64,000 bases of DNA from Halichondria panicea (Eukaryota; Porifera; Demospongiae; Suberitida; Halichondriidae), in the NCBI RefSeq assembly GCF_963675165.1, contig NC_087381.1:6263378-6327377 (forward strand), written 5' to 3'. The notes beneath the pieces are model-generated. The model was given only the letters and a program-made list of their open reading frames with translations, was not told where the DNA came from and made no database searches. Position numbers and translations under genes: made by a program. This document shows positions 1 to 64,000 of the stretch, in pieces; position 1 is the first letter of the stretch, and every line of letters begins with the position of its first letter.

Positions 1-333
1 ATCAATCTCAGAACATGTAACAACAAACATTTTCTGGGGGAGTGTCCCCAGACCCCCCCCCCCATTGGAGCCACATTTTGCACTGCCAGTGCGCTCTGCG
101 CACGTAATTCGGACAATCCATTCATCCAGCACCCCCTCTCTCAAATCCTGGCTATACGCCCCTGTTTAGGGTGATCTTTATATTAGTCCGCAAAATACTG
201 AATGCGGATGCAGGTGCATGCAAAGTTCTGTGTAGTTAATATACCAATGTACATTTTTATGAATAGGGCATGTAATATATATACGGTATTTAGTACCAAC
301 ATCGATCACATACACACATCATTATTCATTCAG
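1..333 (+). other. Intron sequence upstream of the left GPCR exon
   Basis: No exon is visible here. From about position 190 to 333 the sequence resembles the intron just before the last exon of the complete GPCR gene (about 54200-54357), including the shared tract ending CATTATTCATTCAG at the splice acceptor. The duplication therefore includes intron DNA and is not a retrocopy. Confidence 0.6.
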
Positions 334-838
334 CTGTCATCCTACTGAATGGCCTTTCTATTATGGATTCATTCTTCCTTTTGTCATCATCTACGTATTC
401 AACTGGTCCGTATTTGTTGCCATCATGGTGTCCATTTGCAAGCATTATAGAAACCTGCAGTCACTAAACGAGAGCTCCGTACTTCAACAGTTGAGGAATG
501 TTAAGAAGAACTTGGTCATTGCAATGTGTCTATCAGTTGTACTTGGCCTGGGTTGGGGCCTTGGACTAGTATCAACAAGCTCTGGTCTTGTGGAGCTGTC
601 ATTCACATTCCAAGTGATATTCTCGATCTTTGTGGGTTCTCAAGGTGTGCTAATTTTTATTATATATGGTCTTCGAAGCACTAACTTCCGCCAGACATGG
701 ATAAAACTCTTTAGTGGCTGTAGATCAAACACTGATAACTTTGTGTCTTCTGAGAAAGGAAATACTAATCCACGAGATAATTCTAGCACTGTCAGAGTGG
801 AGTTATCGAGCATGAACACATTACCAAGCAAACAGTAA
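334..838 (+). CDS. Last exon (TM5-TM7 and tail) of an adhesion-type GPCR, partial
   Basis: The exon follows an acceptor at 331-333 and enters in the same phase as its near-identical counterpart at 54358-54889. It encodes the end of extracellular loop 2 (CHPTEW, with the conserved Cys), TM5, a third intracellular loop with KKNL, TM6 with GLGWGLGL, TM7 (VGSQGVLIFIIYGL) and a Ser/Thr-rich tail. The TM7 and tail signature is that of secretin/adhesion receptors (family B). The TM1-4 exons are not in the window, so the rest of the gene lies to the left or is lost. Against the complete paralogue the stop is about ten codons earlier: TAA replaces a Cys codon. Whether this copy is expressed cannot be told from the window. 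Confidence 0.8.
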
Positions 839-1276
839 TCCCCACATAATGAAGAAAAGAACTGAAGTATAAAGACAAGATAAGATAAATAGCTGAGTTT
901 CTAGCTGCTTCAGTTACTAGCTATATACTTAGAAGGTTGGAGGGACAGTTATCCCATTTTTATTGTAATTACAGATATTGATTTAGCATGAACACTGAAG
1001 TCACTGAAATGATAATTTTTATAATGGTTGTGGGCTGTTGGGAAGGAATGAATGATTGTGCTGGGATCACTAGTTTATGTTATGCTGGTTTTTATATATA
1101 GCTACCCAACACACTCATAATAATTATGTACCCATCAAAACCACTTCCCCTCACACCCACTACCCCCACTGCTCCCCACATCCATTATACCAACGCCTAG
1201 TACCCCCCAAAACCACCCACTTCTCCCACAACGCATGTGTAGTTCATGATGTGTCTTGACTTTTGGGCTTGATTTT
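839..1276. other. 3' flank of the left GPCR copy
   Basis: The first 80 bases still resemble the 3' flank of the complete GPCR gene at 54890 onward (AATGAAGAAAAGAACT is shared). Beyond that there is only AT-rich sequence with no supported gene. Confidence 0.5.
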
Positions 1277-1402
1277 TATAAAATTAATGGTGGACTTGAG
1301 ACACCTCCTGTAATTCGTATAATTATGCACTCAATTAAGTCTCAACTGAGTGTACTAATTACAGGGGGTATCTCTATTTCATTGAGTCCACCATTAATTT
1401 TA
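1277..1402. repeat. Short palindromic element (MITE-like)
   Basis: The ends are inverted copies: AAAATTAATGGTGGACTTGA at 1279 is mirrored by TGAGTCCACCATTAATTTTA near 1401, and internal segments (CTCCTGTAATT / AATTACAGGGG) also pair. No coding content. Confidence 0.65.
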
Positions 1403-1730
1403 GTGATTCCACTGTGTAGATGGTTTTGCATGTGCATGTTGCGGCTGGGTAGTTTTAATTTACCCATGAACTACCCGCTAATGCCGCTCTACAGTAGCAG
1501 AAAGTAACAATTAACGTTGTTAAAACAGGAAGTACCTATACTATAGACATGAAGTCACAATTAATACACAAGAAAACCACTACTTACTATGACATATAAA
1601 AACTATTACTGAATTACTATGACATATAAAATTATACCGGAATACTACGATGGCCCTGAGTGTTACTATAGCTATACCCACTTACCGATTCAAGACACTC
1701 CATCTATATTTATAGCAGTTTAAGTTTGCA
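1403..1730. other. Gene-free stretch before the ODC pseudogene
   Basis: AT-rich. It contains a short direct repeat, TACTATGACATATAAAA, at about 1586 and 1616. Nothing else can be supported. Confidence 0.4.
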
Positions 1731-2505
1731 ATGGAGATGCAGATTAGTGAGACCAGCATAGTGGTGCTGGACATTGTACATGATGGCGAGGCTGCTCTGA
1801 GGGAACATATCAAGAACAAAACCACTGCTTTACAGAGGAAAGAGGTAATGCTATTATATACATTCTGTGTGGCTATTCACGGATACTTTTCTATAATTAT
1901 ACCATAACCAGGCCATTGATGATTCCTTCTATGTTGTTGACATTGCATGGTTGGGTACTGGAGCTCCATAGAGACTGGGTGACTGCCCTGCCCACTATCA
2001 CTCCATTCTATGCCATCAAGTGCAACAACGACCCAGCCCTCTTGAAGACACTCGCTGCGCTAGGGACTGCATGGGTTCGACTGTGCAAGTAAGGTTTGTA
2101 TTATTATTTTACTTCTCACAAACAGGCTGAGATCAAGGGTGTATTGAATTTGGGAGTTATTCCAAATCATATCATTTATGCCAATCCCTGCAAAAAGCTC
2201 TCTCATCTAAAGTATATGCAGTCGAGATGGGTGTTCAGACAATGACCTTTGACTGCGATTCTGAACTGCTCAAGATACGAGAAGAGTGTCCATCTGCAAG
2301 GTATGAGCTACCAACGGAATGTTGATGGTTTGGGAGGAGGGTATAGTGACTGAGCAAATTAATAGTGTAGGCTTAATTGTTCTGCGGATCAGAGCTGATG
2401 ACTCAGAGGCTCAATGGAAACTTGGAATGAAATTCAGTTGCACGATACCTGAAGGTAAAATTCTTCTGAGTACTGCTAAAAGCCTAAACATCATTGGTGT
2501 ATGTA
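1731..2505 (+). pseudogene. ODC: Ornithine decarboxylase pseudogene
   Basis: Exon-like blocks resemble the pyridoxal-phosphate barrel of eukaryotic ornithine decarboxylase, which makes putrescine for polyamine synthesis. The blocks are 1731-1844 (an N-terminal exon beginning MEMQIS), 1912-2093 (with PFYAIKCN, which holds the PLP lysine, then GFDCASK), 2126 to about 2300 (IIYANPCK, then MTFDCDSELLK) and about 2371-2505 (LIVLRIRADDSEA). Intron-like GT...AG gaps remain between blocks, so this is a decayed duplicated gene and not a processed copy. The frame is broken inside block 2 (before HRDW and before GFDC) and inside block 3 (after LKY). The FHVGSG-like motif is not intact and the C-terminal half, with the second active-site region, is missing. 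It is not expected to make an enzyme. Antizyme inhibitor is a related family, but the active-site lysine favours an ODC ancestor. Confidence 0.8.
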
Positions 2506-2716
2506 TGGTGGGTGCATGCCTTAATTTCATGCATATATACTGAAACAGCATACTTTTTATAGTTTCCATGTTCACTCACATGCATATCACAGATTGAAAA
2601 TAGTTAATGCTTGACTTTGACTCAGTTGAACAGAGCACAGAGGAACTTTCTTAACTGCGTTAGTGATGATCCAGTTCATCAGACCTTGCAAAACCATCTT
2701 TCACACCCCTCCCACG

Positions 2717-2777
2717 TAGACTCGCAAGCCGTCACTGGCGAACAGTTCGCCTGCAACAGTGACAACTTGTGAGTCTA
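2717..2777. repeat. Short imperfect palindrome
   Basis: TAGACTCGCAAGCCGTCACTG is mirrored, with mismatches, by CAACAGTGACAACTTGTGAGTCTA. A related but longer inverted-repeat element sits at 4876-5184. Confidence 0.5.
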
Positions 2778-2943
2778 CTCCCACGACCACAGGTAAGGTT
2801 TTTCCCCAGTGTGCATACATTAGGCATGTGCCAAATATTCCGGAATAATTGTTTGGGTTTGTCTTTTTACAATTAGGCACTAGTTTAATTGTGTTGCACA
2901 TGCGCAGTAGCTCAGAACACACCCACATTCACATCCCTTCACA

Positions 2944-3853
2944 TAGCCTCGATCCCAGGCCGAGTTTTCGCTTTTATAACGGTTAGGCAAACAACTAGGC
3001 CGCCTGGTACTAGTTGTCTGCGCATGCGTCAAATTTTCATTGTATTTGTGGTCGGAAAAAATATTTATAATCGAAATTTGTACACAGAAAATGCACAGAG
3101 TGAGTACACAAAAGATGCACATAGAGAGCTGCTTCACAAGGGTTGCCAGTTGTGCTGCAGCACGATTACAGTTACCCAGGGCAACTTCAGGATGATTGAA
3201 TGCCTTCAAATTATGTTACAAAAAGATTTAGCAGGCTACTGGACTTCTCTGATTCTAGGCCCCAACTCGTAATTCTTTAGATTCTCTTGATGCCTGTCAA
3301 ATGAGCAGGTCATACTCCAGTCCTGTAAGTATAGGACAATAATTACAAAGACGGTTAAACCCTTACCTCAAACTGTCCAGTCTCGTCCGTTAGTATAGCC
3401 AAGCGGAGCACTGTTGGGATAGCTGGATATTAGCCATTGCTCCTGTACAGAGAAATAGACATTCTAAATACGTGTAGATCTATATTAAATTTCTCGTGTC
3501 ATGGCAGCACCAAGTTCTCTAGCTCACACTCTTCACTTGATCCACCATATTAATGATGAAACTATAGTCTGCCTAGATCTTGCCAAACATGAACAAGATT
3601 TAATAGCACAGGGCCCACACAAAAATGTCTGACCTTAACAAGCTTGACAAAGCTTTATACCTCTTCCCTTGTTGTTCAGTCTTCAGAGTAATGTTTTCTA
3701 AGCTTCAGAGAAGAGAGAAGCTTCAGCTAAGAGCCATTCCAATAATAATAAAACGAGAACTGACTTCTAGTACACGATAGTACACGAATATAAATGTCAC
3801 GAAAGTGAACGAGAATATCCATTTGTCAGAATCTGACAAATGACTGACTGTAG
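2944..3853. mobile_element. MULE-like element, truncated copy
   Basis: It starts with the terminal motif TAGCCTCGATCCCAGGCCG and matches the complete element at 55356-56447 over most of its length, ending near the shared TTTGTCAGAATCTGACAAA. The right terminal inverted repeat found in the complete copy is absent, so this copy is 3'-truncated. No transposase reading frame is seen. Confidence 0.75.
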
Positions 3854-4618
3854 GGCTGCAATCCGTCTCCCCTTTTGGAGGCGGGCCACGCCCATCTACT
3901 GTGTGGCCTGAATGTGTTTACAATCCGAGGGACTTGTGTGTATCCGATCCGAGGGACTTGTTGCTTGAGTGTGTATTAATGGATAGTGCTTTCAATGGTT
4001 AATCTATTGTAAGTATAGTCCTCACATTATGTTACGTCACAGCCACTGTACTTATCCACATTTATTTTTTACCCACAGGTTTAACTAATTTCTTATGAGA
4101 TTGACTTGTCGCTTGAGTGTGTATCCGATCCGAGCCTCAAGTTATTGGATAAATCTACAGAGCTGATGTTTTACTTAGCTGTCTCTGTCTACAGTATATA
4201 CAGAGAGGTAGCCTCTCCTTTCTGTTCTTATCACAATAACTGTTTTAAACGTTCAATGAGATAAAATACGATAAATAATAAATTAATTGTCCACCCACAA
4301 GGGGCTGGAGTCGAGGCTAGAGTGAGAAGAGAGCTGCGAGGCTCTGCTGACTTTGGCATCGATCGTTTTTAACAATCATTACCCACTCTTTGAGTTTCCC
4401 TGGATTTTACATGCAAAAATATGTTCATCATGATCTATGTGTGTATAAAAGCTAGCTATTAGTAGCTTTATGTTATGTAGCTTTGGCACCTCCACCGAGG
4501 CATCAGCACCCGCGGTGCTTTCATTTTTGTAATGATGTGCACTACATCATGACGTTAAGCCTTAATGACGTCATTGATTCAAACACAGTGAACCCCCTTA
4601 TCATTCACCCCGAGCTGA
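3854..4618. other. Upstream region of the Calx-beta/sushi TM gene
   Basis: No exon is supported. Positions 4480-4528 carry the end of a dispersed repeat (CCACCGAGGCATCAGCACCC) also seen near 17060-17093 and, inverted, near 62420-62460. A motif (ATCCGAGGGACTTG) is repeated at about 3922 and 3946. Confidence 0.45.
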
Positions 4619-4621
4619 GCT

Positions 4622-4628
4622 TATAAGG
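4622..4628 (+). promoter_or_regulatory. Possible TATA box of the Calx-beta/sushi TM gene
   Basis: TATAAGG lies 82 bases before the proposed start codon at 4704. That leaves room for a transcription start about 30 bases on and a 5' leader near 50 bases. This rests on motif and spacing only. Confidence 0.4.
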
Positions 4629-4703
4629 CACTAACCGTATGACCGCATTTCCATAGACTCTATATGCTCTTGCTATCGCAACTAAACAAAAGAACACAGG
4701 AGG

Positions 4704-4761
4704 ATGGGAGTTTCAAGTCAACTTCTACTAACATTGATCGTCTTGCTCAATTCCACTGCTG
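4704..4761 (+). CDS. Exon 1: signal peptide
   Basis: It encodes MGVSSQLLLTLIVLLNSTAG, a short polar start and a hydrophobic core, and stops at the donor GTAAGAC in phase 1. The phase-1 acceptor at 10945 adds GLAQ then VECY, a plausible signal-peptidase site. The ATG context is AGGAGGATGG. No competing signal-like exon was seen between here and 10946. Confidence 0.65.
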
Positions 4762-7700
4762 GTAAGACACTGATTTTACACTGAAAATATTATGTTGAGG
4801 ACTGTTGTGTCAATATAAAATTAATGCAGAAATATATTTACAATGTGGTAGGACATACTATGCTTCCAGTGTTATTATAGACTCGCAATCCGTTAATGTT
4901 GCACGGCGAACAGTAGACTGGTCAAACTCTGTGCAGAAACTCATGCAACATTTCCCACGATATTTGTGGCAACTCGATCAAGTGGCTATATATATAGACT
5001 GCATGCGGTTACTGTGCACAAGATCATTGATAATGACGTACAACTTAGCTAAAAGTATCACGTGTAGTAGACTGACGTCATGAAAACCACAGCCACTTCG
5101 AAATATTCTGACTGTGCAACACGAGTTTCTACATGGAGTTTGACTAGTCAATTTTTCGCCGTGCAACAGTGACAGCTTGCTATACCGTATAGCGGGTAAT
5201 TTTCGTGGGCAGGCTGACCTCCACGAAATTTTATCGTAGGCGTGGCTTATCTGAACGTAGGAATGCCGTGCAGCCACGAGACTAAATGAAATTTTTACTC
5301 ACGAAAACTACCGTTTCTCGAGTTGAACGAATTTTTTACCCCACGAAACTTACCCGCTATACGGTAGTCTATAGGTGTTATAATGTGATATCATTATTTT
5401 TCATAATTTTAAGTCTGGAGGAAGTTATTGACATTGGGTCAGGCAAAAAAACAGACTGTCCATGCAGGAGGTGGGTACGGGATGGGGAGGGTCCAACAAA
5501 GAGTCCAATAAAAGAGAGACAGACTAATTATTCTACTTTGATTAGTGTCTCTGAAAGCTGCCATTGTGGTCACATTGTCATATGTATTCTTTTGTAACTT
5601 TGTCCGTTTTTTACAATTTGTGTGATGAAATTGTTGTCAATTATTTCGCGCATGCATGCGCATACAAGGTATACCAGGCCGCTTTTCTCTTCGCGGCCTG
5701 GAATCGAGGCTAGTATGACTTGTACACCTCCGCCCTCGTGGTCGGGAGGTTTACTGTGTATTTGCAGCCCTGAATAGTGGACATCTCGAAACTCCGAACA
5801 AAGGACGATGTAATTGTATGTACATGCAATCTGCAAAAAAATGGTGTCCCCTACCTGTATCTGCTGCACCACATTGCTTGCTAGTGAGAGCTGAATTTGG
5901 CACTTGTTATCTATATGAGTTTTTATACTAGAAGCCATTGTTGAATTGATATGTCTATCTGATTAACCGTCAAACCCCCCACCTGTTTTGATGGCTTTAT
6001 TTAGGCTAAACAAGGGGTGGGCGGATATTTAATTATGTGGCTACTATAAAACCGTGCAAGCGCCCATCCATGCAAGACAGTTATGCTGTATTTTCTGTGA
6101 AAACTACACAGCTCATCTTCTGTACAGTTACAGATCACGGAAGACACTCTGCCACAATAGAGAAGGGGGTCTGAGCTGGAAATAGACATGTGTTTTGGTG
6201 TTCAGAGGAAAGTTCAAACAGTCTCATCTTAGGATTGTGCTGTTGACACACACACCTTGTTGTTTCCCCGTGAGAGGGAGAGGATGTCCCCGTTGATAGA
6301 CCAGCTCGCTTGATGTCTGTTCTAGGATAGTCTAGGGGCCAGCTGGACCTATAATAGCTCAGAGGCAAAATCAAGATAGTTAGGATTAGGTCTGAAAACT
6401 CTTGCAGCATTTCCGTGTGCTCTAGCGGAATGTGGCCAGAGCCAATGAAATGCATATCCTATGTAATGTGATTTTTAACCCAATGAAATGTGAGTATTGC
6501 CTCTGTGGAATTTGGATTACAGCCAATGGAATTTAGATACAACCAATGAGTATTGTTACATCTACTCCTTTATAACCTCCAATGTCACAAGTTTCCCACT
6601 AATTGACATTCCAAGAGCACACGTAAGTGCTGCAAGAGTCTCCAGACCTCTTTCTCTCTTCCCCCTCCCCCCTCTGAGAAAAGGTCTGGCCCCCAGACCA
6701 GTTCTAGGATAGATCTAACAAGATTGTATAGGTCTATATAATTATAGATAGTCCTAGTAACTTTTAAAATATTGTTTTGTGCACATCTATGAGCTAGCTA
6801 GCTATTTTAATAGCTACACACAGTGAAAATATTGACCTCTGACCCTCATGCGCAATAGTGGGCGCTTCTATATGATTGCAATTAGGCCTCTCAAGAGCGC
6901 ATAAAAGAGAGAGAGCGTGTAAAACTTCCGTCTGCTACAGTACGGGCAGAACCCAAAACCACTACTATAAATAGAACTATATGCATGGTCACGTGGGACT
7001 ACATTCCATGCACATGCAGCAGTGAGCAATTTCAAGAATTGTTCTTTTTATAGTAGTGGTTTTGGATTCTGCCCGTACTGTAGAGGATGCGTAAGTTACA
7101 CGCTCTCTCTCTTTTATGCGCTCTTGGCCTCTACTGGACTTTCGGGCAATAGTATGGGATGGGCGGTTCGACGGTTAACTACGGTATTAGCCTCGATTCA
7201 AGGCCGATTAAAATACGGCCTGGTACCTATTGCAGGGGTGATAGTGCGCATGCGCTTCAAATTACCCAGAATAATTATGGGTATCGTACTACGAACGTAA
7301 AATCTTAGTAAATTACACAGGAAATTAGTCCGTTTACTAAGCCGTATAATACTTTAAATCTATGACTGAGTTCTGTGAAGCTGTGGCTTATGCCGTCTAT
7401 TGCGTTGGTCTATAGAAGGCTTGAACACTAGTTTTAAGACAGAAGAGGCTCTCATCTACGTCTAAGATGGTCCTATAGCCGAGTTGTTTTCGCAAGTAGC
7501 AGTTTGAGGCACCATACACTTCCCATAGCCTGTACAGATCCAAGGTAAGACATCCTGACCATACAACCGTCCCTAGTAGAGGTAGATGAGAGCCTCTTCT
7601 GGCTTCAGACTAACGTGAAAGCCTTCTGAAACAACGCAATAGAGAGCTAAGCTGATGTACAAAGATAGAAAATAGATGAGAGAAAAAGAATGGGATTCCC

Positions 7701-10700
7701 CAGATTCTGGAGAATAAACTAACACATGCAATAAGTACCAAGCCGTATTTTAATCGGCCTGGAATAGAGGCTACTACGGTATAAATAATATTATACATTA
7801 TACATGTATCCATCATAGATAGAAGAGGAAGAGTTGGAAACGCAGGGATGTTATTGTTAGTGTAGTATTTTGCAAGATCTACAAAACAGCTGTTGTTTCA
7901 ACGATTGTTGTAGTACAGTTGTTTTAACACCTTTTGACTTCTGAGATCAAAGGAAATGCAGTGCCAATAAAATTGTGGCATATTGCACTGTGGTCAGTTC
8001 CAAGGCCGTAGCAAGCGGTCAGGCTTGTCAGGTTTTGGTCTGACCACTTTTTGGAGCTATAAGTAGGTAATGATCGTGATTATTGAAAATTGGATAATGG
8101 TGTCCGTAATGGTCGTCAATATTGTAATCGATTAGTAAAGCAGTTAACCGCAAAATTTACCTTGGCCTGACCACTCTAAACTTGCTTGCTACGCCCTTGA
8201 GTTCTGTGTATGGCACACATAAAAATATGACCATTCAGTGAAGTGCCCACACTCTCACCAAACAGTCAAGTCATTGCTTTATAGTGAAACACTCCGAGAC
8301 AGTTACGGTTCCTGTGGTAAATTTACTATAGACAGCATAATTATGCATGCATGGTTTCGATGCAGTTAGCGACTGTAACTGATTTGTTCCGTGGGAGAAG
8401 CATAGTTATCACACATTATGCATTCCTTATTTTGATACTACAATATAAAACAGATCATTCCAACTTTCATCCGAGCTTTCTGGCTGTGCAAATAATTATA
8501 TGGCTGTAGCTAGTAACTTGTTAGCTTTAATGTACCAGTGGCAGCCATATATTTGCACTGTGGTTTCTTGCTTAAACGTGTATAACAAGCATTATTATAT
8601 TACGCCCCGAGGTGTAGCCGCATGTATGTGTGTGTATATTCCAGCTGTAACTGCTCAACGGTTACAATATAATTATAGCATAATAATCATAAGCTAACAG
8701 AATGTGTGTCCTATACAATACTTACATAATTATTACTACAACTTAATAATAGTATTATGTGTCGGTGCAAATGCACTAGCGAGGTACATTAGACTCTCTC
8801 GATAATCCGGTCACCTTTGGGACAGTGCAGCTTGGCTGGAATATAGCGAGGTGGCTGTATTTCTAAGTGCAATCCAATTTTATCTGCCAAACAACATCCA
8901 AAACGTCATATCCGGCCGTAATAAACGTACAATGAAAACCTAGCCGGTTTGCCAGCCAGTATTGGCCATATAAAATAGCGAATGGCCGCATTTCAGGGTG
9001 AGTTTTGTGCAGTAAACTTCTAGCTAGCAATCCGTGCCAAACCAATGGCTGGTATATCGAGGTAGCCGTGCTTCAGAGAGCCGGAATAGCGAGAGTCTAC
9101 TGTATAATTTATGGTAGTGTGTCTGTGTGTCTGTGTGTGTAAACTACTACAGCTGCTCAAAGAGCAAGTAAGCTAGAGTTTCCGTCTTCTAGTCATGTTT
9201 TCAATTCGTGGATTTGCAAATTAATAATGCTTCGTTCTCGTTACTAAGAATACCATTGCAGCCTTTTCAGAAGAGTGTGTAGCTCACCCCAGATATATAT
9301 CTCTCACACGTGCAAACTCTGGTGGCGAGTTCTTCTAATCAGTCAGTCACAAGTTTCAACGTCTATACACTATATATACCCACCCCCAGGAGAGACTATA
9401 GATATGGTTGCCATCGTGTGTCCGATCGTATAACGTGTGATGTATAACTATCACTCGTCTCATTCGATCCACCTGAAAAGGTTCTCAAGGATTATCGCAC
9501 GCATCACACTCACTATATCTGCCTCTTCTTACATAGCAAACAATTATGTGTGTAAAGAAGAACGCGTCTGATTATGCTCTGGAATTTCCACTTGTGTCTC
9601 AGGCGGTGGAGGAATCGTTCTATGTGGATGATGGCTAACAGGTGCTGACTCCATTGAAATGGCCCTATAGAAGCTATCAACAAAGGCGGATTCCTGTTGA
9701 AAATGGAATTCGAGCGAAGCTATTGTCTTTAAAAACGTTGAACCCAGAACTGCACGCTTTTACTGAAGCGACGAGCACACGAAGACTCTAGGAACAGAGT
9801 AGAATGCATATCTCAATCAATTTTCGATTGGTAGTCGCGAAATTGTATGTATGTTCACAAGAAAATATAGCGAACATCTTCAGTGGTGATTGACATCAAC
9901 GCTGAGGAATATTGATCAAACAATTGCGTCACTGAATCAAATAAAACCATGTATAGCTACAATTCATAAACTATTATACACAATTCATGGTGTACATGAC
10001 TGTGCAGTTTTATGGGATTTTATGCAGTCAGCCCAGCTAGTCAATCACACACTAATTAATGCTGTTTTATGACCACTCATAATTTTTAATTCATGCATGG
10101 AAACAGTCAAAAACAAGTAAGAAGCTTACCTTTACAGTACTCAATGATCAGATCTGCTTCATGCTTGGAAGCTGAAAATATGACGCTGCATGGTATATAC
10201 AGTGACCGCACTAAAATGTATTGCTGTCTTTTTTGACACAGTGTAGTGTGGTCTCTGTAAGGCCATAATTATATCTCGACTGATGTCTCCAACTGTAGCT
10301 ATTATGATGAGCTACCTGGCTATGACAGTCACAGTTGCTTTTGAATAATCTCTTCTACACAATACAGTCCTAAAGTCAACTCTCTTTCTCGAACTAACTC
10401 AACCAATAGCATAAATAAATGCATGTACGGCATATATTTACATTAAACTTTCGGATCTTGGCCGTTCGACTGCAGCTAGCCAACTATACTACTATAGGTA
10501 CATAGAATGAGCATAAAAACGAGCTCTATCACTGATATCTTGATGATGAAAAGAGACGAAGAGCAGGTATTAAAATTGCAGTTACTATATATATACCATT
10601 TGCATGCTATAATACGCATAAATTAACAACAAAGAGGCTGCATGCATGCACGGTGATAAAAACCACACCATTTGTTGTGAAGAGCTGTCAGACATACATG

Positions 10701-13700
10701 TATGGCTTTTATATAATTAGAGTATAAAGCTTTTCCTTCATTTATTGTGCTCCCACATATATAACCCTAACCCTTAGCTTGCTATTCGAACGTCTTTTAC
10801 ACTGAAAACAAAAAGTATACAGAGGTGGCTTTTGCAGAGGGGCCATTTTACCACAAACCGCAGTTGAAATCTGCATGCATGTATATCGGCTTTCATGCAG
10901 TTTCGTAGCCTGTGCAATTTATACATGTATTGACTAATTCTACAGGTTTGGCTCAAGTCGAATGTTACAGTAATGCAAACTTTGGTTGCAGTGGTGTCAG
11001 TGCAGGATTTAGGGCCTCAGGTCAAGACTGCTGTGATGATGGATTCTTGGCTTTCAATGCAGGAGGCGATTTCTGTGAACTGTGCTCCGGTAAGGTTTAT
11101 AAGATTCATACATGGCCATTCTTCAATATCAATTCAACACTCAAATTTTCCCAATTAGCTATGTGGTAAACAAGAAGCCTAGGAGGTCTGTTATTTTTTG
11201 TCTAGATGGTTGTGGGTATTTTTGTCTAGAAAGGTGGTTAGTACCAACCACTACATGATCACATCCCTGCTCTAAGAATTATGTGATTGCATATATCTTT
11301 GTATATAGCTCATGTAATTATAATTTCATTCCTCCATTCCCAGGCAATGTGCTTTGCTCGGCTAACGTTGGCTGCACTGCTGCCTTTGATGCCAGTCAAG
11401 CTCAGGGTCGTGGCGAGTGTTGTGCTACTGGTGGGGGAGTGGCTTACACAGACAGTGCAGGAAGATGTGTACAATGTGAGTCTATCTATACTCTATCATA
11501 GCATATAGTGGAAAAACTACTTGCTATTGTGTTGCATAATTATTATGCTCTTTCTTAAGGTCCCACTTCCATCACCGGTTGCTTAACTGGGAACCAGTGT
11601 AATGGAGACACTATCCCCCTCACCTCGACTGAGTCAGCTGCTGCTCAAGTCAGAGAGTGCTGTGTCAGCACTGCCGGACTTTCCTACAACCTACTGGGAC
11701 AATGCATCGACTGTGTTGGTATGTCATCTCTCAATAGGCATTGCAGTTATTGTGTACATGTAAAATTATAATTATTATCGAGTTAATGTCCATGCAGTGA
11801 AACTAGCTGTCACGCACCCTTAGATGTGACACAATGCTATGGAGAATTTGGGGCCTATTAATCTGGCTGTATTAATAGAGGCCTATAGCATATAGGGTGA
11901 CCACAATAGACACTATTAACCTATGAGTACATGTATCATTGTACAATCTCCACAGTGTTTGGATTTCTTGATGAGAGGCTGGAAGAAGAGGAGAGGGGAC
12001 AAGGCTATACAGTTAGTATTGGCTACACCAAACGACCTGCCTCAGTTAACAACCTTATCAGAGGAAACATCGCTGTAGCTGATGGTGGGACTGCAGGTGA
12101 GGCTAATTGTCTAATTCTTGAAATATCCCAAAATTGTTAAAATTCTGTTTAGCTACAAATCTATAATCATTGCCACTGGGCTGGCGTCAAATTGTTATTT
12201 TTTTGCAGACCCAGTCACAGATTTTCAGATCAGTACCGACAGATACACAGTTCGTCCGGGTGTGAATCAAGATATCATTGTTACATATCGAGTGGACAGT
12301 GTTGCTCAAGAGCCCATGGAGTCTGCCCAACTGCAACTGAGTATCAGTACAACACCACCTAGGAGATTGCTGACACGTGACACATTTGAGCTGGCTATCA
12401 TCGACAGTGACAGTAAGTATTATGTAACTATGTTGATACTTTGGATGTTTGTGCCCATAAAACTTAATAATACCAGAGAGTAGTGTAGAATGTATACATG
12501 TAGAATTGCAAGAGAAAACTTACTATAGCTATAATAATTTTTATACTGAGTTACGCAGTGGGACCACACTATAATTATAAAGGCTCTTCTATACACTGTG
12601 TGTAGCATTTATTCTACTTTTTGTTCAAGTGAGGTGGAAATGGAAGTTCATTTGTGATGTAAACATTCTTCCCCTGCAGTGGTGATATTCCAGCTAACTG
12701 AGAACGATTATCGATCCAGTGAAAGTGAGCTTCGAATCAACGCTCAAGTGAACAAGAATCTCCGTATTGCCAGTCGAGTCGTGTTGGAGGTCACTCCGTA
12801 CACTGTAGGAGATGCCTTGATGGCTGGTATACCTGCACTACCCAACGTTCCAGCTGATAACAACGCCCGCTCCCCCAATCGTGCTCTAATCAGTAAGCTG
12901 CACGATATAGAAATTCTGCCCATAAAAATTACAGCTTGAATTTTCATCAAGTGGTAGCTTTTTAATTTAAATTTAGTATGTAAATATTTGCGTCGAACAC
13001 AATAAGTTTCTCCCTGATTTTTGCTAAGCAAAACACGTAGTAAAATTGGCCTAAGAGGTGGTTAGTAACACCATGCACTACGTGTGGAATATCCTTGCAT
13101 GTATAATTATTATAATTATAGCTCATGTTGTTAGTGTAACTTATCTGTTACGTATTTTTTTACAGCACCTGAACGTCAAGATTTCAATGACAGTGTGATT
13201 ACTGTCGTTTTCGAAGCTGACGAATTTGGTAACCAAGTAAATGATGTTGCGGTTCCAGTGCCAATAACTGATGATGCTATTGATGAGGCTCAAGAGGAAG
13301 TGTTTGTGATTGACCTGACTCTTCAGTTGTCTATAAATTCTCAGATTTCGATTGGTCGTCGAAGTTCTCTCTGTAGAATCACCGATGATGACGGCGAGTG
13401 TTTTAGTTCAGTAGTAGAATTATTTTAGCTATATCAGTGATGTGTCCAGAATTTTTAAAGTGGCCTCAACTGAATTAATCAAATTTGCCTATCTAAGAGG
13501 GTGATTAGCACCAACCACCACCATGCACTACCGATCAGTTACATCCCTGCTATATATGTAGCATTATTGGACATTTATTGGTACTACGTGCATGCACTCA
13601 GCCTGTTTTCGATATTACAGTGCAAGTATTATTATAGTTTATTTGCGGCTTTTTCTCAAAGCTATAGTAATTATTTCTCCTGCAGACCTTCAAATTGGTT

Positions 13701-16700
13701 TCCAGTTCGCAAGTTACACTTTCGATGAGCCTCGATTTGAGGAAGAAATTTTTAATGTTGTGTTCCTGGAAAAACAAAATGGTCGAATCTCTGAACAAAC
13801 TCATATCGTTATCGTCGGAATCAACGAAGCCACGCCCAATACAAACGTACAAGCAGCCACCCTCTCTACTGTCAACGCAGAAAATGACTATGTTGTGAAC
13901 CTCCCTGGAGTAAATACAATTGTATTGGAATTTGGACCAAAGGAACAATTATTGGATTTCCCTTTTATACTTTTTCCTGATGATATTGCCGAGGGTACAG
14001 AAGCTTTCCAAGCGAGTTCCCAGCCTGAAGATCCACTGCATCCATCGTTTACTGCTCCCAGTGCAAATGTCCTGTTCCCCTCTACGTTCATTGTCATCGC
14101 AGATGATGATTGTAAGTTTAGCTGTATAATTAAGCATGCATGTGGATTGGAAAAATGATGCACGTACATTCTATGAAACCTGTTTACAGCTAGTAGGCTG
14201 TAATAAAGAGATGTCCTGTTAACAGGTCTTTGTTGCATTTTAACCTTTGAGATCGAAAGAAACATTGTGCCGATATCTGCCATATGGCATAGTTCAGACA
14301 GATAATGTAACGTATATCAACACTAGTTGTACATGCATGTTCATGACGTTGTAACAGATTGGAGTTATGCTCTCATCTGATTTTTTTCCCACGTTTTTTG
14401 GTGTTTCCCCTGGCCAATCCTAGCAATATTTCACATTGCAACTGTTTTCTAGTCAGATATAGATATACATTTAGGACTATTCTTTTTCTCCTATATTTTT
14501 CTCTCCTATATTTTTCTCTTCTGCAGTTGTTTGTCAAGAGTTGGAATTGCTTGTTAATGGTAGTATTGAGTACTCACCTGACACGACGGCTCCATACCTT
14601 GAGGGAACTAACGCTGAGCACACCTGTTTCCCTGGATTCATTCTTATTGGAAACGTTATCAGAGTTTGTCAGAGTGACAGCACTTTCAGTGGAGTACCAC
14701 CAACGTGTCAACGTAAGTTGTTACTTCAATATTGATACACCTCTTCTTTTTGGCCTCCTGCATGCATCTGTTCCACAGTGAAATTAAAATTATTTATCTA
14801 ACAGATTTAGTACCATAGCACTATAACCGCTGTAATGCAGATAAAAAAGTGACCTAGCCTGCTCACCAGATTTAGTAGGTGTGTCCAGGGATATAGTGTG
14901 TCTAAATATAAGCTCCAGCATTGACTGGACATAATAATATAGGGTGCTTAGGTTGGAGTTGGGTTTTAAGGTTGCATATTATATATACGTCATTGAAATT
15001 AAGAGCACTCATTGATGTTGCATCCAGGTATACAGTGTGAAGAGCTGCCACCTCTTGGGAATGGATCAATCTTGTATCATATCGGCACCACTTTCCTGGG
15101 AACCATAGCAATGTACACTTGTGATGATGGGTTCTTCCTAGATGGGGATAATGAGAGGAACTGTACCACTGGAGAGGCAGGAAGTAGAATGGTGTGGGTG
15201 TGGACTGGCCAAGAACCAAGATGTGTCCGTAAGTTGTGAAAACATAATTATGTAGCCTCTAATCACATAATAATCTCACAGCCTTGTGTAATAATCTTCC
15301 ACCACTCGCTAATGGAATGATCATCTACAATGCGTCTGAAGGACCACATAGGACAGTTGCTACATACACCTGTGATGAAGGGTTCCAGCTCCTAGGAGAT
15401 GAGATAAGGACCTGTGAAGATGGAGTGTGGGCGGAAGCTAGTCCTCTTCAGTGTGCACAAGAAAGTGTGTTTAAAAGAGTATTTATTTGCTTTAGCAATC
15501 ATTACAACGATAATTATAGGGAATGTGTACAGTGCCTTTAGCTTTGAGAGTAAATTTAACCACAGAGTGAGTAGTTGTACTTAAATGTATCTCAAGATTG
15601 GAACATTTCTAAGAAATTGTGCTGATACCATTGTGTAGGTGAATAAATAAGCTACAACCTTATTTGAACATATTTCCCCAAAAGTTGTTGTAGTGGGAAA
15701 TCATTTTAGGTAAAAATGGGGGTGATCGTAAAATATATGTGTAACATGAAATATCTCCGGAACTAAAGTATTTCTGGACAACTTTTTGTATAAAAAAATA
15801 GAAAATTTATTAATAATTAATGTGCAAAAACAATTAGACCTTAGCCGACAAATTTGCTTGAGTTCCATCGCTAAGCGAAAAGGCACTTAAAATATCCCAT
15901 AATTGAGTACGTGTACTTATGTAAGCTATACGTAACCATGCATATGTTAGCTAAACTATTCAGGAATGTTGTGCCAAAGTTCCATACCTTAGCCGAAAAC
16001 AATTGGTCTTTTCCATCGCTAAGTGATTGTCCACTATAGAAAAATGTTGGTGTTTTATAAACCACCACATACCCACCACCTTTGGTTGCCATGGAAATAT
16101 TTTCGGATATGTTTTAGATAATTTGTTCACCAACACAATGGTATCATCATATTTTCTTAGAAATGTTCCAATCTCAAAATATTTACATTTATGTACTAAC
16201 ACGTACCAAATTGTGTTTATTTACTCTATAGACTAAAGGCACTGTATATGGCGTGTATATGTTTTTAGCTCAAAACAGGACTTAAGACTATTAATTTTAT
16301 GTACTTACGACTTATTGCAACTCCTTCACTACTGAGTGTAGGTGCTGTGATTGGTATTGTGATTGGATCATTGGCTCTTATAGTTGTTCTATTGGTGGCC
16401 GTCGTTTTGCTGGTTGCTCTGAGATATCAGAGATATAAATCGAAGACCTTGGATATCAATGAAAGTAACCCACCACATCTAGATATGTGAGTTCATCAGT
16501 AATTCATTGCTACGTATACTATTTTAATATGCCTCGGTGCATGCGCAAGGGAGGTATACGGTAGTAGTGCTTTTGTGTGTGTGTATGTTGTCTGTGTAGA
16601 CTGCTACAGCTGCTAAAGGGATTAATTAAGTGAAAGTAAGAGTTTCTATAGGCTTTTCTATAGTCATATTTTCTTGATTTTAAGGCAAAATAATGCTTGG

Positions 16701-17401
16701 TTATTGAGTTATCTTAGCTTTGCTTACTTGGAATACCATTACAGCGTTTTCAGAAGAATGCGTAGCAAAACTTTTCATGGAGTGTTGCTAAGAGACTCAG
16801 TAGTTAGCTCTGCACTGGAACGCTAGCTATTGGTATAGCTGCAATAGTGAAAGTGTGAGAAGAGAGCTGCGAGGCTAATTTTGTACTTCTGGCATCATTT
16901 TCAGCATTAAATCATGCATGGTCGATCATTTCCTTTTTCCCACTCATCGAGTTACATTTGCCTGCATGCAGCAAACATTAATGCAAAGTTAATCAATATA
17001 CCATGTGTATTAGCAATAGCTATGGCTATTAGTAGCTTTATGTTATGTAGCTTTGAAACATCCACCGAGGCATCAGCACCCGTGGTGCTTTCATGAATGT
17101 CAAACACCCACATATGTACAGGAGGCCTGAAGTTGTTCTGGATGAGCTTACCCACCATGACTATGATTACATCAGTGTATTTCAAGAGGCAAACTTGATG
17201 AGTACCACTGTAAACCCTCAACCCTCTACAGCAAGGGATGGTGCTTCAGAGGTGCAGTTTGAACTAACACCTTGTGATGCTTATGGGTCTGGAAACCCTC
17301 AACCCTCTACAGTAGGGGATGATGTTTCAGAGGTGCAGTTTGAACTAACACCCTGTGAGGCTTATGGACCTGTGACTATCCCCATGTACGATGACAGTTA
17401 A
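4704..17401 (+). CDS. Single-pass membrane protein with cysteine-rich, Calx-beta and sushi domains
   Basis: Fourteen exons: 4704-4761, 10946-11089, 11344-11475, 11560-11718, 11956-12096, 12209-12412, 12680-12892, 13166-13393, 13686-14111, 14527-14712, 15028-15228, 15282-15464, 16342-16486, 17122-17401. Their lengths sum to 2700, giving 899 residues plus stop, with no internal stop. Every intron is phase 1 except the last (phase 2), a hallmark of shuffled extracellular modules. Order: signal peptide (1-22), three cysteine-rich modules (about 20-164), Calx-beta region (165-568), three sushi domains (569-758), one TM helix (about 760-785) and an 80-115 residue cytoplasmic tail. It is expected at the cell surface, where Calx-beta and sushi domains usually mediate Ca-dependent or protein binding; the ligand is unknown. 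The first intron is 6.2 kb, so the signal-exon assignment is the least certain join, although phase and reading frame fit exactly. I do not recognise a named orthologue. Confidence 0.8.
4876..5184. mobile_element. Inverted-repeat element in intron 1
   Basis: The left part (TATAGACTCGCAATCCGTTA, GCACGGCGAA, GACTGGTCAAACTC) is mirrored by the right part (GAGTTTGACTAGTC, TTCGCCGTGC, GCTTGCTATA). It is non-coding and abuts the next element at 5181. Confidence 0.55.
5181..5368. mobile_element. MITE of the TACCGTATAGCGGG family
   Basis: Terminal inverted repeats: TACCGTATAGCGGGTAATTT at 5183 and, inverted, TACCCGCTATACGGTA ending at 5366, followed by TA. About 185 bp, no coding capacity. Related copies are at 51718, 54029 and 61415. 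Confidence 0.8.
5570..5938 (-). CDS. Hypothetical short reading frame in intron 1
   Basis: A 122-residue frame on the minus strand starts MASSIKTHIDNKCQ and contains FRDVHYSGLQIHSKPPDH. The first 75 residues have a balanced composition and could be coding. The rest runs through a transposon end (the GGCCTGGAATCGAGGCTA motif near 5700). No domain is recognised, and it lies inside the first intron of a plus-strand gene. It may be chance or a fragment. Confidence 0.2.
   Translation of the reverse strand: MASSIKTHIDNKCQIQLSLASNVVQQIQVGDTIFLQIACTYNYIVLCSEFRDVHYSGLQIHSKPPDHEGGGVQVILASIPGREEKSGLVYLVCACMREIIDNNFITQIVKNGQSYKRIHMTM
5684..5715. repeat. Isolated MULE-type terminus
   Basis: A short palindrome, CCAGGCCGCTTTT with CGCGGCCTGG, followed by AATCGAGGCTA. 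It matches the shared end motif of the elements at 7188, 55356 and 60847. No partner end was found nearby. Confidence 0.5.
5939..6892. other. Intron 1 sequence without a supported gene
   Basis: No exon is supported on either strand. A short repeated motif (CCAATGAAATG / CCAATGGAATTT) occurs three to four times at about 6440-6550. Two partial minus-strand frames here show no family signature. Confidence 0.35.
6893..7132. mobile_element. Long-palindrome MITE
   Basis: About 95 bp at each end are inverted copies: GGCCTCTCAAGAGCGCATAA with TTATGCGCTCTTGGCC, and AGTACGGGCAGAACCCAAAA with TTTTGGATTCTGCCCGTACT. The element could fold into one hairpin. Confidence 0.75.
7188..7773. mobile_element. MULE-like MITE with 9-bp target duplication
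   Basis: Ends TAGCCTCGATTCAAGGCCGA and, inverted, TCGGCCTGGAATAGAGGCTA. It is flanked by an exact 9-bp duplication CTACGGTAT (7179-7187 and 7774-7782), the length typical of Mutator-like elements. A nested inverted repeat (AGAGGCTCTCATCTAC) lies inside. There is no transposase. A sister copy is at 60847. Confidence 0.85.
7783..8784. other. Intron 1 sequence without a supported gene
   Basis: AT-rich, no exon supported. From about 8755 it contains the start of a dispersed repeat (GGTGCAAATGCACTAGCGAGG) that resumes after the MITE at 8785 and is related to the one at 16530. Confidence 0.35.
8785..9104. mobile_element. Pogo/Tigger-like MITE
   Basis: Terminal inverted repeats of the type ACAGTAGACTCTCGCTATTCC: left TTAGACTCTCTCGATAATCC at 8789, right GGAATAGCGAGAGTCTACTG, bounded by TA dinucleotides. 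Internal motifs (GGTATATCGAGGTAGCC) resemble Tc1/mariner-pogo derivatives. Non-coding. Confidence 0.65.
9105..9560. other. Intron 1 sequence without a supported gene
   Basis: 9105-9290 continues a dispersed repeat with a short GTGTCT/GT tract, similar to 16560-16760. Nothing else is recognised. Confidence 0.35.
9561..9790 (+). pseudogene. BEL/Pao-type reverse transcriptase fragment
   Basis: One frame reads FPLVSQAVEESFYVDDG, and adjacent frames read LTGADSIEMA and KWNSSEAI. This succession around the YVDD catalytic box matches BEL/Pao retrotransposon RT as I recall it. There are several frameshifts and stops, and no LTRs were seen. It is an old remnant inside intron 1. Confidence 0.65.
9791..10945. 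other. Distal part of intron 1
   Basis: No exon or clear repeat is supported before the acceptor at 10945. The sequence is AT-rich with scattered TAATTATA motifs, as elsewhere in the window. Confidence 0.35.
10946..11718 (+). CDS. Exons 2-4: three cysteine-rich modules
   Basis: Each exon (10946-11089, 11344-11475, 11560-11718) encodes one unit of about 45 residues with the same pattern: C, a few residues, C, about 15-20 residues, a CC pair (DCCDDG, ECCATG, ECCVST), an aromatic in a Gly-rich turn, then C-x2-C (CELC, CVQC, CIDC). One exon per unit with phase-1 borders implies tandem exon duplication. The units look disulphide-rich and extracellular. I cannot match the pattern to a named domain. 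Confidence 0.7.
11956..14111 (+). CDS. Exons 5-9: Calx-beta region
   Basis: Exons 5+6, 7+8 and 9 make three units of Calx-beta type: a first half ending near a hydrophobic strand and a second half ending in an acidic motif (IIDSDS, ITDDD, IADDD). The first unit is divergent. The third is encoded by one 426-base exon with no central intron. Phrases such as PITDDAIDEAQEEVFVI and FPDDIAEGTEAF are typical of the second half of this fold, where acidic residues bind Ca in Na/Ca exchangers. Exon 8 appears to end at a GC donor (GACG then GCGAGT). Confidence 0.75.
14527..15464 (+). CDS. Exons 10-12: three sushi (CCP) domains
   Basis: Each exon holds one complete sushi module with four cysteines and the conserved Trp or aromatic near the end: VCQELELLVNGS to PPTCQ, CEELPPLGNGS to EPRC, and CNNLPPLANG to LQC. 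The spacing (C, NG at about +10, YxCxxGF, C, final C) fits the complement-control family, which usually binds proteins or glycans. The modules sit next to the membrane, as in other sushi receptors. Confidence 0.85.
16342..16486 (+). CDS. Exon 13: transmembrane helix
   Basis: After a phase-1 acceptor the exon encodes about 26 hydrophobic residues (AVIGIVIGSLALIVVLLVAV and onward) followed by RYQRYKSK, a positive stop-transfer cluster. This sets a type I orientation with the C terminus inside the cell. Confidence 0.85.
16530..17093. repeat. Dispersed repeat filling intron 13
   Basis: It begins GCCTCGGTGCATGCGCAAGG and ends CCACCGAGGCATCAGCACCC...GTGCTTTCAT, so its outer parts are inverted relatives. 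Parts recur at about 4180-4528, 8755-9290 and 62398-62720. It stops about 28 bases before the tail exon. Confidence 0.6.
17122..17401 (+). CDS. Exon 14: cytoplasmic tail with duplicated Tyr motif
   Basis: The exon starts in phase 2 and ends at TAA 17399-17401. It encodes DYDYISVF and then two tandem units of 27 residues, each starting NPQPST and ending FELTPCxAYG. The two 81-bp copies are close in sequence, so the duplication is fairly recent. Tyrosines in acidic or Pro contexts could be kinase substrates or adaptor sites; this is inference. No catalytic domain is present. Confidence 0.75.
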
Positions 17402-18056
17402 AGCTATGTAATTGTAATTTATAACTATAATATTATAGCACTTATACGGAAACTGATAGCTAGTAATGTAATGGTGAGTTTTAATTCTTCTCCTCTTCCT
17501 CCTCACTATATATGTTTTGTAATTATTGTAATTTTGTACACTAAAATGGGTTAATTAATACATGCATGCAGGAGAGACACTGTGATGTACATTAATGTTA
17601 CTATTATAAACGGATTAATTTTAGCAAATTTGTAATTGACGCTAAATTATGTTCGTGATAATAATGAATCTCATTAAATGTACTTTGAGTTTACTTTTAC
17701 AAGAACTGTGTGCTGGCTCCCACCAGATGTGTTGATAAAGTGTGATAACTATAGCGAACAACCCAGTAGCCTACACAAAATACTTCGGATAGAAAGCATA
17801 ATATTTGCGTGTTATTTTTGATCCTATGTGACCATTATTTTATTCTTATCCCATATATAGTTACATTGAAGGCTCTAATTTCCAACATGACAAGATAAAA
17901 GGAAATCCTGGTATTAAAATTTGTGAAATTAATGTTATTCATAGCGTGTCTAATTACTCGCAAGTGGCATTTTCCAATATCTGTGACTACAAATTTTTGC
18001 GATTTATTCTCATACACAGAAAATTAATGGCAGAAATTAATTACCCTTATGTCACC
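17402..18056. other. Left block of a segmental duplication
   Basis: 17402-17690 shows no gene. From about 17700 (AAGAACTGTGTGCTGG) to 18056 (CTTATGTCACC) the sequence matches 56980-57370 with small indels. That second copy runs straight on into the sequence that here lies beyond 24101. Confidence 0.7.
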
Positions 18057-18160
18057 GGTAGGTTGGTACTTGATATAAGACTCACGAATATAGCTGAATC
18101 AGCAATAAACTACAATATAATTACAGTAGTTCCTACAGTTCCACGGATCCACAATTCCAT
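18057..18160. repeat. Left terminal inverted repeat of the foldback element
   Basis: Non-satellite DNA (AGACTCACGAATATAGC, AATTACAGTAGTTCCTACAG) that matches the reverse complement of 23998-24100 with about one difference, so the two ends have stayed homogenised. Confidence 0.9.
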
Positions 18161-21100
18161 GGTTCCACCGTTCCATGGTTCCATAGTTCCATGGTTCCAC
18201 AGTTCCATGGTTCCACCGTTCCATGGTTCCATGGTTCCACAGTTCCATGGTTCCACCGTTCCATGGTTCCATGGTTCCACAGTTCCATGGTTCCACAGTT
18301 CCATGGTTCCACCGTTCCATGGTTCCATGGTTCCACCGTTCCATGGTTCCATGATTCCATGGTTCCACCGTTCCACCGTTCCATGGTTCCATAGTTCCAT
18401 GGTTCCATGGTTCCACCGTTCCACCGTTCCATGGTTCCATAGTTCCACCGTTCCATGGTTCCACAGTTCCATGGTTCCACTGTTCCATGGTTCCATGGTT
18501 CCACAGTTCCATGGTTCCACCGTTCCATAGTTCCATGGTTCCACAGTTCCACCGTTCCACAGTTCCATGGTTCCACAGTTCCATGGTTCCACAGTTCCAT
18601 GGTTCCACCGTTCCATGGTTCCATGGTTCCATAGTTCCATGGTTCCATAGTTCCATGCTTCCATAGTTCCATGGTTCCACAGTTCCATGGTTCCACAGTT
18701 CCATGGTTCCACCGTCCATGGTTCCATAGTTCCATGGTTCCACCGTTCCATGGTTCCATGGTTCCACAGTTCCATGGTTCCACTGTTCCACCGTTCCATG
18801 GTTCCATGGTTCCACAGTTCCATGGTTCCACCGTCCATGGTTCCATAGTTCCATGGTTCCACAGTTCCATGGTTCCACCGTTCCATGGTTCCATAGTTCC
18901 ATAGTTACATGGTTCCACCGTTCCATGGTTCCATGGTTCCATAGTTCCATGGTTCCACGGTTCACAGTTCCATGGTTCCACAGTTCCATGGTTCCACAGT
19001 TCCATAGTTCCACCGTTCCACCGTTCCATGGTTCCATGGTTCCACCGTTCCATGGTTCCATGGTTTCATAGTTCCATGGTTCCACCGTTCCATGGTTCCA
19101 CAGTTCCATGGTTCCACCGTTCCATGGTTCCATGGTTCCATAGTTCCATGGTTCCACGGTTCACAGTTCCATGGTTCCACAGTTCCATGGTTCCACAGTT
19201 CCATAGTTCCACCGTTCCACCGTTCCATGGTTCCATGGTTCCACCGTTCCATGGTTCCATGGTTTCATAGTTCCATGGTTCCACCGTTCCATGGTTCCAC
19301 AGTTCCATGGTTCCACAGTTCCATGGTTCCACCGTTCCACCGTTCCATAGTTCCATGGTTCCACAGTTCCATGGTTCCACAGTTCCATGGTTCCACCGTT
19401 CCACCGTTCCATAGTTCCATGGTTCCACAGTTCCATGGTTCCACAGTTCCATGGTTCCACCGTTCCATGGTTCCATAGTTCCATGGTTCCACAGTTCCTG
19501 GTTCCATAGTTCCACAGTTCCATGGTTCCACCGTTCCATGGTTCCACCGTTCCATGGTTCCATGGTTCCATAGTTCCATGGTTCATGGTTCCACCGTTCC
19601 ATGGTTCCATGGTTCCACAGTTCCATGGTTCCACCGTTCCACCGTTCAACCGTTCCACCGTTCCATGGTTCCATAGTTCCATGGTTCCACCGTTCCATGG
19701 TTCCACAGTTCCATGGTTCCACCGTTCCATGGTTCCATGGTTCCACCGTTCCATGGTTCCATGGTTCAATAGTTCCATGGTTCATGGTTCCACAGTTCCA
19801 TGGTTCCACAGTTCCATGGTTCCACCGTTCCACCTTTCCGCCTTTCCACCGTTCCACTGTTCCACCGTTCCATGATTCCATGGTTCCGTAGTTCCATAGT
19901 TCCTACAGTTCCATGGTTCCACAGTTCCACGGTTCCATGGTTCCATGGTTCCATAGTTCCATGGTTCCATGGTTCCACGGTTCCATAGTTCCATGGTTCC
20001 ACAGTTCCATGGTTCCACCGTTCCATGGTTCCATAGTTCATGGTTCCATAGTTCCATGGTTCAACAGTTCCATGGTTCCACCGTTCCATGGTTCCACCGT
20101 TCCATGGTTCCACGATTCCATAGTTTCATGGTTCCACAGTTCCACCGTTCCAAGCGTTCCATGGTTCCACCGTTCACGGTTCGAAGGTTTAATGGTTCCA
20201 AGTGTTCCATGGTTCCAAGCGTTCCATAGTTCCACAGTTCCATGGTTCCACTGTTCCACAGTTTCATGGTTCCACGGTTCCATGGTTCCATAGTTCCATG
20301 GTTCTATGGTTCCATAGTTCCAAGCGTTCCATGGTTCCATGGTTCCAAGCGTTCCATAGTTCCATGGTTCCATAGTTCCATGGTTCCACCGTTCCACAGT
20401 TCCATGGTTCCACGGTTCCATGATTCCAAGCGTTCCATGGTTCCACAGTTCCATGGTTCCACAATTCATAGTTCTATAGTTCCAAGCGTTCCATGGTTCC
20501 AAGCGTTACATGGTTCCAAGCGTTCCATGGTTCCAAGCGTCCATGGTTCCACATCTATGGTTCCACGGTTCCATGGTTCTACGGTTCCATTGTTCCACGG
20601 TTCCATGGTTCCACAGTTCCATGGTTCCACGGTTCCACGGTTCCACGGTTCCATGGTTCCACAGTTCCACGGTTCCATGGTTCCAAGCGTTCCATGGTTC
20701 CACAGTTCCATGGTTCCATTGTTCCACAGTTCCATGGTTCTATGGTTCCATAGTTCCATAGTTCCAAGCGTTTCATGGTTCAAAGCGTTCCATGGTTCCA
20801 TAGTTCCAAGCATTCCATGATTCCTACTGTTCCATGGTTCCAAGCGTTCCATGGTTCCATAGTTCCAAGCGTTCCATGATTCCATGGTTCCACAGTTCCA
20901 CGGTTCCATTGTTCCACAGTTCCATGGTTCTATGGTTCCATAGTTCCATAGTTCCAACCGTTCCATGGTTCCATAGTTCCAAGCGTTCCATGATTCCATG
21001 GTTCCATAGTTCCAAGCGTTCCATGGTTCCATGGTTCCACAGTTCCACGGTTCCATGGTTCCAAGCGTTCCATGGTTCCACAGTTCCATGGTTCCATTGT

Positions 21101-21786
21101 TCCACAGTTCCATGGTTCTATGGTTCCATAGTTCCATAGTTCCAAGCGTTTCATGGTTCAAAGCGTTCCATGGTTCCATAGTTCCAAGCATTCCATGATT
21201 CCTACTGTTCCATGGTTCCAAGCGTTCCATGGTTCCATGGTTCCACAGTTCCACGGTTTCATGGTTCCAAGCGTTCCATGGTTCCACAGTTCCATGGTTC
21301 CATTGTTCCACAGTTCCATGGTTCTATGGTTCCATAGTTCCATAGTTCCAACCGTTCCATGGTTCCATAGTTCCAAGCGTTCCATGATTCCATGGTTCCA
21401 TAGTTCCAAGCGTTCCATGGTTCCATGGTTCCACAGTTCCACGGTTCCATGGTTCCAAGCGTTCCATGGTTCCACAGTTCCATGGTTCCATTGTTCCACA
21501 GTTCCATGGTTCTATGGTTCCATAGTTCCATAGTTCCAAGCGTTCCATGGTTCCAAGCGTTCCATGGTTCCATAGTTCCAAGCATTCCATGATTCCTACT
21601 GTTCCATGGTTCCAAGCGTTCCATGGTTCCATAGTTCCAAGCGTTCCATGATTCCTACTGTTCCATGGTTCCAAGCGTTCCATGGTTCCTACTGTTCCAT
21701 GGTTCCAAGTGTTCCATGGTTCCTACTGTTCCATGATTCCAAGTGTTCCATAGTTCCAAGCATTCCATTGTTCCAAGTGTTCCATG
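18161..21786. repeat. Left satellite arm (GTTCCA polarity)
   Basis: The first 2 kb use 8-bp units. From about 20150 a 9-bp variant, GTTCCAAGC, becomes frequent and arranges into higher-order repeats of about 380 bp (the landmark TTCATGGTTCAAAGCGTT recurs at 20771 and 21149, with a related block at 21543). An earlier higher-order unit of about 199 bp carries GGTTCCACGGTTCAC at 18951 and 19150. Confidence 0.9.
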
Positions 21787-21960
21787 ATTGTTGAACATTT
21801 TTAAAGGAACAGTGGGAACCATGGAACGCTGGGAACGAGGAACAGTATAGAAACCATGCACGGAACAGTAGGAACCATGGAACCATGGAAGAAAAATGAA
21901 AAGTTGGACCCATAGAACACTTAGAACCTAGAAACAGTAGGAACCATGGAACAGCAGGAA
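21787..21960. repeat. Turnaround between the satellite arms
   Basis: A short AT-rich spacer (ATTGTTGAACATTTTTAAAG) marks the polarity switch. It is followed by irregular units (CATGGAACGCTGGGAACG, AGGAACAGTAT) and a non-repeat patch near 21890-21930 (GAAAAATGAAAAGTTGG). Confidence 0.7.
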
Positions 21961-23997
21961 CTATGGAACGCTTGGAACCATGGAACTATGGAACCATGGA
22001 ACCTTGGAACGCTTGGAATACTTGGAACTATGGAACCATGGAACCCTTGAAACTATGGAACCATGGAACCATGGAACGCTTGGAACTGTGGAACCATGGA
22101 ACTATGGAACCATGGAACGCTTGGAACGGTGGAACTGTGGAACCATGAAACTATGGAACCGTGGAACCATGGAACGCTTGGAACGGTGGAACGGTGGAAC
22201 CATGGAACCATGGAACGGTGGAACCATGGAACTGTGGAACCATGGAACTATGGAACGGTGGAACGGTGGAACGGTGGAACGGTGGAACGGTGGAACGGTG
22301 GAACGGTGGAACGGTGGAACGGTGGAACCATGGAACCATGGAACGGTGGAACCATGGAACTGTGGAACCATGGAACCGTGGAACCATGGAACCATGGAAC
22401 GGTGGAACCATGGAACTATGGAACCATGGAATGCTTGGAACGGTGGAACTGTGGAACCATGAAACTATGGAACCGTGGAACCATGGAACGCTTGGAACGG
22501 TGGAACGGTGGAACCATGGAACCATGGAACGGTGGAACCATGGAACTGTGGAACCATGGAACTATGGAACGGTGGAACGGTGGAACGGTGGAACCGTGGA
22601 ACCGTGGAACCGTGGAACCGTGGAACCGTGGAACCGTGGAATCATGGAACCATGGAACCATGGAACGGTGGAACCATGGAACTGTGGAACCATGGAACTA
22701 TGGAACCGTGGAACCATGGAACCATGGAACGGTGGAACCATGGAACTGTGGAACCATGGAACTGTAGGAACTATGGAACCATGGAACGGTGGAACGGTGA
22801 AACCATGGAACTGTGGAACCATGGAACTATGGAACGGTGGAACCATGGAACTGTGGAACCATGGAACTGTGGAACCATGGAACCATGGAACTGTGGAACC
22901 ATGGAACTGTGGAACCATGGAACCATGGAACTATGGAACGGTGGAACGGTGGAACGATGGAACGGTGGAACCATGGAACTATGGAACCATGGAACGGTGG
23001 AACGGTGGAACCATGGAACTGTGGAACGGTGGAACCATGGAACTGTGGAACCATGAAACTGTGGAACCATGGAACTATGGAACGGTGGAACCATGGAACG
23101 GTGGAACCATGGAACCATGGAACTATGGAACCATGGAACGGTGGAACGGTGGAACCATGGAACTGTGGAACCATGAAACTGTGGAACCATGGAACTATGG
23201 AACGGTGGAACCATGGAACTGTGGAACCATGGAACTGTGGAACCATGGAACCATGGAACGGTGGAACCATGGAACTGTGGAACCATGGAACTGTGGAACC
23301 ATGGAACTATGGAACGGTGGAACCATGGAACTGTGGAACCATGGAACGGTGGAACCATGGAACCATGGAACGGTGGAACCATGGAACTGTGGAACCATGG
23401 AACTGTGGAACCATGGAACTGTGGAACTGTGGAACCGTGGAACCATGGAACGGTGGAACGGTGGAACTGTGGAACCATGGAACGGTGGAACCATGGAACT
23501 GTGGAACCATGGAACCGTGGAACCATGGAACCATGGAACGGTGGAACCATGGAACCGTGGAACCATGGAACGGTGGAACCATGGAACTGTGGAACCATGG
23601 AACTGTGGAACCATGGAACCATGGAACGGTGGAACCATGGAACTGTGGAACTATGGAACTATGGAACCATGGAACGGTGGAACGGTGGAACCATGGAACG
23701 GTGGAACCATGGAACTATGGAACCATGGAACCATGGAACAGTGGAACCATCGAACTGTGGAACCATGGAACTGTGGAACCGTGGAACTGTGGAACTATGG
23801 AACTGTGGAACCATGGAACTGTGGAACCATGGAACGGTGGAACCATGGAACCATGGAACCGTGGAACTATGGAACTGTGGAACCATGGAACTGTGGAACC
23901 ATGGAACTGTGGAACCATGGAACTATGGAACCATGGAACCATGGAACGGTGGAACCATGGAACTATGGAACCATGGAACCATGGAACGGTGGAACCA
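21961..23997. repeat. Right satellite arm (TGGAAC polarity)
   Basis: It is the reverse complement of the left-arm motif, including a homogeneous run of eight or more GGAACGGT units at 22250-22325 and of GGAACCGT units at 22595-22645. It is shorter than the left arm by about 1.5 kb, so the element would fold with an unpaired left segment. Confidence 0.9.
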
Positions 23998-24100
23998 TGG
24001 AATTGTGGATCCGTGGAACTGTAGGAACTACTGTAATTATATTGTAGTTTATTGCTGATTCAGCTATATTCGTGAGTCTTATATCAAGTACCAACCCACC
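23998..24100. repeat. Right terminal inverted repeat of the foldback element
   Basis: Mirrors 18057-18160 (ends TCTTATATCAAGTACCAACC). Immediately beyond it, AGTATAATTATAGTAA matches the duplicate locus at about 57372. Confidence 0.9.
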
Positions 24101-24261
24101 AGTATAATTATAGTAAATGCATCATTATGTGACAACTCGATATTCAATAGCTATAGCTATACGACCCTGGCTATAACAAAACAATAGCTATTATTATTAT
24201 AACACGTACTATTGTAGGATCTCAGTAATGTTATAGATCTACTCATTTCCCCCCATTCTTT

Positions 24262-25948
24262 TTAGAGCTTGTAAAGCATCAAGAAGAAGCTCAGCCAATT
24301 CTGTTTATCGGATTTATTCTTATTCCTCCAATCATCATAGTTAGTACTTGGAGGTGGAGCCTCTTGAAGTGGAGCGCCCGTAGTTACAGTGCCCAGGCCA
24401 GTAGGTGGAGCGCCCGTAGTTGCAGCGCCCAGGCTTGTAGGAAGAGTGTCCGTAGTTGCAGTGCCCAGACCTGTAGGTGGAGTGTCCGTAGTTACAGCGT
24501 CCAGGCCTGTAGGTGGAGTGTCCGTAGTTGCAGCGCCCAGGCCTGTAGGTGGAGTATCCGTAGTTGCAGCGCCCAGGCTTGTAGGTGGAGTGTCCGTAGT
24601 TACAGCGCCCAGGCCAGTAGGTGGAGCGCCCGTAGTTGCAGCGCCCAGGCTTGTAGGAAGAGTGTCCGTAGTTGCAGTGCCCAGACCTGTAGGTGGAGTG
24701 TCCGTAGTTACAGCGTCCAGGCCTGTAGGTGGAGTGTCCGTAGTTACAGTGCCCAGACCTGTAGGTGGAGTGTTCGTAGTTACAGTGTCCAGGCCTGTAG
24801 GTGGAGTGTCCGTAGTTGCAGCACCCAGGCCTGTAGGTGGAGTGTCTGTAGTTGCAGCGCCTAGGCTTGTAGGTGGAGTGTCCGTAGTTACAGCGCCCAG
24901 GCCAGTAGGTGGAGCGCCCGTAGTTGCAGCGCCCAGGCTTGTAGGAAGAGTGTCCGTAGTTGCAGTGCCCAGACCTGTAGGTGGAGTGTCCGTAGTTACA
25001 GCGTCCAGGCATGTAGGTGGAGTGTCCGTAGTTACAGCGCCCAGGCCTGTAGGTGGAGTGTCCGTAGTTGCAGCACCCAGGCCTGTAGGTGGAGTGTCTG
25101 TAGTTGCAGCGCCTAGGCTTGTAGGTGGAGTGTCCGTAGTTACAGCGCCCAGGCCAGTAGGTGGAGCGCCCGTAGTTGCAGCGCCCAGGCTTGTAGGAAG
25201 AGTGTCCGTAGTTGCAGTGCCCAGACCTGTAGGTGGAGTGTCCGTAGTTACAGCGTCCAGACCTGTAGGTGGAGTGTCCGTAGTTACAGCGCCCAGGCCA
25301 GTAGGTGGAGTGTTCGTAGTTGCAGCGCCCAAGCTTGTAGGAAGAGTGTCCGTATAGTTGCAGTGCCCAGGCCTGTAGGTGAAGTGTCCGTAGTTGCAGC
25401 GTCCAGGCCTGTAGGTGGAGCGCCCGTAGTTACAGCGCCCAGGCCAGTAGGTGGAGTGTCCGTAGTTGCAGCGCCCAAGCTTGTAGGAAGAGTGTCCGTA
25501 TAGTTGCAGCGCCTAGGCTTGTAGGAAGAGTGTCCGTATAGTTGCAGTGCCCAGGCCTGTAGGTGAAGTGTCCGTAGTTGCAGCGTCCAGGCCTGTAGGT
25601 GGAGTGTCCGTAGTTGCAGTGCCCAGACCTGTAGGTAGAGTGTCCGTAGTTACAGCGTCCAGACCTGTAGGTAGAGTATTCGTAGTTACAGCCCCCAGGC
25701 CAGTAGGTGGAGCGCCCGTAGTTACATGTAGGTGGAGTGTCCGTAGTTGCAGTGCCCAGGCTTGTAGGAAGAGTGTCCGTATAGTTGCAGTGCCCAGGCC
25801 TGTAGGTGAAGTGTCCGTAGTTGCAGCGTCCAGGCCTGTAGGTGGAGTGTCCATAGTTGCAGCGCCTAGGCCTGTAGGTGGAGTGTCCGTAGTTGCAGTG
25901 ACCAGGCCAGTAGGTGGAGTGTCCGTAGTTGCAGCGCCCAGGCTGCAT
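24262..25948 (-). repeat. 36-bp minisatellite encoding a Thr/Pro-rich 12-residue repeat
   Basis: About 45 units of 36 bp. On the minus strand the best frame reads TGLGAATTDTPP per unit, a mucin-like composition. Units at about 25351, 25497, 25529 and 25777 carry an extra TA, and one unit near 25725 lacks 11 bp; the changes sum to a multiple of three, so the outer frame is restored. Because the unit length is a multiple of three, several frames stay open on both strands, and only the minus-strand frame continuous with the upstream membrane-protein exon (LGPTGKGQYKKTEADF) has support. A related array is at 57641-58960. Confidence 0.8.
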
Positions 25949-26930
25949 GGAGTGCCTGTAAGCGGTATAGTGAAGTCGGCTTCAGTTTTTTTGTATTGGC
26001 CTTTACCGGTTGGTCCAAGATCGTGCCGCTGCTCTTACTTTGATACAGTTTGTAAGTGATTGTGAGAGTAGTAAATACGAGAATCGTCTGATTGATGTTT
26101 AGCAGTCGATTGGGAGCATCGTCAATGGCAAGGTTGATAGGAACAATGAGAAAGAGAACCACCACAAATACCAGAATTCCAGATAAGAAGAATGACAACA
26201 CTACAAATGTGAACAACAAGCAACTGTGTATTACATATTTCACAATACCATCTTCACAGAAGCTTAACTTTCTACTGATACAAGGGGTGCCACTGTTGGT
26301 TTTCGGGGTTAAAATATTTTGCACAGCAAATACATAACACGCAACGAATTGTGTGCTTTTTTATTGGGTCAATGCAAGTAGCCAAATCACAAACTGGTTC
26401 ATTTGATGTTATCGTACCAGTACGTTCATCAGCTGATCTTTCTAAAGCAGTGAACAATTAATATTGTAATACGCAGCTCGGTATGTCACAACAAATACAA
26501 GAACAGAAATTGCGTAAAATATGAGAATGGCAGAAGCATAATGGGGGGCGTATATGTAGCCAATAAGAATAAAATTATGGTAAGAATGAACAACAACGCA
26601 GGAAAAAGGTTCAAGCAAAACGTAGTACCAACTCTTTTTCAATCCACAAGCACGCACAGGTTAGCCCAACAAGAACTGCTAGACATGCAGATGGTAAACA
26701 AACATTATGTGTGGGATTGCGTAATCAGCTTCAAAGTAAAATAAACTTTCATTGTTAAACTGATCACGTGTTGTTTCCTTGAAGAAAATATCTCCAAGCT
26801 CTCGTGTATTTCTATAACCCACAGCCAAGCAATCTTAGATAAGTACATCGAAGATGAAGGTCAGAGAACCAAGTACAGCGATGTAAATGTGCATATTTCT
26901 TGAGGAAATGTTTGGCTTCCATTTTCTTTC

Positions 26931-27241
26931 TGTTAGAAGAAGTAATTGATCAAGTGGTAAACCACAAGTGTAGTGATTAGGTGAACTCTTCACTTAGACT
27001 GTACATCTAGATTATTCTAGTTAATGTTTGTTCTAGAACTGTAGCTGCTGCTGAACTTTGACATTAGAGAACTAGGTAGAACATTCTAGAGTTATATGTG
27101 TTCTGTATATAAGTTCTTGAGTTTTGTGCAAGCTAGGTTATGATTAGGTTATGATTAGGTTATGAGTGTTATGCTGTTTCTGTTGTCTACTACTGTTATT
27201 GAACAAAGTGTGACTAGTGTCAACTGCGATATCTGCGAACA
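26931..27241 (+). repeat. 5' LTR of the copia element
   Basis: 311 bp, TGTTAGAAG to GCGAACA. A TATATAAG motif near 27116 is the likely promoter core, and the unit TTAGGTTATGA is repeated three times just after it (about 27137-27170). Confidence 0.95.
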
Positions 27242-27255
27242 GGTTATGGGCCCAG
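27242..27255 (+). promoter_or_regulatory. Primer-binding site for an internal tRNA-iMet fragment
   Basis: GGTTATGGGCCCAG directly follows the LTR. It is complementary to the anticodon region (CTGGGCCCATAACC) of initiator tRNA-Met, the primer arrangement known from Drosophila copia, where a half-tRNA rather than the 3' CCA end is used. Confidence 0.85.
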
Positions 27256-27299
27256 ATCCCTACGGACTTATCACACTGAATTTTGTTCAAGACTAGACT

Positions 27300-30200
27300 A
27301 TGGCTACGACAGATGAGAAGTGGGTGATCGATAAGTTAGATGACTCTAACTGGACCACTTGGAAGTTCCAGATGAAACACTTGCTACTTGCAAAAGGTGT
27401 CTGGGAAGTTGTGGACGGAACCGAGGAGCTTGCAGAGGATGCGACAGCAGCAGCCCGTGCTGAGTTTTTGAAGAAGTCGCAGAAGGCATTCTCTTCAATT
27501 GTCCTGGCGATAAAAACTTCTCAGTTGTATCTTGTGACGTCGTATGAGCAGCCGAGAGAAGCTTGGGATGCCCTGAGAAACCATTTTGAGCGTGACACTC
27601 TAGCCAACAAACTTTTCCTGAAGAAGCAATACTTCCGGATGGAGATGAAGGAGGGGACATCGATCGAGAAACACCTGAAGCGCATGAAGGAGTTGACGGA
27701 CCGATTAGCAGCAATTGGTGCTCCTATCGCTGAAGAAGACCAGGTGGTTACTCTCTTAGGAAGCTTGCCCAAAAGCTACTCCACACTTGTTACTGCTCTG
27801 GAAGCCCGGGTTGACGGTATCTCGCTCAACTATGTGCAGCAAGCTCTAGCTCATGAGGAGCAGAAAATGCTTGGACGAGGACACTCAGGAAACTCTGATG
27901 CACAAAGAGGAGATGCAGCACTGTTTGGAGGAGAATCAAAGAGGAAATTCAAGCCACGGAAACCTATTTGCTATGGTTGTCAACAACCAGGTCATTTTCG
28001 ACGAGACAGTCCCAAAGCAAAGAAGGGACCATCACACAAGGCAGAGACTGCTGGAGAGGAAGACAAAGAATCCGAGTCTGAAGAAGGCAGTGCATTTGCA
28101 GCATCACAAGATGGATCTCAAGATGGTAAATGGCTGGTAGATTCTGGAGCATCCAGTCATATGACCTGGGACAGAGAACTGTTGACTGACTACCAAGAAT
28201 TTGAGGTTCCTGAGAAAGTTGGTTTAGGTGATGGACGGACTGTGGATGCAGTTGGTTTTGGAAGTGTTCACTTGAGGATGTGCTTCAAAGTTAGCCAACC
28301 AAAGAAATTTGTTATGTGCAAGGTTTTGTATGTTCCTAAGCTAGCCTGTAATCTTTTCTCGGTAAGAGCAGCTGTATCCAAAGGAGACTTCATCAAGTTT
28401 GGTCACTCTCGATGCTGGATTCGAGACGGAAATGGACATCTCCATGGAATGGGAACATTGGTGGATAAACTCTATCAACTCGATTGTGAAGCGATTCTCT
28501 CTGAGGCAGCAACACTGGTGAATGCTCAGAAAGACAACAATTTTGACGTATGGCATTTTAGACTGGGACATGCAAGTGAGCAATGCATCAAAAATATGTC
28601 CTACAAGAAGCTGGCTACTGGTATCAAATTACCAAAACGAGCTAAGCTGTCATTTTGTGAGGGATGTATCGCTGGAAAGATGAAACGAAAACCTTTCAAG
28701 GCAGTGGGAGAAATACGATCCAAGAGGAAGCTTCAACTTGTGCACAGTGACGTATGCGGTCCAATGCCTACGGACTCTATTGGTGGAAACAAGTATTTTG
28801 TCACTTTCATCGATGATTACTCAAGATGTTGTGCAGTCTACTTTCTCAAAAGTAAATCTGAAGTTCCTGAGAAATTTAAGGAATTTGAAGCTCGTGTATT
28901 CAATGACTGCAGTCAGAGAGTGAGTACATTGCGGAGCGATAACGGAGGAGAGTACCTGTCTAAGGAGTTTAGGAGCTATCTGAAGTCAAAAGGTATACGC
29001 CAGGAACTTACGGTACCACATTCTCCAGAACAGAATGGTGTTGCAGAGAGGATGAACAGAACCCTCATGGAGACAGCTCGGTCAATGATGGCTCATGCAG
29101 GATTACCTGAAAGATTTTAGGCTGAAGCTGTAGAAACGGCAGCGTACATCAGAAACCGTACTCCAACAACTGCTATCAAGGATACGAAGACACCAATGGA
29201 AGTCTGGAATGGAAACGTACCCAACATTGCAAACATGAAAGTGTTTGGCTGTATGGCATATGCACATGTACCTGATGTGCAGAGAAAGAAGCTCGATAAG
29301 AAAGCTGTGAAACTTCGGTTTGTCGGATATTCTATTCAGTCGAAAGCCTACAGACTGTTGGATGAGAAGACATCGAAAATCTATATTCGGAGAGATGTGA
29401 TCTTCAATGAGCAAGATTTTGGACAGAAAACAGAGGAAGTCGCTAAAGGTGATCTACTTGAAACAATTGAGGTAGAGCAAAACCCTGATATCGAATCAGA
29501 GACAGAGGAGGAGCAGGCTGAGTCAGAAGAGAGAAGACAATCTGAACGCACCAGACGACCTCCTGTTCGTTTTGGAATAGATGAGTATGCTGACACAGCT
29601 ACAGCCAGTATTCCACATGTGGCTTATGTAGCACATCAGATTGCTGAACCAAATACTATGGACGAAGCATTGGCAGGTGATCTCTCAAATGAGTGGAAAG
29701 AAGCAGCCGATTTGGAGTACGACTCACTCCTACAGAACGAGACATGGGATCTTGTGGAACTGCCAAGAGGAAGAGAAACGATTGGCAGTAAGTGGGTCTT
29801 CAAGATCAAGTACAAAGGAGATGGAGAGATAGAGAGGTTTAAAGCCCGACTAAAGATGCTTGAAAAATACAATCTTCAAGATGCTAAACCCGTCTCTACC
29901 CCTGCTGATTCAAATGTGAGATTACGAAAGGATGACAATGTTAGCAAGGCTGTGGTTTCAGTGATGTACCAATCGATAGTTGGAAGCTTGCTGTATGCTG
30001 CCGTTGCAACCAGACCCGACATTTCTCAAGCAGTGGGAGTCGTGTCAAAATTTAGCTCAAAGCCATCAGAAGCTCACTTAACTGCTGTGAAGCGAATTTT
30101 ACGATACCTCAAGGGAAGCTTGGACATTACTTTGCAATACAGGAAAACGGAGGATGGAAGTAGTCTGATTGGCTATTCTGATGCAGAGTATGCAGGTGAC

Positions 30201-30680
30201 TTGGATGACCGGCACTCAACGAGTGGGAATTTGTTTCTCATAAGTAACGGACCTGTCAGTTGGTTAAGCAAGAAACAACCAATTGTCACACTCTCTACCT
30301 GTGAGGCAGAGTATGTTGCCCTGAGTACAGCAACACAAGAAGCTGTTTGGATCAAAAGACTTCTATCGGATTTCCATGTATCACAGAAACAAGCAACCGT
30401 TATCATGGAAGATAATCAAGGAGCTATATGTATAGCTAAGAACCCAGTGGTACAGGCAAGGACAAAGCATATCGACATCCGCCACCACTATATTAGAGAA
30501 GCTGTCAGTGACGGCACAGTCAGTTTAGAGTACTGCCCTACCGAAGAAATGATTGCCGACATTTTTACGAAACCGTTACCCAAGGCAAAGTTTGAGAAGC
30601 TACGTCGTAACATGGGACTCAAGAAACTGATGTCTTCCCCACATGATAAATTAAGTGGGAGTGTTAGAAGAAGTAATTGA
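27300..30680 (+). pseudogene. copia gag-pol, interrupted and with an RT deletion
   Basis: A single frame from 27300 to the stop at 30678-30680. Gag is residues 1 to about 220 (WTTWKFQMKHLL). A zinc knuckle follows (CYGCQQPGHF...), but its last Cys is Ser (RRDSPK). Protease: WLVDSGASSHMT. The pre-integrase HHCC module is at about WHFRLGHAS to CEGCIAGK. The integrase keeps its acidic triad: HSDVCGP, RSDNGGE and QNGVAERMNR. An in-frame TAG at 29118-29120 stands where copia integrases have a Trp codon. The N-terminal RT motif (KWVFKIKYKGDGEIERFKARL) then jumps near 29852 to the C-terminal RT segment (KMLEKYNLQDAKPVSTP), losing the catalytic YVDD core in frame. RNase H is intact by motif (YSDAEYAGD, STCEAEY, TKHIDIRHH). 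It cannot reverse transcribe by itself. Confidence 0.9.
30651..30661 (+). promoter_or_regulatory. Polypurine tract of the copia element
   Basis: AAGTGGGAG directly precedes the TG of the 3' LTR, the usual site of plus-strand priming. It is short and has one pyrimidine. Confidence 0.65.
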
Positions 30681-30972
30681 TCAAGTGGTAAACCACAAGT
30701 GTAGTGATTAGGTGAACTCTTCACTTAGACTGTACATCTAGATTATTCTAGTTAATGTTTGTTCTAGAACTGTAGCTGCTGCTGAACTTTGACATTAGAG
30801 AACTAGGTAGAACATTCTAGAGTTATATGTGTTCTGTATATAAGTTCTTGAGTTTTGTGCAAGCTAGGTTATGATTAGGTTATGATTAGGTTATGAGTGT
30901 TATGCTGTTTCTGTTGTCTACTACTGTTATTGAACAAAGTGTGACTAGTGTCAACTGCGATATCTGCGAACA
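30662..30972 (+). repeat. 3' LTR of the copia element
   Basis: 311 bp, identical to the 5' LTR in a base-by-base reading, followed by the target duplication CTTTC and the continuation of the disrupted exon. Confidence 0.95.
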
Positions 30973-31825
30973 CTTTCGTCATCTGACGCATCGTCATCTA
31001 TGTTATCGTCACCAGTTGTAGCAAATTTTACTCTAGAAATGTAAAAAAATAGTTCTAAATTAAGTGATGGAACAAAAAACCTAAAAAGACAATCACTAAT
31101 ACTGGAAAAACCACGTGAAAACTTATCGTATATCTTGTTAAATGTTCTCCTTGGGTGACTAGCGGAGTTTGTCCTTTAAAAAAGGTTTCCAGTGTTTCAA
31201 GGCTCTCTCCTTTAGCATTATATACATCAGAAATACGGGCAGCAACTTTTTGTTCCATGGCATAGAGCTTTAGCTGCAAAAAACATGATTATTAAGACAA
31301 AATTAATCACAATTATACTAATCTGTATACTGGTATAGCTTACCCTTTGGGTGAGAAACTTGAGCGTATCGGGATCAGCTTCCATACAATTCGGTTTGAG
31401 ATATACGAGGAGACATGTGACTCACGTAGTGATGGATCAGAAGACAGAAGAGATGTATACTGGAGTGGTTAGAACAAGTAGAAAGTGAACTGAGTCCAAA
31501 ACCAGGTCTGGTTGGGAGAGGTTATAGAGAATAATCAGTGGAGCCATTTCCAGACATGTTTCTTGTAAAATAGTATGTCACTGCAATAAAAACTGGGTTT
31601 GACGTATCGGGTGGGAAGAAGGCACGCTGCAAGTTGTATCGATTTTGATCACTTGATATATAATTTTCGTTAACAAGCAAATCGAAGCATTTTACAATTA
31701 ATTTATCCTGGCTCACAGTCAAATGTATTTGGTACACTCGCACCATCTGCAGTATTTCCAAGAGGTAGGGAATTTGCAAATGAAGCAAAACTGATAGCAA
31801 AAACCACAGTAACTAAATTTATCAT

Positions 31826-32318
31826 AATTATTGGCTTTTTAGCTGTAACTTTGACACACAGTCAGGCAGGCTAATTTATTTGAAAGCCAGCAAGGATATG
31901 AATAACAGTAAGTTCATGTGCAAATCACACCATTTCCATGCATTCTTTTGCGACCACACAATTAATGGTTGAGAAGTACATGCAGTACACAGCAGAGTGA
32001 GTACACAGGAAACATTTGAATATCCATGAATAGCATTACTGTGACAGCCACGATTGACGTGTAATATTTAACTACCACTCAAACCTCAAGCTATTTTTCG
32101 GAATAGCACAGCTGAGAGAATGGGAGCCAACAATTTGGGTTGCTGTGTTATTGTTATACAGTAGCTGCATAATGCATTGTCATGCTGCATGGATATTATA
32201 TACTCAGTATGGAAAGAATCCACTAGGAACATGCAAGTCGGTGATGATCCATGCATGGCAATGGTTCCACGTGCAGTCGTTATGGTACACTTTATAGCTA
32301 CAATTTTGTGTGTACTTA
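31826..32318. other. Gene-free stretch between divergent pseudogenes
   Basis: It would contain the promoter of the minus-strand membrane-protein gene. No clear TATA box or exon is recognised. Confidence 0.35.
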
Positions 32319-32484
32319 GATAGTGATTTCAATCGTGCCATAGCTAGTGTCCTGTGTAATTATGTGACCATTCACTGCAATGTACACAGTGGAACCTCCC
32401 ATAACGGACACTAGAGGACAACCTAGAGGACAACCTATCTATAAAGGACACTAGCTATGGCACAGATTGAAATCACTATCTAGA
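32319..32484. repeat. Palindromic element
   Basis: TTAGATAGTGATTTCAATC...CCATAGCTAGTGTCC on the left is mirrored by GGACACTAGCTATGG...GATTGAAATCACTATCTAG on the right. The middle holds a partial Tigger-like end (CAGTGGAACCTCCCATAACG). Confidence 0.7.
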
Positions 32485-32593
32485 TACACAGAAACAATCT
32501 CCCACATGCAGACCTTCTTGATTCCGCGGACAGAGGACAAGCTCCGTGCTCCCCAACTCTGTGCAAAACTGCCTCTTGTAACGGCAAACAGGA

Positions 32594-34246
32594 AACCACT
32601 TGGATAGTTATAATTTAGATTTCATTTCGAAGGAAATTACTTCCACTGATAGATATGCTTCTGTTAATCCTGAGTCTGACACTCGATACCTCTTCTTTCC
32701 AGGGCTCATTCGAATCGAATTTCCAGAGCAATTTTGGAAAGACGCTCAAAGTATCAAGTACCACTTTGGTTGGAATACTTGAAACATCTCAAAAAACCGA
32801 GTTTTTTGATCCTCGCTGCCTTCAAGTCCTCATTCTGAGGATAGTGTTCACGTTCGGCCTTGCCCCTGCCAGTAACATAATGCATGATGTCCCTTCACTA
32901 CAACAATTCTGCTCTGTGTGGAAGAGTGGGATCTGCTGGTGCAACGATGATGGGATCACCGTGCACCTCGAGCTTGCCGAAAATGGCCGATCTCTTGCTC
33001 TCAAAATGCGCTCTGACAAAGTTCGACCTGAAGGTCTGATTCATCGCTCCAGAATTATGAGCACAATCCGTGAGACTGTTGAATGTTTTGGCCGCAATGT
33101 GAATGTGATTGAATCAGTGATTGATCCAGATGAAGTTGTCAAGCATCCTCTGAAAAATCTCCTGACCTCCCACTGGTTAACATCAAAGATATTGCAGCAG
33201 CTGTCTCCTCCAACAGAATAATGATCAAATCAACACAACAAGTTGGCCTCACCGTTGCACATCTCTTACAGTTTGAGCCGTACGCTGGCCTGGATCAAAC
33301 CACAATACAGTGTATCCACAGTGACAAGAATACCAAGAAATATGAGAAAATCTCCAGAGCTTTCATTTCCCATTTTGCCGAACTGGTTACCAATTCAGAT
33401 AATGAAAATCCAGATCAAGTTGCTCGAAACAGTCGCATGTTCAGAATAAGGCTGGGTCCATCTCAAATTTCAGTTGTTAAAATTCAGTCGGTCAGTCCCA
33501 GACAGGAGGTGATCCAGACCCTTGAGACATGGAGGAGTGAGACTGAGGGAACTTACAGCTGTCTGAGGGAGACTCTCAACAAGTACAGCGTCTTCACTGG
33601 TAGAAACCCTCTGGTGAGTGTGTATTATGAATATACATGCATGACTGTCTAATTATACTCTAGCCCTTCATGCATGTACTACGTATATACAGGATCTAGC
33701 TGGTGTGGCTCATGATGATAATGATCCCTCTGTGCTTAGTATCAGTGGTGATGATCAAAAGGTGCGTTGTCCGCAGCTGTACAATAAATGTAAATTGCAA
33801 CTCCTTTGCCACACCTTAATGAGCGTTTCGGACTTGTACAAAACTTGAGTTTATACCCAAACCATGCAGAGTTATAATTCTCAACGTGTTACTGATGTGT
33901 ATAGGATCCAGGGACTACCAGCCTCCATGAGTTGATGGTCAAGCATGGAGTCACTGACGAGCAGTTGGATAGAGAGATTGAACAAGACGACCTTGCTCCA
34001 GTAGCTATGCACTTTGATGATGTGGAGCTCTACCTCAACCCACTTAAGCTGACTGACAATGAACAAGCTGACGTGATGCGAGAGACTTATTTAAGTAGAA
34101 GCAATCAAGTGGCAGTGATCAACAGTTTGTCAATCTGGAGAAGTCACGAACCCAGCGAAGCAACCTTTAGAGCACTGATTAGTATCTTATTGGATATGGG
34201 GAAGGAAGAGATTGTTACCAAGATCTGCCAGTACTTGAAAAGGTAG
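32594..34246 (+). pseudogene. ROCO-type COR plus death-domain pseudogene
   Basis: The first part (YLFFPGLIRIEFPEQFW, KYHFGW, FFDPRCLQVLILR, FTFGLAP, then WKSGICWCNDDGI) has the layout of the COR region that follows the Roc GTPase in ROCO proteins; the match is from memory. A linker (IKSTQQVGLTVAHLLQF, 33221-33615) and a short exon (about 33692-33761, DNDPSVLSISGDD) follow. The last exon (about 33905-34246) encodes a death domain (ELMVKHGVTDEQLDREI, YLNPLKL, IWRSHEPSEATF, QYLKR, stop). Roc-COR-death is the DAPK1-like order used in death signalling. Frameshifts occur near 32775 (after FGW) and near 33155 (the frame returns at DLPLVNIKDIAAAV). No Roc domain or start is seen upstream, so this is a 5'-truncated, broken copy. 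Confidence 0.65.
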
Positions 34247-34299
34247 TATGTTCGCAGTTAAATGCACAGAACACTTAATCTAGGGTGGTTCTCTCCAAT

Positions 34300-34417
34300 T
34301 TGAAAGTTCAGCAGCAGCTCAGTTCTAACTTGAAGAAAATCTAGATCTACGTCCAAGTGGAGAGTACACTTAATCACTACAGTTGTAGTTTACCACTTGA
34401 TCACTTCCTCTCTAACA
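34300..34417 (-). repeat. Diverged LTR remnant of the same copia family
   Basis: Reversed, it aligns with the first ~130 bases of the intact copia LTR: the shared GTTTACCACTTGATCA tract, CTAATCACTAC and AAAGTTCAGCAGCAGCT, with many substitutions and a gap. It shows older activity of the family 3.3 kb from the young insertion. Confidence 0.75.
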
Positions 34418-35264
34418 GTGTACATGTTGTATACAGTGTGCTATAATTATAGTTTCAGTGATTTGCAGCTTTGATTTATACCCGAAATCATGTGTACTGC
34501 TTGAATCACTAGTATACCTTCTTTACATGCAGACCCAGTGATCTATGAGTGCTGAGAGTGACTGACAGTAAAGCTAGAGCTATGTGTAGGACTCTTGTAC
34601 TGAATTGAACACACAGTAGCTATATAATTATTCTTGTTATTGTGTATGTGCCAATGTGAGTCATGGCTTTACAATGTAATAGTGAAATCTAATCTGTTTA
34701 ACTCTTGTTGTGTTAATGATCTTTACCCAAGTAATTACCTACACCTCTTCTCTTGTGGAGGCTACAAATAAGAGGTCATAGACTTGGAGAGAGTATATCC
34801 AACGAAGTGGCAGTGATCAACCATACTATGATAGATTTATATACTGCATGTAGCTATTACTAGAATGTTAACATGTAGAAACTTCTCATGTGGTGTACAG
34901 TCAGAAGTGTATGCTAAGAGCGAAGTTTACTGCATAATTATAGTGACTCCTCTTCACAGGTTGGTGGTGACAGTTAAGTCCATACTCAAAGCGGTAAATT
35001 CACTGCTAAATCATAATTCCAATAGATAAGAGGTCCCTGTCATCAGAAATACTCCAATACTCAGCAACTCCGGTCCAGAGAGTAAGAACTACAATATCAT
35101 CATCAGCTGGTGGTGATCAAAGTACACTGAAGCAGTCAAGTCGGTACCCAAAGAGGTAAATTCATTGTTGAATTATATACTTGGTGTATTTGAGAGTGTA
35201 TAGTGATCAAAATGATACTGCTTGCCTCCCACAATGCACATGATGTGTGAGAGGTGTGGTTATA
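34418..35264. other. Gene-free stretch
   Basis: No coding exon is supported. A motif (AGCGGTAAATTCACTGCTAAAT) recurs in altered form about 160 bases on (AGAGGTAAATTCATTGTTGAA). Confidence 0.35.
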
Positions 35265-35594
35265 TACAGTGGAACCTCCATAAAACGGACACCATAACTG
35301 CTTCTTTGAAGCTTTGAAAAGGCGCTGTAGGGACAAGCTACAGCTAGGTTTTCACGATTGTGCAAAATAATGTTATCTCAGCAATAATTTTTCTGCTAAT
35401 TCTGGGTGTGGCTGTCCGTTCCGGGAGGTTATTTCCATTGCTAAAGCTTGTTGGGATTAGAGAGGTGGTTGCTCCTGAGAGGTTGCTTTACATGCATTGA
35501 AGTCATTGTAGTTTCAATCTGGACCTGAGCTTTTGGCCGTTATATAGCATGTGGTTGTACTTCGGAGGTGGCCGTTAATGAAGGTTCCATTGTA
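35265..35594. mobile_element. Tigger/pogo-like MITE
   Basis: Bounded by TA. Left end CAGTGGAACCTCCATAAAAC, right end the inverse (GTTAATGAAGGTTCCATTG). Internal CGGACACC / GGTGGCCG also pair. No transposase. Confidence 0.7.
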
Positions 35595-35603
35595 CTAGCT
35601 CAG

Positions 35604-35990
35604 GGGCGTTTCTAGAGATTGAAGCAGGAGGGTGCTCAAGAGTACAGAAAAAATGGGGCGAGCGCGATTTTACGCCCCCGCATTTATTGCGGCGCATCTT
35701 CCAGCTCCTCCCCCATGCAAGCCTTTCAGCAAAAAAGTACAGCACACTGCCCAAGAAAAGAGCGGCTCCTACTATTCTCTTCTAGAGCTTCTCTCTTCCA
35801 TTCTAGTTCTGTTACTATGATACTAGACAAAGCATCTAGCTACAGTAATTTTTATGTTATTACATGTGTATCTTCTTGTAAATAACAATACAATGTATAA
35901 TGTTGTAGTTTGTAGCCCAGAGCAATCTATAGTACCGGTACTATAGCTCATAGTTCCCTGCTAAATACACTCAAATGGGATCTAATACAT
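35604..35990 (+). repeat. Right-half fragment of the 40002-41884 element family
   Basis: 35690-35990 matches the right arm of the element at 41300-41884 (CACTGCCCAAGAAAAGAGCG, CTATAGTACCGGTACTATAG, end GGGATCTAAT). The start (CAGGGGCGTTTCTAGAGATT) resembles a different MITE end, so this is a composite. Confidence 0.6.
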
Positions 35991-37170
35991 GCATAGCGTG
36001 ATAATAAGACATAATTATGAGTCAGTCATCTTGTAGGATCTCCATGCACTATTCTTCTGGGGTACATCCTAGCAAACTGGTCAATCACTGCAATGGGGAT
36101 GTTCAGTCATTCTAGTGTTAGTCATTGCTTCTCAGTATCTCTCAGTGGAGCAAGAGGTGACTGGGAGAGTGCAGAGGATCTTGATCAGCTATTATGAACA
36201 ACATTAGAATGGCAATACTGATTGCGCATGCTCAATTGGGCGTGGTCATGACTTGTAATCGTTGTCAATGAGATCAAGCTGCACGTATCTCTGGAGCTAC
36301 AAAGTTAGCTAGCTAGAGTACTGAGTGATAGGATTAGTTTCATGGTTGTCTGGGAGGACAGGGGGGTGCTCAAGCCCCCAAAGCCCCCCATTGTACACGC
36401 CACTGCTAGCTGGTTCAGACTAATGAACGGTTGTTTTGTGTTTGTTGTGCAAAAATCCTTATGCATTAACATGTCGATCGAGATTTAGTGCAGAACTAAG
36501 AAAAGAGAAAAATATAGCTGATCAAATCTGTCAGCATTATAGACTTACTTGTCTCCATTATATGTAGAGAAGGTGCATGTGAAAGGTGTGGTTACTGGTT
36601 CGGACTAAGTAACTGATTGTACAGGTGTTGAACTATACAGGGCCTTCACTCTCAGAACAAGTGCGGCCTGGAATCGAGGCTGGTACGACAGGCGCGAGGG
36701 GGGGGGGGGGCGATCAGTATAATTATGTGTCCATACTGAATGTGTGCTCACGACCCATATTAAAACTTTTTCATTGTTATCATTCATAGCCGAATAAAGA
36801 ATACTTTCAGTGTTATTTTTAATATAATTATGCACGTACACCTGTAACACCTACCCACACACTTAATGCACCTCTTATTGCCATGGGTGCATGCATGACA
36901 ATTATGCATGAGCATTATGCATGAGCCTTAGGAAGCTTTATAAACTAATTCTGAAACTAATTTTTTACGGTGTTGCTTTAAACAGTATTATATAGGTGTA
37001 TAGCAAGAGACTGACAACCTGGAGTAATGATTATGAGCCTATTGGTTTGGCTGACAAATAATGGATAGTGTGATGTCGAAAGTATAATTATGAAGATAAC
37101 AATAACAAAATTGCCATTAGCTGTGTCAACCAAGCAGGTTGATGTCATAATAATTATATGTATTATGGGC
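35991..37170. other. Sequence upstream of the first-exon copy A
   Basis: No exon is supported. At 36355-36415 there is a CAGGGGGGTGCTCAAGCCCC-type repeat end and at 36665 an isolated GGCCTGGAATCGAGGCT terminus followed by a G run. From about 37005 (CTGACAACCTGGAGTAA) the sequence is shared with about 38925 and forms the upstream part of the duplicated promoter block. Confidence 0.4.
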
Positions 37171-37178
37171 TATATAGG
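37171..37178 (+). promoter_or_regulatory. Possible TATA box of the IgGFc-binding/7TM gene
   Basis: TATATAGG lies about 65 bases before the ATG at 37237. A block nearer the start (TGTCGAGTTTAGACTATA) is conserved at the duplicated first exon (39755) and may hold start-site elements. Motif-based only. Confidence 0.35.
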
Positions 37179-37236
37179 ATATTGACAGAAATAATGCCAT
37201 TCCCAGTAAGATTTTGTCGAGTTTAGACTATAATTT

Positions 37237-37330
37237 ATGGCTAGCTCCAACAATTTGTGTTGCTTGTTCCTATTGTCTGTCCTCCTTCATATATCACTTG
37301 GAGCTGGTGATGATCCCACCATGGATGTCA
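37237..37330 (+). CDS. Exon 1 (copy A): signal peptide
   Basis: It encodes MASSNNLCCLFLLSVLLH, then a small-residue stretch SLGAG (likely cleavage), then DDPTMDV, ending at the donor GTAAGT in phase 1. This phase fits exon 2 at 42140, giving ...DVNPNAPNTRG. A second, altered copy lies at 39773. Confidence 0.65.
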
Positions 37331-40300
37331 GTAAGTGGTGTTGCATGTGCACGTGCATGCTTTTCTATGATAATATAACCAGTGCTTGTACACACTAAAG
37401 TTGGATTTGAGACTCGAGTGTGTTTAGACTCAGGGAGATGGTCTGGCCTGATTCCTGTGTGCTTACATATGTAGGTTCTGAGAAAGTTAATAATTGCATG
37501 TTTGCATTTTTATGCATCTGTGAGTGTAATGAAACTATATAATAACGCATGTTTGTGTTTAATCAAACAATTGTTTGCGATGTGCTATTATAGCCGATCG
37601 TTGTTCATGCTTTCCATCACAGCACAGTATTATACAATGTGTGCATAATTATATGTTCCGTTATAAGTAGGCCCTGATAAATTATGCTTTTTTTCACCCA
37701 TTATTCTATTAATTCTTGAAAAATGTGCCTATTATTCTCCTAAAAATCCGTTTGATTAATAAAATAAGTTAAGACGTATATATAAACACAACACACATGC
37801 AATTGAGCAAGATATAATTGATTCTGTATTTCTCGCTGACTCAGTTGAAATATTCCGACACTCAAATTAAGTCTTCCTAAAAGAAGGGCAGCTGATTCAT
37901 GAGACACCTTCCTTAACCTTTTTACCATGAGAACATCCTTATGCAAAACGTAATGTAATGATCTTTACCAAAAATGGACATTTATTCCCAATTATTCTTG
38001 AGACACCTATTATGCTAAAATTATTCCGAGCATAATTTATCAGGGCCTAGTTATATAAGCTCGTGTTGCCCAATCTTTTACTGCCTTAAGATGACATGAT
38101 TATGTTCGCAAGTATTAATTTCTGCTATTTTTGCGAATGAGAGTAAAATCGCAAAAATGTGTACTCGCAGATTATTGGAAATTGCAATGAATCTCATTAA
38201 AATCACTTGCGAGTAATTAGAGTCACAACTTGCAAGAATTAAAATATGTCGCCTTAAGGTATAATATTAGATCCCATTCGAGTGTATTTAGCAGGGAACT
38301 ATAAGCTATAGTACCGGTACTATAGATTGCTCTGGGATACAAACTACAACATTATACATTGTATTGTCATTTACAAGAAAAAAATTATTGTAGCTAGATA
38401 CTTTGTCTAGTAACATAATAACAGAACTAGAATGGAAGAGAGAAGCTCTAGAGTATTTTTTGGCTTTGTTTGAGAGTAGTATATAGGAGCCGCTCGTTTC
38501 TTGGGCAGTGTGCTGTACTTTTTTGCTGCAAGGCTGCATGGGGGAGGAGCTGGATGTATGGAAGTGCTGGGGTTCTAGCTTTGGCTTCTTCCTTTGGCTT
38601 TGTTCAAGAGTAGTAGAGGAGCCGCTCGTTTGCTGGCCGGGCTTGTTTGCTGCAAATTCTTGCTTAGATGTCTTCCTTTCGCTTTGTGAGAGTATAGTAC
38701 GAGCCGCTTGTTTCTTGGAAAGTGTTGTTTGCTGCAAAACTGGTGGAGGAGCTGGATGTTTCCGTTTTGTGGGTGGAGCTAGGTACAGGACTATAATTTA
38801 TAAACTGAGGTGGAGGAACATGGTTGACTATTTAGTAATGTGACAGCTCAAGGCATGTTCTATGGTGTTGCTTTTAACAGGGATCTATACTTATAATCAA
38901 CACATGCATCTAGAAGCTGACAACCTGGAGTAACAATTATGAGCCTATTGGTTTGGCTGATGAGGATAGTGGACAATGTGATGTCGAAAATAACACAATA
39001 ACAACGAGCCATTATCTGTGTCTACCAAGCAGTTGATCGAAGTTGTATATGTAAGGCTATTATAGATCTATGAGTAAAGTATAGGATATACCACACCTAA
39101 GAGGAGGATATGCACCCATATATCCTCCGCTACCGTGGTTACTCCGAGGCGGAGCCGAGGGGTATGTAACCACGGTAGCGGAGGATATATAGGGTGCATA
39201 TCCTCCGAGTAGGTGTGGCATATCTGACTTATACCACGTGACTGTAGCACTATAAAAGGACCTCCCCCTAGCAACAATTCAATCACGATGCAGACTGCAA
39301 AAAAGAACAAGACTATGCCGGATTTTGCAGCCCTCAAAGAGCTAGTTGAGCAACATGTTGACTCCTACAGATGCTCAAGAGCTTCCTTGGTCCAAGCGTT
39401 GACCATTCGACGTCCCTTACTGGAGTTGCAAGCTCTTCTTGGATAAAATGTATCTAAACCGCGCCCATGGACCCATGGAAGCTTAGCCATCTTGTTGGAG
39501 AGCACCTTCAGTGTTTCTGCCGTCGCTTTGAGTCTTAGTACCGTCAAGCATGGCTCTTTTCTCTTTGCTTACTTTCTTGAACAAATGAAAAAACTAAAAA
39601 ACACCTTGAAAAACTGTGCATGCCTGGGGCTGTATGCTAATATTCTATATATCCTACAGCTGTTGACCAATGAGATCAATTTGTGGTGACGTAAGTGTGG
39701 TATAAGTAAAGTTAGTGAGCAAAGTAAAGTTCAACCATTCCTATAGTGAAGATTCTGTCGAGTTTAGACTATATGGCTAGCTCACAAAGTTTATGTTGCT
39801 TGTTCCTATTGTCTGTCCTCCTTCATAGTGCACTTGGAGCTAGTGATGAATTGATCCCACCCTGGATAGCAGTAAATGCAATGGTCTTGTATCAGCTGTA
39901 TATATAAAATACTTTTTTAGAGGTGTCTATATATATGGGATTTAGAAGCCCAAAGGCACTGATTAAGGTACTACAAGTGGCTGAGGGCTTCTAAGTTATA
40001 GTTAGATCTCATTTGAGTGTATTTAGCAGGAACTATGAGCTATAGTACCGGTACTATAGATTACTCTGGGCTACAAACTACAACATTGTACGTATTAGTT
40101 ATTGCCCAGCCAGAGTGCAACATGCCATATATTGCACTGGAGCAATATAATGCCCGAGGGCCGCAGGCCCCGAGGGCATTATGTCATCCAGTGCAATATA
40201 TGGTATGTTGCACGAGGGCGCCGGCAATAACTAACTTGTTGCCCAATGACGTTAAACTCGTCTGACTGGTCATATAAATCGTAATAAAAGACATGTGTTT

Positions 40301-43300
40301 TGAAGGAATTTAGTGTATTCATTAGTTTTGCTGAATTCCATAGTAAATTTTTTAGGTTTTCTTGGTGGGGCATAAGTCCCAAATGGATATCTCTTAAAGA
40401 AATCTACTGCATTTACACACAGTGCAAGTGCATATAATCCAGTGCATTATGCCATATATGCCATAATATAATGCAGTGCAATATATGGTAGCCATGGCAG
40501 TGATGCAACATGCCATATACTGAGCACTGGATTACTTTGATCTGCCCACTCACTGGGCAACAAATTGTATTGTGATTTACAAGAAGATAACACATGCATG
40601 TAATAACATAAAAATTATTGTAGCTAGATGCTTTGTCTAGTAATATAATAATAGAACTAGAATGAAAGAGAGAAGCTCTAGTTTCTTTTTTTGGCTTTGT
40701 TCGAGAGTAGTAGGAGACGCTCGTTTTTTGGGCAGTGTGCTGTGCTTTTTTGCTGCAAGGCTGCATGGGGGAGGAGCTGGATGTATGGAAGTGCTGGGAT
40801 TCTAGCTTTGGCTTCTTCCTAAAGTTTCTTTCGCTTTTTTCAAGAGTAGTATAGGAGCCGCTCGTTTGCTGGGCTTGTTTGCTGCAAATTATAGCTTAGA
40901 TGTCTTCCTTTCGCTTTGTGAGAGTAGTACGAGCCGCTCGTTTCTTGGGAAGTGTGCTGGGCTTGTTTGCTGCAAAACTGGGGGAGGAGCTGGATGTTTC
41001 CGTTTTGTGGGTGGAGCTAGCTAGGACTATAATTTTGTCCATCAAACTGAGGTGGAGGAACAGGGTTGACTTGAATAGAGACCACAGACTTAGTAGAGAC
41101 ACAGAGATGCCAAATTCAAAAAATTAGTTTTCAAAAGAATAATGATGCAGTTGCTAGGTTGGCTGTTTATATAGGTTGACTGTTGCTAAGCTAGTGCATT
41201 TCTAGTAGCCAATAGGTTTTGGGATCTAAATCAGTTAGAACATGTGCATTTGGTATCTATGCATGGTTATAGTGTCCCAAAGCTCAAGGGCTTTAGGCCG
41301 AGGGATGATGGACAAAATTATAGTCCTAGCTCCACCCACAAAACGGAAACATCCAGCTCCTCCCCCAGTACAAGCTCCTCCCCCAGTTTTGCAGCAAACA
41401 AGCCCAGCACACTTCCCAAGAAACGAGCCGCTCGTACTATTCTCACAAAGCGAAAGGAAGACATCTAAGCTATAATTTGCAGCAAACAAGCCCAGCAAAC
41501 GAGCGGCTCCTATACTACTCTTGAACAAAGCGAAATGAACTTTAGGAAGAAGCTAAAGCTAGAATCCCAGCACTTCCATACATCCAGCTCCTCCCACATG
41601 CAGCCTTGCAGCAAAAAAGCACAGCACACTGCCCAAAAAACGAGCGTCTCCTACTACTCTCGAACAAAGCCAAAAAAAGAAACTAGAGCTTCTCTCTTCC
41701 ATTCTAGTTCTGTTATTATAATACTAGACAAAGCATCTAGCTACAATAATTGTTATGTTACTACATGTGTATCTTCTTGTAAATCATTACGATGTACAAT
41801 GTTGTAGTTTGTAGCCCAGAGCAATCTATAGTACCGGTACTATAGCTCATAGTTCCCTGCTAAATACACTCAAATGGGATCTAATCTGTAATAAATCACA
41901 TAGACACTGACAAAACAGTGTCTAGATGCTAGTGCGCATGCGCAAACCTTGCCTTTGAGGCTTGACTACAATCACTTGACAACGGAACTAGGTATACTAA
42001 GTAAATTAAGTATACTAGTATACCTGCTCTGAGGCACTTTTTCCATGATCTTATCAACTAGTGTCTAAACGTATTAATTTGAGTGAATAAGGTTTCAGGT
42101 AACGATTCATAACTGCTAGAAAATTCAAAACCCCTGCAGATCCTAATGCTCCAAACACCAGAGGAAGCAGATTTGCTCTTGCCTTCATGCAGAATCACGC
42201 ACGAACTGCAGGAACCACAGAACAACAAATTGGTCTTTTCATCACCACTGAACAGGAGAGCTCACGTTTTACCCTAGAGACACGATGGCCAGGAGTGAGT
42301 GGAGCAGGATTCACCGAGACATCTCCTGGATCTGGGCTGTGGTCTCGCACGGAAATTGCTCGACAAGGAGAATTCACTTTCATTAATCTGCCGGCAGGAG
42401 GGAATACCCAACCAGACATAGCCGTGCAAAACAATGGAGAAACCGATGAAGCTGAAAGACAAAAGGGACTGTTAATAACAGCAGAAAATGCAAACGATGA
42501 GCTCACTATATATGTGCTTAGTGATGAATTGGTTTCCACAGATGCGTACACGGCTATCAACTGTGTCGAGTTTCCAGGTTCGACAGATTACAAGTACTTC
42601 ATCTTTTCATCTGATATATTCGGTGGAGAAAGATTTGAGAGTCGATTTCTCTTTACTCCTTGTCAAGATGATACTACTGTTAGTGTACAAGCCTCCCAAA
42701 CTCAAACCCATCCCGCATGGGTGCTACCGAGTTCTGGCAACCCAAGTGCTCGAGTCGAAGCAACTTATGGGAGGGCTTTCAATCGTTTTGACACTGTGAT
42801 GATTAGCAATCTTGACGATCTTACCGGCTCTATCATCACTTCTGACAAGCCATTAGCTGTATTTTCTGGACATCAATGTGGAACTCCTACTGATGATGGA
42901 ACTTGCGACTATCTTGTAGAACAATTGCCACCTCATCCAACATACGGTGACCTGTTTTTCATGGCTCCCTTTGCTGTCAGACAAAGTGGTGAACTGTACA
43001 GAATTGGCTCCCTTGGGGCTGGAGCACAAGTAACAATCAATTGTGAGTGTTTACCAAGTTCAGCTGATGGGAATAATCGAGTTGGACTGGTTACCGCTGG
43101 AAATGGTGTTTACACGGCCACAGTGGGTGAAGGACAATACGCTGAGTGCCAGACACCTCAGGATTCTCAGACCTATTGTTGTGTTACGTCCTCTCAACCC
43201 GTTACTATGGCTGCTTACACACTTGGAAACTTGATTGACAACCTTCAAAACATTCAGGATCCACCACTTCCTTTTAATCCGATTGGAGATCCAGCTCTCG

Positions 43301-46300
43301 TTTATATACCACCAGCTAACTCTTATTTGAATAGTTATAGTCTCAGTACAGCCAAAAATTTGACTACTCAGTTTCAGGGATTTATAAGCTACATCTTGCC
43401 CACTCGCATCTTTGATAATTCCCCACAAGATCGGCAGAGGTTTCGTGTAAATGGAGAAACATACATTCCCGACCAATACGAAGCCATCAACTGTTTAGTA
43501 GGTGGTTCAAATGAGGTGTGTGCTTACGGAGCTACCAGATTTTTGGGTGTTGGTAATTTTGACCTTTCTTACGACAACATTGAAGGTGGAGCATTCTGGG
43601 GATTTACATATGGCTACGCTCCAGAGGTTTCATTTGCTTATCCTTTGGCTTTTGAAATGGAGCCAGTTGGATGTAAGTTTCCAGAAAATTCTTGTGATAT
43701 TTTTATGCATTTTTCTCTTTGTTTATTCAGTGGCCTGGATTCGAGCAGTGGATCTAGTTGTACTGGAAACTGTTGGAACGGTTGATCTCATGTTTAGTAT
43801 CACCCGTGGTGATCAGTCAGGGCGTAGTAGAGCATTTGCTGACACTCAAGACCTCTCAGCCATAGAAGGTATTTAGTTCACATACCATTACGCATGCAGT
43901 AAAGTCTTGTTATTGTTTATTGTATAATTGCTAATCAATGACTTCCATGCAGGTTCTGATTATAATGATCCTCCGCCACAAAATAATGGTGGGCCCACTC
44001 AAAATGGCAACCTGCGATGGAGAGCTGGTGACACGTTACTTCATGTTCCATACGTAGTCACTATTTTGGATGATGACACTCCAGAGCCAGTGGAAGTGGT
44101 GGAGGTGATTGTGCAGTGTGTTGCAGGAGAGAACTGCTACCTGCCCAGAACTCGGTACACCATAACCATTATTGATGATCAAGGTGAGTGTCACTTCAAG
44201 GTGGTGGCTACTACCATAGCAACAAGTTTTTTTGTAGTGGCCCCACATGAAAGCCACTCGTATTGTTTGGTGGTAATAATGTGACAGCTGTGGCCATGGG
44301 GAGAATGTAATTGTGGAACAATAAGCTTGGCAACCAACAGATGGGCTGTGGTTTAGTAAGAACACAAGCAGATGGTTGTGGTCATATAATTATATGATTA
44401 TAGATTATCCTTTGATGTATCATCACTCTAGTTTCCTGGAAACAGTTTTATTATTAGTTTAAGTGGCAGGACTACTATAAACATGTAAGTGCATACTGCT
44501 CTTGTAATTACTAGTAACCACACAAGCAGATGGTTGTGGTCAGTGCTATACTTTGATGTACCATCTAAAGCTACACTCTAGTTTCCTGGGAAACAGTATA
44601 ATTATTATTATTAGCTTATAGTGGAAGCAATAGGCACACACTAGAATGCTGGCTACTAAACATGCAAGGGCGTGCATGCATTCAGTTGCTCTTGTGAGTG
44701 TGTTTACAGGGAGTCATAGCATTCTGCATGTGTTTGAGCATAACATTGATTGTTGTTAGCCAATGAATATAGTGCATGGATCGACGTTATTACCTTACGG
44801 GCCTTGTGTGATAATGATCAAGATTACTGCCCATCCCTTTATAGGTGCCTGTCTTGACCTACCTCCTTTCTCTGGTGGTTCCATCTCATACGACTTTGAG
44901 TTTTTCTCAGAGATTAATGGTCGACCATACGGAACAGTTGCCACGTACATGTGTGATGCTGGAAGTATAACGGGAGAACCTACAAGGACTTGTGAGAATG
45001 GAGTGTGGTCAGGAAGTGAACCAAGCTGTGGGGCGGCAAGTAAGTAGACCCATACACTGTCAGTAGTTTGGCATCCTATACATGATCGTAATTTACTGCC
45101 ATTATACTATGAAGGAATGATGACTTTGCTTCCCTGCAGATCCGGTTGTGATTATGTTCAGTAGGGCCACGTTCTCATTCGGTGAGAGTGATGGACAAGG
45201 CTTCGTGGAGATAGTGGCAAACATGGCTCCCACTCAAGACCTTGACTTCATAGTCACTGGAGGTAAGTAGCTCATAGTGTGAATTGTGCCATTGTAAAAT
45301 TATGAGCATTTTCATGCATGCTTTTAAGAGCTATAATTTAAAGCCTCTTGCACATTTATTACGTGATACACTAATCGTTATTGCAGGCCCCAGCACTCAA
45401 GACTTTGTGGTTGTGTCGGCAGCTGGTCTTCCTGGTCGGTTCACACTCTCTGCTGGGCAGACGTCCGTCCGAGTGCCGTTCAACATCAATAACGATGAGG
45501 TTGGTCTGGAGGATCTGGAGACGTATTTGGGATTTCTCTCCCTCACCTCTGAGGCTATGGCCGCTGGACACTCTTTGGGAGCTCTAACTCAAGCCACCGT
45601 GTCAGTCACGGACGATGACGGTATATCTATACACTATAAATATATACTTACACATTGTCTTTGGACACTCTATGATGTTGTGTATACACTGTGCAATGAA
45701 GACTGTGTCATTTTATTCTCTTTGCAATCAAATTAATTGTAACGGGAAGACTGGCTATCATTCCAGCTACAAACAAATGATTAATTGTTGTTCTAATGGA
45801 ATGTCAATATGCCCACACAGCTGTCGATGTGAGTGTGGGTCAGACAGCGTACAGTGTTCAAGAATCTGACGGCTCAGTCACTCTCTCCTATGTACTCAAC
45901 CGAGAGGCTGTCAGAGACGTGTCATTTGATGTCATCAACACTGACGGAACAGCCACTGGTGGTGGTATCGGTACGTATGTCTGCAATACTTAGTGATGAC
46001 CGTTGTTAAGATTAGGGTCAGCGCCAAACTATCTCTGCAGTGCCAAACTATCTCTGCAGTGCCAAAACTAATTTTCTTGATCCCTTTGTAGATTATGTCT
46101 CTGCTGGCTACTCTCTGAACATTCCTGCTGGTCAAACTGGTGTGACCAGAAGTGTTACCATAACAATGGACAATCTAGGATTTGAAGGAGACGAGAACTT
46201 TGTCAACACTATATCCACCATCAGCACTGTTGGTGTGGGGGCGGGTGAACCTGATGCCACGGTTACCATTCAAGACTCAGATAGTACGTTGCTTTTATCT

Positions 46301-49300
46301 TGTATGTAGCTAGGAAGAAATCACGTTTTGTTGGTCAATAGAATGATCACAGATTAATGTATAAGCAAACCACCGTGTAACATAATCTGTAGCTTGGTTT
46401 ATCTTGAACTCGATTTTATAATATTGATTATCAATTGTGTTATTTTTTGCAGCTATTCAGATTATGTTTAGCATGGCGATATTCTTGTTTGCTGAGAATG
46501 TTGAGGGTGGTCAAGGCTTTGTGGATATCGTGAGCAACATACCAGCTGCACAAAGCTTCACATTCAACGTTAATGGAGGCCCCAGCACTCAAGACTTTGT
46601 GGTTGTGTCAGCAGCTGGTCTTCCTGGTCAGGTGACATTCCCTGCTGGCCAGACGTCCGTCCGAGTGCCGTTCAACATCAATAACGACGAGGTTGGTCTG
46701 GAGGATCTGGAGAGCTATTTGGCATCTCTCTCCCTCACTTCTGAGGCTATTGCCGGTGGAGTATCTCTGGGAGCCATCTCTCAAGCCGATGTGCAAGTGG
46801 TGGATGATGACGGTATGTGGAGCTTGTACGTAGTTGTTAATGGCAACATAACATGCACAGCTGCACGTATACTGAGTTGATATTCACACACTGGGATTTG
46901 TTGCAGTAATTATTGCAGTCACAATTAACATTGTACAAGTACTAGCCTATAGCAACTGTCAGTATAATTATTTTTGCAAATGCTCACTCAAATTACGTTG
47001 TGCTATTACTGTGTTATAGCGCTACAATATAAATGTGTGGTTATATTATGCAGAGGTCAGTGTGAGTGTGGGTCAGACAACATACAGTGCTCAAGAATCT
47101 GACGGCTCAGTCACTCTCTCTTATGTGCTCAACCGAGAGGTTGTCAGAGACGTGTCATTTGATGTCATCAACACTGACGGAACAGCCACTGGTGGTGGTA
47201 TCGGTACGTATGTGTGCAATACTTAGTGATAACCGTTGTTAAGATTAGGGTCAGTGCCAAACTAATGTGTTAAATCTCTGCAGTGCCAAAACTAATTTTC
47301 TCAATCCCTTTGTAGATTACGACTCTGCTGGCTACTCTCTGAACATTCCAGCCGGTCAAACTAGTGTGTCCAGAACCGTTTCCATAACGATGGATGGCGT
47401 AGCAGGAGAGACACCCCCTGAAACCTTCAGTAATTCTATCAGTTCGATCAACACAGATAGTGTAGTCGCTGGTCCAGCCGAGGCTACTGTCCAGATCCTG
47501 GATTCAGATGGTAAAGATCACTAAAACTATTTGCATAATTATCGTAAAGCAGATAGTATTCAAAGGTCTAAATGTGGGCTATAATTATATATAATTATGT
47601 ATGTGGTATATATATACAACCCCACATTTTTACAACGTGTTGCACTTCCATAAAATTATAATAATGGTGCTAGATTGGCCTCTTGCATGGTTATAGCTTT
47701 GCCTAGCTATAATCCCTTTATTTTGAGCTAGTGCATGCATGTGCTCGCACTTCAATTAATGTATCTCCTCCCACCACCAGCACCAGTTACCGTGTCATTC
47801 GGAGAAATTGAATACAACTTTGTTGAGAACGAGGTTACAGGCACTATTCGAGTGGTGACCTCAAGACCCTCTCCTGTTGACATCTCATTTACTGTTACTG
47901 CACGTACGTTGTCGTAGCTACTGTTCTTTTTAGAATGCAGCATCTAATTTGTGAACAAAATTTAATTACCACTATCACACACACTCACTCACCCACCCAC
48001 TCACACTCACCCACACACTCACACCCACTCACCCACCCACTCACCCACTCACATACACACACAGCTCTCAGTGATACCCAGTTCATAGCCCCATCCGGTG
48101 GATCCATTGACGTCACTGCAACCTTCCCAGCTGGTACCAGTTCGTTTGACATCACATTTCCCATCAATGATGATAACGTTGCCCTTGAGGCGGTGGAGGA
48201 ACTAATTGCCACGCTGAGCCTTAACAACGCACCTACTGGAGTGGAACTCGGCACGCCCAGTGTGACTGTTATCAGGATACAAGATGATGATGGTGAGTGT
48301 GATCATGGGTGCATGTGTGTGGGTGTGGGTGACACTCACCTTGTTTCTAACGACATGAGAGTTAATTAGCGATGGGATAATAAAAGTGTATATGTATGTA
48401 TTTTGGTGTATGCTTGGTCTCACTCCCCGTACGGTTAGCGTTATTATTTACAGCAGAGGTATTAATTTACTAACGCTATGACAAATTTATTGGCTTATTT
48501 TCTCTGTTTCATACAACTCATTTTATTGACCTCCCCAGACTTTTCTGTTGGTTTTGTCAATGACCAAGTGTCCGTTTCTGAAAGTGAAAGTAGTGTTACC
48601 CTCAACATTGTGAGCACTCCAGCAGCTCGTCCGGTAGAAATCACCGTTATCACTCAAGACATTATTGGCGGAGTAAGACCAACAACGGCTGATGCTGGTA
48701 AGATATTTATTACACAGTGAAGTCTGTCTATTTTGGTCACCCTATAAAGCAAGTACTCTACAGCATACAGCCAGCTGGTTATGCTCCGAGGCCAAAGTTT
48801 CCATATTATTATTCAGCATGGCCCCAATTAAGTGAATAATCAGTGTACTCTGAATGAATGGGGAGTGTTGATTGGAGCTAAGTGTTTGTTGTACCAGCGT
48901 TGGTACATGTGTCACTGTTACCGAGTCTACCATGCAAGGGTGACCGTTATAGACAGGTTTCAATGATATACTGAGAATGTGTATAGATTAGCAAGCAAGC
49001 ATTTGATAAAATTAATGTTCTCTTTCAAATCATTTTATTTCTCTCTACTGTGCACATTGTTGTATGCCACTTACAATGCTTTTCCACTGCATACACAGAC
49101 TACAACATTACTATGGCGGATATAACCATCCCAGCGTTTACTACATCCACTGACTTCACCGTGGGGATTATCACCGATAATGTTGTTGAAGGTGATGAAG
49201 TCTTCCGAGCTGTAATAGTTGGAGCTGCAGCTGACGAGGAACCATTGCCCGTTAGTCAGCCCCAGAGTGAGGTCACCATTGTAGACGATGATGGTGAGTG

Positions 49301-52300
49301 ATGATTTTCAATATAGCAATGTTTTTGTTTGCCTACAACTTTAGTTAGGATTGTTCAATTTTTGAAGTACATATATTCCATATGATTATAGGTTTCTCTG
49401 AAAGCCCTTTCAAACAATGTGTGTTACTATGTTTTGCGGTGATCCATGACTGCCCATAACTCTAGTCTGTATTAAATTAAATATCCAATTTAAGAAAAAG
49501 TTAACGATTTTTTGTTGTGGTATGCATCTTGCAGTGGTGAGTGTCAGCTTCACCATGGCAACCTTCTCTTTTAATGAGGAATCTGGAACTGGCTTTGTAA
49601 CTATTGTCAAGAATGGTGTCACCAACTTCCCGTTCGATATCAGAGTAACTGGAGGTTCGTGTTATTTGTGTTGTATGTACATGCTGCAGCCTAGAAATAC
49701 TAAATTGCATAATTATACATGCATGTACAGTGACCTGTTATTACAGTGTGTTTACATAATTATTTACACAGGTCCCAGTACACAGACTGGCATCATGGTG
49801 AATGCAGGCGGTATTGATAGCACTATCACATTCCCTGCCGATCAGCAAATGATCACAATCGACTTTCCTGTCGGTGATGATGAGTTGGGACTGGAAGTGT
49901 TGGAGCAATACATTGCCAACTTGGAGATCATTGGCTCTCCCAGTGGAGTCGTTACCGGGACGATCACTTCCGCTGAGGTGCAAGTGAGAGATAATAATGG
50001 TAACTAATTGAGTAAAGGAGAGTAGCTGTTCACAGCCACTCCCCCACACACGCCCCCACACACACACAGAAGTGTCAGTTGGATTCCACGTTGAATCAGT
50101 GACAGTGGAAGAAAGTGATGGAATGTTCAGAATGTGTGTGCGTCTGAACATACCTGCCGCTGAGAATATCATTGTCTCCTTAGCAATACAAGACGGCTCT
50201 GCTATAGATGGACAAGGTGTGTGAGAAGTGTCCTTTTTTTAAAGTCAATTAACATAATTATTCCCTCCGCACATGACACCTAATCCCCCCTCCCCTCACA
50301 TACACACACACGCACACACAGATTACACCTCCTCGTCTATTCCCTCTGAGCTACTGATAGCAGCTGGTGAGACAGAGGCATGCTTCACGGGTGACATCAT
50401 CGAGGATGGAATACCAGGCGAGGGTACGGAGTCCTTCACCATATTTATCACCGGAGTGGATCAATCTGGAGTAATCATATCTAGAGACACAACCCAAGTT
50501 ATTATACAACACAGCGATGGTAAGTATCTCTGTGCTTTATAAAATAATGTCAAATCAGTATACCCAAGTGAGTCAAGTGACTATAATAATATCTTTGACC
50601 CCCAATAGCATTGTTGGTGGGCCTGTTTGTATGTTTGATCCTTTTGAAAGGCCATAATTTTAGTTCTGGTGGACACAATTTCAATGATTTGTGGTTTTAT
50701 GAAACACAGGTCTTTCAGTTGGTATCTCTCTGAAAATATCATGGACATTTTCCTAAAATGAGTAAAGAGATTCTTTTAATCTTTCAGAAAACCACAAAAT
50801 CGTTTATTGAAACACAAGTTGGTTCATGCAGCTTTATTCTCCCACAGCACAATGCCTTCCTCTGCCAGAGATAGCCAATGGAATGATATCTTACCTTCCT
50901 GATAACACTTCTGATTATGACGTTGGAACTACGGCCATTTATCTTTGTGATGATGGATTCTTTCTCAGTGGAGACATAACTAGAGATTGTCAATCTGACG
51001 GAATATTCTCTGGTATGGAACCTGTTTGCTCTATGATTTGTGAGTGGACCATCTTTATTTATATTCATGGTATCTAAAAAAATAATGCCTTTCCAGCTAT
51101 GTGTGCTGACTTGCTTGCTATTGCTAATGGAGACATTGCTTACAGTTCTACTAACATGCCACGGCCGATAGGCACTGTTGCCTCATACACTTGTAATGAT
51201 GGCTTTAACATTGCCGGCCCAGTGAGCAGAACTTGTGTGGAGAACGCTGGCTCAGGAATGTTCGATATGACAGCTCCAACTTGTATTCGTAAGTTTATCA
51301 ATCATCTACTCTTGCAACAATGGGTTTTTATTTTATGTGTCTTGTAAAATGCACTAACTTCTACAGCTGGTTGTAAAGCGGAGATATACCAGAGTCATTC
51401 TTGGCCCAACACGGCACTAGGGTCTACTGCACTGTCCCCTTGTCCATGTGTTGAGGTATTGGGTGTGTTCGCAGGGAATGTCAGCAGACAGTGCTCTGGT
51501 TCAATCAGTGAGGGAGGTGTGTGGAAGGATGAGCTTGACCTCAGCAACTGTGAGACTACACTTTCAGTCATATCCCGGGAATTGTGTGAGATTACACTAG
51601 TGAGTGGTTTTAGGAAGTTAAAAATAATATACCTGTTAGAAAACTGCATGACTAAAACATTGCTTATTTAATTAATTCTATAATTATAGCCAACCAACCA
51701 AAATGTTGTCTTTTAGTTACCGTATAGCGGGTTATTTTCGTATTTCATATTATTATAACTAAGCCGCAATGGATTCAATGTCACAGCTATCCTGAGCTGT
51801 ACGAATATTAAAAATACGAATGGATAGTTCATACGAACGTTTGCACCAACAAAATTTACCTGCTATACGGTAGTTAGAGCTAGCTGAATTCCTCATTCAT
51901 TTTGCTGTACTGAAATGAATCACTTTTCCCTTTACTAGGGACTCTCATCAAATATGACAACTCAAGTGTCCAATCAGATTGCCAACATTACATCCAAACC
52001 TCAAAATCTGACTGCAAGTCAAATCACCTTGGTTACTGCAATAGTAGAGCAAGTAGCAGAAAAAGCTGCTGTCAACCAAGAGGTGAACATTGTTACTTGC
52101 CAATGAGTTATGACTCTTTCACATATTCAGGTGAGGGATAACTATCTTCAAACAATCAACAATATTCAGCAAGCCGATGCTGACGTCATCTATGAGAGCC
52201 AGCTGGCAATGAATTCATCAACAAGGTATGTTGGAAGTAATAATTTTGGGCTGTTTATTCATGTAAGCCTTACAAAAGGTGCTAACTCCCGCTATGTATT

Positions 52301-54889
52301 TTATGATAGTCCTTCTCTTATCCAATTTTTCCCTTAATTCCCTGTATGTATAATTATGTGTTAAGTTGAAACCCATTATTAGTTAGAAATTATTATGCTG
52401 TCATCTTTTGCCAGAATATGTTTACGCTAACAATATTTACCCTCTCGGCATAGGATTCTTGCAAGCCTCGAAACATTTCTGGACAATCTCAATACTTCAA
52501 CTGTTTCCACAAACTCCACAAGCAATCAGACTGTTTTCAGTTTCGAAAAATTTGCTATCACAGTGCAAGATTTAGACCCTGACAGTTTCCAGGGCCAGAC
52601 ATTTGTTGTTGATTTAGGCCCTGTTGAAGAGGCAGTGAACAATACTGGCGTTATCGACCAAGATGCTCTGATGACGGCTAATGATTACACAGCTGATAAC
52701 AGATCAGATACTGATTCGCTTAGTGAAGACACTGACAACTCAACAGCCTCTCTACGTTTAAGCCCTTTGATTCTTGAAGAATGCCCTACAACAAATCTTT
52801 CACTTCGGCACAGACTAAGTTACTCTGTTTTCTTGTCTGATGTGCTTTTCCTTCCTGAGAACAGAAGTACTAATCAGGTGGGATCTATTGTGGTGGCTGC
52901 AAGACTAGCTTGTCTGCAGACCAACAAGACAGTGCTCACAGTACCAGTACGGACTAGCTTTCTGATCAGAGCGAAGGTATATATATTATTATGAACAAAT
53001 TAAAAATATGTAAGTAAGTTACTTTGTGATTTGTCTGCAGAATAATATCGAAAACAGTAGCTGTGCTCTGTATAGGACTCAAGGTAAGTTCCCGGACTTT
53101 GCAGCTTTAATAACTTAACAAGCTCACTATACCTTTCATTTTCTATTTTTACTGCTGGCTATTTCAGGTCAGTTTGGAGCTTGGGACACTGCTGGATGTA
53201 GAGAGATAACCAGTTCCAATGGGAGAAAAGATTGCGAGTGCAGACAATTGGGCCACTTTGGAATACTCTTTGTAAAATTAATGACTGTCTATATTACTAT
53301 ACTGATTTATCCTCATGATTACAGGATTTAAATCCAATGTCATTACCTGAAAATCTTGCAATTGCTTTGAGCACCATCACATACATTGGCCTGGGCTTGT
53401 CTGTAGTGTGTCTTGTGGTGTTCATATTCACTATTTTTATCAGCAAGTAAGTAGCAATTATAAAATATAACCTAATTACACCTGTCCAGTTAAGTTTGAC
53501 GTTTTTCTATTCTATTCTGTAGGAAGCTCCTCGCTGAAAAGCAGAATCAAATCCTCGTCAACATGAGTATTTCACTGATATGCCTGTACGTCACCTTCCT
53601 CATTGGAGGGTTCACTGTTGGTGTCCCACCTCTCTGTGGGATCATGTCTGCACTCCTGCAGTATTTCTTTTTAGTGTTCTTCTCCTGGGCGGCTGTAGAA
53701 GCTGTCTGGCTCTACCTCAAACTGGTAGTGGTAATGGGATCTCAGTCCCTCACCTCCAAGTTCATGCTGAAGGCTGGACTTCCAGCTTGGTGTAAGCAAT
53801 CGCTAATGTTGGCATGAGGGATCGCTTGGGTATACTCATGAGTTGATATAATGCATTCAGTTTTGTTGATGTGCTTCTTGTCTGTATAATTATAGTTAGA
53901 GTGCTTAATTATTCCACATGCAGTACTTCCCTTTATGATTGTTGTCATCAGTGTGGGGGCGGGACACCAGTACTACAGCAACCCATATTAGTAAGTACTT
54001 GGAAATCTTATAAAGTTGATTTTTCGCAATGTATAGCGGGTATAATCAATTTGAGGGTATACATTTGCAGAAACATGCACCGTTAGAAAGAATTTCGCGT
54101 TATTTTTAGCGAAGAAAAAAGGTGAAAGTTTATTACCCTTGAAATACACCCGCTATACTACGGTAAATCAGCCTGATGACGATGCTACAGCACACTTAAA
54201 ATAATACTGAATTCCGATGCTGAGTTCTGCATGCATGCATGTGTAGTTCAAGTCATGCACCCTCATATAACATGCATGTGGCATGTATATACGGTATTAC
54301 GCCAGACCCCCGGCCCATCGATCACATAATTATATACACACATCATTATTCATTCAGCTGTCGTCCTACTGAATGGCCTTTCTATTTTGGATTCATTCTT
54401 CCTTTTGTCATTATCTACATACTCAACTGGATCGTGTTTGTTGCCATCATGGTGTCCATTTGCAAACATTTTAGAAACCTGCAGTCACTAAACGAGAGCT
54501 CCGTATGTCAACAGTTGAGGAATTTTAAGAAGAACTTGGTCATTGCAATGTGCCTATCGGTTGTACTCGGCCTGGGTTGGGGCCTTGGACTAGTATCAAC
54601 AAGCTCTGGTCTTGTGGAGCTGTCATTCACATTTCAAGTGATATTCTCGATCTTTGTAGGCTCTCAAGGTGTGCTAATTTTTATTATATATGGTCTTCGA
54701 AGCACTGAATTCCGCCAGACATGGATAAAACTCTTTAGTAGCTGTCGATCAAATACTGATAACTTTGTGTCTTCTGAGAAAGGAAGCACTAATCCACGAG
54801 ATAATTCTAGCACTGTCGGAGTGGAGTTATCGAGCATGAACACATTACCAAGCAAACAGTGTTCCCCACGCAATGAAGAAAAGAACTAA
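37237..54889 (+). CDS. Adhesion GPCR with IgGFc-binding-type, Calx-beta and sushi ectodomain
   Basis: 32 exons: 37237-37330, 42140-43672, 43731-43868, 43953-44183, 44845-45039, 45140-45262, 45387-45620, 45821-45970, 46092-46283, 46453-46812, 47054-47203, 47316-47510, 47781-47903, 48065-48292, 48539-48697, 49099-49293, 49535-49654, 49772-49999, 50070-50216, 50322-50519, 50848-51039, 51097-51288, 51367-51599, 51939-52082, 52131-52225, 52454-52976, 53041-53083, 53168-53271, 53325-53446, 53523-53791, 53924-53990, 54358-54889. Lengths sum to 7509 = 2503 codons with no internal stop. Order by residue: signal (1-24), IgGFc-binding-type domain (32-543), Calx-beta 1, sushi 1, Calx-beta 2-9 (to about 1664), sushi 2-3 (to 1792), hormone-receptor-like domain (to 1870), GAIN with GPS (to 2173), seven helices and a Ser/Thr-rich tail. 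Ectodomain introns are phase 1. Probably a plasma-membrane receptor for a large or matrix ligand; ligand and G protein are unknown. The first intron (4.8 kb, full of transposons) is the weakest join. Confidence 0.8.
37668..38049. mobile_element. MITE with TAGGCCCTGATAAATTATGC ends
   Basis: The 20-bp end at 37668 is exactly mirrored at 38049 (GCATAATTTATCAGGGCCTA). Interior ACCCATTATTCT / AATTATTCTTGAGACACC units repeat. It lies in intron 1. Confidence 0.8.
38271..38815 (-). repeat. Left-half fragment of the 40002-41884 element family
   Basis: It begins TTAGATCCCATTCGAGTG, contains GCTATAGTACCGGTACTATAG and ends near the GGTGGAGCTAG motif. It matches the reverse complement of the right arm (41300-41884). 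Confidence 0.7.
39085..39225. mobile_element. Near-perfect hairpin MITE
   Basis: GATATACCACACCT...GAGGATATGCACCC...CCGCTACCGTGGTTAC is mirrored by GTAACCACGGTAGCGG...GGGTGCATATCCTC...AGGTGTGGCATATC around a GC-rich 23-base loop. It lies just before a TATAAAAGG box at 39251. Confidence 0.75.
39288..39446 (+). CDS. Hypothetical 52-residue reading frame
   Basis: Starts MQTAKKNKTMPDFAALKELV and ends LQALLG, stop. It follows a TATAAAAGG box (39251-39259) by only 29 bases, which leaves almost no leader. The lysine-rich start and helical character are compatible with a small protein or with a fragment captured by a transposon. No family is recognised. Confidence 0.2.
   Translation: MQTAKKNKTMPDFAALKELVEQHVDSYRCSRASLVQALTIRRPLLELQALLG
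39773..39871 (+). pseudogene. Duplicate signal-peptide exon (copy B), frame-altered
   Basis: It encodes MASSQSLCCLFLLSVLLHSA, clearly a copy of the exon at 37237. A 5-base insertion after GATGA changes the end to DELIPPWIA, and the donor GTAAAT now falls in phase 0, which does not fit the phase-1 acceptor of exon 2. It would work only with an unseen extra exon, so it is probably dead or leads to another transcript. Confidence 0.65.
40002..41884. mobile_element. Long terminal-inverted-repeat element
   Basis: It starts TTAGATCTCATTTGAGTGTA and ends with the inverse (TACACTCAAATGGGATCTAA). The arms (to about 41060 and from about 41300) are largely inverted copies, including CTATAGTACCGGTACTATAG and tracts that would encode Lys/Ser/Pro-rich peptides in several frames. 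The centre (41060-41300) is unrelated. No transposase is recognised. Half-elements are at 35604 and 38271. Confidence 0.7.
40091..40563. mobile_element. Nested MITE inside the left arm
   Basis: The insertion is revealed by comparison with the other arm, which reads straight through. Ends TTATTGCCCAGCCAGAGTGC and, inverted, GCCCACTCACTGGGCAACAA. An internal hairpin (40091-40232) pairs TGCCATATATTGCACTGGA with TCCAGTGCAATATATGG. Confidence 0.7.
41893..42072. repeat. Dispersed inverted-repeat element before exon 2
   Basis: It contains GACAAAACAGTGTCTAG, GCGCATGCGCAAA and a GTATACTAAGTA...AGTATACC core and ends GATCTTATCAACTAGTGTCTA. It matches, in reverse, 60056-60260. It ends 67 bases before exon 2 of the GPCR gene. 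Confidence 0.7.
42140..43672 (+). CDS. Exon 2: IgGFc-binding-type N-terminal domain
   Basis: A 511-codon exon. Signature segments of the IgGFc-binding protein N-terminal family are present: RGSRFALAF at the start, TEQESSRF, KGLLITAENANDELTIYVL, SDKPLAVFSGHQCGTP, YGDLFFMAPF, QPVTMAAYTLG and FRVNGETYIPDQY. In mammalian FCGBP and invertebrate relatives it is a secreted, mucus- or surface-associated domain. Here it sits at the tip of a 7TM receptor. No start codon is chosen inside this exon because the frame is open back to a clear acceptor (CCCCTGCAG). Confidence 0.85.
43731..44183 (+). CDS. Exons 3-4: Calx-beta domain 1 (divergent)
   Basis: Two exons split the unit as in the other repeats: VDLVVLETVGTVDLMFSI, then PYVVTILDDDTPEPVE and the closing TIIDDQ. 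The second half has an extra Cys pair (QCVAGENC). Confidence 0.75.
44355..44640. repeat. Tandem duplication in intron 4 of the GPCR gene
   Basis: The block ACAAGCAGATGGTTGTGGTCA ... CTCTAGTTTCCTGG...AAACAGT occurs at about 44360 and 44525, with period about 165. A short relative is at 55080. Confidence 0.65.
44845..45039 (+). CDS. Exon 5: sushi domain 1
   Basis: One exon, four Cys (ACLDLPPF, YMCDAG, RTCENG, PSCG) with W before the last Cys. It lies between Calx-beta 1 and 2 and probably acts as an interrupting binding module. The 660-bp intron before it holds a tandemly duplicated block (44355-44640). Confidence 0.85.
45140..50519 (+). CDS. Exons 6-20: Calx-beta domains 2-9
   Basis: Eight units: exons 6+7, 8+9, 10, 11+12, 13+14, 15+16, 17+18 and 19+20. 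Each first half carries a xxFxESxG strand (SFGESDGQGF, YSVQESDGSV, FNEESGTGF) and each second half ends in an acidic loop (VTDDD, IQDSD, VVDDD, ILDSD, IQDDD, IVDDD, VRDNN, IQHSD). Units 2 and 4 and units 3 and 5 are nearly identical (PSTQDFVVVSAAGLPG; VRDVSFDVINTDGTATGGG), so a two-unit block was duplicated recently. Seven of the eight have an intron at the same central place; exon 10 has none. Confidence 0.85.
47976..48063. repeat. CACTC-type microsatellite at a splice acceptor
   Basis: An imperfect CACTCACCCA array forms the whole pyrimidine-rich end of intron 13 and runs directly into the acceptor ACACACAG of exon 14. CA-rich tracts also precede exons 19 and 20 (50030-50069 and 50290-50321). 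Confidence 0.8.
50848..51288 (+). CDS. Exons 21-22: sushi domains 2 and 3
   Basis: Each exon is one module: QCLPLPEIANGM to EPVC, and CADLLAIANGDIAY to APTC, with YLCDDGFFLSG and YTCNDGFNIAG at the second Cys. They link the Calx-beta stalk to the membrane-proximal part. Confidence 0.85.
51367..51599 (+). CDS. Exon 23: hormone-receptor-like (HRM) domain
   Basis: GCKAEIYQSHSWPNTALG, then SPCPC, VSRQCS, GGVWKDELDLSNCE. The W-P-x-T-x-x-G, C-P, R-x-C, W and final N-C pattern is that of the small HRM domain found just before GAIN in many adhesion GPCRs. The exon ends in phase 0, the first break from phase 1. Confidence 0.7.
51718..51872. mobile_element. MITE of the TACCGTATAGCGGG family, in intron 23
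   Basis: Left TACCGTATAGCGGGTTATTT, right ACCTGCTATACGGTA. About 155 bp, wholly intronic. Confidence 0.75.
51939..53083 (+). CDS. Exons 24-27: GAIN domain
   Basis: 51939-52225 is a helical, Asn/Gln-rich stretch (ANITSKPQNLTASQITLVTA) matching subdomain A. 52454-52976 holds the beta-rich subdomain B (NQTVFSFEKFAITVQDL, YSVFLSDVLFLPENRS, IVVAARLACLQTNKT). The long insert with many Asp/Ser residues (about 52680-52745) is probably a surface loop. Several N-x-S/T sites are present. Confidence 0.75.
53041..53271 (+). CDS. Exons 27-28: GPS motif with altered cleavage site
   Basis: The four-Cys frame is present: SSCALYRTQ, then FGAWDTAGC, KDCECRQLG, HFGIL. In cleaved receptors the last block reads C-x-C-x-H-L-T/S. 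Here the His is Gln and the residue after Leu is Gly, so the general base and the nucleophile are missing. The protein probably folds a GAIN/GPS unit but is not self-cleaved there. Confidence 0.75.
53325..54889 (+). CDS. Exons 29-32: seven-transmembrane domain and tail
   Basis: Exon 29 holds TM1 (ITYIGLGLSVVCLVVFIF). Exon 30 holds TM2 and TM3 (MSISLICLYVTFLIGG; LCGIMSALLQYFFLVFFSW), with the Cys at the top of TM3. Exon 31 holds TM4 (FMIVVISVGAG). Exon 32 holds the paired Cys of loop 2 (YYCRPTEW), TM5, TM6 (GLGWGLGL) and TM7 (GSQGVLIFIIYGL). This is a family B2 core. The short tail has SSC, several Ser/Thr and a C-terminal NEEKN. Exon 32 is duplicated at 334-838. Confidence 0.85.
54029..54166. 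mobile_element. MITE of the TACCGTATAGCGGG family, in the last intron
   Basis: Left GTATAGCGGGTATAATC, right CACCCGCTATACTACGGTA. About 138 bp, slightly diverged ends. Confidence 0.65.
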
Positions 54890-55355
54890 CTTGTATTATA
54901 AAGGAAACAAGATAAATACTTGAGTTTGTATATATACTTAACAATTATATAGAAGGTTGACTGTTATCGCATGCATGCATAATCAATATAGTTGTGGGAA
55001 GTTTAATATAATAATTGTTATAAGCAGGAGCACATGAGAGGATCCTGTTATAAAACTATAGGATGGGCTGCTAGGAAAACAAGCAGATGGAGATAGTCAA
55101 TGCTATATGTTCTTGAATGATTGTGCTTGGGATTAGTGTTAGACCATAATGAGTGTGATGTGATGATGAAAGTTTAATACAATTGTTGTACTGTATAACG
55201 AATGTGTGTGAATGAGTGTGGTTCAGAAGGGAACCAACCTGTAGTGCAGCTATACTGCATCTATGTATAGGGGAGCTAGGAGTTGTAGCCTCGGATCTCC
55301 TCAGTTTTAATTTTGTGGGGTCAAAATTAATAATACCAAATTTCACTGTTAACTC
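54890..55355. other. 3' flank of the GPCR gene
   Basis: The first ~100 bases resemble 839-930. No canonical AATAAA is seen close to the stop, so the 3' end of the transcript cannot be placed. No other gene. Confidence 0.4.
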
Positions 55356-56447
55356 TAGCCTCAATCCCAGGCCGAGTTTTCGCTTTTATAACGGTTAGGC
55401 AAACAACTGGGCCTGGTACTAGTTGTCTGCGCATGCGTCAAATTTTCATTGTATATTTGTGGTCGGCAAAAATATTTAATAAATCAATAATAGAAATTTG
55501 TACACAGAAAATGCACAGAGTGAGTACACAAAAGATGCACATAGGGAGCTGCTTCACAAAGGCCTGGGGAGTTGCCAGTTGTGCTGCAGCACAATTACAG
55601 TGACCCAGGGCAACTTCAGGATGATTGAATGCCTTCAAATTACGTTTCAAAAAGATTTAGCAGGCTGCTGGACTTCTCTGATTCTAGGCCCCAACTCGTA
55701 ACTCATTGCTTGAGAAAACGTAGATTCTCTTGATGTCTCTGAGCTACCCAGCAACGCTCGAATGAGCAGGTCATACTTCAGTCCTGTGTCTGTGAGTATA
55801 GGACAATATTAAAAGAAACCAAAGACGGTTAAACCCTTACCTCAAACTGTCCAGTCTCGTCCGTTAGTATAGCCAAGAGGAGCACTGTTGGGATAGCTGG
55901 ATATTAGCCATTGCTCCTGTACAGAGAAGTAGACATTTTAAATACGTGTAGATCTATACATATTAATTAAATTTCTCGGTTATAGTGTCATTGTCGACGA
56001 GCTGATGATGGCAGCACCAAGTTCTCTAGCTCACACTCTTCACTTGATCCACCATATTAATGATGAAACTATAGTCTACCTACATTCTTGCCAAACATGA
56101 ACAAGACTTGATAGCATAGCCGGCCATAGGGCCCACACAAAAATATCTGACCTTAACAAGCTTGACAAAGCTTTATACCTCTTCCCTTGTTGTTCAGTCT
56201 TCAGAATAAGCTTCAGAGAAGAGAGAAGCTTCAGCTAAGAGCCATTCCAATCGATTCCAATAATGATAAAACGGGAACTGACTTCTAGTACACAATAGTA
56301 CACGAATATAAATGTCACGAAAGTGAACGAGAATATCCATTTGTCAGAATCTGACAAACGACTGACGCATGCGCAGACAACTAGTACCAGGCCCAGTTGT
56401 TCGCCTAACCGTTATAAAAGCGAAAACTCGGCCTGGGATCGAGGCTA
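55356..56447. mobile_element. Complete MULE-like element with 9-bp target duplication
   Basis: About 85-bp terminal inverted repeats: TAGCCTCAATCCCAGGCCGA, CGCTTTTATAACGGTTAGGC and TTGTCTGCGCATGCGTCA on the left, mirrored on the right. Flanks are an exact 9-bp duplication, TGTTAACTC (55347-55355 and 56448-56456). The 1.1-kb interior has no transposase. The truncated sister at 2944 is clearly related but has single-base and indel differences. Confidence 0.9.
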
Positions 56448-56456
56448 TGTTAACTC

Positions 56457-56979
56457 AAGCTATAGTTCAAAAATGTTATATATATGGAGCATGCATGGGT
56501 GCAATTGCAAGAATAAATAATAGCGTCTCTCTCAACAAACAAACAGTGGGTGTGGTTTGATTATGGTTCTGTCACCTTCTGTAGTCTCTAATGTGGGACC
56601 CATCGGACCGAGTCTCAAAATGAAACCTAATCCAGGTGTAGCGATGGCATTGGGTCATAACTGTGCGTTCCTTGTTGCTTAGGAAACTATATCAAGACAG
56701 TCAACAAACTAACTAGAGTATTGAAGTGCTAACCCTCGGCTGTTGTCAATGACATGATTATATAATAGATCTATTAGAAACAAGTCTATACCATGCCAGC
56801 TCTGCACTATCTCTCCATTCATCATACTTTTAATTGTACAAAATGTATATTTTAACTATCCCTTGATCAAAGTGTCAGTAATCTCATTACGCTGCATGTA
56901 TACTGTGTATAGTGAGTAGCCCATTTTGCTTTGCTGCCAACTCATGATCATCATAAGCTTTATGGGATTGTCTACATAA
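56457..56979. other. Gene-free stretch
   Basis: No supported exon or repeat. Sequence shared with the left copy of the duplication begins only at about 56980. Confidence 0.35.
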
Positions 56980-57640
56980 GAACTGTGTGCTGGTTCCCAC
57001 CAGTGTGATGTGTTGATACAGTATCATAACTATAGCAATGCTAGAAAAATCCAGTAGCCAATAGAAAGTATGTAGCCTACATAAATTTAATAGAAAGCAT
57101 AATATTTGCGTGTTATTTTGGTCCTGTGACCATTTTATTCTTACCCCATAATAATACACTGAAGGCTCTAATTTCCTACGTGACAAGATAAAAGGAAATC
57201 AAAGGAAATCGTGGTATTGCTAAATTTGTGTTATTCATAGTGTGTCTAATTAATTAGTCGCAAGTAAGTTCATCGCATTTTCCAATTATCTGTGAGTATA
57301 AATTTTTACGGTATTTTTATTCTCATACACAAAATTAATGACAAGAAATTAATTCCCTTATGTCACCTTAATGTATAATTATAGTAACTGTATAATTATG
57401 CATAATAATTATAGCTAGATCTAGCTATAATTATGACCCTAGCTATAACAAAATAAAAAATGAAATAGCTACTATTATTATATCACTATTGTAGGGTCTC
57501 AGGTATAAATTATATCTACTCATTTCCCCCATTATTTTTAGAGCTTGTAAAGCAGAAGCTCAGCCATTTCTGTCTGTTTTTATCGGATTTATTCTTATTC
57601 CTCCAATCATCATAGTTATAGTACTTGGAGGTGGAGACTC
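56980..57640. other. Second copy of the segmental duplication, without the foldback insertion
   Basis: 56980-57370 matches 17700-18056 and 57372-57640 matches 24101-24360, with TGTCACCTTAATGTATAATT at the junction. This is an empty or nearly empty site for the 6-kb foldback element. Confidence 0.75.
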
Positions 57641-58960
57641 TTGAAGTGGAGCGCCCGTAGTTACAGCGCCCAGGCCTATAGGAAGAGTGCCTGTAGTTAC
57701 AGCGCCCAGGCTTGTAGTAAGAGTGCCTGTAGTTGCAGCGCCCAGGCCTGTAGGTGGAGTGTCTGTAGTTGCAGCGCCCAGGCCTGTAGGTGGAGTGTCT
57801 GTAGTTACAGCGCCCAGGCCTGTTGATGGAGTGTCTGTAGTTGCAATGCCCAGGCCTGTCTGTGGAGTGTCTGTAGTTGCAACGCCCAGGCCTGTAGGTG
57901 GAGTGTCCGTAGTTGCAACGCCCAGGCCAGTAGGTGGAGTGTCCGTAGTTGCAGCGCCCAGGCCTGTAGGTGGAGTGTCTGTAGTTGCAGCACCCAGGCC
58001 TGTAGGTGGAGTGTCTGTAGTTGCAGTGCCCAGGCCTGTAGGTGGAGTGTCCGTAGTTACAGCGCCCAGGCCTGTAGGTGGAGTGTCTGTAGTTGCAGCG
58101 CCCAGGCCAGTAGGTGGAGTGTCCGTAGTTGCAGCGCCCAGGCCTGTAGGTGGAGTGTCTGTAGTTGCAGCACCCAGGCCTGTAGGTGGAGTGTCTGTAG
58201 TTGCAGTGCCCAGGCCTGTAGGTGGAGTGTCCGTAGTTACAGCGCCCAGGCCTGTAGGTGGAGTGTCTGCATGTAGTTGCAACGCCCAGGCCTGTAGGTG
58301 GAGTGTCTGTAGTTGCAGCGCCCAGGCCTGTAGGTGGAGTGTCCGTAGTTACAGCGCCCAGGCCGTAGGTGGAGTGTCTGTAGTTACAGCACCCAGGCCT
58401 GTAGGTGGAGTGTCTGTAGTTGCAACGCCCAGGCCTGTCGGTAGAGTCCAGGGGCGAATCCAGCAGGTAGCATAGGGTGCTCAAGCACCCCCCTGACCTT
58501 GGACAAATTAATTATATTTGTGTCTCACTCATTGGTTGATGGAAGTCACTCAGACTTGGTACTAGCTAGCTGAGTAGCTGTAGACTTATCTAGTACAGTA
58601 GTATCTTTAAAAGCTGTGATAAAAGCAGCACTGCAGTGCAGACTAGGCTCGACAAGAATAGTGTGCAGTACAACACTTGCAAAATTACTTTATTATTGAC
58701 ACCGCACCTACCGGAAATGATGTCAAAAGGGGGCGTAACCCCGGATTTTCGCGCGCTACTGTCTCAAGGAGACTCTTGCAGCACCTACCTATCACTTTTT
58801 CTAGATCCGCCACTGTGGAGTGTCCGTAGTTGCAGCGCCCAGGCCTGTAGGTGGAGTGTCCGTAGTTACAGCGCCCAGGCTTGTAGGAAGAGTGCATGCC
58901 CGTAGTAGTTGCAGCGCCCAGGCCAGTAGGTGGAGTGTCTATAGTTGCCAGTCATTGCAA
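57641..58960 (-). repeat. Second 36-bp minisatellite (Thr/Pro-rich repeat), interrupted
   Basis: About 23 units in one block (57641-58447) plus three after an insertion (58816-58960). Minus-strand translation gives TGLGAATTDTPP units, as at 24262. The conserved C-terminal segment NYDDWRNKNKSDK is present but in a different frame from the repeats because of a 2-base difference (an extra TA near 57620), so this copy is a broken or alternative-frame tail. The membrane-protein exons found upstream of the other copy are missing here. Confidence 0.75.
58448..58815. mobile_element. MITE inserted in the minisatellite
   Basis: Ends CAGGGGCGAATCCAGCAGG and, inverted, CTAGATCCGCCACTG. It contains the TGCTCAAGCACCCC motif seen at other sites (about 36370 and 35630). 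The repeat array resumes immediately after it. The TIR type resembles hAT-derived MITEs, but no clean 8-bp target duplication is visible. Confidence 0.7.
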
Positions 58961-59102
58961 TCACTGCTGACAGTACAGTTTGGCAATAATATAGCTGGAT
59001 ATTGACTACAAAAATAGAAAGGTATGTAGAATGTATCAGAGTGACAATCATGTAATGCATGAGCAAATATTCATCACTTAGAGACATTGTTGTCATGTCC
59101 AG

Positions 59103-59857
59103 GTCATTGAGCGTGACCACCCATCGGCAGAAGCTGGGTTCCATGCCATGTTGCAGCACTGGGTGAGGAGACCCTCCCCTCCCCCCTCAGGCCTGGTCGG
59201 CCCTCATTAGAGCACTAAAATTCCCCGTCATCAACCGAGCAGACATTGCAGCAGACATGCATAGAGACCCATCAAGTATGTTGCACAATTGTATGTGCAC
59301 ATTACATTGCATTAACTAACTCCTGAATGTGCAGGATGTGTTGGGAGTATCTAGAGATGGTGAATCATCCATTCCCTCTCAGGATCAGCAAAACGTTAAT
59401 TTTGTCCAAAAATGTTTGTATTAGCATTGATTCAGCTTGACTTGCTTGCTACAGAGCCACTCAGTGTGAACCAGCACTTGAAGGTGGTGAGAGAGGCCAT
59501 GCACCTGGGAAGTAAGAGCCATTAATGGAAGTGTCTGGGAGAACAGTTGGGAGTTACCATGGGGAAATTAGAATTGAGCCATCAAAATGTCCCTAATGTA
59601 TGCCTTCTATATAATTTTGTTATTTAGACTAAGTAAGTTGATCGTGTTGTGATTTCTTCCCACAGGAGATTCAGCACAACCATCCTCATGTAGCTGGAGC
59701 TTGTTTAACTGGCATACTGGAGCACTGGTTGACCCAGACTGACCCTCCCCCCTCCTGGTTCACTCTCATTGAGGTTCTCAGATCCCCTGCTCTTGGAAGG
59801 GAGGACATTGCCAGTGAGATTGAGACTAGGATCACTACGTATATACCACACCATTAG
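59103..59857 (+). pseudogene. Tandem death-domain gene remnant
   Basis: Two units of the same helical domain. Unit 1 (59103-59275): VIERDHPSAEAGFHAMLQHW, then, after a one-base frame break near 59193, WSALIRALKFPVINRADIA. Unit 2: an exon at 59455-59511 (EPLSVNQHLKVVREAM), a segment near 59527-59580 (CLGEQLGVTMGKLELS) and a last exon 59666-59857 (EIQHNHPHVAGACL, ILEHWL, PPPSWFTLIEVLRSP, REDIASEI, stop TAG). The LG..LG, IE..., W, L..AL pattern fits the death-domain fold of apoptosis and innate-immunity adaptors. The 5' part and any effector domain are absent. The frame break in unit 1 argues for a pseudogene, though unit 2 is open. Confidence 0.6.
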
Positions 59858-60055
59858 GCATATAGACAGGTGGACACATGAATTGTCCAAAAAGTAACTG
59901 TCTTATAATAGTATAGTTCCTTTCTCAGACTTGAACACATGCAAGCATTGTAGTGATTGGTATAAGAAGTTTTATAATTATACCAATCACTACAGTGCTT
60001 GCTACTTTACTACACTATAGTTCTATTAGCTAGAACTATATAATTATAATAGCTT
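59858..60055. other. 3' flank of the death-domain remnant
   Basis: It contains an imperfect palindrome around GTAGTGATTGGTATAAGAAG / TATACCAATCACTAC (59951-59993). No gene. Confidence 0.45.
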
Positions 60056-60365
60056 AGACACTAGTTGATAAGATCTACATGGGAAGTACATGGGAAAAGT
60101 GCCTCAGAGCAGGTATACTATGGGACTTAGTATACCTATAAATTTACTTGGTATACCTAGTATTCCGTTGTCAAGTAATTGTATTGTAGTCAAGCGATTT
60201 GCGCATGCGCACTAGTATCTAAATGAGTTAGACACTGTTTTGTCGGTGTCCATGTGATTTAGAAGTCCTCAGCCACTTTAGTACCCTCGCTACGCTTGGG
60301 ATACTAAATCAGTGCCTTTGGGCTTCTAAATCCCATAGACACCTCCAAAACAGTGTCTAACTATT
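60056..60365. repeat. Dispersed inverted-repeat element
   Basis: Starts TTAGACACTAGTTGATAAGA and ends AAAACAGTGTCTAA. It matches 41893-42072 in reverse orientation and has an extra internal hairpin (TTAGAAGTCCTCAG... / ...GGGCTTCTAA). A piece is also near 39930-39995. Confidence 0.7.
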
Positions 60366-60846
60366 ATGTAGTAATTTTTATTCATACATAATTATAATAT
60401 CCTTCGTTTATTGTTGTTATAACAAATATTTCATATTCAGTTTTATAGACGAAGTCATGTATATACATGGTGTTCAAAAAGTGACACAATATAATAATAT
60501 TTATAATAAACAGATGATCGGCGTATGCATGTCTATAATTATTGATAATACATGGTACAGAGTGTTTTTCAATGACAACGTCTGTTGAAGCAAAACATGT
60601 ACAATAGCAGAATACTTAGTATCTAGCACATCAGGCAAACTGAAGATCAAGTGAAGACATTAATTTTATACTCTAGTTCATCTTGTGGACTCTCATCAAT
60701 ATAGGTAAAGATCATTAACATTTTCTTGTAAAAACATTGCACAAGGAGGTACACTAGTTTATTAATATTACTTGAACACTAGTTATATTATAACTCTTTA
60801 CTTGTGTTTGCAAGGATGTGATTGGACACACCGTCATGCACTGCAG
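60366..60846. other. Gene-free stretch
   Basis: AT-rich DNA with no supported exon or repeat. Confidence 0.35.
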
Positions 60847-61357
60847 TAGCCTCGAATCCAGGCCGATTAAAATACGGCCTGCATGGTTTAATTAATCATA
60901 GGCGTGTGGTCCATACACACCCATGTACCGGTAATCTACTATGCATGTATATGAAGGTTTATAGCCTAGCCTAGCTAGCTAGCTGTGACCTCTATGGTGT
61001 TGTCGAGAAGGCTTGCACACTAGTCTGAAACCAGAAGAGGCTCTCATCTACCTCTATGATGGTTGGATGGTCATGATGTTTTGAACTTGGTTTCTGTACA
61101 AATGAGAGCTTCTTCTGGCTTCAGACTAGTATGCAAGCTTTCTCGACAACACAATAGCTTCACAGGAGACAAGTATTTGTTAAAATTAATACGGAAAGAA
61201 ACTAGTAAATAAACTAGTTTACGGTATAATTTTACAAAGGTTTTTACTATAAAGTATACGAGTTACCCAGATTCTGGGTAACTCAGTTTGCGCATGTGCA
61301 CTATCACTCATGCAATAGAGACCAAGCTGTATTTTAATCGGCGTGGTCTCAAGGCTG
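60847..61357. mobile_element. MULE-like MITE with 9-bp target duplication
   Basis: Left TAGCCTCGAATCCAGGCCGA, right (inverted) TCGGCGTGGTCTCAAGGCTG. Flanked by an exact duplication GCACTGCAG (60838-60846 and 61358-61366). It shares the nested AGAGGCTCTCATCTAC inverted repeat with the copy at 7188. Confidence 0.85.
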
Positions 61358-61414
61358 GCACTGCAGTGGCAAGATACTAACCTTTGCCCTCACCACTGTA
61401 CAAGTCTTGTCAAA

Positions 61415-61594
61415 TACCGTGTATAATAGCGGCTAATTTTCAGGGGGAAAAATATTCGTGTTGAGCAATATTTAGTCCGTTTGTGGATAATATTTTCGTG
61501 ATTGCTTGCACTGCATTCATTTGTGGGTAAATATTCGTTCAGTGTTCATCGACGAATATTTTGCCCCCCGGAAATCACCAGCTATATAAACGGT
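61415..61594. mobile_element. Diverged MITE of the TACCGTATAGCGGG family
   Basis: Left TACCGTGTATAATAGCGGC, right CACCAGCTATATAAACGGT. Internal ATATTCGT motifs are repeated. Confidence 0.6.
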
Positions 61595-62397
61595 CAGGTA
61601 TGTGCTCCTGATACAGTATAGTCAGGAGCAGCTCCTGGTATAGTTCATTGATCATTAATTTATAAATGCTCTATCAAACCATTATTTTGCCAATCAATCT
61701 TAGACTGCATGTATGTATCTACCAATGGACACTATTACAGTGTCCATTGGTAGATAGTACACTCAGTCCTACATGCTATAATAATATACCTGGTTTTAAA
61801 GTGTCCTAATTGAACAGCTCAGCAAAACTTCAAAGGATAATCGCTTCATGACACTATCCAATCTATACCACAGAATCCAATATCAACATTGACATGTTGA
61901 TAACACGCTCCCAATTTACAACAACGTTTGGCCATACTATACTTACTTCATGACTCTGTGACAGTGTTTGTATTGTTGTGAGGTATACATTGTGTGTGCT
62001 GAATGATAGTCCAGAAGCGTGATACATGTAATTACTTTGCGGCTAAAAATGTTATTAAAACTTCATCACAAACGATTAATAATCAATAGTATGTCTACTC
62101 GTGCAATAAGGGATTAATAGCACTCATAACAACTGGCTAGGTTAATAGTTAGTATCCTTGCCTTTAATCCTATATTGCACTCTTAGCCATACGTACTATA
62201 CTAGCTGTATAATTATGTATTAAGGCCACCATAGACCAGGCAACTTTCAGGCAATTTGTTGCCTCAACAACTGCCTCGTGTATGTTACAAATTGCTTACA
62301 ATCTGTTGTATGCAAGTTGTTGCCTGACCATGGTCAATAGATTGCCTGAAAGATCAAAGGATTTACTTTATCATTTATTTGTTACACTAAGTCCGGC
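61595..62397. other. Gene-free stretch with small palindromes
   Basis: A hairpin with 17-bp arms is at 61716-61756 (TATCTACCAATGGACAC). An inverted-repeat element at about 62225-62355 pairs CAGGCAACTTTCAGGCAAT with ATTGCCTGAAAG. No gene. Confidence 0.5.
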
Positions 62398-62720
62398 ACA
62401 CTACCTATATGCTGTCATAATGAAAGCACGCGGGTGCTGATGCCTCGGTGGAGGTGCCAAAGCTACATAACATAAATCTATACTAACAGCTTTATACACA
62501 CAGTAAACATTTTTGCATCAGGCAGAATCACAGGGAAACTCAGGTAATGATTGACCATGATTGTATTAATGGCTGCATGAGCTCTCTTATCACCCTTGCA
62601 GCTACCAATAGCAAGCGTTCTAGTGCAGAGCGAATTACTAAGTAGAGTAGCAACACTCAGTGAATAACGAACTCTTCTGAAAAGGCTGCTACTTTAGTCA
62701 CATATTTACTCCCTCCAGAT
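62398..62720 (-). repeat. Dispersed repeat, inverse of the 4.2-4.5 kb copy
   Basis: ATGAAAGCACGCGGGTGCTGA and GCCTCGGTGGAGGTGCCAAA are the reverse of 4491-4528. Further on, AGAGCTCTCTT...TAGCAAGCG and TTCTGAAAAGGCTGCT correspond to parts of 16700-16860. Confidence 0.6.
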
Positions 62721-64000
62721 CTATTCCTCTACTGGAAAACCCTGGAAAATCCGGGATCCTAAGAACAGAAGGAAAACTGCTGTTTTACTATTTGGATTTA
62801 CGCTATTGCAAACAGGAGTTTTCTTCGCAAATGCACTATTGAGCAGTGACAAAACTGTATGCTAAGTTACAGTCATTTTTCCCCGAGTGAAGACCAGTGA
62901 CACGTTATTCCACTAATCTGATAGTATGTATGTATGTGTTTATGTGTTAGAAAGATAACATATTTATTTATTTATGTTCACAATGCAAGTACTACACATA
63001 TTAAAAGTTGCGAATTGGCAAGTTGTGTCAATTATTACTCTATATTTTGTTTTTATTCGCATATCTAAAGGGAAGGTTAACTTCATAAGGTGTTATGCAT
63101 TGTTTGTTGTTTGAAATGTGTGTATAGTTAGCCTCCTTAACCTCCCCTGAAGAGATGAAGTGTACGGCCTGGGATCGAGGCTAGTGTACACTAAGTTCAT
63201 TGCCTAGTCTGTTGTGTTAGCCTTGAGATCACTGCAATGATTGACTGCATGTATACCTATATAGACAAGACTATACTTCTCATGGTCATTCACACGAGCT
63301 AGTAAAATTAATGATAAAGTCTGCTGAGAATTGATTAATAGCTATTTTTCACATCCATTCATGTGAAGAATATTTGTCAATTTGAGATCTGAGAACTGGT
63401 GCATGGCATCTCCGTGAATATGTATAATGTGAGCTAGCTGGTGTTGGGTTGCAGGTGTGTGCATTGTTGTTATTTTTAGATGTGAGTTGTTGGTTTTAGT
63501 GGTTCCCTATATAAAGCATCTTTTCCTGTGTGGTGTACTGACGTGACCATGTTTGGTATTATACTAGTGTGTAGTGACCAACAATGATTTGACCAATCAT
63601 AATTACTGTCAGTCTGAGTGTTGTATAGATCTATATAGAGTTGGTGAGAAGCTACTCTAAACAAGAATCAGGTAAATTGCTAATAATTATGTGCAAGTAC
63701 TCAATCAATCGTGGTTTTGTGAATACTATCTTGTGCATGTTATCTGCATGGAACTGGATGGCTTAGATGACCAGTGGGTTCAGATAATCCGTCTATAATA
63801 CGATGTACTTGTTCCACACCTGTTGTTCGAATATTAACATGATCTAATTTACTATACAGGTACGTATGATCAGGAGTACATTGGTCTGATCCACCCCTAT
63901 TTGAAATTGAGCCGTCACCATTATGAGGTGATCATCATTGGCACTTGGTATGAATTTTCCAATCCTCCCCCTTGAGTCAACACACACTTTGTGAATCTAT
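62721..64000. other. Right end of the window
   Basis: No gene is firmly supported. An isolated MULE-type terminus (GGCCTGGGATCGAGGCTA) lies at 63164-63182. One acceptor-led open stretch at 63860-63975 is listed under findings as weak. Confidence 0.35.

Follow-up and report, generated by a model that had tools for sequence, protein, structure and literature searches.

A foldback transposable element with arms of an 8-bp satellite in Halichondria panicea, and a candidate transposase for it

What is a 6-kb piece of DNA built almost entirely of an 8-bp repeat that changes polarity once, and how did it come to lie where it does? We examined this question for such a locus in the window, the whole stretch of 64,000 nucleotides from Halichondria panicea contig NC_087381.1. 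Our preferred explanation, to which we assign a probability of about 85%, is that the locus is a foldback DNA transposon, non-autonomous, which depends for its movement on the transposase of a 14-kb relative.

The element and its dispersed copies

In the foldback element, which occupies positions 18061-24096 of the window (6036 bp), 80-bp ends enclose a pair of GTTCCAYN arrays that face each other across a short, asymmetric centre:

18053..18060, no strand: left target-site duplication CACCGGTA, a 7/8 match to the right flank
18061..18140, + strand: left terminal inverted repeat, starting GGTTGGTACTTG, 80/80 identical to the right end
18155..21786, + strand: left arm, ~450 tandem GTTCCAYN 8-mers in the inward reading direction (Tandem Repeats Finder)
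21781..21945, no strand: asymmetric centre (turnaround) including the edges of both arms, common to other copies
21940..24002, - strand: right arm, GTTCCAYN 8-mer in opposite polarity, ~256 units (Tandem Repeats Finder)
24017..24096, - strand: right terminal inverted repeat, identical to the left 80-bp end
24097..24104, no strand: right target-site duplication CACCAGTA, the 8-bp flank, 7/8 against the left

Tandem Repeats Finder called the left array with unit TTCCATGG (449.9 copies, 18155-21786) and the right array with unit GGAACCAT in the opposite polarity (256.5 copies, 21940-24002), and together they account for about 94% of the element. The strand counts around the split are clean, with TTCCA occurring 406 times on the left and 0 on the right and TGGAA 0 and 251 times, respectively. 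These results confirm the two opposed GTTCCAYN arms and single turnaround described in the first-pass annotation, and the arrangement is that of foldback elements: long inverted repeats of short tandem units that meet at or near one centre. Its measurements needed some adjustment. The span given there, 18057-24100, was roughly right, and the left arm is 3.6 kb long as described, but the right arm measures 2.1 kb and not 2.2 kb. The inverted ends, described as ~100 bp with about one difference, are 80 bp long and identical; the mismatch lies in the flanking 8-mers CACCGGTA and CACCAGTA, which are nearly palindromic and so mimic an extra inverted end. Once the first array units are joined to the 80-bp ends, the perfect inverted match extends to 124 bp. 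The element is non-coding, and scans of the window with Rfam (gathering scores) and for tRNAs were empty.

The first-pass annotation named the lack of a second terminal repeat in the genome as a refutation, which is not what we found: a 110-base end query containing the 80-bp repeat gave 27 genome matches, and an exact 15-mer of the end gave 19, compared with 0 for its reversed control. Counts from the genome protein and repeat searches are lower bounds, and the copies studied leave out the exact 15-mer end matches C4:5874536 and C13:307528. Ten inverted end pairs were found, six of which have 8-bp flanking duplications matching at 7/8 or 8/8 positions. The duplications are 8/8 in C17:1654898-1660201 (GAAAAACT/GAAAAACT) and C1:4676580-4690570 (GGAAATTT/GGAAATTT); C1:12104175 has AGGATCTC/AGGATCTC, with four end bases absent on one side; and those of the window element, C13a and C5b are 7/8, with one mismatch each. 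No duplication was readable at 4/10 end pairs, including the rearranged copy C13b. Within the window, flank matches of at least 7/8 at the element's spacing occurred by chance in 19/45,697 cases. Identical ends, opposed arrays and dispersed copies with target-site duplications bear out the classification as a foldback transposable element; the transposase responsible for its insertion makes 8-bp target duplications.

A coding relative and the placement of its transposase

One of the copies, C1:4676580-4690570, is 14 kb long, has the same ends and arms as the window element, and carries an open 903-aa frame (L016:513-3221, minus strand) between its arms. We read the protein as a putative transposase with a predicted D-D-E core (D221, D312 and E418), an N-terminal zinc-finger/HTH part, and parts that resemble OTU and CXC. 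All family matches of the transposase fall below curated cut-offs; they include Peptidase_C65/OTU (E=0.002, a Pfam domain hint) and, in relatives of the transposase, HTH_Tnp_ISL3 (E=0.0036) and MSL2-CXC (E=4.1e-5). A search of solved structures with the protein alignment gave 0 matches, and with the single protein one OTU chain at E=0.29. A search for relatives in viral contigs returned 40 pattern matches, none of which was confirmed. Because the 14-kb copy has the same ends, an 8-bp duplication as well, and a gene between its arms, its transposase is the most likely mover of the window element, which would most likely be a deletion derivative of the larger coding element, reduced to its ends: the 80-bp terminal repeats, the inverted arrays of 8-bp units and a short centre.

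We consider it slightly less than an even bet that the element belongs to the Mutator superfamily, with a transposase too diverged for the Pfam model. IS256 transposases are the prokaryotic relatives of Mutator; FB/Rehavkus and Phantom belong to the Mutator superfamily, like Tm1; and Mutator elements (MULEs) duplicate 8-11 bp of target, a range that includes the 8 bp seen here. Two proteins that share 38% identity each match the IS256 transposase model weakly, at E=0.01 and 0.0068 and in regions that overlap, yet an SDR oxidoreductase match that must be noise (E=0.015) comes close to the IS256 score of the protein in which it occurs. An hhalign comparison with a MULE from this genome gives the register that would be expected, but its E-value of 0.42 falls between those of unrelated controls (0.53 and 0.14). 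Of the 31 genomic places found with the MULE profile PF10551, none is the candidate transposase gene. Foldback elements are mostly Mutator-related according to PMC4079207, whereas the 8-bp duplication differs from the commonest 9 bp of Tm1 (in which 8-10 bp occur). As for other superfamilies, sequence profiles placed none of the 53 listed genome matches of the KDZ domain (PF18758) at the transposase gene and gave no KDZ match in Pfam scans of the 903-aa protein or of fragments of its relatives; nor was a THAP or P-type transposase among the Pfam profile matches of the 903-aa protein (E<=1) or of five relative fragments (E<=10).

Fragments of protein relatives (29% and 44% identical) sit between inverted arrays of other 9-mers and represent two further families. 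Kilobase or sub-kilobase inverted arms of 8-9-mers recur in at least three related families. Such fragments lie between inverted 9-mer arrays at L045 and L059 and beside one array at L039/L040, L043 and L050. At 5/11 protein-relative loci (L037/38, L041/42, L060, L061 and L062) the stretch examined, about 2 kb of flank for L060-L062, contains no 8-9-mer array; the closest relative, C17:4103299, is one of the loci without arrays, and its similarity to the 14-kb copy is confined to the interior of the latter. The choice of 3/6 array-bearing loci is biased, since L045, L050 and L059 were picked for an end match near the protein match; of the loci selected blind to arrays, on a protein match or a full-length pair of ends, 3/8 have them (C1:4684, C1:5248 and C23). 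The sample of protein relatives leaves out C17:2607772, C16:3394552, C8:3567713-3570497 and C1:10005492. Two candidate features were rejected: a conserved GGTTGG terminus, as the related families end in GGGTTGTTTCTCC and GGGTGCTTCTTGG, and a AGGAAATG foldback nested in the C23 relative, a separate family, to judge by its different ends and by flanks consistent with a TA duplication.

Under the preferred reading, the transposase of the 14-kb C1 relative (903 aa, with a predicted D-D-E core and OTU-like and CXC-like parts) would insert the window element, and the arms would probably be arrays of secondary transposase binding sites, as in Galileo, with the GTTCCATG arrays as the proposed target of its CXC or zinc-finger parts. 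A core GGTWNC common to four array units is a hint in this direction. With units picked by hand, 0/150 shuffles produced it; with Tandem Repeats Finder consensus units, 50/3000 or 422/3000 shuffles reach it, the two runs differing in the unit used for the C23 family, and sequence support for the binding-site idea is therefore weak. More tentatively, and with the odds against it, these families may form an undescribed lineage of animal DNA transposons, perhaps a superfamily, whose transposase combines a DDE core with an OTU-like protease part and a CXC DNA-binding part, and whose 8-/9-bp binding-site satellites have a common core near GGTWNC. If so, several families would each have evolved their own 8- or 9-bp satellite, in arrays of up to kilobases, and these arrays would be a built-in generator of mirror-image chromosome rearrangements.

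Evolution of the arms and the polarity flip

The order of unit variants was compared between copies against 25 shuffles of the units. The window left arm agrees with the right arm of C17, a sister copy in the opposite orientation, (z=21.7) and the window right arm with the left arm of C17 (z=16.1), compared with z=9.2 and 10.0 for the same-side pairs. Agreement between the window's own two arms is only moderate (z=5.3); within single copies, z ranges from 1.2 to 5.3 (C13a, C4, C1b and the window) and is 11.3 in C17. Arms gain and lose units after insertion, while sister copies still have part of their unit order recognisably in common. These comparisons also bear on the improbable alternative that the arms act mainly as RNA, read-through yielding long double-stranded RNA that either sets off silencing or evades it. 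Compared in 100-bp steps, the opposed arms of the window element match at 73-100% across the outermost 1.8 kb and may pair as RNA, but shuffled units reach the same level, and the two arms within a copy often differ in unit order, which does not suggest selection for a precise hairpin.

TTCCA/TGGAA strand counts reveal the opposed-arm flip in seven further copies, although one arm of C5b has only 5 units' worth of TTCCA. The centre (21781..21945) is 161/165 identical to that of C17:1654898-1660201, reversed and on another contig, 159/165 to L012 on the same strand and 158/165 to L013, reversed; comparisons on the wrong strand give 112/150 and 109/148. Since the centre is nearly identical in an opposite-orientation copy on another contig, the flip was inherited and is not a local assembly fault. 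Nor is it a private assembly error, a concern of the first-pass annotation, because seven further copies flip and three of these also have the centre. Assemblers are known to stumble over inverted arrays, and arrays dominate this element, but an ordinary satellite inverted by recombination or misassembly, its ends being chance or captured sequence, is very hard to reconcile with the recurrence of the same ends and flip at independent places, the 8-bp duplications that flank six pairs, and an asymmetric centre common to three other copies, two of them reversed.

The copy C13b (region C13:2042000-2067600) contains a mirror duplication of its own left end plus 988 bp of flank, the structure that foldback-primed copying would leave. 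As a side effect of the arms, a broken end may fold back and prime mirror-image copying. This one genome contains a coding copy alongside non-coding ones, sister copies comparable in unit order and a mirror-rearranged copy, and satellites of 8-9 bp tied to a candidate transposase gene; it is therefore possible to test why transposon ends become satellites and how such ends rearrange chromosomes.

Comparison with known foldback systems

The arms of FB are made of short tandem units of about 10-31 bp, and those of TU, from sea urchin, of 15-bp units. In this respect FB/NOF of Drosophila and TU resemble the window element, by description and not by sequence. Foldback transposons as a kind are already known. 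Among the papers listed by the literature searches, which did not extend to subscription journals or Repbase Reports, none deals with this element or with an OTU/CXC foldback transposase, although either may have been described elsewhere.

Rehavkus-1_TC of Tribolium, a 9.5-kb DNA transposon, likewise has satellite units in its inverted termini, but the unit is 164 bp, mostly in five and eight copies, and the likeness is one of terminal structure (PMC10218199). Tetris, a foldback of Drosophila virilis linked to satellite DNA, shares tandem repeats in inverted ends and 8-9 bp duplications; it differs in its 220-bp unit and in having no transposase known in that account (PMC4079207). For some foldback elements the ends were at times all that was known, with no enzyme to go with them, as with Tetris (PMC4079207) and, at first, Galileo (PMC3573991).

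Tm1, a Mutator/Foldback element of root-knot nematodes, is alike in its composite ends with variable copy number of a short unit, in the asymmetry between ends, and in having both MITE-like and coding members (PMC3169594). It has mostly 9-bp duplications, a 14-bp unit and a Phantom/Mutator-type transposase (PMC3169594), in contrast to the 8-bp duplication, 8- or 9-bp units and kilobase arms seen here. Galileo, of the P superfamily in Drosophila, shares long, internally repeated ends and coding as well as non-coding copies. In D. mojavensis its tandem unit, present two or three times, is about 210 bp long (PMC3573991), compared with hundreds of 8-mers here, and its THAP-domain P-type transposase has no counterpart detected by sequence profiles in the window family. 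Binding tests showed that the tandem repeats in Galileo ends contain additional sites for the transposase, and Galileo has been linked to chromosome inversions (PMC3688188, PMC3573991).

Structure and dispersed copies of the window element

The window element occupies window positions 18061-24096 (6036 bp) and consists largely of two opposed arrays, delimited by array scan:

Window 18155-21786: left 8-mer array, opposed to the right array
Window 21940-24002: right 8-mer array, head-on to the left array

Its polarity switches at a single point, with TTCCA found 406 times on the left and 0 on the right and TGGAA 0 times on the left and 251 on the right. The two outer 80-bp unique ends, whose first bases are GGTTGGTACTTG, are identical, and the perfect inverted match reaches 124 bp once the first array units are counted in. 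Directly flanking the element are CACCGGTA and CACCAGTA; a flank match of at least 7/8 at this spacing arises by chance at 19 of 45,697 position pairs in the window. Elsewhere in the window, the array scan found no array of 8- or 9-mers exceeding 75 bp.

The window element is a dispersed transposon. Across 131 Mb in 39 contigs, a 110-base query holding the end had 27 matches, and the first 15 bases of the end had 19 exact copies versus 0 for a reversed control. Nine inverted pairs account for 18 of the 27 matches, and a scan of the C2 locus revealed a tenth, of 431 bp; eight matches are single, two of them (L018, L019) still beside an array. With ends as mapped, 8-bp flanking duplications occur at six of the ten pairs:

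C17:1654898-1660201: perfect, GAAAAACT
C1:4676580-4690570 (the 14-kb copy): perfect, GGAAATTT
C1:12104175-12107602: perfect, AGGATCTC; four bases absent from one end
Window element: one mismatch
C13:2062705-2064394 (C13a): one mismatch
C5:6442444-6444533 (C5b): one mismatch

No such duplication was found at C4:4147433, C13:2045382 (C13b), C14:2619515 (5/8) or C2:2027422.

The window also holds genes with IgGFc_binding and 7tm_2 domains, which tentatively suggest an animal host, perhaps a sponge, and a copia-type LTR retrotransposon (26931-30972; gag, integrase and RVT_2 pieces), whose 311-bp direct repeats (26931-27241 and 30662-30972) are 100% identical, so that this insertion is probably recent. 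Two arrays with a common 36-bp unit and more than one reading frame open through them (24369-25943 and 57646-58447), one starting about 270 bp past the foldback element, are about 87% alike across 1 kb, including some 190 bp preceding the array; they may come from a larger repeated unit, either coding or mobile.

Arm turnover and a mirror rearrangement

Comparison of the turnarounds indicates that the polarity flip of the window element is inherited. Its 165-bp centre is identical to that of the C17 copy at 161/165 positions (reversed), to L012 at 159/165 and to L013 at 158/165 (reversed). The order of 8-mer variants, scored against 25 shuffles of the units per comparison, agrees crosswise between the window and C17 copies (z=21.7 for window left against C17 right arm, 16.1 for window right against C17 left arm; 9.2 and 10.0 for same-side pairs), and these are therefore sister copies that were inserted with opposite orientations. 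Order agreement between the two arms of one copy is weaker (z=5.3 in the window element, 11.3 in C17, 3.2 in C1b, 2.7 in C4 and 1.2 in C13a). Aligned end to end with many gaps, the window and C17 copies are 96.1% identical over 4705 columns when one is reversed and 93.1% over 4997 columns in the other orientation, and the gaps point to loss and gain of units on top of base changes.

The assembly contains, besides this arm turnover, one mirror rearrangement, involving two copies separated by 14 kb:

C13:2042180-2067600 (L055, L011, L056, L057, L010, L058): two copies, surrounded by a direct duplication spanning 3.2 kb or more and by a 988-bp flank in mirror image

C13a is a normal insertion flanked by AGAAGCCC and AGAAGCCT, while C13b carries its left flank on both sides, mirrored and 100% identical for 988 bp, beyond which the match ends. 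The right end of C13b has the bases of the C13a left end (80/80, versus 76/80 for the C13a right end), and along their outermost 900 bp its arms are mirror images with 99-100% identity (unit order z=59.5). An assembly fault may account for the mirror, but the direct copies of the left flank are 99.3% identical across the 3.2 kb compared, and their 0.7% divergence argues against a simple fault. Fold-back copying after a break is the simplest account of C13b: a break would expose a copy of the left end, which would fold back on its own array and be copied outward, through the end and into the flank.

A coding copy, its candidate transposase and related families

In the 14-kb copy, arrays measuring about 2.0 and 3.4 kb enclose an interior of about 8.4 kb. 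Besides its ends, 8-bp duplications and dispersed copies, the family shows in this copy an open frame enclosed by the arms:

L016:513-3221, minus strand: open frame of 903 aa, located between the two arrays

No family is clearly matched by the 903-aa protein; its weak domain matches agree with a transposase. The NCBIfam IS256 transposase model matches residues 260-354 at E=0.01 and residues 292-393 of a 38% identical relative at E=0.0068, with an SDR oxidoreductase match to another part of the same protein (E=0.015) as a gauge of noise. The motifs IDxCC and KLDxFHAVQRI, common to both proteins, lie inside the IS256-matching stretches; DHTFK (D221) precedes the stretch and NE (E418) follows it, giving a predicted D-D-E assignment read from the alignment. 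The 38% identical relative also matches an ISL3-type HTH (E=0.0036). The C-terminal part of the 903-aa protein is OTU protease-like (Peptidase_C65, E=0.002); in another relative this part matches MSL2-CXC (E=4.1e-5; 24.1 bits versus a cut-off of 26.7), whose cysteines are mostly kept in the 903-aa protein. The gene is not among the 31 places in the genome matched by a MULE profile or the 53 matched by a KDZ profile, and when profiles were aligned, a MULE from this genome scored E=0.42, no better than the span set by two unrelated controls (0.53 and 0.14).

On the opposite (plus) strand of the 14-kb copy, L015 4071-7199 resembles another gene, in pieces and perhaps spliced. It contains a 66-bp tandem repeat and, at GPSETGKST, a P-loop-like stretch; its Pfam matches are all below cut-off, and it is conserved at 92-94% in C17:4103299.

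The array-plus-protein design recurs in related families. The protein has 28 genome matches, and 11 such loci were examined; the share with arrays is biased by three array-bearing ones picked for a nearby end match:

14-kb copy: inverted 8-mer arrays on both sides
C15:3488453: inverted 9-mer arrays on both sides (AGGTAATGT/AGGTAACAC); protein fragment abuts the right array
C1:5096335: inverted 9-mer arrays on both sides (GTAGCACTG); protein match of 45 residues
C1:5248812, C23 and C8:3590903: single array beside the protein match

No array was seen in the stretches covered at C17:4103299 (which matches the 14-kb copy only in its interior, at bases 4686-9093 of that copy's joined 14.4-kb stretch), C5:3981157, C10:4076893, C4:5570588 or C1:9953593. 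At four further loci (L046, L047, L048, L049), 9-mer arrays are again inverted but no match to the protein accompanies them. Read inward, four array units can be aligned (GGTTCC, GGTAAC, GGTAGC, GGTTGC), an alignment reached by 50 or 422 of 3000 shuffles in a weak test.

At C23 (L043 5316-7617), a nested inverted-repeat element with 0.5-kb ends, short AGGAAATG 8-mer arrays just internal to them and seemingly a TA target interrupts a relative of the candidate transposase. The ends of the related 9-mer families (C1:5253621-5253751 and 38 other places) look modular, with outer 44-bp and inner 90-bp pieces found both separate and joined.

Proposed mobilization and comparison with known foldback elements

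The 903-aa candidate transposase would mobilize the family, including the window copy, and the arms would serve as additional binding sites, perhaps recognized by its CXC or zinc-finger parts. For the arms, the parallel is Galileo, in which binding tests showed extra binding sites in the repeats (PMC3688188). It is possible that hairpin RNA is produced from the arms.

Foldback transposons with internally repeated ends include FB and TU. Galileo, Tm1, Tetris and Rehavkus-1_TC are likewise already known. The portion of the search results inspected, from literature that excludes most subscription journals and Repbase, held no description of an 8-9-bp unit across kilobases, of different units recurring in related families of one genome, or of the 903-aa candidate transposase. 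The repeated unit is about 210 bp in Galileo (PMC3573991), 220 bp in Tetris (PMC4079207) and 164 bp in Rehavkus-1_TC (PMC10218199), versus an 8-mer in the window element, while Tm1 has a 14-bp unit and duplications of mostly 9 bp (PMC3169594), compared with an 8-mer and 8 bp here.
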